Shown one piece after another: positions 1 to 64,000 of a DNA stretch of 64,000 nucleotides. A model generated the notes under the pieces. That model was not told where the DNA came from, made no database searches, and was given only the letters and a program-made list of their open reading frames with translations. The stretch lies in contig CP133595.1 of NCBI GenBank assembly GCA_031200235.1, forward strand, positions 186,001 through 250,000, read 5' to 3'. The stretch comes from Cuniculiplasma divulgatum. Its GTDB lineage: Archaea; Thermoplasmatota; Thermoplasmata; Thermoplasmatales; Thermoplasmataceae. The first letter of the stretch is position 1; every line of letters begins with the position of its first letter. The position numbers were made by a program, and so were the translations under genes.

Positions 1-499
1 AGTTGCTCTCCATGTTGACCAGGAAAGGATCGATGAGGTCCATTGCGCTGTCGATGATTGGGGAATATTCAGCGTCCAGGGTCCTCATCTGGATTATAGC
101 CTCGTAATATGACCCTGTGATCTTGTTGCAGGTTGGGCAGCTGTTCAGAAGAATCTTACCGGGTATGCTCAGGTGGCGCGGTTGTGACACAAGATTCCTG
201 TAGTCGGCTGTCACAAGGAAGTCAATCCTGCCTTCGGTCCTCTTAATATCAATGGAATCAGCAACAACTCTCAATTCTGTTCCAGTTTCACCACTGGAAA
301 TATGCTTCTCAAGTTTTGAGGCAAGGTTCGCCTTCATTGCTGACCTGTGCCACCTGTTTCCTATTTTGTATGAGCCACACTTGGGGCATATTGTTATGTC
401 TATTGAACCGGTTACAGAAATCTGCAAACCTTTGCTAAGGCATTCAAGGCACTGCCCGTGATCCACTGCCTCATTCTTATCGCAGACGATACACTTCAT
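1..499 (-). CDS. NMD3-family protein, N-terminal part (cut by window edge)
   Basis: Reads leftward from an ATG at 499 and runs off the window, leaving about 166 residues. The N-terminus carries closely spaced cysteine pairs (CIVC, CLEC, then CPKCGS near residue 40 and CPTC near residue 120), the zinc-binding layout of archaeal NMD3 proteins, homologues of the eukaryotic 60S export adaptor. In archaea a role in large ribosomal subunit maturation is presumed. It starts 3 nt after the stop of the upstream acyl-CoA dehydrogenase, so the two may share a transcript. Family assignment rests on the zinc-finger spacing and sequence feel; the C-terminal part is not visible. Confidence 0.8.
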   Translation of the reverse strand, partial: MKCIVCDKNEAVDHGQCLECLSKGLQISVTGSIDITICPKCGSYKIGNRWHRSAMKANLASKLEKHISSGETGTELRVVADSIDIKRTEGRIDFLVTADYRNLVSQPRHLSIPGKILLNSCPTCNKITGSYYEAIIQMRTLDAEYSPIIDSAMDLIDPFLVNMESN

Positions 500-502
500 A
501 TT

Positions 503-1660
503 TCATTCCGGTATTACCCCATCCCTCTTATAGCTTTTAACAAGCGCAGTTGAAATCAGGTGTTTCCTTATTTCTGTGGTTCCACCGCCTATCTGCCCGA
601 GGATTGCATCACGGAGAAGTCGTTCCACACCAAAGTCCTTCACATACCCATATCCGCCATGTATCTGGATAGCTTCCCGTGCAATGTATTCGGCGCTTTC
701 CGACGCATGCAGCACTGCTGATGCTGCTGAAAGTGAATCCAGCGGATCAGCCTCCACCTTTACCAGAGCATCCTGGGAAATTAGCCGGCTTGTCCTGTAT
801 CGCACATACATGTACGCTAATTTTTCCTCTATGAGCTGAAATTCATAAAGATGCCTGCCGGATTGTTTCCTTTCCATGGAATACTTCAGGGCAGTGTCCA
901 GTGCCTTTCTTGCCACCCCAATAAACAGAAATGCCAGTATGATCCGCTCTGAGTTGAGGCCGCTGAGCATTATATGCTTCCCGTCTCCGATTTTTCCAAG
1001 TATGCGGGAATGATCAAGCTCTATCCTGTCAAAGAAGATTGTTCCGGTTGGAGAACCGCGCATTCCCATCTTCGAGAACTTGTTACCCCTGGAGAAACCC
1101 GTGTCGGTGGCCAGGACAGCGAACGCAGAATGCCCGTCATCGGTTCTGGCGTAGGTGAGAAAAAGATCGGAATAGGGCGCATTGGTGATAAGGGTTTTCG
1201 AACCGCTGAGATAATACCTGCCGTTTTCCTTCACCGCCTGCGACTTCATTGCAAGTGCATCCGAACCAGACCCCGGCTCTGTCATTGCCAGGGAACCGAT
1301 CCATTCACCGGAGCAGAGTTTTGGGACGAATTTCTCCCTTATTTCCCTGCTGCCGTTTCTGTAAAGGTTGTCAAGACAGAGATTGCTGTGTGCCGCATAT
1401 GAGAGTGCAAGGGATGCTGATTCATAGGCTATTTCCTCAGTAACTATGGCCTGTGCAAGATAATCCATCCCTGAACCTCCGAATTCCTCTGGAATGGTTA
1501 TCCCAAGCAGGCCCATCTTTCCCATTTCTCTGAATATCTCAACCGGGAATTCATCATGCTCATCCATTGTTGCTGCAACAGGAGCTACTTTTTTGGAAAC
1601 GAATTCCCTTACCGTATTCTTCAGGATCTCGTGCGTTTCAGGCAATCTGCTCTCTTCCAT
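503..1660 (-). CDS. Acyl-CoA dehydrogenase (isovaleryl/long-chain type active site)
   Basis: FAD-dependent alpha,beta-dehydrogenation of an acyl-CoA thioester. Full length for the family (385 aa): helical N-domain, a middle beta-domain with AMTEPGSGSD near 125-134 and a C-terminal helical domain with IHGGYGY. The usual MCAD catalytic Glu position near the C-terminus is glycine (IGGGTTEIRK), while a Glu sits in helix G (SGLNSERIILA, about residue 238), the arrangement known for isovaleryl-CoA and long-chain dehydrogenases. A branched-chain or longer acyl substrate is therefore likely but not proven. No ETF or other beta-oxidation genes lie nearby; NMD3 follows 3 nt downstream. Confidence 0.9.
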   Translation of the reverse strand: MEESRLPETHEILKNTVREFVSKKVAPVAATMDEHDEFPVEIFREMGKMGLLGITIPEEFGGSGMDYLAQAIVTEEIAYESASLALSYAAHSNLCLDNLYRNGSREIREKFVPKLCSGEWIGSLAMTEPGSGSDALAMKSQAVKENGRYYLSGSKTLITNAPYSDLFLTYARTDDGHSAFAVLATDTGFSRGNKFSKMGMRGSPTGTIFFDRIELDHSRILGKIGDGKHIMLSGLNSERIILAFLFIGVARKALDTALKYSMERKQSGRHLYEFQLIEEKLAYMYVRYRTSRLISQDALVKVEADPLDSLSAASAVLHASESAEYIAREAIQIHGGYGYVKDFGVERLLRDAILGQIGGGTTEIRKHLISTALVKSYKRDGVIPE

Positions 1661-1879
1661 AATGTGAAAGTAATGAATAGAATGTTATTAGTTTGCTGGT
1701 CTGGATATATTGCTGTTATGGTTTTCAGTATCACAACATTAATAATTCCCGTCATTATACAGCAACGTATGCCTGCTGTCAGGCTGTCCAATATGCAACG
1801 CAACAATCCTGGACTCACGTCCTGGTAAGTTTGAATGGATGCAGTTGCTGGTAATGGCATTCAGCAGGGAAGGTGAAGG

Positions 1880-2461
1880 ATGTACATTATAATTGAAGAT
1901 GAATACATAGCCAGAATACCACCGGAGAAGCTGGGATTCGATTACGGAGAAGCAGTCAAGGATGTTTCCAAAGGGTCCCTTGAAGGGAAACTCATCGATC
2001 TTAAGGACCCGGCTGACGATACAAGGATGCTTGGGAAGTGCTATGTGGTGTCCATAATGAATGTGGAAAGGCTGGGAGAAGGAACCATAGTGCACGGAGA
2101 TGGCGGTGTATATCAATCAATAAAATTCAAGGCACTCGCATATTATCCAGAAATGCAGGAGATTGTGGAAGGCATTGTTGTTTCCGTCCAGAACTTCGGT
2201 GCTTTCATCAAGTTTGGACCATTCGAGGGGCTTCTGCATAAGAGCCAGATAATGGACGACAGAATAGATGTGGATATGGCGAACCAGAGATTTATCGGTA
2301 AGGAAACCAAAAGAGATATCAAGGCCGGAGACCGGGTAAGAGTAAGAATCGTTTCTCTGAACCTCAATTCTTCAACACTTGAGGACAGCAAAATTGGATT
2401 TACCATGAAACAGAGCGGACTTGGCAAACTGGAATGGCTCGCCAGGAAAATTGAGAACTGA
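1880..2461 (+). CDS. rpo7: DNA-directed RNA polymerase subunit Rpo7 (E')
   Basis: Stalk subunit of archaeal RNA polymerase; pairs with Rpo4 and binds emerging RNA. The 193-aa product has the N-terminal RNP-like (tip) domain followed by an S1/OB fold (EGIVVSVQNFGAFIKFGPFEGLLH, about residues 93-116). It opens the conserved archaeal cluster rpo7-spt4-dephospho-CoA kinase-rps24e-rps27ae, with 9 nt to spt4. An AAGGTG-like purine stretch at 1870-1875 lies just before the ATG, so this start may be SD-led rather than leaderless. Confidence 0.95.
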   Translation: MYIIIEDEYIARIPPEKLGFDYGEAVKDVSKGSLEGKLIDLKDPADDTRMLGKCYVVSIMNVERLGEGTIVHGDGGVYQSIKFKALAYYPEMQEIVEGIVVSVQNFGAFIKFGPFEGLLHKSQIMDDRIDVDMANQRFIGKETKRDIKAGDRVRVRIVSLNLNSSTLEDSKIGFTMKQSGLGKLEWLARKIEN

Positions 2462-2470
2462 GGCAGGAAA

Positions 2471-2665
2471 ATGAAGCAGGTTTACAGGGCATGCAAGAAA
2501 TGTCATCTTATCACCACTGAGAAGAACTGCCCCATACACGGGGAAGAGAAGACGTCCACAGAATGGTTTGGATTCGTCATAGTGACTGAACCAAAGCTTT
2601 CCATAATCGCAGAAAGGGCAGGGATCACAGAGCCTGGTGCGTATGCAATTAAGGTCAGGCAATGA
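2471..2665 (+). CDS. spt4: Transcription elongation factor Spt4 (RpoE'')
   Basis: Small zinc protein that binds the NGN domain of Spt5 and supports RNA polymerase processivity. The 64 residues show the Spt4 layout: CKKC zinc knuckle near residue 8, a second knuckle, then EWFGFVIVTEP and a C-terminal GAYAIKVR. The second knuckle reads CPIHG rather than the usual CPxCG, so the fourth zinc ligand would be histidine. Located directly after rpo7 as in many archaea. The 3' end overlaps the start of the next gene. Confidence 0.93.
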   Translation: MKQVYRACKKCHLITTEKNCPIHGEEKTSTEWFGFVIVTEPKLSIIAERAGITEPGAYAIKVRQ

Positions 2666-3152
2666 ATTTCTCGTGGGAAGCGATCTCAGGGAGAACATAG
2701 CTAATTATAGCGGGAAACTGTGCACACCTTCCGAGGTGCGTGCAATGTCAGCGAAATCCCGCATAATTTCAGTGGGCGACGTGACAACAGATATTCTACA
2801 CAGAAATGGAGTACATCCATTCCTGGAAGTCGTGGATCTGAGGACCAAGAGAAATCTTCCGGGAGAATTCCGAAGCCAGGCCGGATCGGAGCATGTCCGA
2901 AACCCGCCTGGAGTGATTACCCATGACATGTTCCTCCTTATAGAGAGAATGCTTTCCGGGAATGGCGGAAGGATTGAGGTGGATGGCGAGGAGGATCTTG
3001 CGGTCATACCAATAATTTTTTATTCAGACATAAATACAGTGGTAACCTACGGAGTTCCAGATGTGGGCATGGCCTGCATCAAGGTGGACGAAGCCATTAA
3101 GGATGAGGTTAAAGCACTAATTGAAAGGATGGAAATCAGATGCCAGAATTAA
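2643..3152 (+). CDS. GTP-dependent dephospho-CoA kinase (DUF359 family)
   Basis: Archaeal enzyme completing CoA synthesis by phosphorylating dephospho-CoA with GTP, unrelated to bacterial CoaE. The family signature is visible: ISVGDVTTDIL, FLEVVDLRTKR, then NPPGVIT, and an acidic GEEDLAVIP with IPIIFYS near the end. The frame opens at GTG 2637; ATG 2643 is the more natural start and overlaps spt4 by about 23 nt. It also overlaps rps24e, so translation is probably coupled. Its place between Spt4 and S24e is a recurrent archaeal arrangement. Confidence 0.9.
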   Translation: MQLRSGNEFLVGSDLRENIANYSGKLCTPSEVRAMSAKSRIISVGDVTTDILHRNGVHPFLEVVDLRTKRNLPGEFRSQAGSEHVRNPPGVITHDMFLLIERMLSGNGGRIEVDGEEDLAVIPIIFYSDINTVVTYGVPDVGMACIKVDEAIKDEVKALIERMEIRCQN

Positions 3153-3445
3153 AGATAGAAAACGTGAATGACAATATTCTCCTGCACAGAAAGGAGGTCA
3201 GGTACAGGCTTGTTTTCAAGGATGAGCCTACGCCCAGCAGAGACAAGATCAGGGAAATTATTGCCAAGAATACAGGATCACCAAAGGATCTTGTAATAGT
3301 TGAGAGGAACCTTCAGGAAACAGGAAAAAATGAGGTCAAGGGGTACTCCAAGATATACAAGGATAAGGAAAGCGCAATGCTTTATGAGCCCGATTATGAG
3401 CTTATCAGGAACGGGCTCAAAACAAAAGAGGGTGAGGGCCAGTGA
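3140..3445 (+). CDS. rps24e: 30S ribosomal protein S24e
   Basis: Archaeal/eukaryotic small-subunit protein, 101 aa, typical length. Conserved features include the N-terminal beta-strand segment with LLHRKEV and the later [18 protein letters not shown], matching the S24e consensus K(I/V)Y....(A/K)...EP.Y. Overlaps the DPCK gene by 13 nt and its stop TGA shares a base with the next ATG (TGATG), consistent with translational coupling in one ribosomal/RNA polymerase operon. Confidence 0.96.
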
Positions 3446-3687
3446 TGAAGCGTGAACTTTATGTCCTTGAGGATTCCAAGCTGGTCAGGAAGAGAAGATT
3501 TTGCCCCAGATGCGGGCCCGGTGTATTCCTTGCTGAGCATGCCGACCGTTTCACCTGCGGAAGATGCGGTTACACCGAAATAAAGAAAGAACCAAAGGCT
3601 CAGGAGCAGAAGCCAAAGGAATCAAAACCAAGAGCCAAGAAAGAGAAGGCTCCCGCCAAGAAGAAAGTGGAAGAGAAAAAAGAGTAA
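3445..3687 (+). CDS. rps27ae: 30S ribosomal protein S27ae with charged C-terminal tail
   Basis: Zinc-ribbon ribosomal protein: CPRCGPG and CGRCGY supply the two CxxC pairs. Archaeal S27ae is usually about 50-60 residues; this one is 80 because of a 30-residue Lys/Glu/Pro/Ala-rich tail (from about residue 50) that looks disordered and may contact rRNA. In-frame GTG 3442 precedes the ATG at 3445, but the TGATG junction with rps24e favours the ATG. Last gene of the operon; a T6 tract follows. Confidence 0.93.
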
Positions 3688-3719
3688 TTCCGGGATATAC
3701 TGATTATCCCCGTTTCTCA

Positions 3720-3725
3720 TTTTTT
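3720..3725 (+). terminator. T-tract terminator after the rpo7 operon
   Basis: A run of six T within a pyrimidine-rich stretch about 33 nt after the rps27ae stop. Archaeal polymerase terminates at such oligo-T tracts without needing a hairpin. Placement fits the end of the rpo7-rps27ae transcript. Confidence 0.5.
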
Positions 3726-3815
3726 GTGTCATTTCTCTGTAATCACATTTTTTCCCCAGATATTGTGAAAGAACCTTACTCCAGCAAACGTTAAAATTAC
3801 CGACATCATGACTGA

Positions 3816-4934
3816 GTGTTGGAAAGAAAAGGCTCTGCAATTCTTCCGCTCCATTACGGACATCCTCCTGAATATCTTTACCGCAGGATGGTGAAACTTG
3901 GAGGACTCATTTCAGATCTGATAATAGAACGGTTTGGAGTGGAGGAATATCTTGAAAAGGTCTCCGATCCCTTCTGGTTTCATTCCCTTTCCCTGGCCAT
4001 AGGTTTTGACTGGAACTCAAGCGGAACAACTACAGCCACGCTCAGCGCCATAAAGGAGCACTATTCCCGCCTGAAAGATTCCCCTGTTTTTATTCTTGGC
4101 GGGAAGGGCAGGCATCTTGGTGAGATGGCTGCTGAATCCATGGAAATAGTTGCCACAGGGGCACTATCAGAATCAAAAATACACAGGATAATGGAGGATG
4201 CCAGGAGAATAGCAAGGGTGGACCAGAACCTGCTCATAGATGGCTTTGATCTTTACATGCAGTTCCTGGTTCTGGACACCCATGGGAAGTGGAGCATTGT
4301 CCAGCAGGGAATGAATCCGCAACAGAGAATGGCAAGACGATACCACTGGATAAGCAGAACTGGCCTGGATTTCTTCAACGATGGAAGAAACGGCATTTCA
4401 GCTCCCCGCCAGATTGATAGAGTCGTGGACCTCACCACAAGAAACAGTGAAGGGAACAGAAGATCAATGCTGGAGATGGCACGGGAAGATCCGTTAAGAT
4501 ACCGGATGAAACTGACTGATGGCCCCCAGAAGACCCTTGATAATTTCCAGAACCAGCAGGATGTTCTCAGGCTGGACTACAGGATAAACTGGGCAAAAAT
4601 GCGGGAGATATACGAGTATCAGCCATCAAGCTTCCAGGACATTGCATTCATGAAGGGCATGGGCAAATCCACAATCAGGGCACTATCCTATCTGGCAGAG
4701 ATTATATACGGCGATAAGCCTTCATTCAGGGACCCTGTGAAATTCTCCTTCGCAGTAGGTGGAAAGGATGGTGTTCCCAAGCCGGTGAACGTGGCAGATT
4801 ACGACAGGGCCATACAATTCTATTCGGAGGTGCTAAGGGGAACAAGGGAAAGGGATGCAACGCTGGAGCATCTTGCAAGAAAACTGCTGAATGACTCGAC
4901 TTCCCACACTGTTACGGGCAGGCAGCATACCTGA
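3816..4934 (+). CDS. DUF763 family protein
   Basis: A 372-aa protein matching the archaeal/bacterial DUF763 family, whose function is unknown. Recognisable blocks: LPLHYGHPPEYLYRRMVKLG near the N-terminus (about 11-30), FWFHSLSLAIGFDWNSSGTTT, and the invariant-looking DLYMQFLVLDTHGKWSIVQQ segment. The C-terminal half is helical, with an HhH-like KGMGKSTIRALSYLAEIIYG stretch that could bind DNA (inference). The start is GTG 3816 or TTG 3819; an A/T-rich box at 3789-3800 lies about 25 nt upstream, consistent with a leaderless start. The giant Lhr helicase follows in the same direction. Confidence 0.8.
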   Translation: MLERKGSAILPLHYGHPPEYLYRRMVKLGGLISDLIIERFGVEEYLEKVSDPFWFHSLSLAIGFDWNSSGTTTATLSAIKEHYSRLKDSPVFILGGKGRHLGEMAAESMEIVATGALSESKIHRIMEDARRIARVDQNLLIDGFDLYMQFLVLDTHGKWSIVQQGMNPQQRMARRYHWISRTGLDFFNDGRNGISAPRQIDRVVDLTTRNSEGNRRSMLEMAREDPLRYRMKLTDGPQKTLDNFQNQQDVLRLDYRINWAKMREIYEYQPSSFQDIAFMKGMGKSTIRALSYLAEIIYGDKPSFRDPVKFSFAVGGKDGVPKPVNVADYDRAIQFYSEVLRGTRERDATLEHLARKLLNDSTSHTVTGRQHT

Positions 4935-5006
4935 ACTGCCTTACTTAAACCCTGAACATTGCAACGGGACTTATAGCGTTTTCCAGTGGATTCTATTATG
5001 GAAGAT

Positions 5007-5016
5007 GTTATATATC
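5007..5016 (+). promoter_or_regulatory. TATA box for the giant Lhr helicase gene
   Basis: GTTATATATC centred about 34 nt before ATG 5046. This box lies inside the longer open frame that starts at GTG 4986, so the upstream starts would be untranscribed and ATG 5046 is preferred. Confidence 0.5.
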
Positions 5017-5045
5017 GATTACAACTCAGTACAAGGTTAAAAAAC

Positions 5046-8000
5046 ATGCAGCAGGCTGAAGTTGACAGGTTTCACGTTGAGGATCACCTTCCATTTCTGG
5101 ATCCATTGATTTCAAAATGGTTCAACCAGAAATATACAGGTCTTACTGATCCACAGAAGAGAGCGATTCCTCTCATACATGCCAGGAAGAACGTACTTGT
5201 CTCAAGTCCAACTGGAACCGGGAAGACACTCACGGGTTTCCTTTCAGTCATCAACGAACTGTTCGCACTTGCAAGGGAAGGAAAGCTAGAGGACCGCATA
5301 TACTGTCTTTACATCAGCCCGCTGAAAGCTCTCGCCAATGACATAAACAAGAACCTCAACACGCCGCTTGGAGAGATTTACGATCTTGCGGAATCTGAAG
5401 GGATGAAGCTCCCAAGGATAAGGGTGGCAGTTCGCTCTGGAGATACACCTCAGAATGAAAGGCAGAAGATGCTCAGGAAACCGCCCCACATCCTCATAAC
5501 AACGCCGGAATCATTCTCACTGACGCTGTCTGCCCCGAAGTTCAGGGAAAAGCTTCAGGACCTCAGGTACCTCATCATCGATGAGATTCATGAAATTTCT
5601 GCCACAAAGAGGGGTGCACTGCTCTCTGTAAACCTGGAGAGGCTGGCAGCAGCAAACAAGGACTTCGTCAGGATTGGCCTGTCGGCAACGCAGGCTCCTC
5701 TTGATCTCATAGCCACATATCTCTGCGGCTATGACGGCGAGAATCCACGGGATTTTACCATAATTGATGTTGACACAAAGAAATTCCTTGATCTGAAAAC
5801 CATAACTCCTGTGAACGATCTGACCAAGACCAGTTATGAGGTGGCCAATGAGAGGATGTATGACACCCTTGTGAAACTGATTAACGATCACAAGACAACC
5901 CTTGTGTTCACCAATACCAGAAGCGGAACAGAGCATGTGGCAATGAGGCTGAAAGCAAGGGGGATAGAGAGCATAGAGGCGCACCATTCTTCACTGGGTA
6001 AGGAAACCAGGATAGAAGTGGAGAACAAGCTGAAGAACGGGGAGCTCAAGTGTGTCATAACCTCCACCTCCCTTGAACTGGGAATTGATATCGGCTACAT
6101 CGACCTTGTTGTCCAGATAGGGAGCCCAAAATCCGTTTCCAAGGGGCTGCAGCGCATAGGACGTTCGGGCCATGGCATTCATGATCTTTCAATGGGCCGT
6201 TTCCTTGTATTTGATCTGGATGACCTCATGGAATGTGCAGTCCTGACAAAGGCCGCATACGATCGGGATATTGATAAGGTCGTTGTTCCAACAAACTCCC
6301 TGGATGTGCTGGCACAGGCAGTGGTTGGAATGACGCTGGAAAAGGTATGGACTGTGGATGAGGCTTTCAGCCTTATAAGAAATTCATATTCCTTCCACAC
6401 ACTGGACAAAGAGGACTTCATGGAGGTCATAAACTACCTCTCCGGAAAGGTAGAGGACAATGTCATCTATTCCAAGATATGGTACGATGATGTGCAGAAC
6501 ACCTTCGGGAAGAAGAAGAGCAGCAGGATGATCTACTTCATGAATGTGGGAACCATCCCGGACGAAGCCGACTACAAGGTGATCAACGAGAAGGGCAGAA
6601 ATCTCGGGCAGCTCAGCGACAAGTTTGTGGAGCGCCTTAAGCAGGGAGATATATTTGTTCTTGGCGCAAAGACATACATGTACATGAAGTCCAGCCGGAA
6701 CAGGGTATATGTCAAGGACGCCACGGGAATGAGGCCAACCGTTCCATCCTGGTCAGGCGAAATGCTGCCAAGGAGCTATGATCTTGGTGTCCTCATTGGG
6801 GAGTTCAGGAAAACAGCCATTGCAAAGATCAACAGCGGCGAGGATATCCGGACATGGCTGGTTGAGAATTATCATGTGGACGAATATGGCGCAGAGAGCC
6901 TCATATCATACCTCAAGACCCAGAGCAAGTTCGGCATCCCCACAGATACGCATCTTCTCATAGAGGGTTACAAGGACAACGCCGGCCTCTATAACATGAT
7001 CTTTCACATACCACTGGGCAGGAGAGTCAATGACGCAATCTCCAGGGCATTCGCACTTGTCATTTCCAACCACTATTCTGTTAACACCAGGATAACTGTA
7101 ACAGATGACGGCTTCATGCTTACCTACGAAAAGAAAATACCCATAAGGGAGGCAATCCTGCTGCTGAAGGACCAGGACTTCCCGGAACTTGTAAGGCGCA
7201 GCCTCTCAAACACGGAGGTGTTCAAGCAGCGGTTCAGGCACTGCGCAGCGCGATCCCTCATGGTGCTCAGGAAATACAAGGGATATGATATCTCGGTTGC
7301 CAGGCAGCAGCTCAGAAGCGACAAGCTGCTCAAGACCCTGGAGGAAATGAGGAATTTTCCTGTAATTAAGGAAACATTTCATGAGATCATGAACGACATG
7401 ATGGATGTTCCACGTGCCCAGAAATATGTTAAGGACGTCATAGAAGGAAAGCATTACTCAATACTGGACTACCGGCAGGAGACCAGCCCGTTCTCATACG
7501 GACTGATACTTGCAGGCGTCTCCGACATGGTGCTCATGGAGGATCGGTCAAAGCTTCTCAAGGAACTTCAGAGCAGGATACTGGACAAGGTTTACGGCTC
7601 CCAGGACATGCATTTCCTGTTCCAGAGCCAGCAAGAGGTGGACGAATATTTCAGGTCAAAGGTTCCCAGGATAAATGACGAAGCCTCCTATGAGAAGGCA
7701 GCGCTTCACTTCCTTTGGATCGACCCGTTCAAGAACCGGGTAAACAGCCCATATCCATATGCTGAAGTGGCGGTTTCGGACCTGAATGAAAAGCTCATAA
7801 ATGATGACATCATCGTTTCGGCTTACATAAGAGGCACAGTGTGGACTCATGTGGACCATTATCCTGTTATACGAAGGATTTTCCAGTCCGAAATCAAGCT
7901 TGATCAGGAACTGTCCAAAGTCATGGATTCATGCAGGGACCTCACATTTGCTGAAATAAAGAAAGAAACAGAGATAGAAGACAGCCGCCTGAAGGAGGAT

Positions 8001-10190
8001 CTGTCAAGGCTTGAATCCTCGTACATGGTCAGGAGGCACATGCGGGACGGTATCATTGTGTACAGGCTCAACGACCTGTATCTGGAGGATGTTGATCTTG
8101 AGTCAGCCCTCAGGATGGCTGTCCTTCTCCTGATTGGAAGCCTGGGGCCCCTCACAGGAGATGAGATATCAATAAGGCTGCCTGTTTCAAATGATCTGCT
8201 GCAGCCTGTTCTTGACGGACTGGTCAATGATGGTACGCTTGTTTATGATTACATAACGCCGGTCTTCGCGAAGCAGTACATCCAGAAATCCGATATAGAC
8301 GAGATGACCGGCAAGGGCGAGATCAACGATCTCCAGGCAAGGGTCATGAACTTCTCATTGCCTGTGGCCGATGCCCGGGAATATTTTGAAAAGTATGGTT
8401 ACGCGTATGATATTTCCAGCATAATTTCCAGGGGAGCAAAAGTTACGCAATCAGATCTTGAGGCGCTTATTGCGGACAGCTACATCCTCAGGGGACGCTT
8501 CATGAAGGGAAGGAACGGATATGTGGCATCCTGGCTGGCACGGGCGCTTTTCACTCTCAGATATGAGAAGGAAAACGATGAGGAGGCAAAGATTTTCTCC
8601 ATCATAAAATCCGGGCCAATTTCTGAGAAGGACCTTGCAGGCAGGTCCGGCAGCCCCATGAAGATAGTCAGGCAGGCTTTGCGCAACCTGGAGTTCCGCC
8701 TGGCCATAACGCGTGATGTTTATGGAAACTTTGTGCCGCTATTCGGTACAGAGCAGGAAGGAAAGCGCTCAGATGCCATCAGGCTGCTGGTGGAAAAATT
8801 CGGGCCCATTTCAAGGCAGGAGATTGGCAGGAACTTCTGGCTTGATCCCGATGATGCAATCAGGGAGGCCGGAATGCGGGCAGTCTTCATAAGGAATGAC
8901 ATGTACTACGGAGCCAGGAAGTTCCATGTTCCCCCAGGATCATCCGCACTTGTTCCCGTTACAGACCCTCTGGAAATATACCTCGGGAAGAAATATCTCA
9001 GGGAGATAGACTACAACTGGATAATTGTGGAGAATGGCACAGAAACAGCCAGCCTTTCCATGCTTGTGCGGAGCAATGTGCTCTGGGTCAGCAACATTTA
9101 CGGAACGGTGGAAAACCCGGAAGGGCTTATGGCATCCCTGAAGCATTACGCACTGGCTGTGAGATCCGAGATAATATTTGTCGAGCAACCTCCGGAAGTC
9201 CTGATCGAACCATTCCAGGAGGCGGGATTCAAGGTATCGCGCAGGTCTCTCATACTTGGAGATGCCGAGATAGTTGATCTGACGGAGGATGATCTTTTCA
9301 ACTATGCAATAATGAATGCCCAGAGGAATGAGGGCAACATAGTCTTTGAGGTCCTGAAGGAGTTCGTGCTGGGTGTAAGGAATGAGGTGGAATCTGCCTA
9401 TCTGGGAATGAAGAATACGCTTCTTCACAACTATTTCCAGTCAAGGCTGCTTTACACATTCCAGGGACCATATGGAATACAGGCGTACGCCACACTCGAC
9501 ACCATATCCCTCTACAGATCAATTCGCGGTGCAGATCTTGACGACCAGCAGCAGAGAGTGCTTCACGCCATAATGGAGCTGGGTGGAGCAACGGAGGCCG
9601 ATGTCATGATGCACCTGCGCCGTGACATAATGGGAGTGAAGTCCACAATTAAGGATCTGTATGCCAGGTGCATCATTGCCAGGGACTATGACAGGAGATA
9701 CATTTTCGTGCCGGAAAAATACAGGAAGTCCGAGGCTGTTGAGACAATATTGAAAGGTATGCTGAAGAACTTCGGTTTCTTTGACGAAAACAGATACCGG
9801 ATGGTCACTGACGATCCAGACCGGACAGAATTCAGGAAAGTGGTACAGAATCTTGTGAAATCGGGAAAAATAATCAAGGGAATAACAACGGGTATAGGAT
9901 CAATGATCTACGTCAGCCCTGGTATTAAGGAGCGGGAAAGCCGCCCGGCAGCATCAAGGATCCTAATACCAAAGGACATAATCATGCTCTATTTCCAGGA
10001 TTACATAAAGAGCAGGGTGGGATCAACTAACCTCTTCCTGCTTGTGGAGAACGGAACCATAGTATCAGGATTTTCAGCCAGAAAGTCAGAAAGGGTTCTC
10101 AGGGTCACCAAGATTGTTGGGGATCGATCGTACAGGGACAGAATGAAGCGGGAGCTGAATGAACTGGGTTTTGCAGTATCCTACTCATGA
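5046..10190 (+). CDS. Giant Lhr-type superfamily 2 helicase
   Basis: ATP-dependent 3'-5' DNA/RNA helicase of the large-helicase-related family. From ATG 5046 it has about 1714 aa. RecA1: PTGTGKT (55-61), DEIHE Walker B, SATQAP motif III. RecA2: TNTRSG, SLELGIDIG, QRIGRSGH. Then comes the Lhr-core winged helix and domain 4 (IYFMNVGTIPDE, VPSWSGEMLPRS) to about residue 850. The remaining ~850 residues look like a string of winged-helix modules, including an AlkZ/YcaQ-like segment (VPVTDPLEIYLG), as in bacterial Lhr C-terminal domains. Archaeal Lhr proteins are commonly nearer 850-950 aa, so this is unusually long. A compact second Lhr lies at 31821. The frame extends upstream to GTG 4986 across the probable promoter. 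Confidence 0.92.
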   Translation: MQQAEVDRFHVEDHLPFLDPLISKWFNQKYTGLTDPQKRAIPLIHARKNVLVSSPTGTGKTLTGFLSVINELFALAREGKLEDRIYCLYISPLKALANDINKNLNTPLGEIYDLAESEGMKLPRIRVAVRSGDTPQNERQKMLRKPPHILITTPESFSLTLSAPKFREKLQDLRYLIIDEIHEISATKRGALLSVNLERLAAANKDFVRIGLSATQAPLDLIATYLCGYDGENPRDFTIIDVDTKKFLDLKTITPVNDLTKTSYEVANERMYDTLVKLINDHKTTLVFTNTRSGTEHVAMRLKARGIESIEAHHSSLGKETRIEVENKLKNGELKCVITSTSLELGIDIGYIDLVVQIGSPKSVSKGLQRIGRSGHGIHDLSMGRFLVFDLDDLMECAVLTKAAYDRDIDKVVVPTNSLDVLAQAVVGMTLEKVWTVDEAFSLIRNSYSFHTLDKEDFMEVINYLSGKVEDNVIYSKIWYDDVQNTFGKKKSSRMIYFMNVGTIPDEADYKVINEKGRNLGQLSDKFVERLKQGDIFVLGAKTYMYMKSSRNRVYVKDATGMRPTVPSWSGEMLPRSYDLGVLIGEFRKTAIAKINSGEDIRTWLVENYHVDEYGAESLISYLKTQSKFGIPTDTHLLIEGYKDNAGLYNMIFHIPLGRRVNDAISRAFALVISNHYSVNTRITVTDDGFMLTYEKKIPIREAILLLKDQDFPELVRRSLSNTEVFKQRFRHCAARSLMVLRKYKGYDISVARQQLRSDKLLKTLEEMRNFPVIKETFHEIMNDMMDVPRAQKYVKDVIEGKHYSILDYRQETSPFSYGLILAGVSDMVLMEDRSKLLKELQSRILDKVYGSQDMHFLFQSQQEVDEYFRSKVPRINDEASYEKAALHFLWIDPFKNRVNSPYPYAEVAVSDLNEKLINDDIIVSAYIRGTVWTHVDHYPVIRRIFQSEIKLDQELSKVMDSCRDLTFAEIKKETEIEDSRLKEDLSRLESSYMVRRHMRDGIIVYRLNDLYLEDVDLESALRMAVLLLIGSLGPLTGDEISIRLPVSNDLLQPVLDGLVNDGTLVYDYITPVFAKQYIQKSDIDEMTGKGEINDLQARVMNFSLPVADAREYFEKYGYAYDISSIISRGAKVTQSDLEALIADSYILRGRFMKGRNGYVASWLARALFTLRYEKENDEEAKIFSIIKSGPISEKDLAGRSGSPMKIVRQALRNLEFRLAITRDVYGNFVPLFGTEQEGKRSDAIRLLVEKFGPISRQEIGRNFWLDPDDAIREAGMRAVFIRNDMYYGARKFHVPPGSSALVPVTDPLEIYLGKKYLREIDYNWIIVENGTETASLSMLVRSNVLWVSNIYGTVENPEGLMASLKHYALAVRSEIIFVEQPPEVLIEPFQEAGFKVSRRSLILGDAEIVDLTEDDLFNYAIMNAQRNEGNIVFEVLKEFVLGVRNEVESAYLGMKNTLLHNYFQSRLLYTFQGPYGIQAYATLDTISLYRSIRGADLDDQQQRVLHAIMELGGATEADVMMHLRRDIMGVKSTIKDLYARCIIARDYDRRYIFVPEKYRKSEAVETILKGMLKNFGFFDENRYRMVTDDPDRTEFRKVVQNLVKSGKIIKGITTGIGSMIYVSPGIKERESRPAASRILIPKDIIMLYFQDYIKSRVGSTNLFLLVENGTIVSGFSARKSERVLRVTKIVGDRSYRDRMKRELNELGFAVSYS

Positions 10191-10239
10191 GCGGGGAAAT
10201 GCTGGAATATTTATTAAGTCCTGACAGTTAGCCTTCACG

Positions 10240-10509
10240 ATGCTTGATCTGTCATACTATCTGTCCGGGCTCGCCACAGTGCTTGCCTTGTTCATATTGA
10301 TAGTTGGTGTCAGGGCATACAGAAGAAGCAGAATCAGGATTTTCGCTTACCTTGTGGCGGTATTTGCCCTTTTTCTGGTTGATTCAACTCTATACACCAT
10401 CTCCGGGCTTGTATACTTCCAGATACCGGTATCCTTTGTTGACGTATTCCTGCTTACAGATGTGGCTGTTCTCCTGATCTTCTACTTCGGAACAGTGAGG
10501 GGTAGTTAG
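10240..10509 (+). CDS. Small membrane protein preceding a wHTH regulator
   Basis: An 89-aa hydrophobic protein with three predicted membrane segments: about 8-26, 36-56 and 64-84, separated by a basic YRRSRIR loop. Function unknown. A TATA-like stretch at 10205-10217 gives a leaderless ATG. Three nt separate its stop from the TTG of the next gene, so the two are co-transcribed; small membrane protein plus winged-helix regulator pairs often form membrane sensor/regulator units, which is inference here. Confidence 0.7.
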   Translation: MLDLSYYLSGLATVLALFILIVGVRAYRRSRIRIFAYLVAVFALFLVDSTLYTISGLVYFQIPVSFVDVFLLTDVAVLLIFYFGTVRGS

Positions 10510-10512
10510 AAC

Positions 10513-11022
10513 TTGCCGGGAGACCCGCCCCTGAGGGAAGCCATCCTCCAGATCATTCAGACCAATCCCGGAATACACTTCAGGGAAATTCAGAGGAAGT
10601 CTGGAGCCGCAATCGGGCAGGTTGAATATCATCTTTACCAGCTGGAGAGGTCTGAACGCATCCACTACAGGATCGATGGCAAGGTTAAGAGGTATTTTAC
10701 CTCTGAGGGCACGGGGCTCAAGCAGAGAAAGATCATCTATTATCTCCGGAATCCGGTCAGCAGAGAATTAATTTATACTGCTCTGCAAAGGGGCGGCATA
10801 GACAGCAAATTTGTGGCCAGGGGAAGGAAATCGCTGCAGAAAAAGAAAATGGACATAATCAATGAAATGCTGCAGGAAGGCATACTCATGGAAAGTGACA
10901 CTGAATCCTTTGCCTACCGCCTGAATGATCCTGGAATGGTCACTGAAACGCTGAGAAAATTCAGGGAGAGTTTCCTGGATACACTGACGGAAAACATAAT
11001 CTCCATGCTGGACAGATCATAG
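10513..11022 (+). CDS. Winged-helix (ArsR/MarR-like) transcriptional regulator
   Basis: 169 aa, TTG start 3 nt after the membrane protein stop. Residues 7-75 form a typical archaeal winged helix: REAILQIIQTNPGIHFREIQ, a recognition helix around AAIGQVEYHLYQLERSE, and a wing YRIDGKVKRYFTSEG. A second helical domain follows (to about 165), with a basic KSLQKKK stretch, possibly for dimerisation. It ends convergently with the downstream minus-strand gene, overlapping by 6 nt. Target unknown; the partner membrane protein may deliver the signal. Confidence 0.8.
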   Translation: MPGDPPLREAILQIIQTNPGIHFREIQRKSGAAIGQVEYHLYQLERSERIHYRIDGKVKRYFTSEGTGLKQRKIIYYLRNPVSRELIYTALQRGGIDSKFVARGRKSLQKKKMDIINEMLQEGILMESDTESFAYRLNDPGMVTETLRKFRESFLDTLTENIISMLDRS

Positions 11023-11991
11023 CTGCCTGCGTCTGTGCAGGCCATATGGAATGCCAACAAGGACCATTCCTGTGGCAATTCCGGCACTGAAAAGTTCAGC
11101 GTGTTCAATGAGGAAGTCTGCTGCAGTCCTTATGCCATTGTCCAGGAACCTGCTGTTAAACACGTTGAATGCAGGTACGCTGAAATACGGATCCTGGAAG
11201 AGGGATTTCAGCCCGTCCGTGAAGTTGTAGCGGAATTCCAGCAGTGTCAGCCCTCCTGACGTGTAGGTGTAATTCTGCATCTGATGCTCCACTCCATTTA
11301 CCTGGTATGAATTGTTCCATATGTAGTAGGCGGAAATATTGTGCTCTTCCGCCTCCACCCCTTCCGGATTCTTAAACATCATGTTCCGGCCAAAGCTGCT
11401 GAACGGATGATAGAAATCCTGCCTCTCCCCGGATCTTGCACCAAGGAACTGCACAAGCATAACATAGCCGGAGCCGGATATGTCACCTGACGTCATGCCT
11501 ATGATTATTTTCAATCCTGTTGAGTTATAAGCAGTGCCGTTGGCTTCAGTTATGATGGTGGAGACTTTCTGAAGTGTTATATTGCTGTGCGCAGTAATAT
11601 CTGAACTTGGAACTCCGTGAAATCCGAAATCATCCATCATAGTGTCATTCATCTGGTCAGTGTGATTTGTAGCTGTTTGTGGAAAATTCCACATGGGCTG
11701 GAAAAATGGCCTGAAATTGAGTTCAGCACCATATTCAACCGTTGTGGAATTGAGTCTGGAAACCGCCCACTGCTGTGCTGGAAATCTTGCCACGTAATTG
11801 AATCTTCCCTGGTGAAGGATCATGGCAGCAAAGGTGAGGTTGAAGCTGGAATTTGTCAAATTAATCTCTACTCCGGGCCACCTGTCTATTTTCATGTACG
11901 GCTGCTGTGATCCGGCAGGAGCGCCCATAGAAACAGCAGGCAAAACAAGAACAAGCAATGCCACAGCAATTATGAGATATTTCTTCAACAA
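11017..11991 (-). CDS. Secreted/membrane-anchored protein of unknown function
   Basis: 324 aa with an N-terminal signal peptide (MLKKYLIIAVALLVLVLPAV) and a C-terminal membrane helix (about 299-316) followed by a basic tail RRRQL, so a single-pass cell-surface protein facing outward. The ectodomain is rich in Asn-x-Ser/Thr sequons (NLTNSS, NITLQ, NYTYT) and lacks cysteines, as expected for an S-layer-associated or surface protein of an acidophile. TTG start; TATA-like box at about 12006-12018. I do not recognise the family. Confidence 0.65.
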   Translation of the reverse strand: MLKKYLIIAVALLVLVLPAVSMGAPAGSQQPYMKIDRWPGVEINLTNSSFNLTFAAMILHQGRFNYVARFPAQQWAVSRLNSTTVEYGAELNFRPFFQPMWNFPQTATNHTDQMNDTMMDDFGFHGVPSSDITAHSNITLQKVSTIITEANGTAYNSTGLKIIIGMTSGDISGSGYVMLVQFLGARSGERQDFYHPFSSFGRNMMFKNPEGVEAEEHNISAYYIWNNSYQVNGVEHQMQNYTYTSGGLTLLEFRYNFTDGLKSLFQDPYFSVPAFNVFNSRFLDNGIRTAADFLIEHAELFSAGIATGMVLVGIPYGLHRRRQL

Positions 11992-12038
11992 ATCTTAATG
12001 ATTCACATTAAATAATAATTTATGGTACAAACTGCACA

Positions 12039-12197
12039 TCAGGAGAATTCTTCCTGCAGTTCGATCATCACCATGTTCAGAACCTCCTCGAATGTGACTC
12101 CGTTGTACTCCCTGAGCCCTCCCATCTCGGTCCTGAGTTTGGCGACAAATTCATCATCTTCCTTATCAAATTCTATGTTGCAAATAAGCTCCTGCAT
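12039..12197 (-). CDS. Conserved small protein, 52 aa (paralogue of 31165-31326)
   Basis: ATG at 12197, stop TGA at 12039. The product is acidic and predicted alpha/beta: an N-terminal strand (MQELICNIEF), a DKEDDEF turn, a second strand, and a C-terminal helix ending FEEVLNMVMIELQEEFS. An AGGTG Shine-Dalgarno-like motif lies about 6 nt before the ATG. The C-terminal helix matches that of the 53-aa protein at 31165-31326 (FEEILEQVANDLQDRFSS), so this is a two-member family in the window. Function unknown; size and fold guess are compatible with an adaptor or antitoxin-like protein, without direct support. Confidence 0.65.
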   Translation of the reverse strand: MQELICNIEFDKEDDEFVAKLRTEMGGLREYNGVTFEEVLNMVMIELQEEFS

Positions 12198-12326
12198 AAA
12201 ATACACCTGATTCGGGAATGTTCCTTCCCTAATAAAATTTTCAGGTGCTCTGCCAATCCCGGCTGCTACAGGTACGGCAGAAGCCAGGGAACTCAGTCAA
12301 ACAATAGCCAGGTCAGAGTTGGTCAG

Positions 12327-12932
12327 CTAATGATTCTTAATGGTCTTTCCAATGAGTTTTGCAATCTCAACCTCATCCTGATTGCTGGAGCGGGACAGGT
12401 GATCAATGACACCCATGCGGTCCTCCACAGTGTGGTTCTGGCTAAGTTTGGCTTTGCCCCATATTCTGTCCACATGGATCTTGAATCCCACTATGCCTGA
12501 CATCATGTCCTGATAGGGTTTTTCCCTGAGTTTTCCGGCAAGGGTAGAACCTGATTCATAAAAATCCACCATTTTCTCCAGCATTTTAGTGGTTTCCTCA
12601 CGACTGGACAACCTTACAGTTCCCTCCGCATGAACAGTAACGTAATCCCAGGTGGGCACCTGCCCAGGAACGGCATACCACGATGGCGATATATAGGAAT
12701 GGGGACCACTGAAAATAACGAGCGTACGGGAGTCCCCAATGCCCCTCAGCTGCTGGTTGCCTGTGGCCAGATGCCCCCAGAGCACCAGCGGATCATTGGC
12801 GGTAATGATGAAGGGGATGTGCGAGGTCCTGAACCCTTCACTGTACGTGATCATTATGCCAAAACTGTATTTCCGGATAAATTCTATCATCTCACTCTGG
12901 TCATTGATTGCAAATTCAGGTGGTATGTACAC
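12327..12932 (-). CDS. PaiB-like FMN-binding split-barrel protein
   Basis: Member of the PaiB/FMN-binding split-barrel family, annotated elsewhere as negative transcriptional regulators or pyridoxamine-oxidase-like flavoproteins. Visible marks: YIPPEFA at the N-terminus, SHIPF, LWGHLATGN, the PHSYISPSWY loop and TWDYVTVHAEG. The frame extends to 12947, but GTG 12932 gives the canonical MYIPP start and lies about 30 nt downstream of an AAAATATGAT box at 12957-12966. Role in this organism is unclear; no PaiA-like acetyltransferase is adjacent. Confidence 0.85.
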   Translation of the reverse strand: MYIPPEFAINDQSEMIEFIRKYSFGIMITYSEGFRTSHIPFIITANDPLVLWGHLATGNQQLRGIGDSRTLVIFSGPHSYISPSWYAVPGQVPTWDYVTVHAEGTVRLSSREETTKMLEKMVDFYESGSTLAGKLREKPYQDMMSGIVGFKIHVDRIWGKAKLSQNHTVEDRMGVIDHLSRSSNQDEVEIAKLIGKTIKNH

Positions 12933-13170
12933 AGTGAAGCATGCCATCTATCATATCATATTTTTGCATACTCTGTGAGGGTCTGGATCCCTCAGTTCCT
13001 GCACATATGGAACAGAGGTGTGAATTTGCAGCTTCATTTGCAACCTGCGCGGATGGTTTAACCTTGAACTGGTATTCCTGCTTATGCTCCAGTATTTGTG
13101 CCAGCCACTGTTGAAGGTCTTCAATTCACGAGGCTGAATGGGACTGAATCGGCATCGCAACCTATGCAAA

Positions 13171-14193
13171 TTAAGGGTCAGCGTTTAGATCAATCATGAT
13201 CCGGCCCATGGACTTTTTCTGCTTCATTTCGTCGTATGCGCTGTTGATATCATCCAGCCTGATCTTTTCGTGCACCACGGCATGCAGTTTTCCCCGGGAC
13301 GTCATGTCCAGCACCTTGCGCATGTCATTTCTAGTAGAACTTATGCTTCCATGAATGGAGTTTCCCTTCAGAATTATGAGGCCAAGTGGAAGGCCCACGG
13401 GGGATGGATCAACGTTGCCAATCACAACAAGCCTGCCACCTGTCCTGAGGCTTCTGAGGCTCTTCTCGAAGGTTGGGAGGCCCACACTCTCAAGTGCAAG
13501 GTGCACACCATCACCGGTCTTTTCCTTGATCTCCCTGTCGAAATTATTGCCACTCACCACAAGATCAGCCCCTGCCCTGTACAGCGGTTCTATCTTCCAC
13601 TGTGATGATGTTTCGGCAATGACATATGCTCCAAGAGCCTTGGCCATCTCCACTGCATGGACACCCACACCTCCGCCTGCACCGGATATGAGAACCCGCT
13701 GTCCCTCCTGGAGCTGCCCAACCCTGGCCAGTGCGTTGTAAACCATTCCTGTTACACACGCTGCCAGAGATGCATCCTCCAGTCTGACATTATCAGGGAC
13801 CTTTACAAGTGAGTTCTCATGGGCTATGACATACTTTGTATATCCGCCGTTCACGGCTTCTCCAAATGTGATCTTGTTGGGGCATAGATTCTCGTCCCCC
13901 CTCAGGCAGAATTCACATTTCCCGCATGGGGTGTAAATGAGGCTTGCAACCCTGTCGCCAACCCGGAAGTCTTTCACATCCGGTCCGGCCTTGATTATTC
14001 GGCCAGAAATTTCATGCCCCGGAATGATTGGTAGCCTGACCCGGGGCATGAAGCCATCCCTGGTCAGTACATCCCGGTAACATATGCCTGTTATTTCCTG
14101 CTCCAGAAGAACCTCGTTCCCCACGGGATCAGGGGACTCATAGTCATGAATGACAAGTGGCTGCTTGAGTGCCTCAAGAAATGCTGCTTTCAT
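13171..14193 (-). CDS. Zinc-dependent MDR alcohol dehydrogenase, acryloyl-CoA reductase-like
   Basis: 340-aa medium-chain dehydrogenase/reductase. GroES-like domain with ICYRD (catalytic-zinc Cys region), GHE, and a structural zinc loop CGKCEFCLRGDENLC (about 91-105); Rossmann domain with ISGAGGGVGVHAVE and late VVIGNVDPS. The CYRD...GFMPRV and CVTGMVYNA patterns resemble the Sulfolobus acryloyl-CoA reductase subgroup, so reduction of an enoyl-CoA or a related aldehyde/alcohol is possible. Leaderless from a TATA box shared with the divergent E1-like gene. Confidence 0.85.
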   Translation of the reverse strand: MKAAFLEALKQPLVIHDYESPDPVGNEVLLEQEITGICYRDVLTRDGFMPRVRLPIIPGHEISGRIIKAGPDVKDFRVGDRVASLIYTPCGKCEFCLRGDENLCPNKITFGEAVNGGYTKYVIAHENSLVKVPDNVRLEDASLAACVTGMVYNALARVGQLQEGQRVLISGAGGGVGVHAVEMAKALGAYVIAETSSQWKIEPLYRAGADLVVSGNNFDREIKEKTGDGVHLALESVGLPTFEKSLRSLRTGGRLVVIGNVDPSPVGLPLGLIILKGNSIHGSISSTRNDMRKVLDMTSRGKLHAVVHEKIRLDDINSAYDEMKQKKSMGRIMIDLNADP

Positions 14194-14208
14194 GTGTTAT
14201 GTATTTTC

Positions 14209-14220
14209 AGGAAATATAAA
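14209..14220. promoter_or_regulatory. Shared bidirectional TATA box
   Basis: GGAAATATAAAT reads as a TATA box on both strands (ATTTATATTTCC on the other). It lies about 22 nt from the ATG of the MDR dehydrogenase (14193) and about 28 nt from ATG 14244 of the E1-like gene, so a single element can serve both leaderless divergent genes. Confidence 0.55.
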
Positions 14221-14243
14221 TGATCTTGCAGGTATTACCATGT

Positions 14244-14978
14244 ATGATGCTTAATTTTAGCTTGAAGTATTCCCGTGAAATCTCACTGAGAGAGATAGGC
14301 CCGGATGGCTTTGCCAGGCTAAGGTCTGCGTCAGTGACAGTAATAGGCCTTGGAGCAACTGGATCCCCTGCAGCCGATCTTATGGTAAGGGCAGGAGTGG
14401 GGTCCATAAAACTAGTTGACGGCGATACAGTGGATGTAACCAATCTTCACCGCCAGATACTCTATACACAGAACGATACAGGAAAAAACAAGGCCGAGAC
14501 CGCGGCCAAGGCCCTGTCTGCATTCAATTCTGATGTTACCATCAGGGCAGTGTCCGAGAACCTGAATGCCCAGAATGCAGAAGAAATAATCAGAGGAAGC
14601 AGCGTTGTAATAGACGGGACTGACAATCTCAACACCAGGCGGATAATTGACAGGGTATGTTACGAACTCAAGATACCATGGGTATTTGTGGCATCTGTGG
14701 GGACAATGTCCCAGGTTAAAGCCATAATTCCGGATGTCACATCATGCCTGCACTGTTTCATACCTGACAGCCAGGGGGATGGGGCATCATGCGAAGCAAT
14801 GGGTGTTCTCGCGTCCGCCCCCATAATGGCAGCATCCCTGGGATGGACAATGGCCTTGAAGATCATCTTGGGAAAGGAGGTAACTGGCGATCTTTTCTTC
14901 ATTGATCCCTGGAATACAGAGTTCCAGTCCGTTAAAATTGCCAGGAATCCTCTTTGCCCTGTTTGCGGCGGGCACTGA
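14244..14978 (+). CDS. E1-like ubiquitin/sulfur-carrier activating enzyme (ThiF/MoeB/UbaA family)
   Basis: Adenylates the C-terminal glycine of a ubiquitin-like sulfur carrier (archaeal SAMP, MoaD or ThiS type). The nucleotide-binding loop VIGLGATGSPAA, DGDTVDVTNLHRQILY (arginine finger region), DGTDN, a candidate active cysteine in GASCEAMG, and zinc cysteines CLHC...CPVCG are present. About 245 aa, matching MoeB without the rhodanese domain. An upstream ATG at 14220 overlaps the promoter, so ATG 14244 or 14247 is preferred. No carrier protein gene is adjacent. Confidence 0.9.
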   Translation: MMLNFSLKYSREISLREIGPDGFARLRSASVTVIGLGATGSPAADLMVRAGVGSIKLVDGDTVDVTNLHRQILYTQNDTGKNKAETAAKALSAFNSDVTIRAVSENLNAQNAEEIIRGSSVVIDGTDNLNTRRIIDRVCYELKIPWVFVASVGTMSQVKAIIPDVTSCLHCFIPDSQGDGASCEAMGVLASAPIMAASLGWTMALKIILGKEVTGDLFFIDPWNTEFQSVKIARNPLCPVCGGH

Positions 14979-15114
14979 ATGAAACTGTCCAGTGTTCATA
15001 CAATTTTTCCATTGCCTGCACCGCTTCCCAAGGAATGTTTGGAACCCCCGGCATATCCATGATGTTCAACTGTACCAATAATCATTTAATAATTTGATTG
15101 TGCTTATTACGCTT

Positions 15115-18100
15115 ATGCATTTCTCCATTAAGACAGGGACGTTGTTTGCCATGGTGGCTGTGTTCGCAATGCTGGCCTCTGGAGGTGTCGCATTACAGCA
15201 TGGAGGGCAGATAGCATCATCGGGCGTACATGCCGTAAACAGTACCGGAAACGTATCTGAAATATCTTACAATCTTTCTCCTGAATACAATCTCACTTCT
15301 CTTGGAGAGCCGCGACTGAATGCATCCGGAGGATGGTCATCTCTTAGAAACGTAATAAACTCGAGACTTGACAGTTCTTCTGTTCCCTCGTATGCCAGAT
15401 ATCTTCCGAACTTTGCAGTGGGTCCTGAAATTCAAAATGGGAATGTACTGCCTTCATACACGTCAGCCCCGGCCCCAATGGGACTTTCCAGCTATGGCCT
15501 GATGAACCAGTCAGGAACCCTTGTCCCGTATACCTACAGCACGTCCAGCTTTCAGGGAACAATAAATCTTTCTTCTGTTCAGGAGTTCTATATGGGATCT
15601 GATGCACCACACAGCTTCTCCATACAGTTGAACTCTGTGCTCAACAACGTTACGCTGTTTGGAGTCACAGGGTACCAGTACTGGACCCAGAATGTTGTTG
15701 ATTATTCATCCATGACGGGCCAGCTGACCTTTGTTGATAACATATGGAACTTCTCATCACCATCTGCAGTGATAAATGGCAATGAGTTCCACTCCTACAA
15801 TGGCACAGTGGTTCCAGGCGTTTACTATTACGATATTGGACCAACACTGCATATCAAACCGCCATTCACTCTGAGCCTTTACCTCAATACCACCACACTT
15901 GGCAACAGGAACACTGTCTTCTTCAATTACTCAATTTCCGGCAGGCTTGAGAACGGGACATTGATCAGCAAAAGCGGGAGTTATGACCAGGTGCAGTTCA
16001 ACTCCTCCTCTCCCGGTTCCGGACCCATTCCTTCAGCAGATTTTCAGGTGAGTGGAAGCCACCTTACAGGCACAGGATTCATACCAATGGATGCAGAGTT
16101 CATAATTGGCGGTCCGGGCGGCGGATCAACGGCAGACTTCTACAACATAAGCGGAAGCATGTCCCTGGATTATCGTAACAGTTCCGGGAGATACACCCCC
16201 GTGGGATCAGCATACAACGCAGGTTCCGAGACTGGTGAAACATCCTCAGGCATAGGCATGTACTATTCCAACCACACTGCATACCTGTCAACGGGACCGT
16301 CTTTTGTGGAAGGACTCTGGAACATTTCCAATAATCCAGGTGTGGTTTCTATCCAGGGCAGGGTTGGCCCTTCAAATGCCTTTGTTATGGTGAGTGATTC
16401 CAGAGTGATGAACAACGCCACTGCACAGTGGGCTCCAGCTGGCACATACGGCAATTTCGATTACCATATCTCTCCGGGAAATTATTCCATGGAATTCCTC
16501 CTGAGCTACCATAATCCATCTTTCGTGAATGACATGACACTTTTGTCCGGATATACGCATAACGTTGGAACCATCTCACTGGGAGTCAATTTCTCAAGAG
16601 GGGTATACACACCGCTGTATTCATTCAGCAATGCACAGTTAAGAAACCTCAGTAATGCTGGCAATGGCACTGCTTCGAGCCCATTCCAGATACCTGGGCC
16701 ACTGGAACTTGCAGCAAATGGCATCCCAGCTCAGGCACAGCTCAGTTCTGTCTTCAGCAGGGTGAATGATTATCTATACCCGGTCTTCTATGGCATCATC
16801 CAAACCAACACGACAAATTATACCCTCTACAACGGATTCCGCACTGCCCAGGGAAATTCGCCATTTGAGATTTCACTACCACTCACTGACCTTGCTTCCA
16901 TTACACAGGAATTTGATGTGCCCACGGTGAATTTCCTCCCTGAGGTGTTCTATGCAGCATCAAATGTAACAATTTCAAATTCAACTATCTCGGGATGGTT
17001 CAGCACCATAGTGTATAACAACTACACACTGGACAATGTACCGCCTGTCGCTTCCCTTATGCTGTGGAACACCACTCACTCCTTAATTGAAAGGAACAGT
17101 GTGGAAAGCCAGGGATCAGGTATCCTCATTTATAACCAGAACTCCACCATATCTGATAACTATGTGTGGAATAACACATTCTCAAACTACCCCTATGTCT
17201 ATGCGGGTGACTATTACGGATACGCTCCCATAGGTTTGGTGGTTGAAAGCTCCGGGAACACAATTTACAACAATGAGTTCACGTCCACAATTCCACTTGT
17301 GAGCATAAGCGGAAGGGGAGCCAATATTTACAATGGCGGGAATGCCACTTACACCGACAGATTCAACATTACAAGGGAAAGTTCCAGCAAACTTGCACAC
17401 TTCAACGGCGTGACCCTCTCCGGAAGCATCCTTAACACATCATACCAGGGTGGAAATTACTTCTACAACTACTTTGGAAATGGAACTGTGCCGTACAACG
17501 GGTCCGGGGTCGGCTTTGTTTTCAACGGCCAGGGGATTTTCAATGGAAGCATGAATGATGGCTACAGTTATAACCCTCTGACCCTGCCTTCCTATGCCAC
17601 CAACGTTACAGCCACCGGGCTTCCAGCCAGCACTGAGACATATTTTGACCTAAACAATGCCATCTACAACATAAGTTATGGACAGCATTATACAGTGTAC
17701 CTGCCCAATGGAACCTATTTTCTTTCAGGATTTGCCCTTGTTAGCCCTCAGGTAGAATTTTTGCCGTCAACCTACATGGGGAAGCTTCTTCTCACCGTCG
17801 GTTCCTTCCAGGCTCTTGGACCTGTGATGAACATCACTCTCAGGTATGAAGAGTACGTGAATCTGACTGTTACGGAGCGGGGTCTCCCGGCCGGCACTCA
17901 GTGGGGCTTTTCCGTTCCAGCCGCAGGTGAAGGGTTTGAGCTGGCCTCGGACAACATTTCCATGTTCCTCCCTGCGAGTCAGGAGTATGAGATCATTCCC
18001 CAGTCAGTTTCAGGATATTATTCTTCACCGCTCGATATTGGTCCGCTTTACAGCCCGGGAACCGCTACCCTCACATACAGCAGACTTCCAGCCAGCATAT

Positions 18101-18438
18101 CAGGCAATTTCACCGTAATCTTTTCAGAGAGCGGACTGGCGGGCGGGACAGTGTGGAAAATCCAGATAGGCCAGCAGACCTTTTCAACAACAAACAGCAC
18201 AATGGCAATATATGGCTTTGAGAACGGCAATTATTCCTATTCAATAGTTCCTGTTGCCGGATACCGGGCAGTACAGTCTGGATACCTGTACATAGATAAC
18301 GGCAATGGCACTGTGGCAGTTACATTTGTGAAAACATCGGCTGGAGCTGGCCAGGCTGTTTATATTGCCCTGTCACTGATTGGGGGGGCCGCCATTGGAT
18401 CCGTGGCTGTTTATGCAGTGATGCGCCGCAGAACCTGA
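15115..18438 (+). CDS. Thermopsin-like (peptidase A5) giant secreted protein
   Basis: About 1107 aa from a leaderless ATG 15115 (TATA-like ATTTAATAATT at 15083-15093). Signal peptide at the N-terminus; residues about 70-330 match thermopsin, the acid protease family of Thermoplasmatales/Sulfolobales (EFYMGSDAPHSFSIQLN, GVTGYQYWTQNVVDY). The middle (about 560-760) has Asn/Ser-rich beta-helix rungs (NSTISGW, NSTISDNYVWNN), followed by two PEGA-like beta-sandwich repeats (TERGLPAGTQW, SESGLAGGTVW) and a C-terminal membrane anchor with RRRT tail. Function is probably extracellular acid proteolysis or surface attachment. Very rich in N-glycosylation sequons, no cysteine cluster seen. Confidence 0.85.
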   Translation: MHFSIKTGTLFAMVAVFAMLASGGVALQHGGQIASSGVHAVNSTGNVSEISYNLSPEYNLTSLGEPRLNASGGWSSLRNVINSRLDSSSVPSYARYLPNFAVGPEIQNGNVLPSYTSAPAPMGLSSYGLMNQSGTLVPYTYSTSSFQGTINLSSVQEFYMGSDAPHSFSIQLNSVLNNVTLFGVTGYQYWTQNVVDYSSMTGQLTFVDNIWNFSSPSAVINGNEFHSYNGTVVPGVYYYDIGPTLHIKPPFTLSLYLNTTTLGNRNTVFFNYSISGRLENGTLISKSGSYDQVQFNSSSPGSGPIPSADFQVSGSHLTGTGFIPMDAEFIIGGPGGGSTADFYNISGSMSLDYRNSSGRYTPVGSAYNAGSETGETSSGIGMYYSNHTAYLSTGPSFVEGLWNISNNPGVVSIQGRVGPSNAFVMVSDSRVMNNATAQWAPAGTYGNFDYHISPGNYSMEFLLSYHNPSFVNDMTLLSGYTHNVGTISLGVNFSRGVYTPLYSFSNAQLRNLSNAGNGTASSPFQIPGPLELAANGIPAQAQLSSVFSRVNDYLYPVFYGIIQTNTTNYTLYNGFRTAQGNSPFEISLPLTDLASITQEFDVPTVNFLPEVFYAASNVTISNSTISGWFSTIVYNNYTLDNVPPVASLMLWNTTHSLIERNSVESQGSGILIYNQNSTISDNYVWNNTFSNYPYVYAGDYYGYAPIGLVVESSGNTIYNNEFTSTIPLVSISGRGANIYNGGNATYTDRFNITRESSSKLAHFNGVTLSGSILNTSYQGGNYFYNYFGNGTVPYNGSGVGFVFNGQGIFNGSMNDGYSYNPLTLPSYATNVTATGLPASTETYFDLNNAIYNISYGQHYTVYLPNGTYFLSGFALVSPQVEFLPSTYMGKLLLTVGSFQALGPVMNITLRYEEYVNLTVTERGLPAGTQWGFSVPAAGEGFELASDNISMFLPASQEYEIIPQSVSGYYSSPLDIGPLYSPGTATLTYSRLPASISGNFTVIFSESGLAGGTVWKIQIGQQTFSTTNSTMAIYGFENGNYSYSIVPVAGYRAVQSGYLYIDNGNGTVAVTFVKTSAGAGQAVYIALSLIGGAAIGSVAVYAVMRRRT

Positions 18439-18447
18439 TGGTGTGCG

Positions 18448-19008
18448 TCACTTCAACAGGTCGATGAGCTGGCTGGCTTCTTTCCGGTTCAGCTCATCCA
18501 AAGTTTTCTTCTTCAGTTTTACCATGAATAACCGTGCAATCTCCTTCTTGTCCTCTGACTTCTGGAGACTCTCTATGTACTTTATCTGCTTCTGGCTCAC
18601 TGGGATTCCTGAGTTGTCTGCACCTTTTTCAACCGCCATGGATTTGAGCTTTTCTATGAGTTCTGATGCCTCATCCATGTTCAGAAGATTCAGGGAATCT
18701 TTTCCATGTGCCTTCAGGAATTCCCTGGCAGCGGCTATTCTCTGTTCGGAGTTCTGCAGGTTCGTGAGAAAGGCAATCTGCTTTCCGGTTGCAAGGGGTT
18801 TTCCCGTTGCCTTGCCCTCTTCCCCCTTTGGAACTATCTTTCGCAACTCATCTATAAGCTTCGAGGCTTCGGGAACACTGAGTTCTTCCGTTGACTTTTT
18901 TCCTGATTCGGAAAGGAATTTTTCCATGGCTTTTTTACGGTCAGGATTCTCTCCTATGAGCCTGCTTATGAAATTTAACTGATTCCTGGTAGGTGAGCTG
19001 GATGGCAT
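18448..19008 (-). CDS. Three-repeat protein with EASxLID motifs
   Basis: 186-aa charged protein made of three tandem units of roughly 50-55 residues. Each unit begins with a Q-(I/L)-x-(F/Y)-I/L helix (NQLNFISRL, KQIAFLTNL, KQIKYIESL) and ends with an EAS-x-LI-(D/E) helix (EASKLIDEL, EASELIEKL, EASQLIDLL). Short domains of this shape occur at the C-termini of phage and plasmid DNA-processing proteins in bacteria, from memory; here the domain occurs alone, three times, with KG-rich linkers. No catalytic residues or membrane segments. Convergent with the thermopsin gene. Function unknown. Confidence 0.75.
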   Translation of the reverse strand: MPSSSPTRNQLNFISRLIGENPDRKKAMEKFLSESGKKSTEELSVPEASKLIDELRKIVPKGEEGKATGKPLATGKQIAFLTNLQNSEQRIAAAREFLKAHGKDSLNLLNMDEASELIEKLKSMAVEKGADNSGIPVSQKQIKYIESLQKSEDKKEIARLFMVKLKKKTLDELNRKEASQLIDLLK

Positions 19009-19089
19009 AATTGCATGAGTATGACGTTACTGATTAATGTTAGGATAGATGTTTGACCAACCCTGCTAAGGCAGCAGTGCATTCGTGCG

Positions 19090-19854
19090 TCAAACATCCC
19101 TCCACCTTGATCTTTTCAATGCCATGTAGCTCAGTGCCATAGTGAGGGAAATAAGAACCGCCCAGTAAACTCCCTGAACCTCAGGTGAGATGGAAATGAA
19201 GTGAGCCGCATTCTGGGCAATCTGCGCTGAATAAGTTGTGGGCGATATGTAGGCAAGGTACCTGAAGGGTAGTGGAATATAGGATATTGGGTAGTATACC
19301 GGAGGAATCGTGGTAAGTATTGGCGAGAGTATGCCTGAAAACGCCCAGCTCTGCACAATATCTGATGACAGCGTGGAGAGAAGGAATCCAAGCGATACGG
19401 AGAAGGTGAATATTGTGGCCATATCCAGGAAAAGAATCAATGACCCGAGTGCTGTGAGATGGACGAAAAGTATGTTGAACACCACAAGAATTGCCAGTGT
19501 GGGTATGGAATATACTATTTCAGAGAGGGCCATTCCCATTATGTATATGCCGGGTCCTGTGGGCGAACTCACAACCATGTCCTGAAGCCTCATGTCATTC
19601 TTCAGATGAGACAGGTCACCCTGCATGGAAGTCCCGCTTGATACCATATTCATGATAAGCGCCCCCTCTGCAGCCACCGGAAGGAGCGTCCCATGGCTTG
19701 CAAAGGTCACCACAGCCAGTATTGACAGGGGGGCCAGAAGGGTGTTTATCAGGGTCACAGGATAATTTACCATGGCATAAATTGAATTTACAAGGATTGA
19801 TGCATATATCTGGCTCCCCACATTCCTATTCACCGTTGACACCTCCCTGAACAA
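19090..19854 (-). CDS. ABC-2 type transporter permease
   Basis: 254 aa with six predicted membrane segments and a conserved central PPVYYPISYIP stretch typical of ABC-2 permeases of drug/polysaccharide exporters. The start overlaps the 3' end of the ATPase gene by 29 nt, giving a two-gene exporter. A tight Pro-Pro loop between TM5 and TM6 and the final basic RSRWRD tail are as expected. Substrate unknown. Confidence 0.88.
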   Translation of the reverse strand: MFREVSTVNRNVGSQIYASILVNSIYAMVNYPVTLINTLLAPLSILAVVTFASHGTLLPVAAEGALIMNMVSSGTSMQGDLSHLKNDMRLQDMVVSSPTGPGIYIMGMALSEIVYSIPTLAILVVFNILFVHLTALGSLILFLDMATIFTFSVSLGFLLSTLSSDIVQSWAFSGILSPILTTIPPVYYPISYIPLPFRYLAYISPTTYSAQIAQNAAHFISISPEVQGVYWAVLISLTMALSYMALKRSRWRDV

Positions 19855-20725
19855 GAGATTCGAATATGGTGTTTAGGGAGATTTCCTGCACATTGAACCT
19901 GATATGGCTGGCAAGAAGCGATGTCACTATGCCATATGCCTGGTCTTCTGTTGTAAGGACCTGTATCTCCCCGTCATCAAGCCTTCTTACCTGACCCTTG
20001 ATCTGCGGTATTTCCAGGTTTCCTGCAAAAATCTTGACACTTAGGGGGTATTTGGTCAATCCACGCAGGTCATCCAGAGTGCCAAGGCCAACCATCCTTC
20101 CATGGTCAATGATCCCGATTCGGTCTCCCAGCTGCTCTGCCTCCTCAAGGTAATGTGTGGTCAGTATTATGAGCCTGTCCTTCTTCATTCCTGCAAGAAC
20201 ATTCCAGAGTTCCTTTCTTGAGATGAAGTCCAGGCCTGTTGTTGGCTCATCCATGAAAATTACTGTTGCCTCACTTGCAAGTGCGGTTGCAACCAGAACC
20301 TTTCTCTTCTGGCCTCCTGAAAGGCTCCTGTTTTTAACATTCTCCTGATCTTCCAGCCCAAGGCTGCGAAGGACATCCCTTGCCATTGCTCTTGATTCAG
20401 AGTGCGTGTACCCGCGCCACATGAGATATGAAGTTATTGTCTGCACCGGAGTCATCCATGGCACCGCCCTTGCTTCCTGTGGCACAGCAGCTATGATCTC
20501 CCTCACTTCGCGTGCATCCTGCACCACATCATTTCCATTGATGAAGGCCTTTCCGGAAGTGGGCATCAACTGTGTTGATAGAATCCTCACAAGTGTGGTC
20601 TTTCCGGCACCGTTCTTTCCTATAAGAGCGAATATGCCATTGTGGTCGATGTGAAAACTTACGCCATTAAGAGCACTGACATTGCCTGAATAGATCTTGG
20701 ACAGTTCAGTGACCTGTATGTCCAC
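19826..20725 (-). CDS. ABC transporter ATP-binding protein (exporter, DrrA-like)
   Basis: 299 aa with intact Walker A (GKNGAGKTT, about 36-44), Q-loop region, signature LSGGQKRK, Walker B VIFMDEPTTGLD, and a C-terminal extension of about 80 residues typical for the CcmA/DrrA group. GTG start lies about 24 nt below a GTATAAAAG box (20745-20753), hence leaderless. Drives the permease encoded immediately downstream; multidrug, lipid or antibiotic export is the usual role of this class. Confidence 0.92.
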   Translation of the reverse strand: MDIQVTELSKIYSGNVSALNGVSFHIDHNGIFALIGKNGAGKTTLVRILSTQLMPTSGKAFINGNDVVQDAREVREIIAAVPQEARAVPWMTPVQTITSYLMWRGYTHSESRAMARDVLRSLGLEDQENVKNRSLSGGQKRKVLVATALASEATVIFMDEPTTGLDFISRKELWNVLAGMKKDRLIILTTHYLEEAEQLGDRIGIIDHGRMVGLGTLDDLRGLTKYPLSVKIFAGNLEIPQIKGQVRRLDDGEIQVLTTEDQAYGIVTSLLASHIRFNVQEISLNTIFESLVQGGVNGE

Positions 20726-20849
20726 TTCCAGTTATGTTTAAACCGTATAAAAGCAATCCCAACCTGAAAAAACTTCACATTATACAGGAAATTCGGTGCC
20801 AGGATAGGGAGCGATGAACGGGATATCACCATGAGAATAATGGGGCTAG

Positions 20850-21263
20850 ATGGCCAGCGCCATGGTTAAATACATTCCGGGTTATGATCCGTTTACGAAG
20901 GACGGAAGCGATCAGACAAAGATAACTGACCACATGGCAAACGAGCGCACTTACCTGGCATGGCTCAGGACAGGCATCGCAGTCATGGCACTGGGATTTG
21001 TGGTGGCAAAATTTGGAATAATCATCAAGGAGCTTGACAGAAATGCTCCAACATCCTCATACGGAAGGTCGTCTTCCATAGGTATCGTCCTTGTCATAGC
21101 AGGCGGTTTCCTGGAGATCATGGCCCTCAGAAGTTTCGTGAGGAACAAGAAAAGCATCGAAGAGGGCAATTTTGTCCCTTCAACCGGCCTGGAGGTTGCT
21201 GCAGGCATTATCATACTTCTGGTGGCCGTACTGCTCATAGCCTACATGCTGTTGACGCTTTGA
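20850..21263 (+). CDS. DUF202/YidH-family membrane protein
   Basis: 137 aa with the DUF202 hallmark ANERTYLAWLRTGIAVMALGFVVAKFG (about 30-56), followed by a conserved second membrane helix after a polar loop and a third at the C-terminus. Small integral membrane proteins of this family are widespread and uncharacterised. ATG 20850 or 20862 could be used. Divergent from the ABC exporter; no functional link evident. Confidence 0.85.
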   Translation: MASAMVKYIPGYDPFTKDGSDQTKITDHMANERTYLAWLRTGIAVMALGFVVAKFGIIIKELDRNAPTSSYGRSSSIGIVLVIAGGFLEIMALRSFVRNKKSIEEGNFVPSTGLEVAAGIIILLVAVLLIAYMLLTL

Positions 21264-21350
21264 ACTCCCCTGCATCTCTGGAAACCGTAATGGTACGTAG
21301 TGCGAGTATTTAAGAAATGATCACATTGGTGCTGCTGTGGTGACTGGCAG

Positions 21351-21854
21351 GTGGGGAGCGATAATATTTCAGATGAAGTGCTGAAGGAGGTTCTTTCCTC
21401 CCATGAAATGCTGAAGGTGCTCAGGCACATGCATACTGCAAAGGTCGATTATGCCAAGAACACCACCAGGTACACAGATATACCGCAGATAAGGGTGACT
21501 GAGTACCTGTTGCGGCTCAGGTCACTGGGACTTCTTGATACATATGAAAATACTTCAATTAAGCGAACGGCAGCAAAACTGAAGAAAAGTGCGGAAGTAC
21601 ACAAGCATCACACTTATTTCCAGATCAACAGGAGCGGCGATATTCTTCTGAAGAAAGCCACCCCTGAAAACTATCTAAAGTTCATTGGCCCTGAGTTCAT
21701 CAGCGTCCTGTGCAGCAGGAAAAAGATTCAGGAAAGCCCAGAAGCTGTCCTGCTCCTTAAGAGTTATGGGCTCATTGACAAGGAAGATACCATAACAGAC
21801 ATTGGAACCGAAGTTCTCAAGCATGGTAGGCGGACGCACAAAGTATCATGTTGA
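21351..21854 (+). CDS. DUF2250-like winged-helix protein
   Basis: 167 aa, GTG start. The N-terminal 70 residues form a predicted helix-turn-helix (MLKVLRHMHTAKVDYAKNTTRYTDIP, then RVTEYLLRLRSLGLLDTYENTSIKRT), close in character to archaeal DUF2250 proteins. A second helix-turn-helix-like unit near the C-terminus (AVLLLKSYGLIDKEDTITDIG) suggests two winged helices. Probably a DNA-binding regulator; nothing adjacent indicates its target. Confidence 0.65.
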   Translation: MGSDNISDEVLKEVLSSHEMLKVLRHMHTAKVDYAKNTTRYTDIPQIRVTEYLLRLRSLGLLDTYENTSIKRTAAKLKKSAEVHKHHTYFQINRSGDILLKKATPENYLKFIGPEFISVLCSRKKIQESPEAVLLLKSYGLIDKEDTITDIGTEVLKHGRRTHKVSC

Positions 21855-21972
21855 GTGATCATCAAGATTCATGACTGACTCAGGATCTCCGTTATGAGAT
21901 TGCAACAGAGCTGTCATTGGAGATCACTGTTTCCGATCCATGATGCCAAACAAGCCTTCCCTGCCGGGGAAC

Positions 21973-23040
21973 TCAGGAGCTGTTCAACAGCTCAGAAATT
22001 ATTTGTTCCGTAAATGCCGCTGTTTTCGCGCTTCCACCCATATCCGGGGTTTTTGTGCCTTTCCTGATGGCTGAAAACATTGCTTCTTCAAGCACCAGCC
22101 TCTCCTTGCTGAAACCCAGCCAGTCAATCATCATGCCCATTGAGAGTATCATTGCAATTGGATTCGCAATTCCTTTGCCGGCTATGTCGACAGCACTGCC
22201 ATGAACTGGCTCAAACATACCTTTTTTCGTTGATAGGTTTGCACTGTAGGCAAACCCGAGCCCTCCTACCGTTGACGCTCCAAGATCTGATAATATGTCC
22301 CCGAACATGTTTTCCGTAACAATAACGTTCAGGTTTCTGGGATGCAGAAGCATGTACTGCGTCATTGCGTCTCCGTACATATATTGCCTCTCAACATGAG
22401 GATGTTTTTCAGCAACCTCATCGAAAACCTTCCGGAAGAATGCAAAAGATTTCAGCACATTGCTCTTGTCGACGCACGTCACTGATCTCTTTCCGCTTGA
22501 AAGAGCCCCCTTGCTTTTCTCTGCAAGATTGAACGCCATGTCCACTATTCTCTCCGTACCTTCGCGAGTAACTATCTGGTTGTCAATGGCAACCGAATCT
22601 CTCAGCACCATTCCGCCAAAATGACTGGAATAGAGGCCTTCACTGTTTTCCCTTACGATTGTGTAATCGATTGAATTTTTGTCATCGATGCCCCGCAGAA
22701 CGGATGCTATGCCCGGTAGAAGTCTTACTGGCCGTACGTTGGCGTAAAGGTCAAAATGGAACCTCAGGCCCAGGATAATATCCAGCGCTTTCTCTGTTCC
22801 CGATTCTCCCACAAGTTTTGGATCTCCCATCGGAGCCTTCAGGATGGCTTTGTAAGGATCTGCCGCTTCCAGAATCTTTTCAAGGGTCCACTTTCCCTCA
22901 TCGGCAGTTTTTGCCCCAATGTCATACCTTATAGGATTTATCTTAAGATCATAATTTTCTCTCAGGACATCCATTATCTTCAGGGAACTTGACATTATTT
23001 CCGGCCCAATGCCATCCCCTTCAAGCACCATTACATCCAT
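21973..23040 (-). CDS. Isocitrate/isopropylmalate-type beta-decarboxylating dehydrogenase
   Basis: Mg2+/NAD(P)-dependent oxidative decarboxylation of a 2-hydroxyacid. Visible: LEGDGIGPEI at the N-terminus, the substrate loop VRENSEGLYSSHFGG, catalytic Tyr within that block and Lys in CVDKSNVL, and YGDAMTQ...VTENMFGDILSDL near the metal site. About 355 aa. Subfamily (isopropylmalate, homoisocitrate, tartrate/D-malate) cannot be fixed by eye. The frame opens at 23055, but ATG 23040 (MDVMVLEGDG) is about 25 nt below AAATGATAATAG (23063-23073). No leuA/leuC/leuD genes are nearby; neighbours are MmgE/PrpD, MFS and LysR genes, favouring a catabolic role. Confidence 0.85.
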   Translation of the reverse strand: MDVMVLEGDGIGPEIMSSSLKIMDVLRENYDLKINPIRYDIGAKTADEGKWTLEKILEAADPYKAILKAPMGDPKLVGESGTEKALDIILGLRFHFDLYANVRPVRLLPGIASVLRGIDDKNSIDYTIVRENSEGLYSSHFGGMVLRDSVAIDNQIVTREGTERIVDMAFNLAEKSKGALSSGKRSVTCVDKSNVLKSFAFFRKVFDEVAEKHPHVERQYMYGDAMTQYMLLHPRNLNVIVTENMFGDILSDLGASTVGGLGFAYSANLSTKKGMFEPVHGSAVDIAGKGIANPIAMILSMGMMIDWLGFSKERLVLEEAMFSAIRKGTKTPDMGGSAKTAAFTEQIISELLNSS

Positions 23041-23442
23041 GAGATGCTGATGCATGATCTGCTATTATCATTTACTTCTTGGGAAGCACTTAAGTCCGAG
23101 TGAATCTCCACATTTGCCTTTCATTGTGAAAGAATGTGAGATTCAGACATATACATCCAATAAAGTATCCGCTTCAGTCAGCCAGTCAGTTGCTGCCACA
23201 TACTCAGGAATATTGAGAAACGCGTATTGCTGGCATTGCCGTTGAACCTTTTATATTGGGCTCAAAGCGGTTCATGCAGATCTCTTATGAATATCAATAC
23301 CTGACTGTCATATAGAAGAAGATGAGTTTTAAAAAGTAAAATATCACAATGAGGGAATTGCAAATATAAACCCGGAATTCGTAATCTAAATTTTAGCTCA
23401 ATTTCAGGATAAGAATTAAATATTGAAGCAATATTCTAAAGG
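23041..23442. other. Divergent intergenic region of the hydroxy-acid cluster
   Basis: No gene seen in about 400 bases. It separates the dehydrogenase (leftward) from the MmgE/PrpD gene (rightward) and holds both promoters. ATTAAATATT at 23416-23425 is about 22 nt before ATG 23443, a leaderless promoter. A short direct repeat CAGTCAG occurs twice back to back with one base between, at about 23174-23188, a possible regulator site. Confidence 0.45.
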
Positions 23443-24756
23443 ATGCAATCTGATGATATCGGTGAATTCGCATCAAGTAACAGTTATTCCACACTTCCGG
23501 CGGATGTAAAGGAAAGAACAAGGCTGGCAGTTTTGAATTTTTTTGCAGTGACCATTGGAGCCAATGCTTATCCGCAGTCCAAAAACATTATAGATTCCTG
23601 CCGGGAGATTCAAATGGGAAACTACCCCATCTATGGCTCCGGGAAAAAATCCGGTTTGATAAGTTCCGCATGGGCGAATTCAAGCCTTTCCCACCTTCTG
23701 GACTTTGATGACACCCACCTGGGATCCATTGTTCACCCCAGCGCACCGGTTATACCCAGTGCTCTGGCAGTTGGCATTGAAAATTCCGGATCAGGCTCAG
23801 AAGTAATTTACTCCTCAGCAATCGGAATGGAGGTTGCAATAAGGCTTGCCCTCGGAGTTGGGTTGGATGAAAGGTACTCAGACTGGCATAACACTTCCCT
23901 TTACGGAACCTCTGCAGCAGGGACAGCTGCATCCATCATGTTTCATTCCAGCAGGGATGAAATTTCATCGTCTTTCCTCCAGGGACTCACTGTGGCTACC
24001 GGATTTCTTTCAAACAGGGGAACCGTCACCAAGAGCTTTCAGGTTGGCAGATCAGCTGCGGAGGGAATAATAAGTGCAATAGCCTCCAGAAATGGGGTTA
24101 CTGTTTCAAAGAATATCATCAGGACATTTGCTGCTTCCCTATCCAGATCAAGTGAAATTGACCTTGTTACAATGGACATTGGAAAAAAATGGCATGTCCT
24201 TGACAATTACCTCAAGCCATATCCATGTGGCGTTGTTTTGCACCCGGGAATAGATGCGGCCATAAAGATGAGGGAGAAAAACATCGCATTTGACGACGTT
24301 GAAAGAGTGGATGTGCATGTTAACCCGGTGGTACTGGTACTTACCGGCATAATGGAACCAAAGACCGGCCTGGAATCCAAATTCAGTGTTACACATGCCA
24401 TTGCCGCCGCCCTTGCTCACGGCCCACTCTATCCGGAACATTTCTCAGATAAAGCTGTGAAGGATCAAACAACCCTGGAAATAAGGAAGAAAATAAAAGT
24501 GCATTCAGAGGAAAACATAAACAGAGGTCAGACAGTAATAGAAATCAAATACAAAAATGGAAGGACTGAAACCGTTGACCTGAATCGTGGTCCCGATACC
24601 CCATCAAAGCTTCTGGATGAAAACGATGTCCATCTCAAGTTCTCACATCTGGTTGACCCGGTTGTGGGAAAAGATGCTGCTGCAACAATCTGGAACTACC
24701 TGAATGATTTCCAGAAGAAAAGCGACCTCACTGAAATACTGGAGTTATTCGACTGA
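23443..24756 (+). CDS. MmgE/PrpD family dehydratase-like protein
   Basis: 437 aa, full length for the 2-methylcitrate dehydratase/cis-aconitate decarboxylase family. Recognisable: SHLLDFDDTHLGSIVHPSAPVIPSALAVG (about 86-114), the lysine-containing KWHVLDNYLKPYPCG and HPGIDAA, and a C-terminal beta-rich domain with VEIKYKNGR-like strand. The family dehydrates or decarboxylates tricarboxylic acids; with no citrate synthase-like or lyase gene beside it, assignment to the methylcitrate cycle is not secure. Leaderless ATG; grouped with the dehydrogenase, MFS and LysR genes. Confidence 0.88.
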   Translation: MQSDDIGEFASSNSYSTLPADVKERTRLAVLNFFAVTIGANAYPQSKNIIDSCREIQMGNYPIYGSGKKSGLISSAWANSSLSHLLDFDDTHLGSIVHPSAPVIPSALAVGIENSGSGSEVIYSSAIGMEVAIRLALGVGLDERYSDWHNTSLYGTSAAGTAASIMFHSSRDEISSSFLQGLTVATGFLSNRGTVTKSFQVGRSAAEGIISAIASRNGVTVSKNIIRTFAASLSRSSEIDLVTMDIGKKWHVLDNYLKPYPCGVVLHPGIDAAIKMREKNIAFDDVERVDVHVNPVVLVLTGIMEPKTGLESKFSVTHAIAAALAHGPLYPEHFSDKAVKDQTTLEIRKKIKVHSEENINRGQTVIEIKYKNGRTETVDLNRGPDTPSKLLDENDVHLKFSHLVDPVVGKDAAATIWNYLNDFQKKSDLTEILELFD

Positions 24757-24844
24757 AAACTAGGCTCTCTTCTTTACACACCGGAGCCACAACCACCATA
24801 AATCTTTTTAAAGCACCTCTGGTTCCTCTCATTTTAACCCACCC

Positions 24845-24880
24845 ACTTCCCGTCAACAGACGCGGGAGATTCATGGAAGT
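24845..24880. repeat. Hairpin-forming sequence, IS200/IS605-end-like
   Basis: ACTTCC (24845-24850) and GGAAGT (24875-24880) enclose a second hairpin with AACA loop (TCCCGTC...GACG..GGGA, with a small bulge). Compact bulged hairpins of this form mark the ends of IS200/IS605-family elements. No tnpA or tnpB reading frame is present nearby, so at most this is a remnant; it could also be part of the PrpD transcript end. Confidence 0.3.
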
Positions 24881-24943
24881 CATTCTTTCTTGTTGGACCA
24901 GCAAAAGAAGCGAATTCTATCAGGCTCTGAAAAATTCAATTAA

Positions 24944-24960
24944 GAAAAAAATAAAAAAAA
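24944..24960 (-). terminator. T-rich terminator of the MFS gene
   Basis: On the minus strand this reads as two T runs (8 and 6-7) split by one A, starting 5 nt after the MFS transporter stop codon. It fits oligo-T termination by archaeal RNA polymerase. Confidence 0.6.
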
Positions 24961-24965
24961 TGGGA

Positions 24966-26339
24966 TTACTTGGATATTAGTTCAAGTACCTTCCCTGTTG
25001 TCTTCGGCCCTAGAATGAACACAACCGCAGCTATTATAATTCCAAACATGAAGTTTATTGAGAATACTGGCACCGCGCCGTAGGCGTCCAGTAAAACAAC
25101 AAAAGTTGAGAGGAATATGAATGTGCCTATTCTGCTGAGCGAGAAAGCTGCACCTGTTCCGGTTGTCCTGGCTCTTGTGGGGTAGATCTCCGCCTGGTAG
25201 ATATGCCAGGAATTGTTGAAGAAGTTATCCAGGAATGTGTACGCCGTTCCGAAGAACAGTATCAGTCCCACTATGTGGATCAGAGAGAATGCAAAACCAT
25301 CCAGGCCAAGAAGCAGTGCGAACACAATGATCTCAGCCTTCCTGTCATACCTGTCCAGGACAAATGATGCTGCCAGTGAACCAAGAACGTATCCGGTGTC
25401 TATGACAACTGTGAAGAGAAGACTGTGTATTATTGTGAAGCCAGCCGCAACCAGCACAAGCGGTGCAAGTGTTCCGATGATGAAGCTCATTCCTCCCTGA
25501 AGGAACTGAAGTATCCAGATCATTACGGTCCTTGCTTTGTATTCTCCCTTGAAAAGATCGCTGAGAGGTATTTTATCTTCCTTGGTGGTGTACGGCACGT
25601 ATTCCGCGGAAGGAAGAGTGGTTAATTTGTTCATTTTCATCACTCTCTCCTCAATCTTGTCCATGGTTTCGTCTGCTTCCTTGATCTTCCCGTGACTTTC
25701 CAGCCACCTGGGTGACTCATAAAGCCTGAATCTGTAAAGCCATGCTGCGATTCCGCCTATTCCGCTTATGAGCAGGACCCATCTCCAACCTGGAAGTACA
25801 TAATTTACAGGTGCGAACAGATAAACCAGAAGTGCCCCCACAGGAGAGGATGTCCATGCCAGGGTGTACATCCACGAGAGCCAGTTTCCTCTGCCTTTCC
25901 TCGTTATGAATTCACTTACGTACGTATCAACAATGGCAATTTCCCCACCAACGCTCAGATAGGAAATAAACCGGAGTAATCCCAGCTCGTAAATGTTCGT
26001 TGAGAAAGCGCTGATAATAGAAAATACACCGAATCCCAGAAGACTTGTCAGAAAGGTTATCCTCCTTCCATAACGATCTCCCAGGATACCATAAATAATA
26101 GACCCCAGAAAGGCCCCGATGAATGGGAATGCAGCAACATAGAACGTTGCGGTGGCTCTGCTTACATTTAATGTTTTAGCAATGGGCAGGGCCAGTGGAC
26201 CTCCGGTAAACAAAATAAAGAGATCGAACCATACGCCTATCCCAAGCTGACTTATAAACAGGCGTTGCAGGTTACTGCTCGGCAGACGGTCCAGTCTCGC
26301 TCCAACACCAACTCTCTTTGTGCTATCTGAAGTTTCCAT
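24966..26339 (-). CDS. MFS transporter (sugar/organic-acid type)
   Basis: About 457 aa with 12 predicted membrane segments. MFS signature GDRYGRR after TM2, a second-half DRYDRK loop, and SPRWLESHGK before the central loop, as in sugar-porter/metabolite:H+ symporters. Likely proton-driven uptake of a carboxylate or sugar. The frame opens at 26351, but ATG 26339 is about 28 nt downstream of CTTATATTG. The LysR gene lies upstream on the same strand, separated by a promoter region with a perfect palindrome, suggesting local control. Confidence 0.88.
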   Translation of the reverse strand: METSDSTKRVGVGARLDRLPSSNLQRLFISQLGIGVWFDLFILFTGGPLALPIAKTLNVSRATATFYVAAFPFIGAFLGSIIYGILGDRYGRRITFLTSLLGFGVFSIISAFSTNIYELGLLRFISYLSVGGEIAIVDTYVSEFITRKGRGNWLSWMYTLAWTSSPVGALLVYLFAPVNYVLPGWRWVLLISGIGGIAAWLYRFRLYESPRWLESHGKIKEADETMDKIEERVMKMNKLTTLPSAEYVPYTTKEDKIPLSDLFKGEYKARTVMIWILQFLQGGMSFIIGTLAPLVLVAAGFTIIHSLLFTVVIDTGYVLGSLAASFVLDRYDRKAEIIVFALLLGLDGFAFSLIHIVGLILFFGTAYTFLDNFFNNSWHIYQAEIYPTRARTTGTGAAFSLSRIGTFIFLSTFVVLLDAYGAVPVFSINFMFGIIIAAVVFILGPKTTGKVLELISK

Positions 26340-26406
26340 CAATAAAGCCATAATGTATCAATATAAGAATTTTGTGCAATTAACATATCAATAGAAATTT
26401 TGCATC

Positions 26407-26418
26407 GTATTATAATAC
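26407..26418. promoter_or_regulatory. Perfect 12-bp palindrome GTATTATAATAC upstream of the MFS gene
   Basis: Self-complementary GTATTATAATAC lies about 70 nt upstream of the MFS start and about 180 nt downstream of the LysR stop. Position and symmetry fit an operator for a dimeric regulator, and LysR proteins bind AT-rich dyads, but LysR binding is inference. Confidence 0.4.
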
Positions 26419-26598
26419 TAATAATGACAATACCTGAATTTAAACTCGCGTCAAATAATTGGAACATTCAATTCAACTGCACAAAATATTTCAGAAACTA
26501 CAGGAGAAGATAGAGCAAAGCTTTCCGAATACGTTTTGAACTATTGCTTCGTGACTCACTGATTTTCTGTAATTCAGAATAGTAAAGCTGTTACAGTC

Positions 26599-27522
26599 CT
26601 AGAACAGCATTGTGGAAGTTGCCACATAATACTCTATGAAACTGATGAAAGCATTGACTATACGGTTCGATCCCTTCCATACATCCAGAATATTCAGGTA
26701 AGATTCAACCTTTGTATCAATGGGAATGAACTTGATGAGCCCCCCCTGTACATATTTCGATGCCTGAATTCTGCTTACAATGGAAAGTCCCAGACCCTCG
26801 GTAACAGCATTTATCACAGAAGAAGAATTGTCAAACCTCCAGACAACATTCAGGTCACTCTCCCTGATTCCTTTCTCCGAGAGAATTTTCAAAATTTCCC
26901 TGTGAGAACCTGAACTCTGATCCCTGGAGATATAAGGGAGACCTATGAGTTCAGTTACGCTTATTGATTCCCTGTCAGCAAGAGGGTGATTGACCGGCGT
27001 TATGACTCCGTAGGTGAGTTTCAAAAGCTTGTGGACCTGGATATTCCGCAGATACGGATTGGGTTGAAAATCAATACTTGCCGTGACTCCAAGATCGCAT
27101 TCTGCTTCGCTGAGCTTTTTCAGGGTAGTGAGGGAATTTGTTATCTCAATTTTTACCCTGACTTTCCTGAACTTGGTTTCGAACGCTCTTATTATTGGGG
27201 GAAGGAGAAATACACCGCCTATTTCGCCTGCTGACACTTTTATGGTCCCCATCATTTCTCCTTTTTCCCCCACATCCCTGTATTTCTCAATCATGGAAAT
27301 TATTTCCTTGGCCTCCGCGAAGAATGAGTTTCCGAACTCAGTAGTTTCCACGGTTTTATTGGACCGCCGGTTGAAAAGTTTCTGCCCGAAGAATTTTTCC
27401 AGTTCCTTTATTCTGTAGCTGACTGTAGATTCTGTAATACCGAGGTTGGAAGCTGTTTTTGTGAAATTCTTCGTGATGTAGAGATCGCAGAATGTTCTGA
27501 GCTGTTCCAGGTCTATTGTCAT
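26599..27522 (-). CDS. LysR family transcriptional regulator
   Basis: 307 aa. N-terminal winged helix (about 1-60) with the LysR pattern LRTFCDLYITKNFTKTASNLGITESTVSYRIKELEKFFGQKLFNR, followed by a two-lobed effector-binding domain (about 90-290). LysR regulators usually sense a pathway metabolite and control adjacent transport/catabolic genes; here the MFS transporter is directly downstream and the dehydratase and dehydrogenase lie beyond it. LysR proteins are far more common in bacteria than archaea, so acquisition by transfer is possible. Confidence 0.9.
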   Translation of the reverse strand: MTIDLEQLRTFCDLYITKNFTKTASNLGITESTVSYRIKELEKFFGQKLFNRRSNKTVETTEFGNSFFAEAKEIISMIEKYRDVGEKGEMMGTIKVSAGEIGGVFLLPPIIRAFETKFRKVRVKIEITNSLTTLKKLSEAECDLGVTASIDFQPNPYLRNIQVHKLLKLTYGVITPVNHPLADRESISVTELIGLPYISRDQSSGSHREILKILSEKGIRESDLNVVWRFDNSSSVINAVTEGLGLSIVSRIQASKYVQGGLIKFIPIDTKVESYLNILDVWKGSNRIVNAFISFIEYYVATSTMLF

Positions 27523-27659
27523 TTATAGGGCCGTCCAGATGCCTCAAAAGGCAATTAGGATTTTAATTTTGCTTAATGAAAACTCAATTTTCAGGCTCAC
27601 TCCACAACTTGAATACTGATGACCGAAAGATTGGAATAGCAAACTGACGTTAATCAAAA

Positions 27660-28547
27660 ATGGAATCTGCATCCAAAGATGTTACAGCCACAGCTTTTTC
27701 TGGAAAAAGGTGCATTGTCACCGGTGGAACATCAGGCATAGGAAAGGAAACAGCCATAGGCTTGGCCAGGTTGCAGGGAGATGTTACCATAGTTGGTCGT
27801 TCCAGAGAAAAGTGTGAAGCAGTAAGGAGTGAAATAATTTCAGCTACATCCAACCGGGATGTAAGCTATGAAATAGCTGATCTGTCATCAATAAATGCCG
27901 TAAGGGCACTTGCCGAAAAAATTGCTTCCGGCACAAGCCGAATTGACGTGCTGATAAACAATGCAGGTGGCGTATTCAACAGATATATGATAACCAAAGA
28001 CGGTTTTGAGAGCACAATAGCTCTCAACTATCTTTCTCCTGTTTTGTTAACTCGCCTTCTCTTTCCAATTTTGAAGTTATCAGGCGCCGCAAAAATTATC
28101 AACATTGGATCTTCCGTACACAAGAGTGGAAGAACAGAATTTGATTTCCAATTCAAGCAGAAATATGGGGCCATGAAGGCATACTCAACCTCAAAGCTGA
28201 TGATTACCCTTTTCACATATGCCATTGCACGGCGGCTTAGAAAAACAAACATGTCTTCAATCCTGGTGCAGCCAGGTTTCGTGTCCACAAATCTGGGCAG
28301 AAATAGCGGAAGCAGAATTCTTTCAGCATCCTTCGGCATAATGAAGCCTTTCCAGATAAGTGCTCATGAGGCTTCAAGAACACCCATTAACCTGGCAATT
28401 TATGGAACAAGTGAAGAGTTGAATGGAAAGTGTTTTTCAAGACTGAAGCCCATTAAGACATCTACGGTTTCTTATAATGAAGAACTTCAGGAGAAACTCT
28501 GGCAGTTAACCGCCGACACTCTGGCATTATCACCGGTGCTCCCATGA
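27660..28547 (+). CDS. Short-chain dehydrogenase/reductase
   Basis: 295-aa Rossmann-fold oxidoreductase. Cofactor motif TGGTSGIGKE (about 21-30), NNAGG, catalytic serine in NIGSSVHKSG and the YSTSK catalytic Tyr/Lys pair; the substrate loop is of the retinol-dehydrogenase/WW-oxidoreductase-like type. VGRSREK after the second strand suggests NADP(H). Its stop TGA overlaps an ATG at 28544 (ATGA) that begins a broken downstream gene. Divergent from LysR, so possibly under the same control. Confidence 0.88.
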   Translation: MESASKDVTATAFSGKRCIVTGGTSGIGKETAIGLARLQGDVTIVGRSREKCEAVRSEIISATSNRDVSYEIADLSSINAVRALAEKIASGTSRIDVLINNAGGVFNRYMITKDGFESTIALNYLSPVLLTRLLFPILKLSGAAKIINIGSSVHKSGRTEFDFQFKQKYGAMKAYSTSKLMITLFTYAIARRLRKTNMSSILVQPGFVSTNLGRNSGSRILSASFGIMKPFQISAHEASRTPINLAIYGTSEELNGKCFSRLKPIKTSTVSYNEELQEKLWQLTADTLALSPVLP

Positions 28548-29108
28548 ATCCCATATACCGTACCGAAAGTTGAAAAACTGAATGATGATACCATTGAGGA
28601 GCTTGTCCGGGAGAAGTTCAACCTCACAGACGGTGGTTTTACCAAGGTCTTCAGAACTGGAAAGGTTTATGATATATCCCAGACCACACCATTTCCTGGA
28701 AAGGCAAAACCTGTTGAAGAAGATGTGAAGGCAACAACCCCATACAATACTCTGAAGAGAATTGCAAAGGAGCACTCTGAGGTGGAGGAATTTCCAATAA
28801 ATAATGGTTCAAGAGGATATACAGTTCACTCAAGGGAAGGCCAGAAGATTGTTGTAATGAAAATTCCCGGAGAGGATGTGAATGTTCTCCATACACTGAT
28901 ACTTGAGCACCTCTACAGAAATGATATCTCGAGAGGCCTTGCAGGAGCAAGTCTTGACACTCAAACCCGATCTGGAAAGGATCTACCAAAACTGTTTTAT
29001 GAACAAGACTTACCCAGAACCATTGGTCTGGAAAGGCAATCTTGCGACTCAAAAACTCACTTCCAGAAATTGATTACCTCATTCTTGTGCTGTATAGTAC
29101 AAATTTAA
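28544..29108 (+). pseudogene. Frameshifted gene of unknown family after the SDR
   Basis: ATG 28544 overlaps the SDR stop as ATGA and reads MNPIYRTES before a stop. One frame over, a long coding-like stretch runs from 28557 to 29108 with no usable ATG (first candidate GTG 28725): KVEKLNDDTIEELVREKFN, then GGFTKVFRTGKVYDI, YNTLKRIAKEHSEVEEF, EGQKIVVMKIPGEDVNVLH. A single frameshift near 28560-28566 would join the two into one gene of about 187 codons. The last ~50 residues read less like a folded protein. I do not recognise the family. Confidence 0.5.
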
Positions 29109-29410
29109 AGTGTCCTACAAGGAAGTACTTTTTTGCTAGTCTCACTTGCCAATTTCTGTTGAAATTTATATTCTCAGGGTCCGCTTACGACTGATCTCCA
29201 GAAACGTACATACGCATTAATTTATGAAATGGCAACATAGGAACCAGAACATACTTCCTTTTCTTGAGTCTCCAAAACAAAGAGCCAACATATTGTAATA
29301 TATTTTCTCCGATGTAGCAAACTCCGTATAAACAGAGCTCGAGTACTGCAATAATGGAGAAACAACATCAAGGCTAAAATTTAAGTTACGATCTGGTTTT
29401 CTTCGCTTTA
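29109..29410. other. AT-rich intergenic region
   Basis: About 300 bases with no convincing gene. AAATTTAAGTT at 29377-29387 is a TATA-like box about 25-30 nt before ATG 29411 of the membrane protein. Confidence 0.4.
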
Positions 29411-30925
29411 ATGGATCAATGGACATCGCTTAAACAAAGTATGCAGCATCTCCATTTGAACTTAAAAGATTCACTTTCAAATATCATAGGGGTCTATGGT
29501 ACAAGAACTGCGGGGATACAGTCCCTCATAGTGCAATGTTTAACAGTTGCTGTCTATATTTACCTGACTCTGCTTTATGTTCATAGCAGTCTTTTTTTCT
29601 ATCCATTTCTAGCACTGTCCACAATACAGACAATAATTACTATCTATTTTTCAATTTTCCTCTTTGGTTACCTGCACTATTTGAAATCGGGGATACTTTA
29701 CCGGGAAGACAGTCCATACCTCCTCTCGTTTGGAATAATAAAAATAATATTCGGAAGCCCTTTTTCAGGGATAATAGATGTGATGCTATGGACAGAAGTT
29801 TCTTCACTATGGTATCGAAAGGACGGCATAACGCGAAATAGTGATATCATAATCTCACTAAGGCAATCCTCTAGTATCATTCTTTTGTGTGTCTTGTTTT
29901 TCTTTGCATTGGAGTTTTTTGGGTTGATAATGCCATACTATTATGCATACCTCCTCCTGGCACTTGGTCTGGCGCTCGAAAGTCTTGTGATTTCTATGAA
30001 ATCACACGATTCTGTTAGTGTCTCGTATGATTCATTTATGCTATTTATGCTGGAAGATTTCTATATTTTTGCTATTTTATTGAATCATTTCATTGGCGAC
30101 TCTTTGATAGCGGCTATGAGAATAGAACTTTTTTTGATAGTCTTAGCATTTTCAATATTTGATTTCCTTTACTTTCAGTCATATTTTAACTCAACAACAA
30201 ACGGAAAAGAAGTTTATAATTTCAGAGCTTTTTTAGGAGCCATTGTCATTTTATTTTCAGCCATTTACATTGTCTTACCAACTATTGCTATAGCGTTCGT
30301 ATCTTTTTTGATCTCAGGGAAACCTGAGTTCCCTCAGGTCACGTGGTCCCTTTCGTCAACAACTACCTTTCTTTCGCTTCTGATCGCTGACGCCTCGGGA
30401 TATCTTGTTATAGGATACCTGCTCAGTTATATCCTAATTGACCAATTTAAAGGCGTGGACAATTTAAGCTATGAATTTAATTTGTCAACCTTTGTGGAGA
30501 AGAAAGTGGATGAAACATTTGAAGCTATATCGGAAAACCTTGATCGGGAATTAGAGAAATCCAAGGAAATGGAGGAGAGAATCAAGGAATTGGAAGAGAG
30601 AATCAAGGAATTGGAGAAGGAAAGACAACAATTAATAGCATCAATACGAACGGAATATGAAAGAGGCTTCTTTGACGCTAGTAAAAAAATGAATGATGAA
30701 TTCAATAGGAATAAAAAAATCATTGAAAAGAACGCCAAGGATGAAATACTTAACCTCCTCTTCGAATTTGACTATGCACCACGGGATGGCCAAAGTAAAA
30801 AAACTTTCTTTACAAGAATTAGAAATGGGCTGACCAAGATATACCATCCAGACCATAACATAGGCGCTGACACCAATAGGATTATGCAAATTATTAATGA
30901 ACACTATGAAAAACTCACAAAGTAG
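29411..30925 (+). CDS. Polytopic membrane protein with coiled coil and C-terminal J-like domain
   Basis: 504 aa, leaderless. Residues about 35-350 contain some eight to nine hydrophobic segments; about 365-425 form a charged coiled coil with a duplicated heptad ERIKELE encoded by two 21-bp direct repeats (30575-30595 and 30596-30616); the end (about 445-504) resembles the helix II-loop-helix III core of a DnaJ domain, FTRIRNGLTKIYHPDHN with HPD at 479-481, followed by IMQIINEHYEKL. HPD is the motif that stimulates Hsp70 ATPase. J domain at the C-terminus of a membrane protein is unusual. Base composition is markedly more AT-rich than neighbours, and it lies in an island ending at tRNA-Ser. 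Could be a membrane recruiter of DnaK; not tested. Confidence 0.7.
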   Translation: MDQWTSLKQSMQHLHLNLKDSLSNIIGVYGTRTAGIQSLIVQCLTVAVYIYLTLLYVHSSLFFYPFLALSTIQTIITIYFSIFLFGYLHYLKSGILYREDSPYLLSFGIIKIIFGSPFSGIIDVMLWTEVSSLWYRKDGITRNSDIIISLRQSSSIILLCVLFFFALEFFGLIMPYYYAYLLLALGLALESLVISMKSHDSVSVSYDSFMLFMLEDFYIFAILLNHFIGDSLIAAMRIELFLIVLAFSIFDFLYFQSYFNSTTNGKEVYNFRAFLGAIVILFSAIYIVLPTIAIAFVSFLISGKPEFPQVTWSLSSTTTFLSLLIADASGYLVIGYLLSYILIDQFKGVDNLSYEFNLSTFVEKKVDETFEAISENLDRELEKSKEMEERIKELEERIKELEKERQQLIASIRTEYERGFFDASKKMNDEFNRNKKIIEKNAKDEILNLLFEFDYAPRDGQSKKTFFTRIRNGLTKIYHPDHNIGADTNRIMQIINEHYEKLTK

Positions 30926-31002
30926 TTATTTCTAAAATATTTCACACATCTCTGGACAGAATACGAAATTTATTATGATTCATGCTGTTCCTTGCCTTAT
31001 AA

Positions 31003-31080
31003 ATGGCAGCAAAGAGGGTATACACACCTAAGGAGAAACTGAAAATGGCACTTGGGGGCATGTGCGGGAACGGAAATGTA
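31003..31080 (+). pseudogene. Transposase OrfA N-terminal remnant next to tRNA-Ser
   Basis: From ATG 31003 the frame encodes AAKRVYTPKEKLKMALGGM and NGNVS, then runs into tRNA sequence. The opening strongly recalls the first helix-turn-helix of IS3/IS481-type OrfA proteins (R-x-Y-T-P-E-x-K-L-K). Only about 26 codons survive and the similarity stops at the tRNA boundary (31083), so an element end or an integration junction is likely here. Confidence 0.5.
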
Positions 31081-31082
31081 AG

Positions 31083-31164
31083 CGCGGGGAGAGGGATTCG
31101 AACCCTCGCTCTCATTCGAGAAACAGCTTAGCAGGCTGCCGCCGTACCGCTGGGCCATCCCCGC
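31083..31164 (-). tRNA. tRNA-Ser (anticodon GCU)
   Basis: Full cloverleaf on the minus strand: acceptor GCGGGGA/TCCCCGC, D stem GCC/GGC, anticodon stem GCAGC/GCTGT around CTGCTAA (anticodon GCT), a long variable arm TCTC/GAGA typical of class II tRNA, T arm GAGGG-TTCGAAT-CCCTC, discriminator G. CCA is not encoded; no intron. Decodes AGC/AGU. The 53-aa protein gene ends at the base just before the mature 5' end. Islands often integrate at the 3' end of such genes, here facing the accessory genes at 28.5-31.0 kb. Confidence 0.96.
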
Positions 31165-31326
31165 TCAGGAGCTGAAGCGGTCTTGAAGATCGTTGGCAAC
31201 CTGTTCTAAAATCTCTTCAAAATCCTCATTTTCCAGAGTTATTACTTCACCGGACGGAAGCGTAATTGTTGCATAATACATCTCTCCATCCTTCGAAATC
31301 TCCACCTCAGCTAATTTGTCTCCCAT
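31165..31326 (-). CDS. Conserved small protein, 53 aa, abutting tRNA-Ser
   Basis: ATG 31326 to TGA 31165; the stop touches the first base of tRNA-Ser, so both are probably on one transcript (TATA-like AAATATATTA near 31354-31363). The acidic product has strand-strand-helix character: AEVEISKDGEMYYATITLPSG, then a helix FEEILEQVANDLQDRFSS. The helix matches the 52-aa protein at 12039-12197. Function unknown. RNase P cleavage at the tRNA 5' end would cut immediately after the stop codon. Confidence 0.7.
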   Translation of the reverse strand: MGDKLAEVEISKDGEMYYATITLPSGEVITLENEDFEEILEQVANDLQDRFSS

Positions 31327-31438
31327 GCTACCACAACGTAATTTGTTAGGTCATAATATATTTTTCAGGTTGAAGTGAGTCCAGTATCAAAAATAGAGGA
31401 TAGGGAAACCAATGCAATAGTGAGTTTTGCATGAAAAG

Positions 31439-31446
31439 TATAAATA
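31439..31446 (+). promoter_or_regulatory. TATA box of a micro-ORF transcript
   Basis: TATAAATA within AAAGTATAAATATTGG. A start site about 25 nt on would fall at 31465-31468, immediately ahead of the GGAGGTG Shine-Dalgarno at 31468-31474. Confidence 0.55.
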
Positions 31447-31481
31447 TTGGTTGATCCTGCTGGTATCGGAGGTGCTCACCG

Positions 31482-31553
31482 TTGGTAAACTTCGTGAAGA
31501 GACGCGATTACGATGATGATGACGACTACGATGACGACGATGACGACAACTGA
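31482..31553 (+). CDS. Asp/Tyr-rich 23-residue micro-ORF
   Basis: TTG start 7 nt after a perfect GGAGGTG Shine-Dalgarno (31468-31474), in a genome where most starts look leaderless. The peptide is LVNFVKRR followed by an almost uninterrupted Asp stretch broken by two Tyr and ended by Asn. A TATA box sits upstream and a T6 tract (31575-31580) follows, making a complete, very short transcription unit. Product could bind metal ions, or the unit could be an RNA with an incidental ORF. Function unknown. Confidence 0.5.
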   Translation: MVNFVKRRDYDDDDDYDDDDDDN

Positions 31554-31574
31554 TCGTAGAAAGATTTTCACGCC

Positions 31575-31580
31575 TTTTTT
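31575..31580 (+). terminator. T6 terminator after the micro-ORF
   Basis: Six T residues 21 nt after the TGA of the Asp-rich ORF, consistent with archaeal oligo-T termination. Confidence 0.5.
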
Positions 31581-31820
31581 ATAAATCGAAAATGATTTGC
31601 TTTTCAATTGATTATGAACCTGCAGCAGTTATTTGTGGTTGATTTATCGACTTATTATGAATTCCGCGATAAAAATAAGGATGTTACCGCTGAAATGCGC
31701 GGTGAAAATTGCCTGAAGCTGCACCGGACACATGTTCAGTTTAATGTAAAATTTAAACAGCCAGGGTGGTAAACCTCATAGGCCAGTTGGAAATAATCCG
31801 CATAAAAAATGTGATGCTAA

Positions 31821-34556
31821 TTGGAAGATAATGTGGAAAATCTGTCAGTCTTCGACCAGCTTAATCCCAGGATCAGGGAAATGCTCATAAACAGAGGGAT
31901 TCTGGATCCTACGGATCCTCAGCAGGATGTGATCCCCCATATACTGAGAGGCGAGAACGTCCTGCTGCTCTCACCCACAGGCAGTGGAAAGACTGAGGCA
32001 GCCATACTTCCAATATTCCACAGGATTCTGACTGAAAGGCCGCAACCTGTCTCAACACTATTCATAACTCCCCTCAGGGCGCTTAACCGGGACCTTCTTG
32101 ACAGGCTCAGGGAATATGGAAGGGAACTTGGCATCCGCGTACAGGTGAGGCACAGCGATATCACCGATGCTGACAGGAGGGAGATAGTAAAGAATCCTGG
32201 CGATATTCTCATTACCACTCCAGAATCCCTGCAGATTCTCCTGAACGGGAAGAGGCTCAGGGAGATTGTTTCCCACGTGCGCTATCTTATAGTAGATGAA
32301 CTGCACGAAACAGCCCAGAATGAACGGGGTTCCCAATTTGCCATTGCGGTGGAACGGCTCCGTGAATTAGCCGGCAACTTCCAGAGAATTGGCCTTTCTG
32401 CCACTGTTGGCAATGAGGATGATCTAGCCAGATTCCTTTCTCCTGAAAGTCCCCCATATATTTCTAGGTCAGGGCTGAAGAAACGCATGACCATTCAGAT
32501 TGGTGTTCCTGCAAAAGCAGACGAGGCAGTGGCTGGCATAATGGGATGCGACGATGGGTATGCTGGTGCCATACTGCACATGTGGGACCTGATCCAGAAG
32601 CACAAAGGGACACTGGTTTTTGTCAACACAAGAAGTTCAGCGGAGGATATTGCATTCAGGCTCAGGCTCTACCTTAAGGATCCGCCCATACAGGTGCATC
32701 ATGGATCCCTGTCCCGGGATGCCAGGGAGAGCGCGGAGAAGGATTTCAAGGCAGGAAAAGTAAAGGCCCTCATATGCACCTCCTCTCTGGAACTGGGAAT
32801 TGACATAGGATCCGCAGATCTTGTTCTGCAGTTCAATTCCCCAAGGCAGATCAACAAGCTGATACAGAGGGTTGGCAGGTCAGGGCACAGCCTTGAGAAA
32901 ATCTCTCTGGGAAACATAGTCTGCAGCGACATAATTGAGCTTGAGGAGGCCAGCGCCATAGTATCCTACATAATGGAGGGGCATCTTGAGGATATCGCCA
33001 TCAGGGAAAATTCCCTTGCAACAATGGCAAACCAGGTCCTGTCGGAAGCCAAATTCGTCAGTGAAATTGATGCTGATCACTTCTTCCAAGTTGTGACCCG
33101 TTCCTATCCATTCAGGAATCTCAGCCGGGAGGAGTTCGATTCCACCCTGGATTTTCTTGCACGCACGGGCAAGATATTCTTCCAGGACGGCAGGGTAAGG
33201 AAAAGGAGAGGTGTACTCAACTACTTCCTGGAAAACATTTCAATGATACCAAGCGAGAAGAACTTCAAGGTAATAGACCAGATCAACCGGAAATTCATAG
33301 GTACGCTGGATGAAAGGTACGTGGTCAATGAGCTGGAGCCCGGATCATATTTCGTCATCCGCGGATCGACATGGAGAACCATAAGGATAGACAAGGACCG
33401 GATACTTGTTGAACCGTTCCCCACCGCAGCAATTGCGCCGAAATGGTCCGGGGAGGAGATACCTGTTCTGCTTGATGTAACGGAAAAGGTTTCCCAGAAC
33501 AGGGAAAACAGGTATGTGCCTGATTTTGTGGAAGAGAATTCCAGACAGCTTCTGGAAGACTGGTATTCCAAGGATTCTGCCACCATGAAGCGCACCGTGA
33601 TTGAGACCAAGGCCAACGAGATCATTATCCAGGTGCTTCTTGGAACAAAGGGAAACTTCGCGCTTGCTGAAATATTCTCAAGCATCCTGTCCGGAATCAC
33701 GGGAGAGAGTGTTGAGACTGATTACTCGCCGTACCATTTCTACATAAGGTCGTCCCGCGTCATCAGGTCCAATGACGTCAGGCGGATCATCCTGAGCATT
33801 GATCCTGACAGGCTTTATCAGTACATCTCTGGATCAGCAAGGAGATCCCGGTTCTTCAATTCGGTGTTCCTCTATGAAGCCCGCAAGTTCGGCCTCATAG
33901 CCAACGACGCCGATATCGGCAGGATAAGGTTTGAGAAGATCGTTGATGCATACTATGACACTCCGGTATACAGGGATTCCATCAGGAAGCTCATCTCTGA
34001 TTACATGGACCTGGGAACTCTTGAAAAGTACCTCAAGGGAATAAGGTCTGGAGAGATTGAATTTTCCCTGAAGGATGACATCTCCGAAAGCTCCGACGTA
34101 TTCCTGACCCACTACTCGGAAAGGGTTGCGCCACTGAAACCAACCCGCAGCATACTTGATGCCGTGAAGAAGAGGCTCCTGAACGAGGAGACCATACTCT
34201 ACTGCACATCCTGCGGCAATGTCCGGACCATGAAGGTGAGGGACATAAAAAGCATACGGTGCCCGGTCTGCGGAAGCTCTCTTGTGGCTTCCCTTTCGCC
34301 TTTTGAGAAGAACCTCCTTGATAAATCCAGGGAAGAGGATCCTGACGGAATCAAGACAAGAAAACGCCTGATGAAGAATGCTCACCTTGTGAGGGAGCGG
34401 GGCATGCAGGCAATAATAGTAATGGCAGCCAGAGGGATAGGGCCGGAAACGGCCTCACGGCTTCTTGACGTCACCTACCGGAACGAGGATGATCTCATAA
34501 GGGCCATTCTTAACGGGGAAATGGATTATGCCAAGACCAGGCGCTTCTGGGACTAG
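31821..34556 (+). CDS. Lhr-core helicase (compact Lhr, aLhr2-like)
   Basis: 911-aa SF2 helicase with the full Lhr core: PTGSGKTEA (52-60), TTPESLQ, DELHE Walker B, SATVG, TRSSAE, SLELGIDIG and QRVGRSGH, then winged helix and domain 4. A zinc ribbon CTSCGNV...CPVCGS lies near residues 795-825, followed by a C-terminal HhH-like segment (ARGIGPETASRLL). Archaeal Lhr2 proteins unwind 3'-tailed duplexes and are linked to DNA repair. TTG 31821 opens the frame; GTG 31833, about 27 nt after an ATAAAAAAT box, may be the leaderless start. Precedes the Toprim and RNase Z genes. Confidence 0.93.
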   Translation: MEDNVENLSVFDQLNPRIREMLINRGILDPTDPQQDVIPHILRGENVLLLSPTGSGKTEAAILPIFHRILTERPQPVSTLFITPLRALNRDLLDRLREYGRELGIRVQVRHSDITDADRREIVKNPGDILITTPESLQILLNGKRLREIVSHVRYLIVDELHETAQNERGSQFAIAVERLRELAGNFQRIGLSATVGNEDDLARFLSPESPPYISRSGLKKRMTIQIGVPAKADEAVAGIMGCDDGYAGAILHMWDLIQKHKGTLVFVNTRSSAEDIAFRLRLYLKDPPIQVHHGSLSRDARESAEKDFKAGKVKALICTSSLELGIDIGSADLVLQFNSPRQINKLIQRVGRSGHSLEKISLGNIVCSDIIELEEASAIVSYIMEGHLEDIAIRENSLATMANQVLSEAKFVSEIDADHFFQVVTRSYPFRNLSREEFDSTLDFLARTGKIFFQDGRVRKRRGVLNYFLENISMIPSEKNFKVIDQINRKFIGTLDERYVVNELEPGSYFVIRGSTWRTIRIDKDRILVEPFPTAAIAPKWSGEEIPVLLDVTEKVSQNRENRYVPDFVEENSRQLLEDWYSKDSATMKRTVIETKANEIIIQVLLGTKGNFALAEIFSSILSGITGESVETDYSPYHFYIRSSRVIRSNDVRRIILSIDPDRLYQYISGSARRSRFFNSVFLYEARKFGLIANDADIGRIRFEKIVDAYYDTPVYRDSIRKLISDYMDLGTLEKYLKGIRSGEIEFSLKDDISESSDVFLTHYSERVAPLKPTRSILDAVKKRLLNEETILYCTSCGNVRTMKVRDIKSIRCPVCGSSLVASLSPFEKNLLDKSREEDPDGIKTRKRLMKNAHLVRERGMQAIIVMAARGIGPETASRLLDVTYRNEDDLIRAILNGEMDYAKTRRFWD

Positions 34557-34605
34557 TGGTTCCATGGTAAATGTTAAATTTTGCAACCCATATGTACCAT
34601 TGCCA

Positions 34606-34983
34606 ATGTCCGGACCAAGAATCCTGAAAATACTTGAAAGGTATCGTCTGAAAAACAACCGTGTGCCAATAATTGTTGAGGGGAGGCACGATATTGACAG
34701 CCTCAGGAGAATTGACTTCCCGGGGGAAATAATAACAATAAATTCAGGCAGTTCCCTGGTCACATTCTCTGACAATATCGCCAGGAACTACAGCGAGGTG
34801 ATACTTCTCCCCGACTTTGACCGCAAGGGGCACCAGATCATGTCGAACCTGGAAAATTTCCTGCACGGGTCTGGATGTTTTGCTGACACGGATCTCTGGA
34901 ATTCCATCAGGAAGATGATGCCAGTGCGTACCGTGGAGGAACTCCCATTCGCACTGGGCAGGGTTCAGCAGACAGAGAATTAA
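34606..34983 (+). CDS. UPF0292 Toprim-domain protein
   Basis: Short Toprim protein (about 125 aa from ATG 34606). The catalytic-type glutamate in IIVEGRHDIDSLRR and the metal-binding LLPDFDRKGH (DxD) are both present, as in primase/RNase M5-like Toprim proteins. The frame can open upstream within the helicase end, but ATG 34606 is about 30 nt after GTTAAATTTT (34571-34580). Genes of this family are usually small standalone nucleases/nucleotidyl-handling proteins of uncertain function. Followed 23 nt later by RNase Z. Confidence 0.85.
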   Translation: MSGPRILKILERYRLKNNRVPIIVEGRHDIDSLRRIDFPGEIITINSGSSLVTFSDNIARNYSEVILLPDFDRKGHQIMSNLENFLHGSGCFADTDLWNSIRKMMPVRTVEELPFALGRVQQTEN

Positions 34984-35006
34984 TAGCCATAATGCCATGA
35001 AGGTCA

Positions 35007-35945
35007 ATGGCTTCCAACATCAGGATCACGTTCATGGGCACAGGCGGTTCCTGGCCCTCCCCTGGCAGAGGACTGCCTGCAGTTGCAGTGCAGATCGATG
35101 ACATTACCAATCTTTTAGACTGCGGCGAGGGTACTCAGAAACAGATCATGAAGAGCAAGCTGTCCTTCATGAGCATCCATAATATCTTCATCACACATTT
35201 TCATGGCGATCATTTTCTCGGCCTCCTGGGGCTTGTGCAGAGCATGTCATTCAACGGGCGTGACAAGCCCCTTTATATCTTTGGCCCCAGGGGTGCGACA
35301 AGGATTCTTTCCAATGCACTGAATGTGGGCTACTTTCGCCTCAGCTACGAGATCCGTGTTGGGGAACTTGAATTCGGAAAGACGTACGATTTCGACAAAT
35401 TCACTGTGAGCACCATGAGGAATGACCATCCGGTTCCTGCCATGTCATACAGGATTCAGGAAAAGGACCTTGTGAAGATCGACCGATCAAAGGCAGAAGC
35501 CCTTAACATACCTGCCAGGCGGCTGGAAGAAATCCGCAGCAATGGCACTGTAGTGATCGATGGCAGGACGGTTTCCATTGATGATATAAGCATGGGCATC
35601 AGAAAGGGCAGGTCCATAGTTTATACGGGCGATACAAGACCACTTGAGGAAATGAAGGTTTTTGCCAGAGATGCAGATGTCCTTATTCATGAGACCACAA
35701 CAGATTCCTCCCTGGAACCCAAGGTGAATGAATTCGGCCATTCATCATCAAGGCAGGCCGCGGAGATCGCCAGGGATGCACACGTCAGGAAATTCTTCCT
35801 TTTCCATTACAGCCCCAGATATGAGAATCTGGATGCACTCATTAATGAGGCCAGAAGCATATTTCCAGAATCAGAGCTCAGCCGGGAACTCATGGAATAT
35901 GATGTCAGGCCCTCTGGTACCATCACGCCTGTTGATGCACAATAA
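35007..35945 (+). CDS. rnz: Ribonuclease Z (tRNA 3' processing endonuclease)
   Basis: Metallo-beta-lactamase nuclease that removes tRNA 3' trailers. 312 aa (short RNase Z form). Metal site HFHGDH (64-69), further ligands in NDHPVP, YTGDTRP and the late FHYSPRY histidine; GEGTQKQ precedes. An internal flexible arm segment is between about 150 and 200. Since the tRNAs in this window lack encoded CCA, RNase Z trimming followed by CCA addition is needed. The 3' end overlaps the convergent SRPBCC gene by 23 bp. Confidence 0.95.
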   Translation: MASNIRITFMGTGGSWPSPGRGLPAVAVQIDDITNLLDCGEGTQKQIMKSKLSFMSIHNIFITHFHGDHFLGLLGLVQSMSFNGRDKPLYIFGPRGATRILSNALNVGYFRLSYEIRVGELEFGKTYDFDKFTVSTMRNDHPVPAMSYRIQEKDLVKIDRSKAEALNIPARRLEEIRSNGTVVIDGRTVSIDDISMGIRKGRSIVYTGDTRPLEEMKVFARDADVLIHETTTDSSLEPKVNEFGHSSSRQAAEIARDAHVRKFFLFHYSPRYENLDALINEARSIFPESELSRELMEYDVRPSGTITPVDAQ

Positions 35946-36378
35946 TTTCCCGCTCACGGAGCAGATCGGATTCGGCGCTCTCGCAGATGCGCCTGATGGC
36001 GCTTTCAGTTCCCTCTGTGAAATGCCTTGCAAGGAAGCCTTTCAAAAGTACCATGGACAGTGAGAGCTTGATCTCCCATCTCACCCTGATCTCTGTTCCG
36101 CCGTCAATGCACCTGAGTTCGGTCTTCTTGAAGCCTGAAAATGGGCCGCTGTGGTAGTTCTCCGTACACGTCAGGGATTTCCTGTCGCACAGGTACGACA
36201 TTTTTCCGTTTCCGGGAAAAGCAAACCTCACCAGAAGCATGCTGCCATCCGACCGGGTTATGCTTCTCATTCCGTGCCAGAATTCAGGAAGCCTCTGCCA
36301 GTCGCTTATCTGGTCCATTATCCTGTCCGGGCTGGCTGAAGATTTTCCGGCCACCTGTATTTTGATCTCCCCGACCAT
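35923..36378 (-). CDS. SRPBCC/START-like ligand-binding protein
   Basis: 151 aa. The N-terminal strand and helix IKIQVAGKSSASPDRIMDQISDWQRLPEFWHGM is the usual opening of polyketide cyclase/CoxG-type SRPBCC folds, followed by beta strands (YLCDRKSLTCTENY, TEIRVRWEIKLSLS) and a long C-terminal helix. Binds a hydrophobic ligand in other members; ligand unknown here. Starts 13 nt after dcd on the same strand, so it may be co-expressed with the nucleobase genes. Confidence 0.7.
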   Translation of the reverse strand: MVGEIKIQVAGKSSASPDRIMDQISDWQRLPEFWHGMRSITRSDGSMLLVRFAFPGNGKMSYLCDRKSLTCTENYHSGPFSGFKKTELRCIDGGTEIRVRWEIKLSLSMVLLKGFLARHFTEGTESAIRRICESAESDLLREREIIVHQQA

Positions 36379-36391
36379 GGTGCTACCATAC

Positions 36392-36880
36392 CTAGAGTAT
36401 ATTCCTGCCCTTAACCGTTACTCCCCTTGAACCCTGGTAATTCCCTGATCTCTCTCCGTAGGATTCAGCGGGCCTGGATGACATGTCATGAATAACGAGC
36501 TGGGCTATGCGCTCACCCCTGGCCACCGTCACCGGGGACCCGGATGCATTCAGAAAAGAAAGTGTCAGGTTTCCATGGAATCCGGCATCAACTGCCCCGA
36601 ATGACCCCAGGACACCTTTCCTGGCGTAGGATGATCTTATCCAGATCTGGCCCATGGCATCCTCTGGCATTTTTATGTACTCTATTGTTGAAACCAGAAA
36701 CTGTGTACCTGCAGGAATCACTGCTTCCCCTGAAATCACATTGCCGGAAACCCATACCTGGTCGATCCTGAGATCGTAGCCGTTTGGCGTAACACTTAAC
36801 ACGTCAAAGTTCTCGCCAATAAGATTTCCTTCCCTTGCAAGTTCAAGGATTTTCCGGTCGCTGTAGACAGACATATTCAT
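36392..36880 (-). CDS. dcd: dCTP deaminase
   Basis: Converts dCTP to dUTP for dTMP synthesis (some archaeal enzymes also hydrolyse dUTP). 162 aa trimeric dUTPase fold: GYDLRID, the signature IRSSYARKGVLGSFGAVDAGFHGNLTL (catalytic Ser/Arg and Glu/Asp region) and ARGERIAQLV. Start ATG 36880 overlaps the permease stop as ATGA; ATG 36874 is an alternative. Coupling to a cytosine-type permease hints at salvage of pyrimidines. Confidence 0.92.
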   Translation of the reverse strand: MNMSVYSDRKILELAREGNLIGENFDVLSVTPNGYDLRIDQVWVSGNVISGEAVIPAGTQFLVSTIEYIKMPEDAMGQIWIRSSYARKGVLGSFGAVDAGFHGNLTLSFLNASGSPVTVARGERIAQLVIHDMSSRPAESYGERSGNYQGSRGVTVKGRNIL

Positions 36881-38238
36881 CCCAGGGGCTTCGCACCCCT
36901 TGCATGGTTAACCCTGAAATAATTATTAAAAGTAATGTAAAGAATCATTGAGGCGAAGAATGAGATGTAATAGCTGATGTCCACGGAACCCAGATAGTAG
37001 GCAAGCGGGCCTTCAAATACAGCGCCAGGGCTCATGAAGGGAACTGATATGAGTATGGCCAGCACATATGCAGAAATCCCGGAATATGAAGCCAGCCCCG
37101 TGGATCTGTTCCTGCCAGTTATGAAGTAATGTGCGATCAATATGCCCAGCCAAGGCGTTATCCAGTAGTCCAGAATAAACAGGAATGTCTCGTAGAAGCC
37201 GTAAAAGTTCCTGTATCCGATTATCCCAAGAGCAAGTGACACAATGACGCCTATGATCAGTGCCCTGTTCCTGGTGAGTCTGGTGATAGCAGTATTCAGC
37301 GAAGTGGCGTTTGAAAACAGGTTTATGGCATTTGCAGCAATTCCGCCAAGAAACAGCGATATCATGCCAACCGCAGCGTAAGCGCCCATGTATCTGGCAA
37401 GGGCCGTGGCGGGATTGGAGATGTAGGCATGCGCCGATATTGCCACGGCCATCCCGATTATTTCAATCCAGAATGAGGCTATTGCTCCCCCGGCAAATGT
37501 GAAACCGAATGATCTCCTGGGCCTGTCAGCCTTCCTTGTGAACCTGGAGTAGTCGGATGCATAGGGTCCCCATGCCATGATGTAGGAGAAGGATGAGGCA
37601 AGAGTTATTCCAAATGCAATGAGGGGGCTCAGCCCTGATGGATGATAGGAATATGTTGATGAAAAGGTGGTGAAATATCTTATGCTGATCACAGCAAACA
37701 TTACTCCCAGCACGACCGACATCGCAACTTCAAATCTCCTGATCCAGTTGTGCCCGGCATATGCCAGAGCAAACACTATGGCGGTCACTATGAATATGGG
37801 GATGAGGAATGATACACCGGGAACGATGACATGAAGCGCAAATGATGCCAGAACAAGGTTCACGGTGAGCCAGCCCAGCGTATTGCCCCACTGAAGAACG
37901 GCAAGAACCCTTGACCCAAGCTGGCCGAAGGGCCCCAGGCTCAGCGCCATCTGTGGTTTGCCCGTAAGAGCCCCGGTCATGCTCATCATGCCCAGCAGCA
38001 TGCCCCCAGTTATGTTTCCTATGATCAGTGCCACAACGGCATAATCAACGGGCATGCCCAGTGAGATTGGGATGAAGCCTATGGCGAAGTCACCTATTGT
38101 GAGGTTCGCTGCAAACCATATGAAGAAAAGCGATGAGGGTTTCATGGTTCTATTTTTATCATCTTCAGTGGCTATTTGAAAGGTTTTATGCGTATTTTCA
38201 GCGAACGTATGTTCGGCAGACATGCATTGGGATGCCAT
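36877..38238 (-). CDS. NCS1-family nucleobase permease (CodB-like)
   Basis: 453 aa, about 12 membrane helices; conserved NCS1 elements include the N-terminal FFIWFAANLTIGDFAIGFIP, AWGPYASDYSRF (cation/substrate loop) and a late VGGIAANAINLFSNA-like segment. Probably imports cytosine or a purine with H+ or Na+. The N-terminus before about residue 33 is long and polar; ATG 38223 is an alternative start. Divergent from scpB. Its last codons overlap dcd, giving an uptake plus dCTP/dUTP metabolism pair. Confidence 0.85.
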   Translation of the reverse strand: MASQCMSAEHTFAENTHKTFQIATEDDKNRTMKPSSLFFIWFAANLTIGDFAIGFIPISLGMPVDYAVVALIIGNITGGMLLGMMSMTGALTGKPQMALSLGPFGQLGSRVLAVLQWGNTLGWLTVNLVLASFALHVIVPGVSFLIPIFIVTAIVFALAYAGHNWIRRFEVAMSVVLGVMFAVISIRYFTTFSSTYSYHPSGLSPLIAFGITLASSFSYIMAWGPYASDYSRFTRKADRPRRSFGFTFAGGAIASFWIEIIGMAVAISAHAYISNPATALARYMGAYAAVGMISLFLGGIAANAINLFSNATSLNTAITRLTRNRALIIGVIVSLALGIIGYRNFYGFYETFLFILDYWITPWLGILIAHYFITGRNRSTGLASYSGISAYVLAILISVPFMSPGAVFEGPLAYYLGSVDISYYISFFASMILYITFNNYFRVNHARGAKPLG

Positions 38239-38322
38239 ATTCAGTAATAAAAATTTACATTCTTTACATGATATGTATCTGAAAGCAGTAAATTAAAATT
38301 AAGAGGATGCACATATCCAATC

Positions 38323-38823
38323 ATGGATGTGGTCCGCAAGGTTGAGGCAGTACTGTATGCTTCTGAATCCCCCATGTCTGCTGGAGACATTTCCTCTGTG
38401 ATCGGGGAACCCCGGGAAGAGGTCATCAAGGCAATAAAGAAGCTTGCAAGGGACTATTCTGCCCGGGAGACGTGCCTTGCAGTGGCCAGGTCTGGAATAA
38501 GGTACAAGCTTCAGCTTAAGAACGAATATTCTGATATCGTTGCTCCCGTTTCAAGAATGGAAATTGACCAGGTCCAGGTCAGGATTCTTGGTTTTGTGGC
38601 TGCGAATCCGGGTGCGTTGAGGGGGCAGATTATCCAGAAGTACGGGGAACGATCACGTCCTCTCATCCACGACCTGGTGAAGAGAAAGCTCCTCTCGGAG
38701 AAAAGGTACAGGAACACAGAGGCCTTCGACGTGACACGGGAGTTCTACAGGTACTTCAATATAGATCGTGGCGAACTGGTCTCCAGGATCAGAAAGACCG
38801 AGGGTGAAGAAAATGCCCAGTAA
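38323..38823 (+). CDS. scpB: Segregation and condensation protein ScpB
   Basis: Winged-helix partner of the SMC-kleisin complex. 166 aa with the typical start VVRKVEAVLYASESPMSAGDIS, a second winged helix (LGFVAANPGALRGQIIQKYGERSRPLIHDLVKRKLL) and a short tail. ScpA and SMC are not in the window. Leaderless ATG about 28 nt after an AAATTAAAATTAAG box. Overlaps purD by 11 nt, so they form an operon. Confidence 0.9.
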   Translation: MDVVRKVEAVLYASESPMSAGDISSVIGEPREEVIKAIKKLARDYSARETCLAVARSGIRYKLQLKNEYSDIVAPVSRMEIDQVQVRILGFVAANPGALRGQIIQKYGERSRPLIHDLVKRKLLSEKRYRNTEAFDVTREFYRYFNIDRGELVSRIRKTEGEENAQ

Positions 38824-40105
38824 GATCCTGCTCGTTGGCGGAGGGGGAAGGGAGGATGCAGTGGCCAGGAGAATTGTTGAATCCGGATCCCAGCTCTTTT
38901 CCGCCCTTAAGAACAGAAATCCTTCTATAATTTCCCTGTCCACTGACACCCTTATCACTGATGAGCTGAACCATTCTGCAATCCTGGAATTTGCACTGAG
39001 AAAAGGTGTGGATCTGGCCTTCATTGGGCCCGATCCCGTGCTGGATACGCCTCTTGCAGATACGCTGATTTCCAGGGGAATTCGTGTGGCATCTCCCACA
39101 AGGCTTGCCGCCCGCATAGAGACGTCTAAGGCGTACATGAGGGAGCTTCTTTCCCGCTACGAAATACCCGGAAACATTGAGTATCATGAGGCGAAGTCGG
39201 TCCAGGACCTCCGGGAAATGATTCTTGATTCCACTGCTGATTATGCCGTCAAGCCCACCGGCCTTACGGGAGGGAAGGGGGTGAAGGTCATGGGGATTCA
39301 CCTTGAGACAAGGCAGGATGCCTTCCAGTATGCAAAGGAGGTCCTGGAGCGTGATGGCATTGTGCTCCTTGAGGAGAAGATATCCGGAGAGGAGTTCTCA
39401 CAGATGGTGTTCACTGACGGAACTCATATAATGCCAATGCCTCTGGCACAGGATTTCAAGCGGGCCTATGAGGGCGACGTGGGACCCAATACCGGTGGGA
39501 TGGGTTCCATAACAGATTCTGACCACCTGCTTCCATTCATTGATTCCGGAACAAGGGAAAGGGCTCTGCAGATCATATCATCGGTGATTAACGCAATGAG
39601 GTCCGAAGGCAATGAGTTCAGGGGAATAATGTACGGCCAGTTCATGAAGACCCCCCATGGCCCGAGGGTTATAGAGATCAACGCCAGATTTGCCGATCCC
39701 GAGGGGATAAACGTGCTCAGCATATCTTCCGGCAACTTCACAGAAATGCTGTATTCCATAGCCGATGGAAATCTCAGGAAAAGCGTTGATTTCAGGAATT
39801 CCGCAACGGTCCTGAAGTATGTTGTACCGGTTGGATACGGAACGGCCCCCAGGCCGGGAAAACTTGAAATTGAAAGAAATTTTGAGAATGAGAACCTGAA
39901 GGTCTATTATGCGGCCGTCTCGGGGACCAGGGAGAATGTTGTCATGTCATCATCCAGGGCACTTGCGGTTGTGGGCATCGCTGACCACATCTGGGATGCA
40001 TCGGATATCGTGGAAAGCGGCCTGAAGAAAATTCATGGCGAATATTACGTCCGCCACGATATAGGAACCAGGGACATGATCCAGAAGAAGATCAGCCAAT
40101 CCTGA
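38813..40105 (+). CDS. purD: Phosphoribosylamine-glycine ligase (GARS)
   Basis: Second step of purine biosynthesis: ATP-dependent joining of phosphoribosylamine with glycine. About 430 aa from ATG 38813 (the frame opens earlier inside scpB). N-terminal KILLVGGGGREDA, an ATP-grasp core with VKPTGLTGGKGVKV and EEFSQMVFTDG, FADPEGINVLS, and C-terminal blade. Translation may be coupled to scpB (11-nt overlap). Convergent with the SelB-like gene, overlapping by 14 nt. Confidence 0.94.
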   Translation: MPSKILLVGGGGREDAVARRIVESGSQLFSALKNRNPSIISLSTDTLITDELNHSAILEFALRKGVDLAFIGPDPVLDTPLADTLISRGIRVASPTRLAARIETSKAYMRELLSRYEIPGNIEYHEAKSVQDLREMILDSTADYAVKPTGLTGGKGVKVMGIHLETRQDAFQYAKEVLERDGIVLLEEKISGEEFSQMVFTDGTHIMPMPLAQDFKRAYEGDVGPNTGGMGSITDSDHLLPFIDSGTRERALQIISSVINAMRSEGNEFRGIMYGQFMKTPHGPRVIEINARFADPEGINVLSISSGNFTEMLYSIADGNLRKSVDFRNSATVLKYVVPVGYGTAPRPGKLEIERNFENENLKVYYAAVSGTRENVVMSSSRALAVVGIADHIWDASDIVESGLKKIHGEYYVRHDIGTRDMIQKKISQS

Positions 40106-41000
40106 TTCGGCCGAATATCCTGGGAGACCTGTTGGGCGTTGACACAACCAGGGTATTCTTTATTTTGAGTATGGGTTTCTCAAGCTGGACGCTGGATTTA
40201 TCCACCATTCCGCGCTGGTACCTCATCTCATCTGAAACGAATATCTCCTGCACATCATCCGCATTAAGTTTTGAGAATGGGCTTATCTCCAGCTTCCCGT
40301 TGAATGAGCTGAGGTACTGGAAAGGCGTATCAGACAGGAACATCCCCCTCTCCAGCTCGTCCGAATCAATGTTCTTCAGCGCAAGGCCCACACGGACACC
40401 GCTCTGGGCGGATTCCTGATCCTCGTCCTGCACCTGGATGGACCTTACCTGGACTTCCTTGTCTGCATAGGAGCAGATAAGTTTCTGGTGTTTCTCAACC
40501 TGCCCTCCAAGGACAAAGCCAAGTGCAACTGTGCCAACACTCTTCACCTTGAAGAAGTGATCTATGAGAACCATTGTGTTCTGGAACCTTGGCACATGCT
40601 TCTCCTTATCCAGTTCAGGCAGAAGCTCCATGGGATTGCCCGAGAAGAAGCCGAAATTTCTCATTGTGGTGTTTGCTGTCATTTTCTTTATGACATCAAT
40701 CTTATCCGGGTTGCTCACCAGGAAATAACCCCTGCTTATGCCCATCAGGTCCATGGCCACCACAACTTCCCCGAAATCCCTGTTGATCATATCTGCATTC
40801 ACGACTGCTATGTCAGCAGGATACATGGCGTCGGTAAGGGATGAGACCTTCTCCGGGAAACGTGATGGGGACAGGAAAGTGTAAACGTTCTCGCCATCTT
40901 TCCTGTGGTAGAGGGTGATATCGCTTTCCGTACCCTTCTTTGCAACAACCTTCAGGAAATCGGCGGCATCATACGTGAATACTGTGAGATTCTTTATCAT
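40092..41000 (-). CDS. SelB/EF-Tu-like protein lacking a functional GTPase site
   Basis: 302 aa. The first ~110 residues resemble a GTPase-like fold but have no P-loop (GxxxxGKS/T), no DxxG and no NKxD; a VSNPDKIDVIKKM helix takes the NKxD area. Residues about 150-235 match EF-Tu/SelB domain II (KSVGTVALGFVLGGQVEKHQKL, VQVRSIQVQDEDQESA), then a domain III-like end. This fits the archaeal SelB-like/EF-1alpha-related paralogue family of unknown role. It begins 1 nt after hemH on the same strand. Confidence 0.8.
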   Translation of the reverse strand: MIKNLTVFTYDAADFLKVVAKKGTESDITLYHRKDGENVYTFLSPSRFPEKVSSLTDAMYPADIAVVNADMINRDFGEVVVAMDLMGISRGYFLVSNPDKIDVIKKMTANTTMRNFGFFSGNPMELLPELDKEKHVPRFQNTMVLIDHFFKVKSVGTVALGFVLGGQVEKHQKLICSYADKEVQVRSIQVQDEDQESAQSGVRVGLALKNIDSDELERGMFLSDTPFQYLSSFNGKLEISPFSKLNADDVQEIFVSDEMRYQRGMVDKSSVQLEKPILKIKNTLVVSTPNRSPRIFGRIRIG

Positions 41001-41001
41001 T

Positions 41002-41883
41002 TCAGGTCACCTCATTCATTACAAGCCTGCAGACGCTGTCGACCAAGCTGTCTCCGTCATCTGGAAGGCCTGTTCTGTGGTAATCCATTCCCATTTCCTT
41101 AACCTTTCCCCCGAACTCCAGATCCAGATCGTACAGGATCTCAAGGTGCTCATACAGGAAGCCTATGGGAACTGCCAGCAGTGATCTGTAGCCCTTGGCC
41201 ATGATATTTTCCAGGACCTCATAAATTGACGGCTCCAGCCATCTGTTCCCGTATTTCCCCCTGCTCTGGTAACCCGCGAAGTACTCCTGAAGGCCCGCTT
41301 CCTCTGCAGTGCTGCGTGAAGCTGACATGAAGGCAGCATTGTAGTCATCCTCTTTCTCCCTGAATAATGGAAGGCTGTGCGCGTCAAAAAGAACTGCATC
41401 GCCTTTCCAGTAATTCTTCCTGACCAGAGGTGCCCATATATCTGCCAGTACATCAGAGGGAATGCCGTTGATGAATCTGATCTCCGGGTTCAGGTTCCTT
41501 CTGGACAGTGCCTTTTCCAGAGGATCCAGATACGATCCCTTGACGCCACCCGATGGGAACGGAAAAAGCGGGAAAGCTACAATTTTATCCGTGTTGCTGA
41601 TGGACAGCGACGATATTGATTGGTCCAGCCATGGACTCCAGTGCTTGTTGCCCAGGATCACGTCAATCTCGCCGCCCTGAGAGAGTTTTGCACTGATCTT
41701 CCTGACAAGGCTGTCAACTATTGCGTTTGATGGCGATATTCCACCAACCATGGCATATTTTTCCGTGTTTTCTCTTGTTGCATACTCTGGCACAGGTTTT
41801 CCCTCATATATGCCCTGCAAATATGCAGGAACATCCTCCATTCTTGTGGGGCTTCCGTATGCCATGAGAATTACGTGAATCAA
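41002..41883 (-). CDS. hemH: Ferrochelatase
   Basis: Inserts Fe2+ into a porphyrin; in archaea the substrate may be coproporphyrin or a sirohaem-derived intermediate rather than protoporphyrin. 293 aa with the catalytic His in FDAHSLP, and the acidic metal-binding helix region VPIGFLYEHLEILYDLD. LMAYGSP at the N-terminus is typical. TTG start. Grouped with hemE and the SelB-like gene, but separated from hemE by a small unknown gene. Confidence 0.92.
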   Translation of the reverse strand: MIHVILMAYGSPTRMEDVPAYLQGIYEGKPVPEYATRENTEKYAMVGGISPSNAIVDSLVRKISAKLSQGGEIDVILGNKHWSPWLDQSISSLSISNTDKIVAFPLFPFPSGGVKGSYLDPLEKALSRRNLNPEIRFINGIPSDVLADIWAPLVRKNYWKGDAVLFDAHSLPLFREKEDDYNAAFMSASRSTAEEAGLQEYFAGYQSRGKYGNRWLEPSIYEVLENIMAKGYRSLLAVPIGFLYEHLEILYDLDLEFGGKVKEMGMDYHRTGLPDDGDSLVDSVCRLVMNEVT

Positions 41884-42029
41884 TTCAGTCTCCCCTCAGG
41901 GCATGACCGCAAGCCAGAGTGCGCCTGCAGCCGGCCAAAGTGATGCTTATACTGGATATACCGAAACATTATTTCCATAGCCGCTGTGCTCCTGAGTCTT
42001 CCGAAGAAAATGGAAATTCCCCGGAATTT

Positions 42030-42419
42030 TCACTGGGCAATTGCCCGCAGCTGCCCTATGAGTTCATTCTCAACATGCTCTGTGAAGAGAATCTCGGGTA
42101 TGTCCACCACCAGAAACAGCTCTGAAAGAAGGAGTGTTTCGATTGCGGTTATGGCAAGGTTCTTCAGTAATTTTCCAACGCCCACTTCCACCTGAATCTG
42201 GCCGGGTGCCGTGGCATCAAACTTGAATGTGAGTGCCCTGTCGGCGGCAACAAGATCCCTTAGAATACCGGGCTTTTGCGCCTGCACAATTCCCTGATCA
42301 CCCTGCACATTGCTCTGTACCTTCCATCCCTGGCTCTGCAGGAACTGTTGAAAACCTGTGGCAACATCACTGAGGCTCTTGCTGCTTGTTAGGCTGAAAT
42401 TCTTCTTAAAAAATCCCAT
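42030..42419 (-). CDS. Hypothetical protein in the haem cluster
   Basis: About 129 aa from ATG 42419; the frame opens at 42434, but CCATAAAATAAG (42444-42455) lies about 25-30 nt upstream of the ATG, fitting a leaderless mRNA. N-terminal basic MGFFKKNFS, a Q/S-rich central part, and a C-terminal hydrophobic segment (IETLLLSELFLVVDIPEILF). Composition suggests a membrane-associated or beta-rich protein. No family recognised. Confidence 0.55.
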   Translation of the reverse strand: MGFFKKNFSLTSSKSLSDVATGFQQFLQSQGWKVQSNVQGDQGIVQAQKPGILRDLVAADRALTFKFDATAPGQIQVEVGVGKLLKNLAITAIETLLLSELFLVVDIPEILFTEHVENELIGQLRAIAQ

Positions 42420-42511
42420 CTGTGCGTATATCAATTTCTTATTTTATGGTTTACTGATTTTGAAGCTGATATTCCATTATTGTTGAATCAGATGAATCAG
42501 GGGGAAGGGGA

Positions 42512-43540
42512 TCAGAATCTTCGCTCAACTGCATGGATCTTTCTGGTCAGTTCCAGCAGTGTTTCAGGCCTGGTGTTGGGAAGTACACCATGGCCAAGGT
42601 TGAATATGTAATTATCACGATCTGCCATGGACATGGCTATTGAAAGCCCTTCGCGCATTGCCAGGTCAGGTGCGTTCTCCACCATGGAAGGATCCAGGTT
42701 TCCCTGAAGCCCAACTTCACTGCCAATGGATCTGCCAACTTCTGAAAGCTCAACCCTCCAGTCCAGGCTCAGAAAGTTGAATCCTGCGGTTGACAGGATC
42801 TGATGCATTGAGCCTGTCTGTGTGCTGAAGTAAATCACCGGTATCTTATTTCCAATGGCAGAAGTTATCTGTTCCAGATACCTTTCTGAATAAATTGAAA
42901 GCTGCCTTGGCGAAAGATATCCCGCCCAGCTGTCGAAGATCTGTATTGCATCGGCCCCGGATTTCCATTGAGACAGTGCATTTTCTATGACCATGTCGGT
43001 GACCATCTGCATGAGTCTTAGAAAACCTGGATCGCCAGAGAAAATCAGCTTCTTTGTCAGATACAGATCCCTGTCGGGGCGTCCTCCTGCCAGATAAGAT
43101 GCTATTGTGAGCGGCCCCCCTGAAAAGCCTATTACTGGCACTGAAGATCTTGATGCCTTTATGCGCCTTATTGATTCATAGGTCGAATAACCATATTCAG
43201 CGGAACTGAATTCGTTGATTGAACGCATTGAGGGGTCTGAAACGTATGAGTTCTTTATGGACGGCCCAACACCTTCAACAAAATCAATGGCAAATCCCAT
43301 GGATTCTGCCGGGAGAATTATGTCAGAGAATATGATGGCAGCATCCACTCCAAGCCTGTCAACAGGTTCCAGAGTAATCCGGATGGTTGTGTCGGCATCC
43401 CTGCACATGTCCTTCATGGACATACCTCGCCTTATCTCCGTGTAACCTGGAAGATACCTGCCAGCCTGCCTCATATACCAGACCGGAATTGTCTCGTGGG
43501 AATCACCCTTAAGCGCAGACAGGAAGCTGTTCAATTGCAA
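42512..43540 (-). CDS. hemE: Uroporphyrinogen decarboxylase
   Basis: Decarboxylates the four acetate side chains of uroporphyrinogen III to coproporphyrinogen III. 342 aa. Signature MRQAGRYLPGY with its conserved arginines (about 23-33), catalytic Asp in IIFSDI, and GFSGGPLT; late FNLGHGVLPNT is also typical. TTG start with a purine-rich GGGGT just upstream, 16 nt after asnS. HemE plus HemH in one region indicates a haem/coproporphyrin branch. Confidence 0.94.
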   Translation of the reverse strand: MQLNSFLSALKGDSHETIPVWYMRQAGRYLPGYTEIRRGMSMKDMCRDADTTIRITLEPVDRLGVDAAIIFSDIILPAESMGFAIDFVEGVGPSIKNSYVSDPSMRSINEFSSAEYGYSTYESIRRIKASRSSVPVIGFSGGPLTIASYLAGGRPDRDLYLTKKLIFSGDPGFLRLMQMVTDMVIENALSQWKSGADAIQIFDSWAGYLSPRQLSIYSERYLEQITSAIGNKIPVIYFSTQTGSMHQILSTAGFNFLSLDWRVELSEVGRSIGSEVGLQGNLDPSMVENAPDLAMREGLSIAMSMADRDNYIFNLGHGVLPNTRPETLLELTRKIHAVERRF

Positions 43541-43556
43541 TTACCCCATTGCATGA

Positions 43557-44852
43557 TCAAGGCCTTGTTCTCCTGATTGTCCTTGGGTAAGGTATGGCAT
43601 CCCTTATGGTTTCCTGCTTCATGATCCACCATGCCAGCCTGTCCAGGCCAAGGCCAAAACCTGAGTGCGGCACACTGCCGTACCTTCTCAGATCAAGGTA
43701 CCAGTAATAATCCCTGGTGTCGAGGTTGCTCTCGGCCATTCTCTGCTCAAGCTGTTTCAGGTCCCAGATCCTTTCTCCTCCCCCAAGAATCTCGCCATAC
43801 CCCTCTGGTGCCAGAAGATCATGGCAAAGTATCTCCTCTGGATTTTCTGGATCAGGCATGTGATAGAATGTTTTCAGCGAACGCGGGAAATGAGTGACGA
43901 AGACTGGCTTGTCGAAATGAACCATGATGTCTCTTTCCTCGTCTGCGCCCAGATCATCGCCATACTTCAGGTTGAGTCCCCATCCCTGTGCCATCTTCAT
44001 CAAATCAGCATACCTGATTCTCTGGAATGGTGCCTTTATATTCCTGAGGAAATCAATGTCTCTGCCGAGAAGCTTGAGTTCTTCCTCATTTTCTTCAACA
44101 ACCTTTGCCACAATATACTCAATCATTTTCTCTTCGATCTGCATCATTTCCTCATTGCCGATCCACGCCACCTCTGCCTCGGCATGCCAGTATTCCGTGA
44201 GATGCCGCCTGGTCCTGGATTTCTCTGCCCTGAAACTTGGAGATACTGTAAATACCTTCTCCAGACTGAAAATGAATGCTTCCAGATAGAACTGGGAACT
44301 CTGTGTGAGGCTGACCTCTTCCCCAAAGAACGGGACCTTGAAGAGCGTTGATCCACCTTCCGTTGCGGTGGATACCATTATTGGAGGCTGGACCTGGTAA
44401 TATCCGTTTCCATAGTAAAAATCATTGAAAGCCTTGAATATGGTGGACCTGATCTTGAGAACAGCCGTGAATTCCCGGCTCCTCAGCCACAGGTGCCTGT
44501 TGTCCAGGAGAAACTCTTCACCCAGATCCCTTGAAATGGGAAAACTATCGTTCCTCTGATATATTCTGTAGGATTTGATCTCCACCTCGTACCCTGTTAC
44601 AGCACGCTTGTCTTCCTTCACTATTCCGGATACTTCGAGGCTGCTTTCGACGGTCAGGTTGGAAAGCTCCTTGTGCTGTTCTTCACTGAGGCTCTTGGTG
44701 CTGGAAAGAAGCTGAACAATCCCGGTTGAATCCCTGAGAACTATGAAGGTAAGCTTGCCGCTGGTCCTTATTCTGTAGACCCAGCCGTGCAGGGTCACCT
44801 CCTTTCCCAACTGACTTTCATTGAGTGTCTGTGCTATACTTTGCATCCGCAT
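43557..44852 (-). CDS. asnS: Asparaginyl-tRNA synthetase
   Basis: Class IIb synthetase charging tRNA-Asn. 431 aa: N-terminal OB fold anticodon-binding domain ([21 protein letters not shown]), linker, motif 2 ([21 protein letters not shown]), insertion, and motif 3 ([12 protein letters not shown]). The RTRRHL and late [10 protein letters not shown] patterns indicate Asn rather than the archaeal nondiscriminating Asp enzyme, but this separation by eye is moderate. Heads the asnS-hemE group; hemE starts 16 nt downstream. Confidence 0.9.
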
Positions 44853-44953
44853 TTTATGTCAGACTTTGTAAATAACTTTTCTGAAGGAACTCAATGATCC
44901 GGAAGAATTGCAAGATGGTTGATGAGAGTGATTTCCCTCAATTTGGATAATTT

Positions 44954-45502
44954 CTATTCTGCCATGTGCATATCTTCCGGGATCCGGACCTTCAATGGAT
45001 AGATATACGTCTGAGGTAGAGATTCAACAAATTCCATGTTGATTCCAGAGCTTCTGAGCCTTGTGAGTGCACGATGATAGGTTGACCTGGCTATATCCTC
45101 TCTATTGGTTTGCCACTGGACACCGGCGACGGCCAGCAGGGTGAGGCCATGGAAGTACTCCCTGAAGTTACTGTGTGAAATATGCCAGATGTCCTCCAGC
45201 AGTTCATGGGTTTCCCAGTATCGTTCTTTGCCAATGAGCCAGTTTGCTATGAAGATTGCCGTTTGCGTACTTTTTTCATTGTATGCTGGCTTATTATTTT
45301 CATCTGAAATCAGCTGGGTAAAAACAAAGAAAGAAAGATTTTCCAGGCTAAGATTTGCCATATTAATCTCTTCCCTGGTCTGGAAATCAATCTCTGTGCA
45401 ATCTGTGTGGTTTCTTGCCATTATATAGAAAGCTCCTGCACTTTCAAGTTTTTCTATCAGCTTGCTTGTTTCAGCCTGCACCACTATCAAGTACCGTACC
45501 AA
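44954..45502 (-). CDS. DUF309 domain protein
   Basis: 182 aa. Residues about 90-150 carry the DUF309 helical signature GKERYWETHELLEDIWH...FHGLTLLAVAGVQWQ, with conserved Glu/His residues; family function unknown. The N-terminal ~80 residues are extra and polar. Start TTG 45502 is preceded by AAGGAG at 4-nt spacing and by a TTTAAG box about 28 nt upstream. Lies between asnS and tRNA-Cys. Confidence 0.75.
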   Translation of the reverse strand: MVRYLIVVQAETSKLIEKLESAGAFYIMARNHTDCTEIDFQTREEINMANLSLENLSFFVFTQLISDENNKPAYNEKSTQTAIFIANWLIGKERYWETHELLEDIWHISHSNFREYFHGLTLLAVAGVQWQTNREDIARSTYHRALTRLRSSGINMEFVESLPQTYIYPLKVRIPEDMHMAE

Positions 45503-45579
45503 TTCGCTCCTTTATTTCCTTTCAACTTAAATGCATTGCAGTTGTTGCAATATGAAAAGATGGCAAATTTAATGTGTGG

Positions 45580-45590
45580 ATAAATATTCT
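45580..45590 (+). promoter_or_regulatory. TATA box upstream of tRNA-Cys
   Basis: ATAAATATTC-type box about 25-30 nt before the mature tRNA 5' end. A 6-bp inverted repeat TTTCCC-tgaaa-GGGAAA (45594-45610) occupies the space to the tRNA, spanning the expected start site. Confidence 0.5.
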
Positions 45591-45612
45591 GGATTTCCCT
45601 GAAAGGGAAACT

Positions 45613-45684
45613 GGATAGGTGGCAGAGCGGTCATGCGTGGGACTGCAGATCCCATCTAATAGGGTTCAACTCCCTACCTATCCT
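45613..45684 (+). tRNA. tRNA-Cys (anticodon GCA)
   Basis: Acceptor GGATAGG/CCTATCC, D stem GCA/TGC, anticodon stem TGGGA/TCCCA with loop CTGCAGA (anticodon GCA), T arm TAGGG-TTCAACT-CCCTA, discriminator T as expected for Cys. 72 nt, no intron, CCA not encoded. Marks the left edge of the accessory, toxin-antitoxin-rich region. Confidence 0.96.
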
Positions 45685-45739
45685 TATACTGCTGTAAAAC
45701 ACCAAAAAGAGGCTTAATATGTCTATTCACTTGATCCAA

Positions 45740-45753
45740 CAACGTTCGCGTTG
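45740..45753 (-). other. TTCG/CGAA hairpin downstream of the 2H phosphoesterase gene
   Basis: CAACG-TTCG-CGTTG folds into a 5-bp stem. It lies 8 nt past the stop of the minus-strand gene, with a minus-strand T5 run about 30 nt further on, so it may be part of a transcript end. Confidence 0.3.
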
Positions 45754-45760
45754 ACTGAAT

Positions 45761-46312
45761 TCAGAAAATCTTATCTGATCCTGTTTGCTTTAAATCAATT
45801 TCATGAATTTTCTGATACTTAGTTTCAGATAGCTTGTAAATTTTTAGCGACTTTACAATGAACGGTTGAAAGTCGTGAAGACAATTATTTGCAAGTTTTT
45901 TCATTTCTGACAGTTCAACTTCACTCATTCCGAATTCTTTCGACCCTAATGTCAAATGTGGCTCATAAAGGTCAAGCTCGTAGTATCTTCTGCTATTTTC
46001 AGGATTGGGGGAGATCGCTTCCACAATCTTCCGGTGCAATACGTGAATTCTATCGGATTCTACACCAAGATATACAACAGATTTTCCAAAGGATTTTACA
46101 CCCTTTAATGACAAATTAAACATTGCGAAGTTCCTGCAAATTGTTTTTATAGAATCTATCCAGTATTCATCTTCATTCAGACCGGCCTGGGATTTAACAG
46201 TGATGTGGGGCTCCACAAAATCTGGTAAGGCATTATTTGGCCAACTTCTTTGGAATCGCGTTATTATTTCTCCATATTCCTTCGAGGGTGTGATAGCAAT
46301 AAAATATTCCAC
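45761..46312 (-). CDS. 2H phosphoesterase (2'-5' RNA ligase/LigT-like)
   Basis: Two HxTx-type motifs, EPHITVK and EPHLTLG, define the 2H superfamily active site that hydrolyses or makes 2'-5' or cyclic phosphodiester bonds. The frame opens at TTG 46372, but GTG 46312 gives the usual short start (VEYFIAITPSKE) and lies about 25 nt below an AATATTAGAC box. About 183 aa. AT-rich and adjacent to a tRNA and toxin-antitoxin genes; the RNA substrate is unknown. Confidence 0.82.
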   Translation of the reverse strand: MEYFIAITPSKEYGEIITRFQRSWPNNALPDFVEPHITVKSQAGLNEDEYWIDSIKTICRNFAMFNLSLKGVKSFGKSVVYLGVESDRIHVLHRKIVEAISPNPENSRRYYELDLYEPHLTLGSKEFGMSEVELSEMKKLANNCLHDFQPFIVKSLKIYKLSETKYQKIHEIDLKQTGSDKIF

Positions 46313-46604
46313 GCTCAAGTGATACGCATAGATGTCTAATATTTTCACTAAGTTATCGCAACGAATCTTCAAAGAACGGCAGTAATATTTTCCAACGTAT
46401 TATTCCTGAGTTGCTTGTATAAAAATGATCAACAAACTATCATTAGAGAATTGTTCGAGAAAAATCAACGTAAATAACTTTTGTTTTGTGTCAAAATCAA
46501 GAATTTCAAAATCTAGAAAATCCTCCTGACGGGTGATCAAATCATTCAATTCAACATGTTATTCCCTTACACAATACTTAAATCAATGTTTTGAATTCAT
46601 TTTA

Positions 46605-46814
46605 GTGAAATTTACAGTTATACTTGAACCACAGAAAGATGGGGGGTTTACGGTGAGTGTACCAGCACTCCCTGGTTGCATCTCTGAAGGGGAGAATAGA
46701 GAAGAAGCTCTCAAAAATATCAAGGAAGCAATAGAATTATATTTGGAAGTTTTAAAAGAAGACGGAAAACCTATACCCCAGGATGTTGGCGAGGAAGTCC
46801 TTCTGGATGCCTAA
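46605..46814 (+). CDS. hicB: HicB-like antitoxin
   Basis: About 69 aa from GTG 46605: KFTVILEPQKDGGFTVSVPALPGCISEGENREEALKNI is the classic partial RNase H fold of HicB/UPF0150 antitoxins. Neutralises HicA and may autoregulate the operon. The upstream extension of the frame to 46533 covers a TACTTAAATC box about 30 nt before the GTG, so the leaderless GTG is preferred. Overlaps hicA by 8 nt; antitoxin-first order. Confidence 0.88.
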   Translation: MKFTVILEPQKDGGFTVSVPALPGCISEGENREEALKNIKEAIELYLEVLKEDGKPIPQDVGEEVLLDA

Positions 46815-47028
46815 ACTTCCAGTTGTATCTGGAGAAGTTGTAATCAAAGCACTCTCCAAAAGAGGTTTCATTTTAAGAAAAGGAAAAGGTGATCACGTTA
46901 TAATCCAGAGCAAAGATGGATACAGGAACATAGTTGTTCCATTGCATAAAGAACTGAAGCCGGGAACCTTAAGAGCAATTATTAAACAATCCGGTCTAAC
47001 TGTAGAAGATTTTGTGAATCTATTATGA
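46807..47028 (+). CDS. hicA: HicA-like mRNA interferase toxin
   Basis: 73 aa from ATG 46807, dsRBD-like HicA fold: MPKLPVVSGEVVIKALSKRGF, RKGKGDHVIIQSKDG with the catalytic histidine, and IVVPLHKELKPGTLRAIIKQSGL. Cleaves mRNA/tmRNA when free of HicB. Active-site His and both helices intact, so likely functional. Forms a translationally coupled pair with the preceding hicB. Confidence 0.9.
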   Translation: MPKLPVVSGEVVIKALSKRGFILRKGKGDHVIIQSKDGYRNIVVPLHKELKPGTLRAIIKQSGLTVEDFVNLL

Positions 47029-47480
47029 TGAAGTTAGCCGAAATATTGTTTGGTATCCACGTAATCAAATAATCGAATTACCACCTATCCTTGTGCAATT
47101 GTCATTGAATATTAACAATGTTGACATATAGAAGTTAAACTTCTCATTTGTATGTACATTTTAAAAGTATTTATTTTGTGACTGCAGAACGTTTCGAGTA
47201 ATTCATTTTGAAGAAGGAATTTGCATAAAAGTGTGGTGCTCATAGAGTAATAGCATGGACTCTGTGTCTGCATTGTTTAGTTGCCATTCTATCACACTTT
47301 ACCATTATGGCTTATTTAAAAGACAATGGGCCAGTCCTTGACAAAAATGGCAGATAGCGTAACAGCGATACGTCAAAAGTTCATCTAGATTATATTTCCA
47401 GAATATGAAAATAAACACTAACAATAAGGATTAAGGTGACATCTTCCTATGGCAGTTTCTGAGAATAGGCTTTTTATTAA
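47029..47480. other. AT-rich degenerate intergenic stretch
   Basis: No intact gene in about 450 bases after hicA. A TATTTAAAAG box near 47311 precedes a short frame MADSVTAIRQKFI that stops after 13 codons, which could be the start of a lost gene. An Mrr-like fragment follows. Confidence 0.4.
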
Positions 47481-47675
47481 TTCGAATCCAAGATACCTGC
47501 CGATAGGGGCGTCATATTAACAACATCCACATTCACCAGATATGCTGCAAGTTGGATTGGCTCTATTTCTAAGAAAGTAGTATCGATAAATGGCGAAAAA
47601 ATGGTTGACCTAATGTTTCAGCATAATCTAGGGGTTGAAATTGTAGACACTTACGAAATTAAGAAAGTTAGTTAA
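47481..47675 (+). pseudogene. Mrr-type restriction endonuclease, C-terminal remnant
   Basis: Open from just after an in-frame stop (47478-47480) to TAA 47675 with no start codon at its beginning. It encodes ESKIPADRGVILTTSTFT...and ends INGEKMVDLMFQHNLGVEI, DTYEIKKVS: the last strand/helix block of Mrr_cat nucleases (GVFITTSxFT ... DGEKLxxLMxxHNxGV). The catalytic D-(x)n-QxK region, which lies upstream in intact proteins, is missing. Remnant of a type IV restriction system. Confidence 0.6.
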
Positions 47676-47823
47676 GACCTCTTCAGTGAAGATGTGGAAT
47701 AAGATTCTCCGTCATTGTCCTATTATATCCAATAATTGCCTACAGTTTTTCTGAAACTTAAAACCACAGAAATTAGTGAAATGGTCACAAGGTATATATA
47801 TGGGAAATAACATACAGTATTGT

Positions 47824-48048
47824 ATGACAAAACTTGTAAGTATACGTGTGGATGAACAGACGTTGGCAGAAGCTAAGAGGTTGAAGATAAATTACTCGGA
47901 GGTAATGAGGGAGTCATTGAAGAATGAGATTGAGAGAAGAAACGATAAAGAATTCTTAGAAAGTATTTCTAAGATACACAGAATGCTAAAGAACGTTGAT
48001 CGTAACCAAATTCTTGCGGATTTAAGAGAAGACCGGGATCAAAGGTGA
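47824..48048 (+). CDS. vapB: VapB-like antitoxin
   Basis: 74 aa, leaderless ATG 47824 about 27 nt after GTATATATATG. N-terminal ribbon-helix-helix (TKLVSIRVDEQTLAEAKRLKINYSEVMRESLKNEIERR) followed by a charged toxin-binding tail. Overlap/spacing with vapC is 4 nt, typical VapBC order. Probably dimeric DNA-binding autorepressor. Confidence 0.85.
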   Translation: MTKLVSIRVDEQTLAEAKRLKINYSEVMRESLKNEIERRNDKEFLESISKIHRMLKNVDRNQILADLREDRDQR

Positions 48049-48052
48049 TAGG

Positions 48053-48478
48053 GTGGTTTTGAGTTATGTTTTGGATTCAAGTTCACTCTTCACTCTATTC
48101 TTCTTGGATTCGGAAGAAAAGGTGCATAAAATTCTAAAAGAGTCCTCTGTGCTGGACCTAACTGGTTACGAGATTGGTAGCATACTAACAAAAGGAAATG
48201 ATGGTCATATAAGGGGGCTCGAAAGAGAGATCATACTAGATTTGACAAAAGAAATCCAGAAAGTAATTGCCAATATCAGAGTGATTAGACTTAACGCTTT
48301 AGATATAACGGAAATAATGAAACTTTCACTATCAACCGGACTCACTTTTTATGATTCATCGTATGTTTTCTACAGCAAATTTCATCAGATGGCTTTGTTG
48401 ACCGACGACAAGGAAATGTATCGGGAAGCCAAGAAGCTGGGTTTGGAGGTCAAGAAAGTACAAGAGGTTTTCAATTGA
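48053..48478 (+). CDS. vapC: VapC PIN-domain ribonuclease toxin
   Basis: 141 aa. PIN-domain acidic residues are in place: D in YVLDSSSLF near the N-terminus, E in LTGYEIGSIL, D in GLTFYDSSYVFYS, and D in ALLTDDKEM. These coordinate the Mg2+ used for RNA cleavage. GTG start 5 nt after vapB. Presumably intact toxin of a VapBC pair; target RNA not inferable. Confidence 0.87.
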   Translation: MVLSYVLDSSSLFTLFFLDSEEKVHKILKESSVLDLTGYEIGSILTKGNDGHIRGLEREIILDLTKEIQKVIANIRVIRLNALDITEIMKLSLSTGLTFYDSSYVFYSKFHQMALLTDDKEMYREAKKLGLEVKKVQEVFN

Positions 48479-48641
48479 AGACCTACGCATTACTAGAGTC
48501 AGGGAAAAACCAGCATTGAAAATACAATACTTTGCACGTTCTCGGTATCCGCTTAATTAAATAATCGACTTCCTACTTATCCTTTACCAATTGCGAAATG
48601 TATAATCTGCACTATATAGAGAAAATGAATTCGTACTTTTT

Positions 48642-49385
48642 TCACTTCCAGTTTGTTAGAATCATTTCTCTACTGAACGTCTTTATCACTATGGGATACA
48701 TAAGCACATCAACCGCCGCTACAATGCCAGATATAATCAGCAGGGTCGTGTTCGTGAGGGAAATCACACTGATCTCTGTCAAAATATAGACGATAAAGAA
48801 TGGAATGGAGCCAACCATGGATAGCTGATGAGCGCTTCTAGGATCATTGACTCTCGCTGAAGACATCGTGCTAACTTCTATGGAGATGATTATACCAAGG
48901 GGTACCAGAAGAAGGAGTACGATGGCTGCTGACAAGTTCGGATAATGAGAATAACCCAGGAGATGGTAAGTAACCCTATCAATCAAGGCCATGTAAATTG
49001 AGTTTGCCAACAATACTGCCGTGAATGAAGGAATGAAAGCGGAAATAGCCTTGCCGAGAATAATTTCCCCGTCAGAGACTGGTGTGGATAGCAGTGGTTC
49101 AAGACTTTTCTGTATTTTTTCACCAACTATGCTGTAAGCTGCAGTATATGAAGATAGTATCACAGCAATAGTCGCAAAGAAGAACTCAAACGCATTCGGT
49201 AGTCCCGATATGTAATATATGTCAGTAGCGTTTATGGAAGCACCATTTATCACATGCCAAACCAACAGAGGAAGTCAAATCGCCAATGCGAGAGGAAGAA
49301 CTAAGTAAAAATAAATCGGGATCTTCTTCAGTCGTATTCTGGAAAACTCCTTCTGAGTGATTATCCATGCATTCCGGAAGCTCAT
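48642..49385 (-). pseudogene. ABC-2 permease with in-frame stop
   Basis: Begins at ATG 49385 (ATGA overlap with the ATPase stop): SFRNAWIITQKEFSRIRLKKIPIYF, then an in-frame TGA at 49275-49277, then the same frame continues through VWHVINGASINATDIYYIS to the normal end at 48642 (five to six membrane helices, IVGEKIQKSLEPLLSTPVSDGEIILGKA). One nonsense codon after about 36 residues removes almost the whole permease. Readthrough seems unlikely. Confidence 0.8.
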
Positions 49386-50303
49386 ATTTCTTCCCTCACG
49401 GCCTTGAGGTAAACTTCTTCCATTGTGGGGGAAAGTTGGTTCACTGCAACCACGTTGCCTCCAACAGATGTTATCGCCTTGATCAAGACTGGATTTTCAA
49501 CAAGGGGGTTCCTAAAATCTAGGATCGATCTTTTCCCGTCGATCTCAAACTGAGCAGATGAAACAGCCTTTATTGCTGAAACGATTCTGTCATTCACTTC
49601 CTCTAACTCTATAAACGTTTTGTCCCTTCGCAACGAGTCCTTTAAATGTTCAGGTGATCCTATGGTTATGAGTTTTGTTTTCAGTATTCCTATAGTATCA
49701 CAGATCCTCTGAGCTTCGTCCAGATTATGTGTGTTAACGATTGTTGTCTTTCCTTCCCTTTTCATGTTCAAGATAGAGTCCCGCACCACATTGGCTGCTC
49801 CCGGGTCTAGGTTTGCCGTAGGTTCGCCCATGAAGAGAACCTTGGGATCATGCGAAAGAGCTCTGGCAATCGCAACCTTCTGTTTCATTCCTTTTGAGAA
49901 TGTTGCAACTGGCCTGCCTCTAACATCCCAGAGGCCAAGTTCGTCCCGAAGGTGCTTTAAATTTTCCTTAAGCTGGTCTTCTGGGATTCCGTAAAGTTTT
50001 CCGTAAAAAATCTATGTTCTTATATGCACTGAGTTACTCGTAAAGGCCAACGTTCTCGGCCACCAGACCTATAATTCTTCTTATCTTCATCGAATCTTCT
50101 CTACGGCTTATGGAAAAGTTATCAATTCTTGCGTCCCAGCTCGTCCTGGAGATGAGGCATGCAAGCATCCTTATTGTAATCGCTTTCCCAGCACCGTTCG
50201 GGCCTAAGAGGCCGAAAATCTCACCATCTTTCATTTGAAAAGTCAATCCGTCAACGGCAATGAATTTCCCAAAGGTTTTCGTACGTCAGTCAGCGTCTAT
50301 CAC
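49382..50303 (-). pseudogene. ABC transporter ATPase, multiply broken
   Basis: Pieces of one DrrA-type ATPase: KTFGKFIAVDG and GLLGPNGAGKAIT in one part, then a stop after NVGLYE at 50034-50036, then a frameshift from an extra T in a T6 run near 50010 (GATTTTTTACGG), then KGMKQKVAIARAL and FMGEPTANLDP downstream. Walker A has Ala in place of the required Thr/Ser, and Walker B has Gly in place of Asp. Another in-frame TGA lies before TKTFGKF. With four or more independent lesions, this is decay rather than a sequencing slip. Confidence 0.85.
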
Positions 50304-50665
50304 CTGTAGGTCAAGGACTTTATTTACAGAGCCAGTATATTCTTTTCCTAGATGCAATATTATCAGAATTGGCTACGAAAAATAGCATGATAGTAATGAT
50401 AAGAAAAATCTAAACACCAATCTCTGCAACTAGACTGGATAGTTCCATCTTCTGTTTGCATGATTGTTACTCTTTTTATATTCTGGACCCCAAACTTTCG
50501 AGTGAATACATTTGTTCCCAGCCATTCGTCACGCTTTGTGAATGATGCGGCTATCCAAGATATAATTGATTTCTTCCCATCTATTTACTCTCATACTATT
50601 GGGAATTTTAACTGCGGCTTTTTAAGCAGAAAGGTCCACTGAGGGTTCAAGTCAGCTTTCGCTGA
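50304..50665. other. Intergenic, no gene seen
   Basis: About 360 AT-rich bases upstream of the dead ABC operon. A short plus-strand frame from ATG 50460 (RFVNDAAIQDIIDFFPSIYS) has protein-like character but no known match and no promoter of note; it may be a gene fragment. Confidence 0.35.
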
Positions 50666-51010
50666 TTACGTTGTACTTTTGATTGCTTTTAGAAGGTGGA
50701 ATCGTATGCAATCCATTATGCGATCATGGTGATTTGAGCGATGTAATGCCACGTAGTCCAGAATCTCACCTTGCAGGGGAATGATAGTGGAGCTTGAGTT
50801 CATAGCTTCCAAAACAGAATTCGCGTCTGGATTCTTATCTATTTTATGCCCAGACACTGCATGCTCTATATAATAATCAGTGTCAATAATCCATTGGGCT
50901 ATCATTCTTTCTATGTCATCTCTTTTTATTGAAAGTTTTTTGCTGATATATTTTACCGATTTATTCTGGCACCTTAAGTGCGCAACATCTTCCGCACGTT
51001 TAGAGTTCAT
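50666..51010 (-). CDS. Hypothetical protein, HTH-like
   Basis: About 114 aa from ATG 51010; a TATA-like ATCATATTG lies about 30 nt upstream, so this start is preferred over the frame opening at 51043. Helical N-terminus (KRAEDVAHLRCQNKSVKYISKKLSIKRDDIERMIAQWI) looks like a helix-turn-helix, with the rest polar. AT-rich like its island neighbours. No family recognised. Confidence 0.45.
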   Translation of the reverse strand: MNSKRAEDVAHLRCQNKSVKYISKKLSIKRDDIERMIAQWIIDTDYYIEHAVSGHKIDKNPDANSVLEAMNSSSTIIPLQGEILDYVALHRSNHHDRIMDCIRFHLLKAIKSTT

Positions 51011-51471
51011 GTTGGCCACACTGATAGAAAACCTTGCGCACAATATGATTATTCGCCAATGGGATGACTTCGGACAAAGATGTGCGACTATGCCGTGAAT
51101 ATTGCTTCCATGTTACTTCGAATATTTTGGTGCATGGACAGATCTCACAAATTTATATCTCCCGAAATTACGGGTCAATTTTTTCCTGTCTTGGGCCAGA
51201 AAAAACCTGGCAGCCGCAATAACAGAGTACCTTCTACCCTGATTGCTTGGACAGCTGGCCGTTGCTTCAATGTTATGATTAGCAGACACTTGTGTATGGA
51301 TATCCATCTTCCGTTCAGTAAATGTCTCAGGCGGATAACAATCTTCAACCGATGCTTATTAACAGGGGTTAGGGGCCCAAGCTTAAACTTTTGAAAATTA
51401 CGAATTAAAATGAGCTAATCCTAAAATGATTTTGCCTATTAAAAAATAGATTTGTCCGGCCGTAGAATTTT
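51011..51471. other. Intergenic right edge of the accessory region
   Basis: No convincing gene. The stretch separates the decaying island from the SQR-like flavoprotein. Short frames on both strands have no recognisable domains or good starts. Confidence 0.35.
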
Positions 51472-52704
51472 TCATTCATTTGTCTTCAGAAGTTTCACAA
51501 GCCACTCCACAGGCTCCTGGAATATTTCCGGTGGCATATGTCCGTGTGTGTAAAAGTAATATGAATCAAATCCCCATTTAAAGGTAGATGCCAGTCTCCC
51601 GCTGTATGCAATATCCCGATGCCCTCCAAACAGTGTATCTGAAAGTATAACAGTAGCCCCGTCACTTCCCCGATTCATTATGCAGAAAATCTCAGGTTTG
51701 GCTTTCGGCACTTCTCCATGATTTGTCATCTCCTTGATTATTGCGGCTGCTGCAACGTCTGCTTGCATAATGGCTATATGACCCAATTTTGGCATTGAAT
51801 CTGCATTTACGTCTCCAACCACAAAAATATCCCTGTAGATTTTATGTCGCATCTCACCATCTGTTTTTATGAATCCACGGCTATCTCCCAGGCTGGAGGA
51901 AGTTATAACATCTGGGCCCCTGTAGGGAGGGATAATAATGGACAGATCGCTTTCAAGATCGATCCCATCATTAAAATGAACTGAGTGTTCATCAATGCCA
52001 GTGAGTATCTTATTTGTAAGAACAGAAATATTGTGTGCCTTCATGAATGGACCAAGCTCAGCATGTATGCTCTCCCCTACGTCATCGAAGAATACTGATC
52101 CTGGTGTAAATACTGTTATACTTGACTTTTCCCTGATCCCTCTTTCACGCAGATAGGTATCCATCATGAACATAACTTCGCCAATTGGACCCTCACAGGG
52201 GGCGTCCAGTTTTATGGTTGTGCTTTCCCTGTCCCACTCTGTACGTGCTGACCCTATTACAATCTTACCACCTTCAAAACTTTCTAACCGCTTCGCCAGG
52301 CGTTCAGCCTGGAAATCATCACAGATAGAGAAGCCATTATTTCTAAACCCCATGATTGAATCATAATCTTTCACTGCGCCTGTGGCTATAAGAAGAATGT
52401 CATAGTTTATTCTGGATCCACCGTCTGTAATAACAACCTTATTCACAGGATCAATATTTGCGACATTATCCATTACAAATTTTGACCATTTCCTTTCCAC
52501 TGTCTGTTTTAACGGAATCCGAACCTTTGAAGGTTCCTTCCCTGCAAACGCAACCTCCGGCAGAGAGGGTTTTTCGATACTGAATTCAGATCGGTCAATT
52601 AGCGTAATGTCCACAGTAGTTCCAAGAACTTTTCTGAGCCTGTAAAGAACCCTGAGGCCTGCAAAGCCTCCTCCAACAATTACTATTTTTTTCATTTTGT
52701 TCAA
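51472..52704 (-). CDS. FAD-dependent oxidoreductase, sulfide:quinone reductase-like
   Basis: 410 aa. Dinucleotide-binding motif VIVGGGFAGLRVLYRL (about 8-23), IATGAVKDYD, and the second FAD motif FVVGDVNADSMPKLGHIA. Cysteine in LDAPCEGPIGEVMFM sits where sulfide:quinone oxidoreductases carry a catalytic Cys near FAD. A C-terminal amphipathic segment (FYTHGHMPPEIFQEPVEWLVKLL) could bind the membrane face, as in SQR and type II NADH dehydrogenases. Sulfide or another reduced sulfur compound is plausible; NADH:quinone activity not excluded. Confidence 0.82.
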   Translation of the reverse strand: MNKMKKIVIVGGGFAGLRVLYRLRKVLGTTVDITLIDRSEFSIEKPSLPEVAFAGKEPSKVRIPLKQTVERKWSKFVMDNVANIDPVNKVVITDGGSRINYDILLIATGAVKDYDSIMGFRNNGFSICDDFQAERLAKRLESFEGGKIVIGSARTEWDRESTTIKLDAPCEGPIGEVMFMMDTYLRERGIREKSSITVFTPGSVFFDDVGESIHAELGPFMKAHNISVLTNKILTGIDEHSVHFNDGIDLESDLSIIIPPYRGPDVITSSSLGDSRGFIKTDGEMRHKIYRDIFVVGDVNADSMPKLGHIAIMQADVAAAAIIKEMTNHGEVPKAKPEIFCIMNRGSDGATVILSDTLFGGHRDIAYSGRLASTFKWGFDSYYFYTHGHMPPEIFQEPVEWLVKLLKTNE

Positions 52705-52965
52705 TTAAATGAATGATACATATTATCTTTTAGTTTATGACATTGTCAATAATCAGTTGATTACTCCAAAATCCATTATTCTGGGTTAGTGCAAGAAATA
52801 TAATGGAAACATTGATCCGCATTAGGTGGAGGCAAGATCTCCGGATTAAAGGTAATTTGAAAGGAAATCCAGAGATGAATAGCTCATATGGAGGTTTTTG
52901 AGGGCAGTTGATCAACAGAGTGCATATTTAGGCAACCCTTATAAGAAACTGCGGGTTGAGAAGTT

Positions 52966-53463
52966 ATGGCAGATAAAACGACAGTTGATTTATTGCCCAT
53001 ATCCGATGAAGATTTCAAAGCATTTCTGGACTTACAGATAAGTGAGTATGCCCGGGAAAAAATAAAGTCAGGAAACTGGGTCGAAAGTGAAGCTTACGAT
53101 TTATCCAGAAAGTCATTTATGGGGCTCTTGCCGGATGGGAAGGATACCTCAGGCCATTCAATATTGACCATCACTGATGCAGAAAGCAAAACAGGTGTGG
53201 GGACCCTGTGGGTTGAATGGAAAAACAAGGAACATAACTCATCGTATATCTGGGACGTAATAATACACGAAAAATTCAGAAGAAGAGGTTACGGAACATT
53301 AGCACTGAAGCTCCTTGAAAAAATGGCAAAGGAAAGGGGATCAAACAGCATAAGCCTGCACGTGTTTGGGCACAACAGGCCGGCAATATCCATGTATGAA
53401 TCGCTTGGATACTATGCAACAAACATCATAATGAAAAAGGACCTGGGAAATGTAGACCCTTAA
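52966..53463 (+). CDS. GNAT family N-acetyltransferase
   Basis: 165 aa. Acetyl-CoA-binding motif A IWDVIIHEKFRRRGYGTLALKLLEKMAKERG (R/Q-x-x-G-x-G/A), followed by SLHVFGHNRPAISMYESLGYY, the standard GNAT end. Leaderless ATG about 25 nt after CTTATAAG (52938-52945). N-terminal ~60 residues, including REKIKSGNWVESEA, resemble bacterial acetyltransferases acting on small substrates. Substrate unknown. Confidence 0.88.
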   Translation: MADKTTVDLLPISDEDFKAFLDLQISEYAREKIKSGNWVESEAYDLSRKSFMGLLPDGKDTSGHSILTITDAESKTGVGTLWVEWKNKEHNSSYIWDVIIHEKFRRRGYGTLALKLLEKMAKERGSNSISLHVFGHNRPAISMYESLGYYATNIIMKKDLGNVDP

Positions 53464-53609
53464 GACGGAAAGAGGTTGAAAACATCCTCTGTGGTCGCCT
53501 AGCAAAAATCATACTTAAATCAGATCTGAAACTAACATTATACGCCATTACAAAATACTCAGGCATATCTGACCAAATATTCTTATATCTTGTAACGGTA
53601 TAATTTGAT

Positions 53610-54989
53610 ATGAATAATATACACTCGAAAATATTAGTGATTGCTGTTCTTTCTGCAGTGGTCATATCTATGCTTGCTATCAATGGTGCAGCTTTCACCA
53701 GCAATGCAAACTCCGGCAGCGGAAGCAATACCCCTATTATGGCTTCGAATGGGCAAATTCACCCGTTTGACATTCAGCAGTCAGTCAGATATTATGTGTC
53801 AACCTCTGGAAATAATTCAAACAGCGGGCTATCATTATCCCAGGCTTTTGGAAACATTTCCCATGCAGTTAGCGCTGTACCTTCAGGTTCTACGATAATT
53901 GTGGCTCCTGGCACTTATGTGACAAGCCAGCCGATAATAATAACTAAGGCGCTAACTATCAGGTCTTTCTCTGGAAATTACATTTCAAGCCACGTGTACC
54001 TGACTGCAGTTCCCAGTGAAATAAACCTGAATGGAAGAGCCTCTGCATATTTCCAGCTAGGAGGTTCTTCAGCCCCTAATACCTATACTGGAAGCCCTGT
54101 GACAAATGTTACCATAATGGGATTCAATTTTCATGGCGCCGGAATACAGGTTCCTGGAACTGGAGGGGCATACCTCAATATAGTGGACAACAGTTTCACA
54201 AATATGTACGTTGAACCCATTGGATACCACGCCAACCCGCTGGGAACAACAGAACCTTTCAGTTACAAATTCCCTCTGGACAATTTCATTAATGTTTCTG
54301 GAAACTATATCAATAATGTCAGTACATCCAATCTGTATTACGCCTCTGGAATATGGCTGGGTAATCTTCAGAACAGCACAATTTCGAATAATGTTGTGAT
54401 GAATACAGATTATGCAGGCATTATACTGACTGGGAGCAAACAGGGCAATGAGGGAAATAACCTAGTATATGGAAATATCGTCCGGGATGTGCAGCAGGAA
54501 GGTATACAGATAGCCTTTGGATTTAATGTGAGGGTTATTGACAATACGGTGATATCAGCCGGGATGGGCGGGACTACTGTAGGAAAGGATGCAGGAATCG
54601 CAATATTCAATCCTGACCAGGAGAATATAATTATGACCGGAAATACCCTGAAATACAGTTATGAGGGTTTAGGCATATCGCAGACTGGTACCCCATACTC
54701 AGGCCTTTCTCTTGGTGAAGGCTTTGTGTTTTTCCAGAACAACATTATTGGGAATGGCATTGGAGTGGCTAACAACGCCGGAACTGGTATGTTGAATGCG
54801 AGCAACAATTATTGGGGTCCACATTTCCTTCCTGCTTTGAATGGATTCAATGGATATTCTGGTAACGTATCTGTTCTTCCGGTATCCCATCATCCATTCG
54901 TAAATCAGAGAGAGTTTGGTTTTGGTATGATTTTTTCTGGTTTATTCAGTTTCCCAAGCAGGTCACTGGAGAGCTTTATCTTCAGGTGA
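53610..54989 (+). CDS. Secreted parallel beta-helix protein (NosD-like)
   Basis: 459 aa, signal peptide SKILVIAVLSAVVISMLA, then Asn/Gly-rich repeats with the beta-helix rhythm (NISHAVSAVPSGSTIIVAPGTYV, NFHGAGIQV, SGNYINNVSTSN, NLVYGNIVRDV, NTVISAGMGG). The SGNNSNSGLSLSQAFGNI opening is the usual cap of the right-handed beta-helix (pectate-lyase-like/NosD) fold. No C-terminal anchor, so probably secreted or S-layer bound. Leaderless (TATA about 25 nt before ATG). Function unknown; polysaccharide binding is a guess. Confidence 0.8.
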   Translation: MNNIHSKILVIAVLSAVVISMLAINGAAFTSNANSGSGSNTPIMASNGQIHPFDIQQSVRYYVSTSGNNSNSGLSLSQAFGNISHAVSAVPSGSTIIVAPGTYVTSQPIIITKALTIRSFSGNYISSHVYLTAVPSEINLNGRASAYFQLGGSSAPNTYTGSPVTNVTIMGFNFHGAGIQVPGTGGAYLNIVDNSFTNMYVEPIGYHANPLGTTEPFSYKFPLDNFINVSGNYINNVSTSNLYYASGIWLGNLQNSTISNNVVMNTDYAGIILTGSKQGNEGNNLVYGNIVRDVQQEGIQIAFGFNVRVIDNTVISAGMGGTTVGKDAGIAIFNPDQENIIMTGNTLKYSYEGLGISQTGTPYSGLSLGEGFVFFQNNIIGNGIGVANNAGTGMLNASNNYWGPHFLPALNGFNGYSGNVSVLPVSHHPFVNQREFGFGMIFSGLFSFPSRSLESFIFR

Positions 54990-55115
54990 AGGGGCCGTTT
55001 AAAACTGCCCCAACTTTTAATAAAATTAACATTTGTGGAGCTGGAAGGACTTTTTCAATAAAATAAACGAGTAACTGCATGTCTCTGTATAGTAAAATAT
55101 TTGATTCAATTGAGA

Positions 55116-56654
55116 ATGAGCCAAAAGGTGGGAATGCTAGATCAGCAGGAAAGAAGTGAGATCCTGAAATTATCCTGGAACAACATTTTCCCCAATTCGA
55201 TTTATGGATTTCTTTCACTCCTGTCGATTTTACTCATGTATTTTCTTGGAACGCGCCAAGGAACAGTGTTTACAGATCCGATTCTTGATCCAATGCTCTA
55301 CCAGCCATTTGCTGGAATCGCAGCAATAGTTCTGCTCAACGCATTACTGGGCAGGCATCCCACAGTACAGGCGTATCTTGTTGGGGCACTTGTAGTGGCC
55401 TATGCCTACATGGCAGTTGCTGTTCTTCCGGATTTCAGCCTTTTCATCTTTCCCCTGATTTCACTGGCCCTTTCGGTTATGCTTGCCTTAAGGATAAACA
55501 TGCCCCGGAAATCAAAGATTTCCAGGATTGCAATGTTTGTGTCCGTGTCAATCTTTATGCTGATTCTTGGTGGTGCACTCAGATTTTACAACAACCCTGC
55601 AGAGTTCACCATGGCTTTCGGATCAATATATGATGATGAAAATCCTCTGGGTGTTCCATTCCTCTTCTATAATGGTATAGTCATATACAGCAGATTTCTT
55701 GTTATTACAGTTAGCATCCCCATAATAGTTATGTTCACCGGCCTTGCAGCCGTACTGACCGAGAATTATCACCTCATTGTAAGGTATGCTTCGACAAGGC
55801 GTATTGCGGGAATAGGGAAAAACTTCAACAGCGCCTTGACAGTTTTAAGCTGCCAGTGCGAAGGCATAACAGCATCGTTTCCGTCCATAGTGGCCACAGT
55901 TCTCCTTTCTGCCGTTATTCCACTGATATCCCTGAGCATAATCCTGGTTCTGATGACCAACCTGCTTCTATCCAGATATTTCATGAAGGGCAGAAAAGTA
56001 AGAATCCTGGACCGCATATGGGCAATGCCTTCAAAGAGCTATTTCACTGCCATAGTTGCTGTTTTCCTCCCCCTGGAGATTCTCTTCATAGTAACCAGCG
56101 TTTATCTTGGGTATTTCAGGAACCTCACGGTCTTTTCTGCAATCAATATTTCCATGTTTGTGTACGGCATACTTTTCTATCATGCCATAGCACAGATTCT
56201 TGGCTTCAGGATCAATATACCTGCGTACATTGAATATATCATAATCGCTGTATCAACTCTTCTGATGTTCATATGGTATATCCCTGCTCTTACCACAGAT
56301 TCTGTGACACTAGTGTCGTATTTTGTAATGATGGGTTTCACTTCATTGATTTCAGGTGCATTGGCGGGATTGCTTTTCCAGAATATCAACACAAGGCACA
56401 GATTGCTCTATTTCCAGTACCTTACAATGATGATAAGCACCCTTGCCATTGTTGTTTTCTATATCAGCGTGATTGCCCTGCATGTCATATGGCCATACTT
56501 TGGAATGGCTGAGCAGATAGAATTCTCACTGGTTATCTGGGGCATTTCACTGCCCTTTGTATGGCTTGGCACCAACATTTCACTTAACTCTGAATCCTCC
56601 ACGGCAGTACATGTTACCCCATATATCGATTCGGGCATGAGGGAACCTACATAA
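55116..56654 (+). CDS. Large polytopic membrane protein of unknown function
   Basis: About 512 aa from ATG 55116 (TATA-like AAAATATTTG at 55094-55103), with some 12-13 predicted membrane helices. A cytoplasmic or pocket motif NFNSALTVLSCQCEGITASFP near residues 240-260 carries a C-x-C-E that stands out in an otherwise cysteine-poor protein. Long N-terminal loop RSEILKLSWNNIFPNS. I do not recognise the family; a transporter or membrane-bound enzyme is possible. Confidence 0.65.
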   Translation: MSQKVGMLDQQERSEILKLSWNNIFPNSIYGFLSLLSILLMYFLGTRQGTVFTDPILDPMLYQPFAGIAAIVLLNALLGRHPTVQAYLVGALVVAYAYMAVAVLPDFSLFIFPLISLALSVMLALRINMPRKSKISRIAMFVSVSIFMLILGGALRFYNNPAEFTMAFGSIYDDENPLGVPFLFYNGIVIYSRFLVITVSIPIIVMFTGLAAVLTENYHLIVRYASTRRIAGIGKNFNSALTVLSCQCEGITASFPSIVATVLLSAVIPLISLSIILVLMTNLLLSRYFMKGRKVRILDRIWAMPSKSYFTAIVAVFLPLEILFIVTSVYLGYFRNLTVFSAINISMFVYGILFYHAIAQILGFRINIPAYIEYIIIAVSTLLMFIWYIPALTTDSVTLVSYFVMMGFTSLISGALAGLLFQNINTRHRLLYFQYLTMMISTLAIVVFYISVIALHVIWPYFGMAEQIEFSLVIWGISLPFVWLGTNISLNSESSTAVHVTPYIDSGMREPT

Positions 56655-56763
56655 TATATTGCCAGAAAAATGTCATTTTATCATGGCAGCTTCAGACAGG
56701 TATCCATGTTTTGTCTTGATCCCGCAACAAAAAAGGAGTGATTTATAGGGAAATCCGCTGATA

Positions 56764-57384
56764 TCATCCATACATCGATTCTGAACCTTTAATATCGCCC
56801 TGGCTGATTATTTCGTTAAGAATTCTTCCGGCATCCTGTGGATTGATCCCCAGGTTCTTGGTCAGGAATTCAAGAATCTCGGCACGGCTCTTTCCCTGCG
56901 CAACAAGATCCTGGATCATCATCACCATTCTGTCGCTGACCTGCTTATTGAATTCCTCTTCAAGGTGAAGGGTGTGCACCATGAGGTAAAGCGCTGAAAG
57001 AAGCACGTTCAGGGCCAGATTCATCTGATCCTTTGTCAGGGAATCCGTGGCGAGATCAACCCTCGCAATAACCTCCTCATTTATGCCGAATACCATGAAC
57101 TTAGCTATGTCAAGCCTCTGGTTAAGTATCAATAGCACACGATATATTGAGAGCCTGTCCTGATTCTCCAGCACCGCTGTCTCGATTCCGGTTCTCACGG
57201 TGATGTGCAAGGCCTCCGGGTGAAATCCAATGAGAAATGCAAATGGTATCTTCTCGTTCTCGAGGACAAGGTGCCATTGGTCCCATTTCATCTTCCACGG
57301 GAGATCTATGAGGGTCTTGGAATCTTCAGTTCCATCCGAAAACCATGCCACAACCTGTTTCTTAATAGCTTCCAGATCTACCAT
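56764..57384 (-). CDS. YbjN-/type III secretion chaperone-like fold protein
   Basis: About 206 aa from ATG 57384 (MVDLEAIKKQVVAWF). The alpha/beta sequence LENEKIPFAFLIGFHPEALHITVRTGIET and later long amphipathic helices are of the YbjN/CesT-like type: central sheet with bracketing helices. A C-terminal ~50-residue UBA-like helical part (RAEILEFLTKNLGINPQDAGRIL) is separate. Function unknown in archaea. The frame opens at 57441, but the conserved start is the ATG at 57384. Confidence 0.6.
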   Translation of the reverse strand: MVDLEAIKKQVVAWFSDGTEDSKTLIDLPWKMKWDQWHLVLENEKIPFAFLIGFHPEALHITVRTGIETAVLENQDRLSIYRVLLILNQRLDIAKFMVFGINEEVIARVDLATDSLTKDQMNLALNVLLSALYLMVHTLHLEEEFNKQVSDRMVMMIQDLVAQGKSRAEILEFLTKNLGINPQDAGRILNEIISQGDIKGSESMYG

Positions 57385-57506
57385 AAAGATGTATTCCAAA
57401 TTAGTGTAATAATTTGTCTTTGATCTGAACAGTAGAGTCATGCTCTATGCAAATGCGTACAGGATTCTGTAATATTCATGGTGAGATTTGGGGTTGCCCT
57501 TAAGTC

Positions 57507-58709
57507 TCAGTAGATGGATTCTGCCAGGAGATAAGGCGCCACCGGAAAATTGGGAGGTGATGAATTCCTCTCTTTCCACAGGCTTAGAATACGATCCTTC
57601 AATATCTGTGCCTGAGCCAACTTTTCCGGTGCTGAAAGAATCCCGAGTCTTTCCTTCGTGACAGTATCATAGTATGGTGAATCCCTGTATTCCACCAAGG
57701 GTGAGATATATACAACATCGCCCCGGCTCAGGGGAAGTTCAGCAACAAAATCGGAAGTGTCTCTTATATGATCCTCTGCCAGTGCCCTGCCGCCAGCTCC
57801 TGCCATTATTATGACGCCAAGGTCAATTCCGGCAGCCTTCATCTGCCTCATTTCCGCAAGTGCCGTGTCCAGATTCATTGGCTTGTTCAGAATATCCAGT
57901 ACTCTTCTGCTGCCTGATTCAACGCCTATGTAAACCCTCTTCAGGCCAGCAGAATGCATCTGACTGTAGTCACTTTCGCTCTTGCTCAGCGGGGTCGTGA
58001 ATGCATCCGAAAATGCATATACCGGCAGGCCGAGAGTTTCACGCAAGGCTGTGATGACCTTTACAACTTCCGATGTTCGGGTATTTATTGCGTTTGCATC
58101 GCCAAGGAAAACTGTCCGTCTGGAATCTAAGCCCTTCCCCAGAACTGCCCGCAGCTCATTAACATGGGAGAGGACAGAGCTCACAGAACCTACGGCATAG
58201 TTTATTCCGGTGTAGAGGCGGCAGAAACTGCATTTATTCCATGAGCACCCTCGTGTATATCTTATGTATAAGGCAAAATACTGGTCAGGCGGTATGACCG
58301 GTATTCCTCCGCCATATATTTCACTGAGTTTTCCCGCATCGGAAACCAGCCATTCCCAGTCTCTCTTTCCCATCCAGCTCAGACCTGGCTCATCATTCCC
58401 CGACAATCCTGCATCCGAAGCAAGTGTGCCGAGCCTGCTATAAATAACGTTTGCAATTTCCTGCGCCTCACCATATTCCAGTTCTCTGGTTGTTCTTACT
58501 CCATTTACCGCAATGATTTCAATGAACCGGTTCATTATTGTTCGTCTGTAGCTCCTTCCAGATATTGTGGCAAATATGATCCTCCCTCCCAGATCGAATG
58601 TCAGAACGTCTCCGCTAACCTGCCCTATGCTGAAAACACCATGATCAATCTTCCACGCAATATCATTCATGCCATCAACCCGCCAATAGTCTCCGCGGGA
58701 ATCCGCCAT
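57507..58709 (-). CDS. Radical SAM protein (Elp3/HemN-like)
   Basis: 400 aa. The iron-sulfur motif TRGCSWNKCSFCRLY (CX4CX2C) at about residues 162-170, glycine-rich GGIP just before, and later SAM-binding IGVESGSRRVLDILNK and GVIIMAGAGG. An N-terminal ~150-residue domain precedes the core. Overlaps the YhfC gene by 1 nt (TGATG), so the two are translated together. Reaction unknown; SAM cleavage chemistry only is supported. Confidence 0.85.
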   Translation of the reverse strand: MADSRGDYWRVDGMNDIAWKIDHGVFSIGQVSGDVLTFDLGGRIIFATISGRSYRRTIMNRFIEIIAVNGVRTTRELEYGEAQEIANVIYSRLGTLASDAGLSGNDEPGLSWMGKRDWEWLVSDAGKLSEIYGGGIPVIPPDQYFALYIRYTRGCSWNKCSFCRLYTGINYAVGSVSSVLSHVNELRAVLGKGLDSRRTVFLGDANAINTRTSEVVKVITALRETLGLPVYAFSDAFTTPLSKSESDYSQMHSAGLKRVYIGVESGSRRVLDILNKPMNLDTALAEMRQMKAAGIDLGVIIMAGAGGRALAEDHIRDTSDFVAELPLSRGDVVYISPLVEYRDSPYYDTVTKERLGILSAPEKLAQAQILKDRILSLWKERNSSPPNFPVAPYLLAESIY

Positions 58710-59410
58710 CAGAAGACAACCGGTTTTTCCCGTTCCACTGATTCTTCAACATTTCTTAATTTTTTCAGTCCGACTATGAAAATTCCGGCTGAAATTGTCA
58801 TGGCAATTGCCCAGTATATACTGCTGTCCCTCACATACAGCGACGGGTGAAAGGGTATCCAGAGATCCAGGAATGCAACACCTCCATCAATGACAGCATG
58901 AAGGAATATGGATATTCCCAGTGTTCCTTTCCCAAATCCGGCAATCCTTCCCCATTTCATAAAGGTGGCCGTTCCAGGATGGAAGAGAATTGAAGCTATA
59001 ACATTCAGAACAATTAGAAGTGCAGGGAACCGTGTAATTCTTCCGATGACAGGCAGTGTGTCAAACATCAGGACTATTATGTCTACAACTGAAAATCCAA
59101 GGCCGATATAGAATGCGTACTGCTTCGTCCTTGTGTCAACTGCAACATAGGCAGCCACTTCCTGCATCGTTGCTGCAACCAGTCCCAGATAAAGTCCAAA
59201 TTCCAGTGGGTGCTGGAATTCAAACGTGCTGTAACCGCTGACGAGAAGCGAAATGCTGAACCCATGCAGACCAAGGTAGATGTACTCCGGAATTTCCTGC
59301 ACAATGGCCTGAACGAAGAGTGCCACTGCCATGAATACTATGCCGAGGCCCACGGCTATGAGAGCCTCCTTTCCGCTGGTACGTTCTGCTGGTTTCTGTG
59401 TATCTATCAT
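58709..59410 (-). CDS. YhfC-family intramembrane metalloprotease-like protein
   Basis: 233 aa, about eight membrane segments. Conserved polar residues in membrane helices (QEVAAYVA, FHPGTATFMKWG, HAVIDGG) match the YhfC/PrsW-type putative glutamic/metal proteases. Directly upstream of the radical SAM gene with TGATG overlap, suggesting a joint role in modifying/processing a protein or peptide, or a common membrane substrate; that is inference. Confidence 0.75.
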   Translation of the reverse strand: MIDTQKPAERTSGKEALIAVGLGIVFMAVALFVQAIVQEIPEYIYLGLHGFSISLLVSGYSTFEFQHPLEFGLYLGLVAATMQEVAAYVAVDTRTKQYAFYIGLGFSVVDIIVLMFDTLPVIGRITRFPALLIVLNVIASILFHPGTATFMKWGRIAGFGKGTLGISIFLHAVIDGGVAFLDLWIPFHPSLYVRDSSIYWAIAMTISAGIFIVGLKKLRNVEESVEREKPVVF

Positions 59411-59417
59411 TCTGCGC

Positions 59418-59786
59418 CTAGGAAAGGCCTACCCTCTGGACATCGGACGTAACGTCTGCAACCACTACGGCGGTACCATAGGCAACAATTTCAGTCATGA
59501 CCTGGCCTATGTCTGATGAATCAAACCTCATCTCAATGACCGCATTTGCACCCACCTGTTCCGCTGCGTCCCTGAGCCTTTCCATGGCAGTATTCCTGGC
59601 ATCCGAAAGCATTTTTGAATATTCCTTTATTTCTCCACCGGCCAGCGACCTCAATCCAGCAACAATGTTTCCGCCCAGTCCGCGGCTCCTTACGGTTATG
59701 CCCCAGGTTGTGCCTATAACCTTCGTGATCTTCTTTCCCGGAATATAGTTGGTTGTAACCATCACCACATTGCTGTTTCCATCCAT
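59418..59786 (-). CDS. YbjQ/UPF0145 family protein
   Basis: About 122 aa from ATG 59786: VTTNYIPGKKITKVIGTTWGITVRSRGLG, then a helix and AVIEMRFDSSDIGQ...EIVAYGTAVVV, the pentameric heavy-metal-binding-like YbjQ fold. The frame opens at TTG 59807, but ATATAAAT (59807-59814) lies there as TATA box, so the first codons are promoter sequence. It ends 7 nt upstream of the YhfC gene start, giving a YbjQ-YhfC-radical SAM operon. Function unclear. Confidence 0.85.
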   Translation of the reverse strand: MDGNSNVVMVTTNYIPGKKITKVIGTTWGITVRSRGLGGNIVAGLRSLAGGEIKEYSKMLSDARNTAMERLRDAAEQVGANAVIEMRFDSSDIGQVMTEIVAYGTAVVVADVTSDVQRVGLS

Positions 59787-59854
59787 CACAATCACATTCC
59801 GTTCCAATATAAATTAGAACACACCTAACAGCACGTGGATGTATTAAAATTTTG

Positions 59855-59974
59855 ATCTCAGGTACTTGAGATTAATGCCAGGCGGATAATGCCGGCATAT
59901 TGCTGCATGCTGCTGGAACATCACACTTTGTTGAAACAGCAGCATGGGGCTGCAGCCCCATATTTATGTGTGAT
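59855..59974. repeat. Array of four hairpins between ybjQ and the aminotransferase gene
   Basis: Successive inverted repeats: ATCTCA/TGAGAT (59855-59872), ATGCCGGCAT (59889-59898), TGCTGCTG/CAGCAGCA (59908-59944), and an 18-bp perfect palindrome ATGGGGCTG/CAGCCCCAT (59944-59961). ATCACAC (59920-59926) and GTGTGAT (59968-59974) offer an alternative outer pairing. No ORF. This much ordered pairing in 120 bp suggests a structured RNA, a 3' end/leader element or a small mobile element. Confidence 0.5.
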
Positions 59975-60024
59975 TCTTTCTTCTGCACCTGTCCGGGTGG
60001 GCTGCAGGGTGGAAATTGTCCATC

Positions 60025-61176
60025 TCACGCCGGTAACGAATGTACAAAGCGACCCAGTTCGGCAATGCCATCCCTGATGGTGTCATTATCCGTGGCGAAT
60101 GAAAGCCTGAAATGGTATTCCCCCTGGTTACCGAATGCAGATCCCGGTGTTATGACAATTCCCGACTTTTCAAGGGCTTTCTCGCAGAAATCCTCGCTTG
60201 GAATCCTGTTTTCATACTTAACAAATGCATAGAATGCGCCTTCGGGTTTCCTCATGCTTATGCCCTCAGTTTCCGAGACCAGTTTATACACATTATCGCG
60301 GCGTGATCGGAATATCTCTCTGAATTTTGCCGGGGAGTCCCTGTCGGATAGTGCAGCAAGGGCGCCATACTGGGATATGGATGAGGCGCATGTCATTGTC
60401 TGCTGCTGAATCTTGTTTGAGGCTTTGATTATTTCATCGGGCGCAACCATGTATCCAATCCTCCACCCGGTCATTGCATAGCTCTTGGAAAAGCCTGAGA
60501 GTGTGATAGTCCTGGGAAACATTTCCGGAATGCTTGCAGGAGAGAACATTTTGCCTTCATATATCAGGTCCTCGTAAATTTCGTCACTGACCAGGTAAAG
60601 TCCGTGTTTCAGCACAAAATCTGAGAGATTCCTGAGGGCTTTCTCTGTATAGACCTTACCGGTTGGATTTGTGGGATTGCTCAGGATGACCATCCTGGTT
60701 CTGGGCGATACGAGCTTCTCCATCTGGTCAAAATCAAATTCGTAATCATCTGTTGTGGGAACTGTGATGACCTTCCCGCCGTATAACCTGACTATATCGG
60801 GATATGACAGGTAGTAAGGTTCCGGTATTATGACCTCATCACCTGGGTTGATCAGGCACATCACCGCCAGATTTATGGCAAACTTCGTCGGTGTTACCAG
60901 CACATTGCCTGCCGAGGCCTGGACTCCGTTGAAGCTCTTCTCCTTGGATGCGATTGCCTCACGAAGCTCAGGAATGCCAAGTGATGGGGTATAGTGGGTC
61001 TTGCCCTCATTTGCTGCCTTGAATGCGGCATCAATTATGTCCCTGGGAGTTGTGAAATCCGGTTCACCTATACCAAAATTGAAGATCTTCTTTCCGGATC
61101 TCTTAAGTTCAGCTGCCCTGTTGCTGGCGGATACGCTCCTGGATTCACCTATGGCCTCAAGCCTGGAAGCTAGCAT
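60025..61176 (-). CDS. Class I/II aminotransferase (aspartate aminotransferase-like)
   Basis: PLP enzyme, about 383 aa. Schiff-base lysine in SGFSKSYAMTGWRIGY, NPTNPTGKVY, and the phosphate-binding SDEIYEDLIYEG region; FGIGEPDFTTPRDI at the N-terminus and final RLSFATDN are typical. Probably Asp/aromatic aminotransferase. The frame opens at TTG 61197, but that codon overlaps a TATA box (61196-61209), so ATG 61176 is the leaderless start. Shares its promoter region with the divergent RaSEA gene. Confidence 0.92.
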   Translation of the reverse strand: MLASRLEAIGESRSVSASNRAAELKRSGKKIFNFGIGEPDFTTPRDIIDAAFKAANEGKTHYTPSLGIPELREAIASKEKSFNGVQASAGNVLVTPTKFAINLAVMCLINPGDEVIIPEPYYLSYPDIVRLYGGKVITVPTTDDYEFDFDQMEKLVSPRTRMVILSNPTNPTGKVYTEKALRNLSDFVLKHGLYLVSDEIYEDLIYEGKMFSPASIPEMFPRTITLSGFSKSYAMTGWRIGYMVAPDEIIKASNKIQQQTMTCASSISQYGALAALSDRDSPAKFREIFRSRRDNVYKLVSETEGISMRKPEGAFYAFVKYENRIPSEDFCEKALEKSGIVITPGSAFGNQGEYHFRLSFATDNDTIRDGIAELGRFVHSLPA

Positions 61177-61195
61177 CCATGGCAATTCACTTTCC

Positions 61196-61209
61196 AAATA
61201 TATTATTAT
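61196..61209. promoter_or_regulatory. Shared TATA region between aminotransferase and RaSEA genes
   Basis: AAATATATTATTAT reads as an A/T box on both strands. It is about 25 nt from ATG 61176 (minus) and about 40 nt from ATG 61243 (plus), so the minus-strand product is probably leaderless and the RaSEA mRNA has a short leader with a GCAGGT purine motif. Confidence 0.5.
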
Positions 61210-61242
61210 CAGTGTGACATCCGACTAATTGCAGGTATTGTA

Positions 61243-62301
61243 ATGATCAACAGACAGCTTTCCGAATCCATCAGGAATCTCATGCCGGCCAGGGCAAGAA
61301 CCACAAACCCTGACAAACCGGTTTCAATGTGGCGCGAAAGGGACCGGCTCAGGGGTTTCCCGGAAAACACCATAGTGGTGATATTCCGCACCGCCGGATG
61401 CGCATGGTACAACTTCTCCTCATGCTCCATGTGCGGATATTTCAATGACGTTGCCTCCAACATAACACCTGAAAACCTAAAGAATCAGATAGATTCTGTT
61501 GCCGGATCCCTTGGCGATGTCAGGGTGCTCAAGGTATTCACATCAGGGAGCTTCCTGGATCCTCTGGAATTCCCTCCGGAAGCCAGAGATTATTTCTTCA
61601 GGAGCATCCAGGGGAAGATCGATAAGCTGCTGGTGGAATCAAGGACTGAGTACATAACAGAAAGCAACACAGGATCACTCCGGGATTACGGAATACCCAT
61701 CAGGATAGCAATAGGCCTGGAAAGCTCAAACGACCAGATAATAAGGAACTCCATAAACAAGGGTAGCAGCTTTTCAAAATTTGTGTCTGCATCCAGCACG
61801 GCAAGAAGGCTGGGGTATGAACTCAGGACATATCTGCTTTTCAAGCCGCTGTTCATGTCTGAAAAGGCGGCCATTGCTGACATGATACAGTCCATAGAGG
61901 ATGCCAGGGGCCATTCCACCGACATATCGGTGAACCCAATGAACATCCAGAAACACACGCTGGTTGAAAGCATGTGGAACAAGGGGCTTTACAGGCTTCC
62001 AAGGCTCTGGAGCCTGGCCAGAATTCTGCTGGAGACCAGCGATCTTGGTGCAGGCGTTGTTTCCTACCCAACCGGTGGAAACAGGGAAAGAGGCATACAT
62101 AACGAGGAGAATGATCCTGAACTGCTCAACCTCATCTATGAGGCTTCCCTCACACAGGATTTCTCAGGGCTACGTGAATACTATGATTCTGCAGACCGAA
62201 GTGCATATGATGAATTTGTGGACGCAGAGGACATAAACTATGACCAGCCTGATTACTCCAGGCTGCTGGCAAGGATCAGGTCGTCGTCAACCCGTCTCTG
62301 A
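61243..62301 (+). CDS. Archaeosine synthase radical SAM subunit RaSEA
   Basis: 352 aa. Catalyses, with ArcS, conversion of lysine-modified preQ0 at tRNA position 15 to archaeosine. Iron-sulfur cysteines C53, C61 and C64 (RTAGCAWYNFSSCSMCGYF, CX7CX2C), then VKVFTSGSFLDP and VESRTEYIT and AIGLESSNDQIIRNSINKG. The N-terminal SMWRERDRLRGFPENT matches the family. ArcTGT/ArcS are not in the window. Convergent with the nuclease gene (ends adjoin). Confidence 0.9.
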   Translation: MINRQLSESIRNLMPARARTTNPDKPVSMWRERDRLRGFPENTIVVIFRTAGCAWYNFSSCSMCGYFNDVASNITPENLKNQIDSVAGSLGDVRVLKVFTSGSFLDPLEFPPEARDYFFRSIQGKIDKLLVESRTEYITESNTGSLRDYGIPIRIAIGLESSNDQIIRNSINKGSSFSKFVSASSTARRLGYELRTYLLFKPLFMSEKAAIADMIQSIEDARGHSTDISVNPMNIQKHTLVESMWNKGLYRLPRLWSLARILLETSDLGAGVVSYPTGGNRERGIHNEENDPELLNLIYEASLTQDFSGLREYYDSADRSAYDEFVDAEDINYDQPDYSRLLARIRSSSTRL

Positions 62302-62967
62302 TCAGTGTGGTTCAAAGCCATATAAGCCATTTCCCTTGTTATCATTGGGGTCAGTCATCTGCTTTACGTCATTTTCCTCCATTGCCTGGTCTATCTTGCG
62401 CGCGCACTCCATCGCCCTTGACACAAGTGTTTCCCAGTAATGCTGGACTTCATCCTTTGGTATCTCCTCCGTCACAAGGTCAGTGCCCCCGAATTTGACC
62501 ACGTAACCGCTGTAATCCTGCCCGGTCCGTTCTGACATCATCTTCATGTATGATGCAAGCTGAAGCCTGTGGTAATCCTCTATGCGATCTGAACTTGTTG
62601 AACTCTTGAGTTCCAGTATCTCACGCCGATCATTATGCAGGAGATCGATGACGCCTACAAGATTTATGTTTTCATATCCCATATAATGCCATCTGAATGG
62701 TATGGTGAAATACATCCTGTATTCCGCAACGTATCCCTGGTTCTTCACCATGCTCTGCACATAGGAATGAAGCGCAGTTCCACGGAGCATGTTGAGCCTG
62801 TCGCGGAAAGTTTCCTCCACAAGCCCGAGTTTTCTTTTTACCTCCTGATCTACGCTGAATGATAACCCGCTTACACTGAACCTGTTGACGGGTATTGGCT
62901 TTCCGGTATAGGGCTTCCCCTGCACCACTTCCCTGAACAGGTTCTCAATTTCATCTTTTCTGGACAT
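62302..62967 (-). CDS. PD-(D/E)XK nuclease, RecB/Cas4-like
   Basis: About 221 aa from ATG 62967 (TATA-like TTATTTTAATGAC at 62988-62998). Nuclease core: RGTALHSYVQ (His of motif 1), GVIDLLHNDRREILELKSS (Asp and Glu-x-Lys of motifs II/III) and HRLQLASYMKMMSE (Q-x3-Y of motif IV). No C-terminal iron-sulfur cysteines, so it is not a canonical Cas4. A DNA-end-processing role is likely; no CRISPR genes are near. Confidence 0.82.
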   Translation of the reverse strand: MSRKDEIENLFREVVQGKPYTGKPIPVNRFSVSGLSFSVDQEVKRKLGLVEETFRDRLNMLRGTALHSYVQSMVKNQGYVAEYRMYFTIPFRWHYMGYENINLVGVIDLLHNDRREILELKSSTSSDRIEDYHRLQLASYMKMMSERTGQDYSGYVVKFGGTDLVTEEIPKDEVQHYWETLVSRAMECARKIDQAMEENDVKQMTDPNDNKGNGLYGFEPH

Positions 62968-63089
62968 TACAGCATGACATTTTATGGTCATTAAAATAAC
63001 ATACGGGCAGACCGTCTCTACAATATCTAACTGCTGGATTCCAATTCAAAAACCTCTTTACCGGAAACGCCATAATCCACAGATCACAA

Positions 63090-64000
63090 TTGAAGCTCCG
63101 AGATTTGGGTGAGAGGGAGATAATCAACAGGATATTCAAGGGCATTTCAATGAAACAGGAGAAGGATGATTGTGCTGTTCTGGAGCAGGGGGATGAATAC
63201 CTGCTTTTTTCCACTGACATAATAAGGCAGAGCACCCACATTCCTGATGGTGCTGATCCGTCACTCATTGGAAAATTCGTGGCAAACATAAACCTCAGCG
63301 ATATTGCAGCAATGGCAGGAATCCCAACAGGAATGCTTGTTTCATACCTGGTCGATCCGGAGTCTGATGACAGGTACCTTGAGAAGATTGCAGCATCCAT
63401 TGACAGGGTGCTCAGGGACAATGGAGCCGATACTCTCGGTGGAGACACCAAGGAGGGCAGCGAACTTGTCATAAGTGGTTCCATAGTGGGACACCAGGAG
63501 AAGAGGCTGACACGCAGAAGAAGCCACATCGCCAAGGGTGATGTGATTGGCGTCACAAACAGGATGGGCCGGGCAGCATCAGGATATATTTTCTACAGAA
63601 CTGGATACCGACCTGACCTTGGAATCAACATGATGCTGGGCATAAGTGCAAGGATCAAGGAAGCACAGATTATGAGCGAATATGGAGCAAAATTCATGAT
63701 GGACCTTTCAGATGGCGTATTTGCCAGCATATCTCAGATGAAGAGTGACTACGGAATTGGGTTCAAGATAGTGGAAAATGAGCTCAAGCCGGACAGGAAC
63801 GTGGCAAAGGCCGCATCATTAACCGGGCTTCCATCCACTGAAATAATGTGTGGTTTCGGAGGGGACTACGAGATATTCTTCTCCATCAGCAATTCAAACT
63901 ACAGGGATTTTCTGGCAGCAATGGAATCTGAGAAAATCGATGTAAGCTTCATTGGTGAGGCATGGGAGGGCAACAACATAATGTTCAATGGAAGAGAATG
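63090..64000 (+). CDS. thiL: Thiamine-monophosphate kinase (cut by window edge)
   Basis: ATP-dependent phosphorylation of thiamine phosphate to the diphosphate. 303 codons visible, running off the right edge. KQEKDDCAVLEQG and STDIIRQSTHIP at the start, DTLGGDTKEGSELVIS, GDVIGVTNRMGRAASG, and MMDLSDGVFAS, matching the PurM-like ATP-binding and Mg2+ sites. Start TTG 63090 is the only sensible one near the family N-terminus. Confidence 0.9.
   Translation, partial: MKLRDLGEREIINRIFKGISMKQEKDDCAVLEQGDEYLLFSTDIIRQSTHIPDGADPSLIGKFVANINLSDIAAMAGIPTGMLVSYLVDPESDDRYLEKIAASIDRVLRDNGADTLGGDTKEGSELVISGSIVGHQEKRLTRRRSHIAKGDVIGVTNRMGRAASGYIFYRTGYRPDLGINMMLGISARIKEAQIMSEYGAKFMMDLSDGVFASISQMKSDYGIGFKIVENELKPDRNVAKAASLTGLPSTEIMCGFGGDYEIFFSISNSNYRDFLAAMESEKIDVSFIGEAWEGNNIMFNGRE

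Follow-up and report, generated by a model that had tools for sequence, protein, structure and literature searches.

The window analysed in this work is a stretch of 64,000 nucleotides from Cuniculiplasma divulgatum. The Ta1207 family, which is present in a genome of the same family, is suggestive of a Thermoplasmatales-type archaeon. An intact and uninterrupted open reading frame (ORF) is located on the forward strand of the window at positions 29411 to 30925. It starts with ATG at 29411, its stop codon ends at 30925, and its product of 504 amino acids is read as a membrane protein that ends in a J domain. The parts of the protein are given below with their coordinates on the same strand. A possible archaeal TATA-like box, AAATTTAAG, can be read on the forward strand at 29376 to 29386, about 27 bp before the ATG, and a similar box also precedes the start of a homologue in genome G020. 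If AAATTTAAG acts as such a box, which is possible from its sequence, it would give a leaderless mRNA.

The gene is AT-rich, with a GC content of 35–37% compared with about 48% around it. No match to the gene was found in four congeners, where two of the assemblies are clearly incomplete. The synteny between the congeners and the window ends near 27565 on the left and restarts at 31056–31080 on the right. A tRNA-Ser(GCT) gene that was identified by ARAGORN is located on the reverse strand at 31082–31164, with its 3' end facing the J gene, and is the probable integration site. The same tRNA-Ser(GCT) is overlapped by a full integrase gene in congener G003 (L053 8557–9606) and by a C-terminal integrase remnant in congener G001 (L052 2682–2969), and it is an integration hotspot of the genus. 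Between the J gene and the tRNA gene lie an IS3-type left end and the final codons of that integrase frame. The truncated IS3-type left end (30935–31067, forward strand) is multi-copy in the congeners. It reaches the first codons of orfA, breaks off after about 20 codons, and abuts the integrase remnant at the tRNA-Ser. This remnant (31056–31081) is left over from the C-terminal end of an integrase reading frame that overlaps the tRNA-Ser; the same sequence ends the integrase ORF in L052, and the synteny with G001 starts here. The integrase or its remnant on the tRNA-Ser, together with the synteny break, marks an integration slot where the J gene is cargo or what remains of cargo. No second attachment site, in the form of a repeated tRNA 3' end, was found in the window. 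The gene is accessory, with a patchy occurrence and a location in the tRNA-Ser integration slot.

Two other features of the window were observed. The segment 28570–28907, just upstream of the J gene, has a copy with 80% identity elsewhere in the same genome (G000:C1:795047-795384) and further copies in congeners G003 and G004. It probably represents a mobile-element or multi-copy-gene fragment. Two small adjacent ORFs at 47776–48478 resemble, as read from the sequence, an antitoxin and PIN-domain toxin pair.

The hydrophobic segments of the window protein and of its two homologues, from genomes G020 and G311, were identified by Kyte-Doolittle scan. The window protein and the G311 homologue each have nine segments and the G020 homologue has eight. 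Eight of these segments match in position across all three proteins, which indicates about eight transmembrane (TM) helices. TM helices 1 and 2 consist of residues 39–57 and 66–84 (29525–29662), and TM helices 3 to 8 are located within residues 156–338 (29876–30424). Residues 102–127 (GSPxSGI...W; 29714–29791) form a cytosolic or re-entrant segment that ranks among the best-conserved parts of the membrane domain in the alignment of the three homologues. The extra hydrophobic segment of the window protein (residues 104–122) contains the conserved GSPxSGI motif and may be re-entrant. The N and C termini are expected on one side of the membrane because the number of TM helices is even, and the loop charge suggests that both are cytosolic, where DnaK is. 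No convincing family match for the membrane domain was found in Pfam, NCBIfam, PHROGs or PADLOC, which returned only coiled-coil noise. The whole protein modelled without an alignment reached a pLDDT of 48.5, which is useless for the membrane domain, and Foldseek found no match for either the full-protein model or the model of the tail.

The membrane domain is followed by a coiled coil (residues about 358–440; 30482–30730), which is matched only by coiled-coil families. This region is a long predicted helix with a pLDDT of about 70–86 in its middle. A reading made earlier from the sequence alone (the sequence-only reading) had described a polytopic protein with a coiled coil, and the eight to nine hydrophobic segments and this long helix agree with it. 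The same reading had proposed that the heptad repeat was duplicated at the DNA level. Three tandem 21-bp heptad units are indeed present at 30554–30616, where units 2 and 3 differ at one base (20/21 identical).

The protein ends with residues 442–504 (30734–30922), which are assigned to a J domain from the J-profile scores, the hhalign comparison and the model. Helix II consists of residues of about 460–477 and helix III of residues of about 486–503. The HPD motif (residues 479–481; 30845–30853) sits in the loop between these two predicted helices. The isolated tail scored 29.4 bits against a profile of 11 J domains, where the best of 2000 shuffles scored 12.8 bits. A broader J profile, which consists mainly of DnaJ domains from phage contigs and the same 11 J domains, gave 22.5 bits for the isolated tail, 17.3 bits for the whole ORF, and no more than 6.1 bits for any non-J sequence, where a histone H2B fragment scored highest. 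With this profile the tails of the window protein and of the G020 homologue outscored every non-J ORF tested, including all others in the window. The profile-profile comparison of the tail with the 11 J domains using hhalign gave a probability of 97.2 and an E value of 2.9e-11. The tail is under threshold in Pfam, where it scored 13.2 bits against the DnaJ family (PF00226) with a cut-off of 27.8. The tail was modelled with low confidence (pLDDT 69, pTM 0.49) and Foldseek matched no J domain with it; this weak model has a predicted helix where helix I of a J domain would be. By sequence, the J-like domain that had been noticed at the C terminus is supported by 22–29 bits with the J profiles, by none of 2000 shuffles scoring as high, and by a profile-profile probability of 97%. 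Judged by these profiles, the protein ends in a J domain with helix II, the HPD loop and helix III. The Pfam scan of the protein found no zinc-finger or DnaJ C-terminal domain, which places it outside classes A and B.

Helix II of the tail has five K/R residues and no D/E over 18 residues. The positions Y25, K26, and R27 of E. coli DnaJ, which we take to be the helix-II positions that contact DnaK in the DnaJ-DnaK structure, correspond to R, N, and G in the tail. The contact with DnaK may therefore be altered.

The homologue search covered 117 genomes of the order, 400 genomes of the class, and 390 genomes of the phylum. Two further family members were identified (in G020 and G311), and the family is present in 3 of the 117 genomes of the order. 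The G020 homologue comes from another genus, has 497 amino acids, and is 30% identical to the window protein over a 474-column alignment. The tail is the best-conserved part, with 57% identity compared with 30% overall; the HPD and the DTNRIMQIIN of helix III are strictly conserved between the two proteins. The G311 homologue has 491 amino acids and matches in the membrane domain with an E value of 4e-35. Its tail has NEE at the position of HPD and gives no J signal. This tail may have decayed from a J domain or may be of another kind, and in a shuffle test of such decay 122 of 3000 shuffles did as well. The membrane domain can therefore exist without a J domain, since none is detectable in this homologue. 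The sequence-only reading had named the loss of HPD from homologues as an observation that would speak against it, and had called for homologues with the same architecture. The HPD is kept in the nearest homologue, from G020, and is absent from the third, from G311. The similarity to the window protein extends over the full length of the G020 homologue and is limited to the membrane part in the G311 homologue.

A J-tail-like fragment, DKQSETNRIMQLINDHYESI, was observed alone, with the rest of the gene absent, on the reverse strand of a contig of genome G023 (L011, about 1480–1590). It is perhaps what remains of a lost copy of the gene. Scans of viral contigs with the full-length protein, and with its membrane domain by itself, gave no relative, and neither did phage and plasmid records searched by tblastn. 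Weak matches were obtained in G046, G026, G048, G027, G351, G333, G471, and G058. Some of them were inspected (L010, L017, L035, and L155), where L010 looks SMC-like, and the others were set aside as probable coiled-coil or hydrophobic noise.

The position of the J domain had been considered unusual, and this claim is not supported. J proteins of class C have only the J domain in common, which can be located anywhere in the chain, and they may have TM regions (PMC8215388). The E. coli DjlA is held by a membrane anchor and has its cytosolic J domain at the C terminus; it acts on the Rcs system, for which DnaK and a working J domain are required (PMC11709261). The window protein is similar to DjlA in that the membrane anchor comes first, the J domain comes last, and the host DnaK is the expected partner (PMC11709261). 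The two differ in the parts themselves, with a single TM helix and a TerB-like domain in DjlA, and about eight TM helices and a coiled coil in the window protein. No Pfam match to TerB was found in the window protein, and the single N-terminal TM helix of the DjlA family is also absent.

Several other Thermoplasmata proteins (L021, L022, L025, L029–L032, and L034) also carry their J domain at the C terminus or close to it, and two of them (L021 and L022) have hydrophobic, TM-like segments as in the window protein. These proteins of the same archaeal class differ from the window protein in their unrelated N-terminal parts and more canonical J domains, where the three that were tested scored 66–68 bits with the broader J profile. 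C-terminal J domains look common in this class. One of the proteins of the class that end in a J domain is a short TM protein, and others form a family with a length of about 236 amino acids.

The closest J tails outside the family are those of small coiled-coil proteins of Lachnospiraceae and of phage mini-J proteins. The Lachnospiraceae proteins (L012–L015) resemble the window protein in having a coiled coil that is followed by a C-terminal J domain of the LTKIYHPDN..GDT...IN..YE.L type. They are unlike it in being bacterial, in their length of about 160–185 amino acids, and in having no membrane domain. The phage contigs L071–L074 encode a small protein that has a mini-J domain (HPDKGGDT...IN..YE.L) at its N terminus, and in L071 and L074 its gene is located downstream of a large terminase-looking gene. 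The canonical DnaJ of the same genome (G000:C1:270790-270981) shares a J domain with HPD; it differs in that its J domain is N-terminal in a frame of 376 amino acids that is far over the Pfam cut-off, and in that no membrane domain is expected.

The neighbourhoods of the three copies were compared. A transposase-like gene and a D5-like primase are located in the region of the G020 copy, and within about 20 kb of this copy there are also a kinase similar to those of defence systems and a gene pair of E2 (Prok-E2_E) and ThiF/E1 (L037 8118–9890). The G311 copy is followed by genes for SLFN_AlbA_2 and an archaeal phage integrase; an HNH nuclease is encoded upstream, and the contig also has a tRNA-Lys. 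The genes directly next to the copies are different in each of the three genomes, which leaves no operon to suggest a function, and no conserved operon partner was found across the three loci. PADLOC gave no defence-family match, and its weak hits are nearly all to the coiled coil.

Other explanations of the protein have to be weighed against these results. The gene may encode a defence protein or a conflict protein of the element, where the membrane domain would be the effector, for example by disturbing the membrane, the coiled coil would set the oligomeric state, and the DnaK bound to the J domain would restrain the effector until infection or heat stress draws DnaK away. The patchy occurrence in a tRNA-linked mobile slot and the defence-like neighbours of the G020 and G311 copies agree with this explanation. 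DnaJ is also reported to mediate phage sensing by bNACHT25 (PMC12169576), which makes a defence role a reasonable hypothesis. However, the window copy has no defence-like neighbour, the PADLOC hits are weak, and guilt by association with three loci that share no operon partner is a weak argument. A defence role is possible on circumstantial grounds of association, and we consider this detailed version of it unlikely. A broader version describes a new membrane-protein family on integrative elements of Thermoplasmata-type archaea, which would hijack or monitor the host DnaK through the C-terminal J domain and thereby defend the host of the element or control the membrane during infection; it appears rather doubtful.

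The remaining explanations concern the tail. It could be a J-derived scaffold that no longer activates Hsp70, in a membrane protein that is channel-like, transporter-like or structural and uses the tail for assembly only. The changed helix-II contact positions, the G311 homologue that lost or never had a J domain, and the sub-threshold Pfam score speak for such a scaffold. Against it, neither HPD nor the DTNRIMQIIN of helix III has changed between genera despite an overall divergence of about 70%, and an early decay of HPD would be expected in an inactive domain, so we regard the scaffold as quite improbable. The HPD could also be a chance motif in an ordinary coiled-coil tail. Histone H2B has an HPD that is followed by a helix and turns up in the PDB profile search, thus HPD alone is not diagnostic, and the fold search gave no J match. 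However, the tail reaches 22–29 bits with the J profiles compared with 6–8 bits for the H2B fragment, the shuffles are nowhere near, and the tail closely resembles J tails with the LTKIYHPD...GDT...IN..YE.L pattern from Lachnospiraceae and phages. A chance motif was already disfavoured and is very improbable.

The best reading of these results is a new, rare, and unnamed family of class C membrane J proteins on mobile islands. We give a probability of roughly 0.6 to the window protein being a polytopic class C J-domain protein in which about eight membrane helices and a coiled coil precede the J tail, and this tail draws DnaK to a client at the membrane. The genome encodes a single DnaK and a single canonical DnaJ, about 54 kb away, and the protein, as far as its sequence can tell, probably calls this Hsp70 of the cell to the membrane. 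In the simplest mechanism, the membrane domain would bind a client or a site, the coiled coil would oligomerise the protein or space the J domain from the membrane, and the J domain would bring DnaK to that site and trigger its ATPase there. Integrative elements would carry the family along as cargo.

The place where Hsp70 acts is decided by membrane-bound J proteins, whose archaeal members have, to our knowledge, been little studied. Membrane J proteins with a terminal J domain are already known. What is unusual here is not the position of the J domain but that a J tail is joined to a many-helix membrane domain of no known family, and that the gene lies on mobile DNA. A polytopic J protein on mobile DNA would show that Hsp70 recruitment is passed between archaea as cargo, and the window protein would be a small, testable handle on the action of DnaK at the archaeal membrane.
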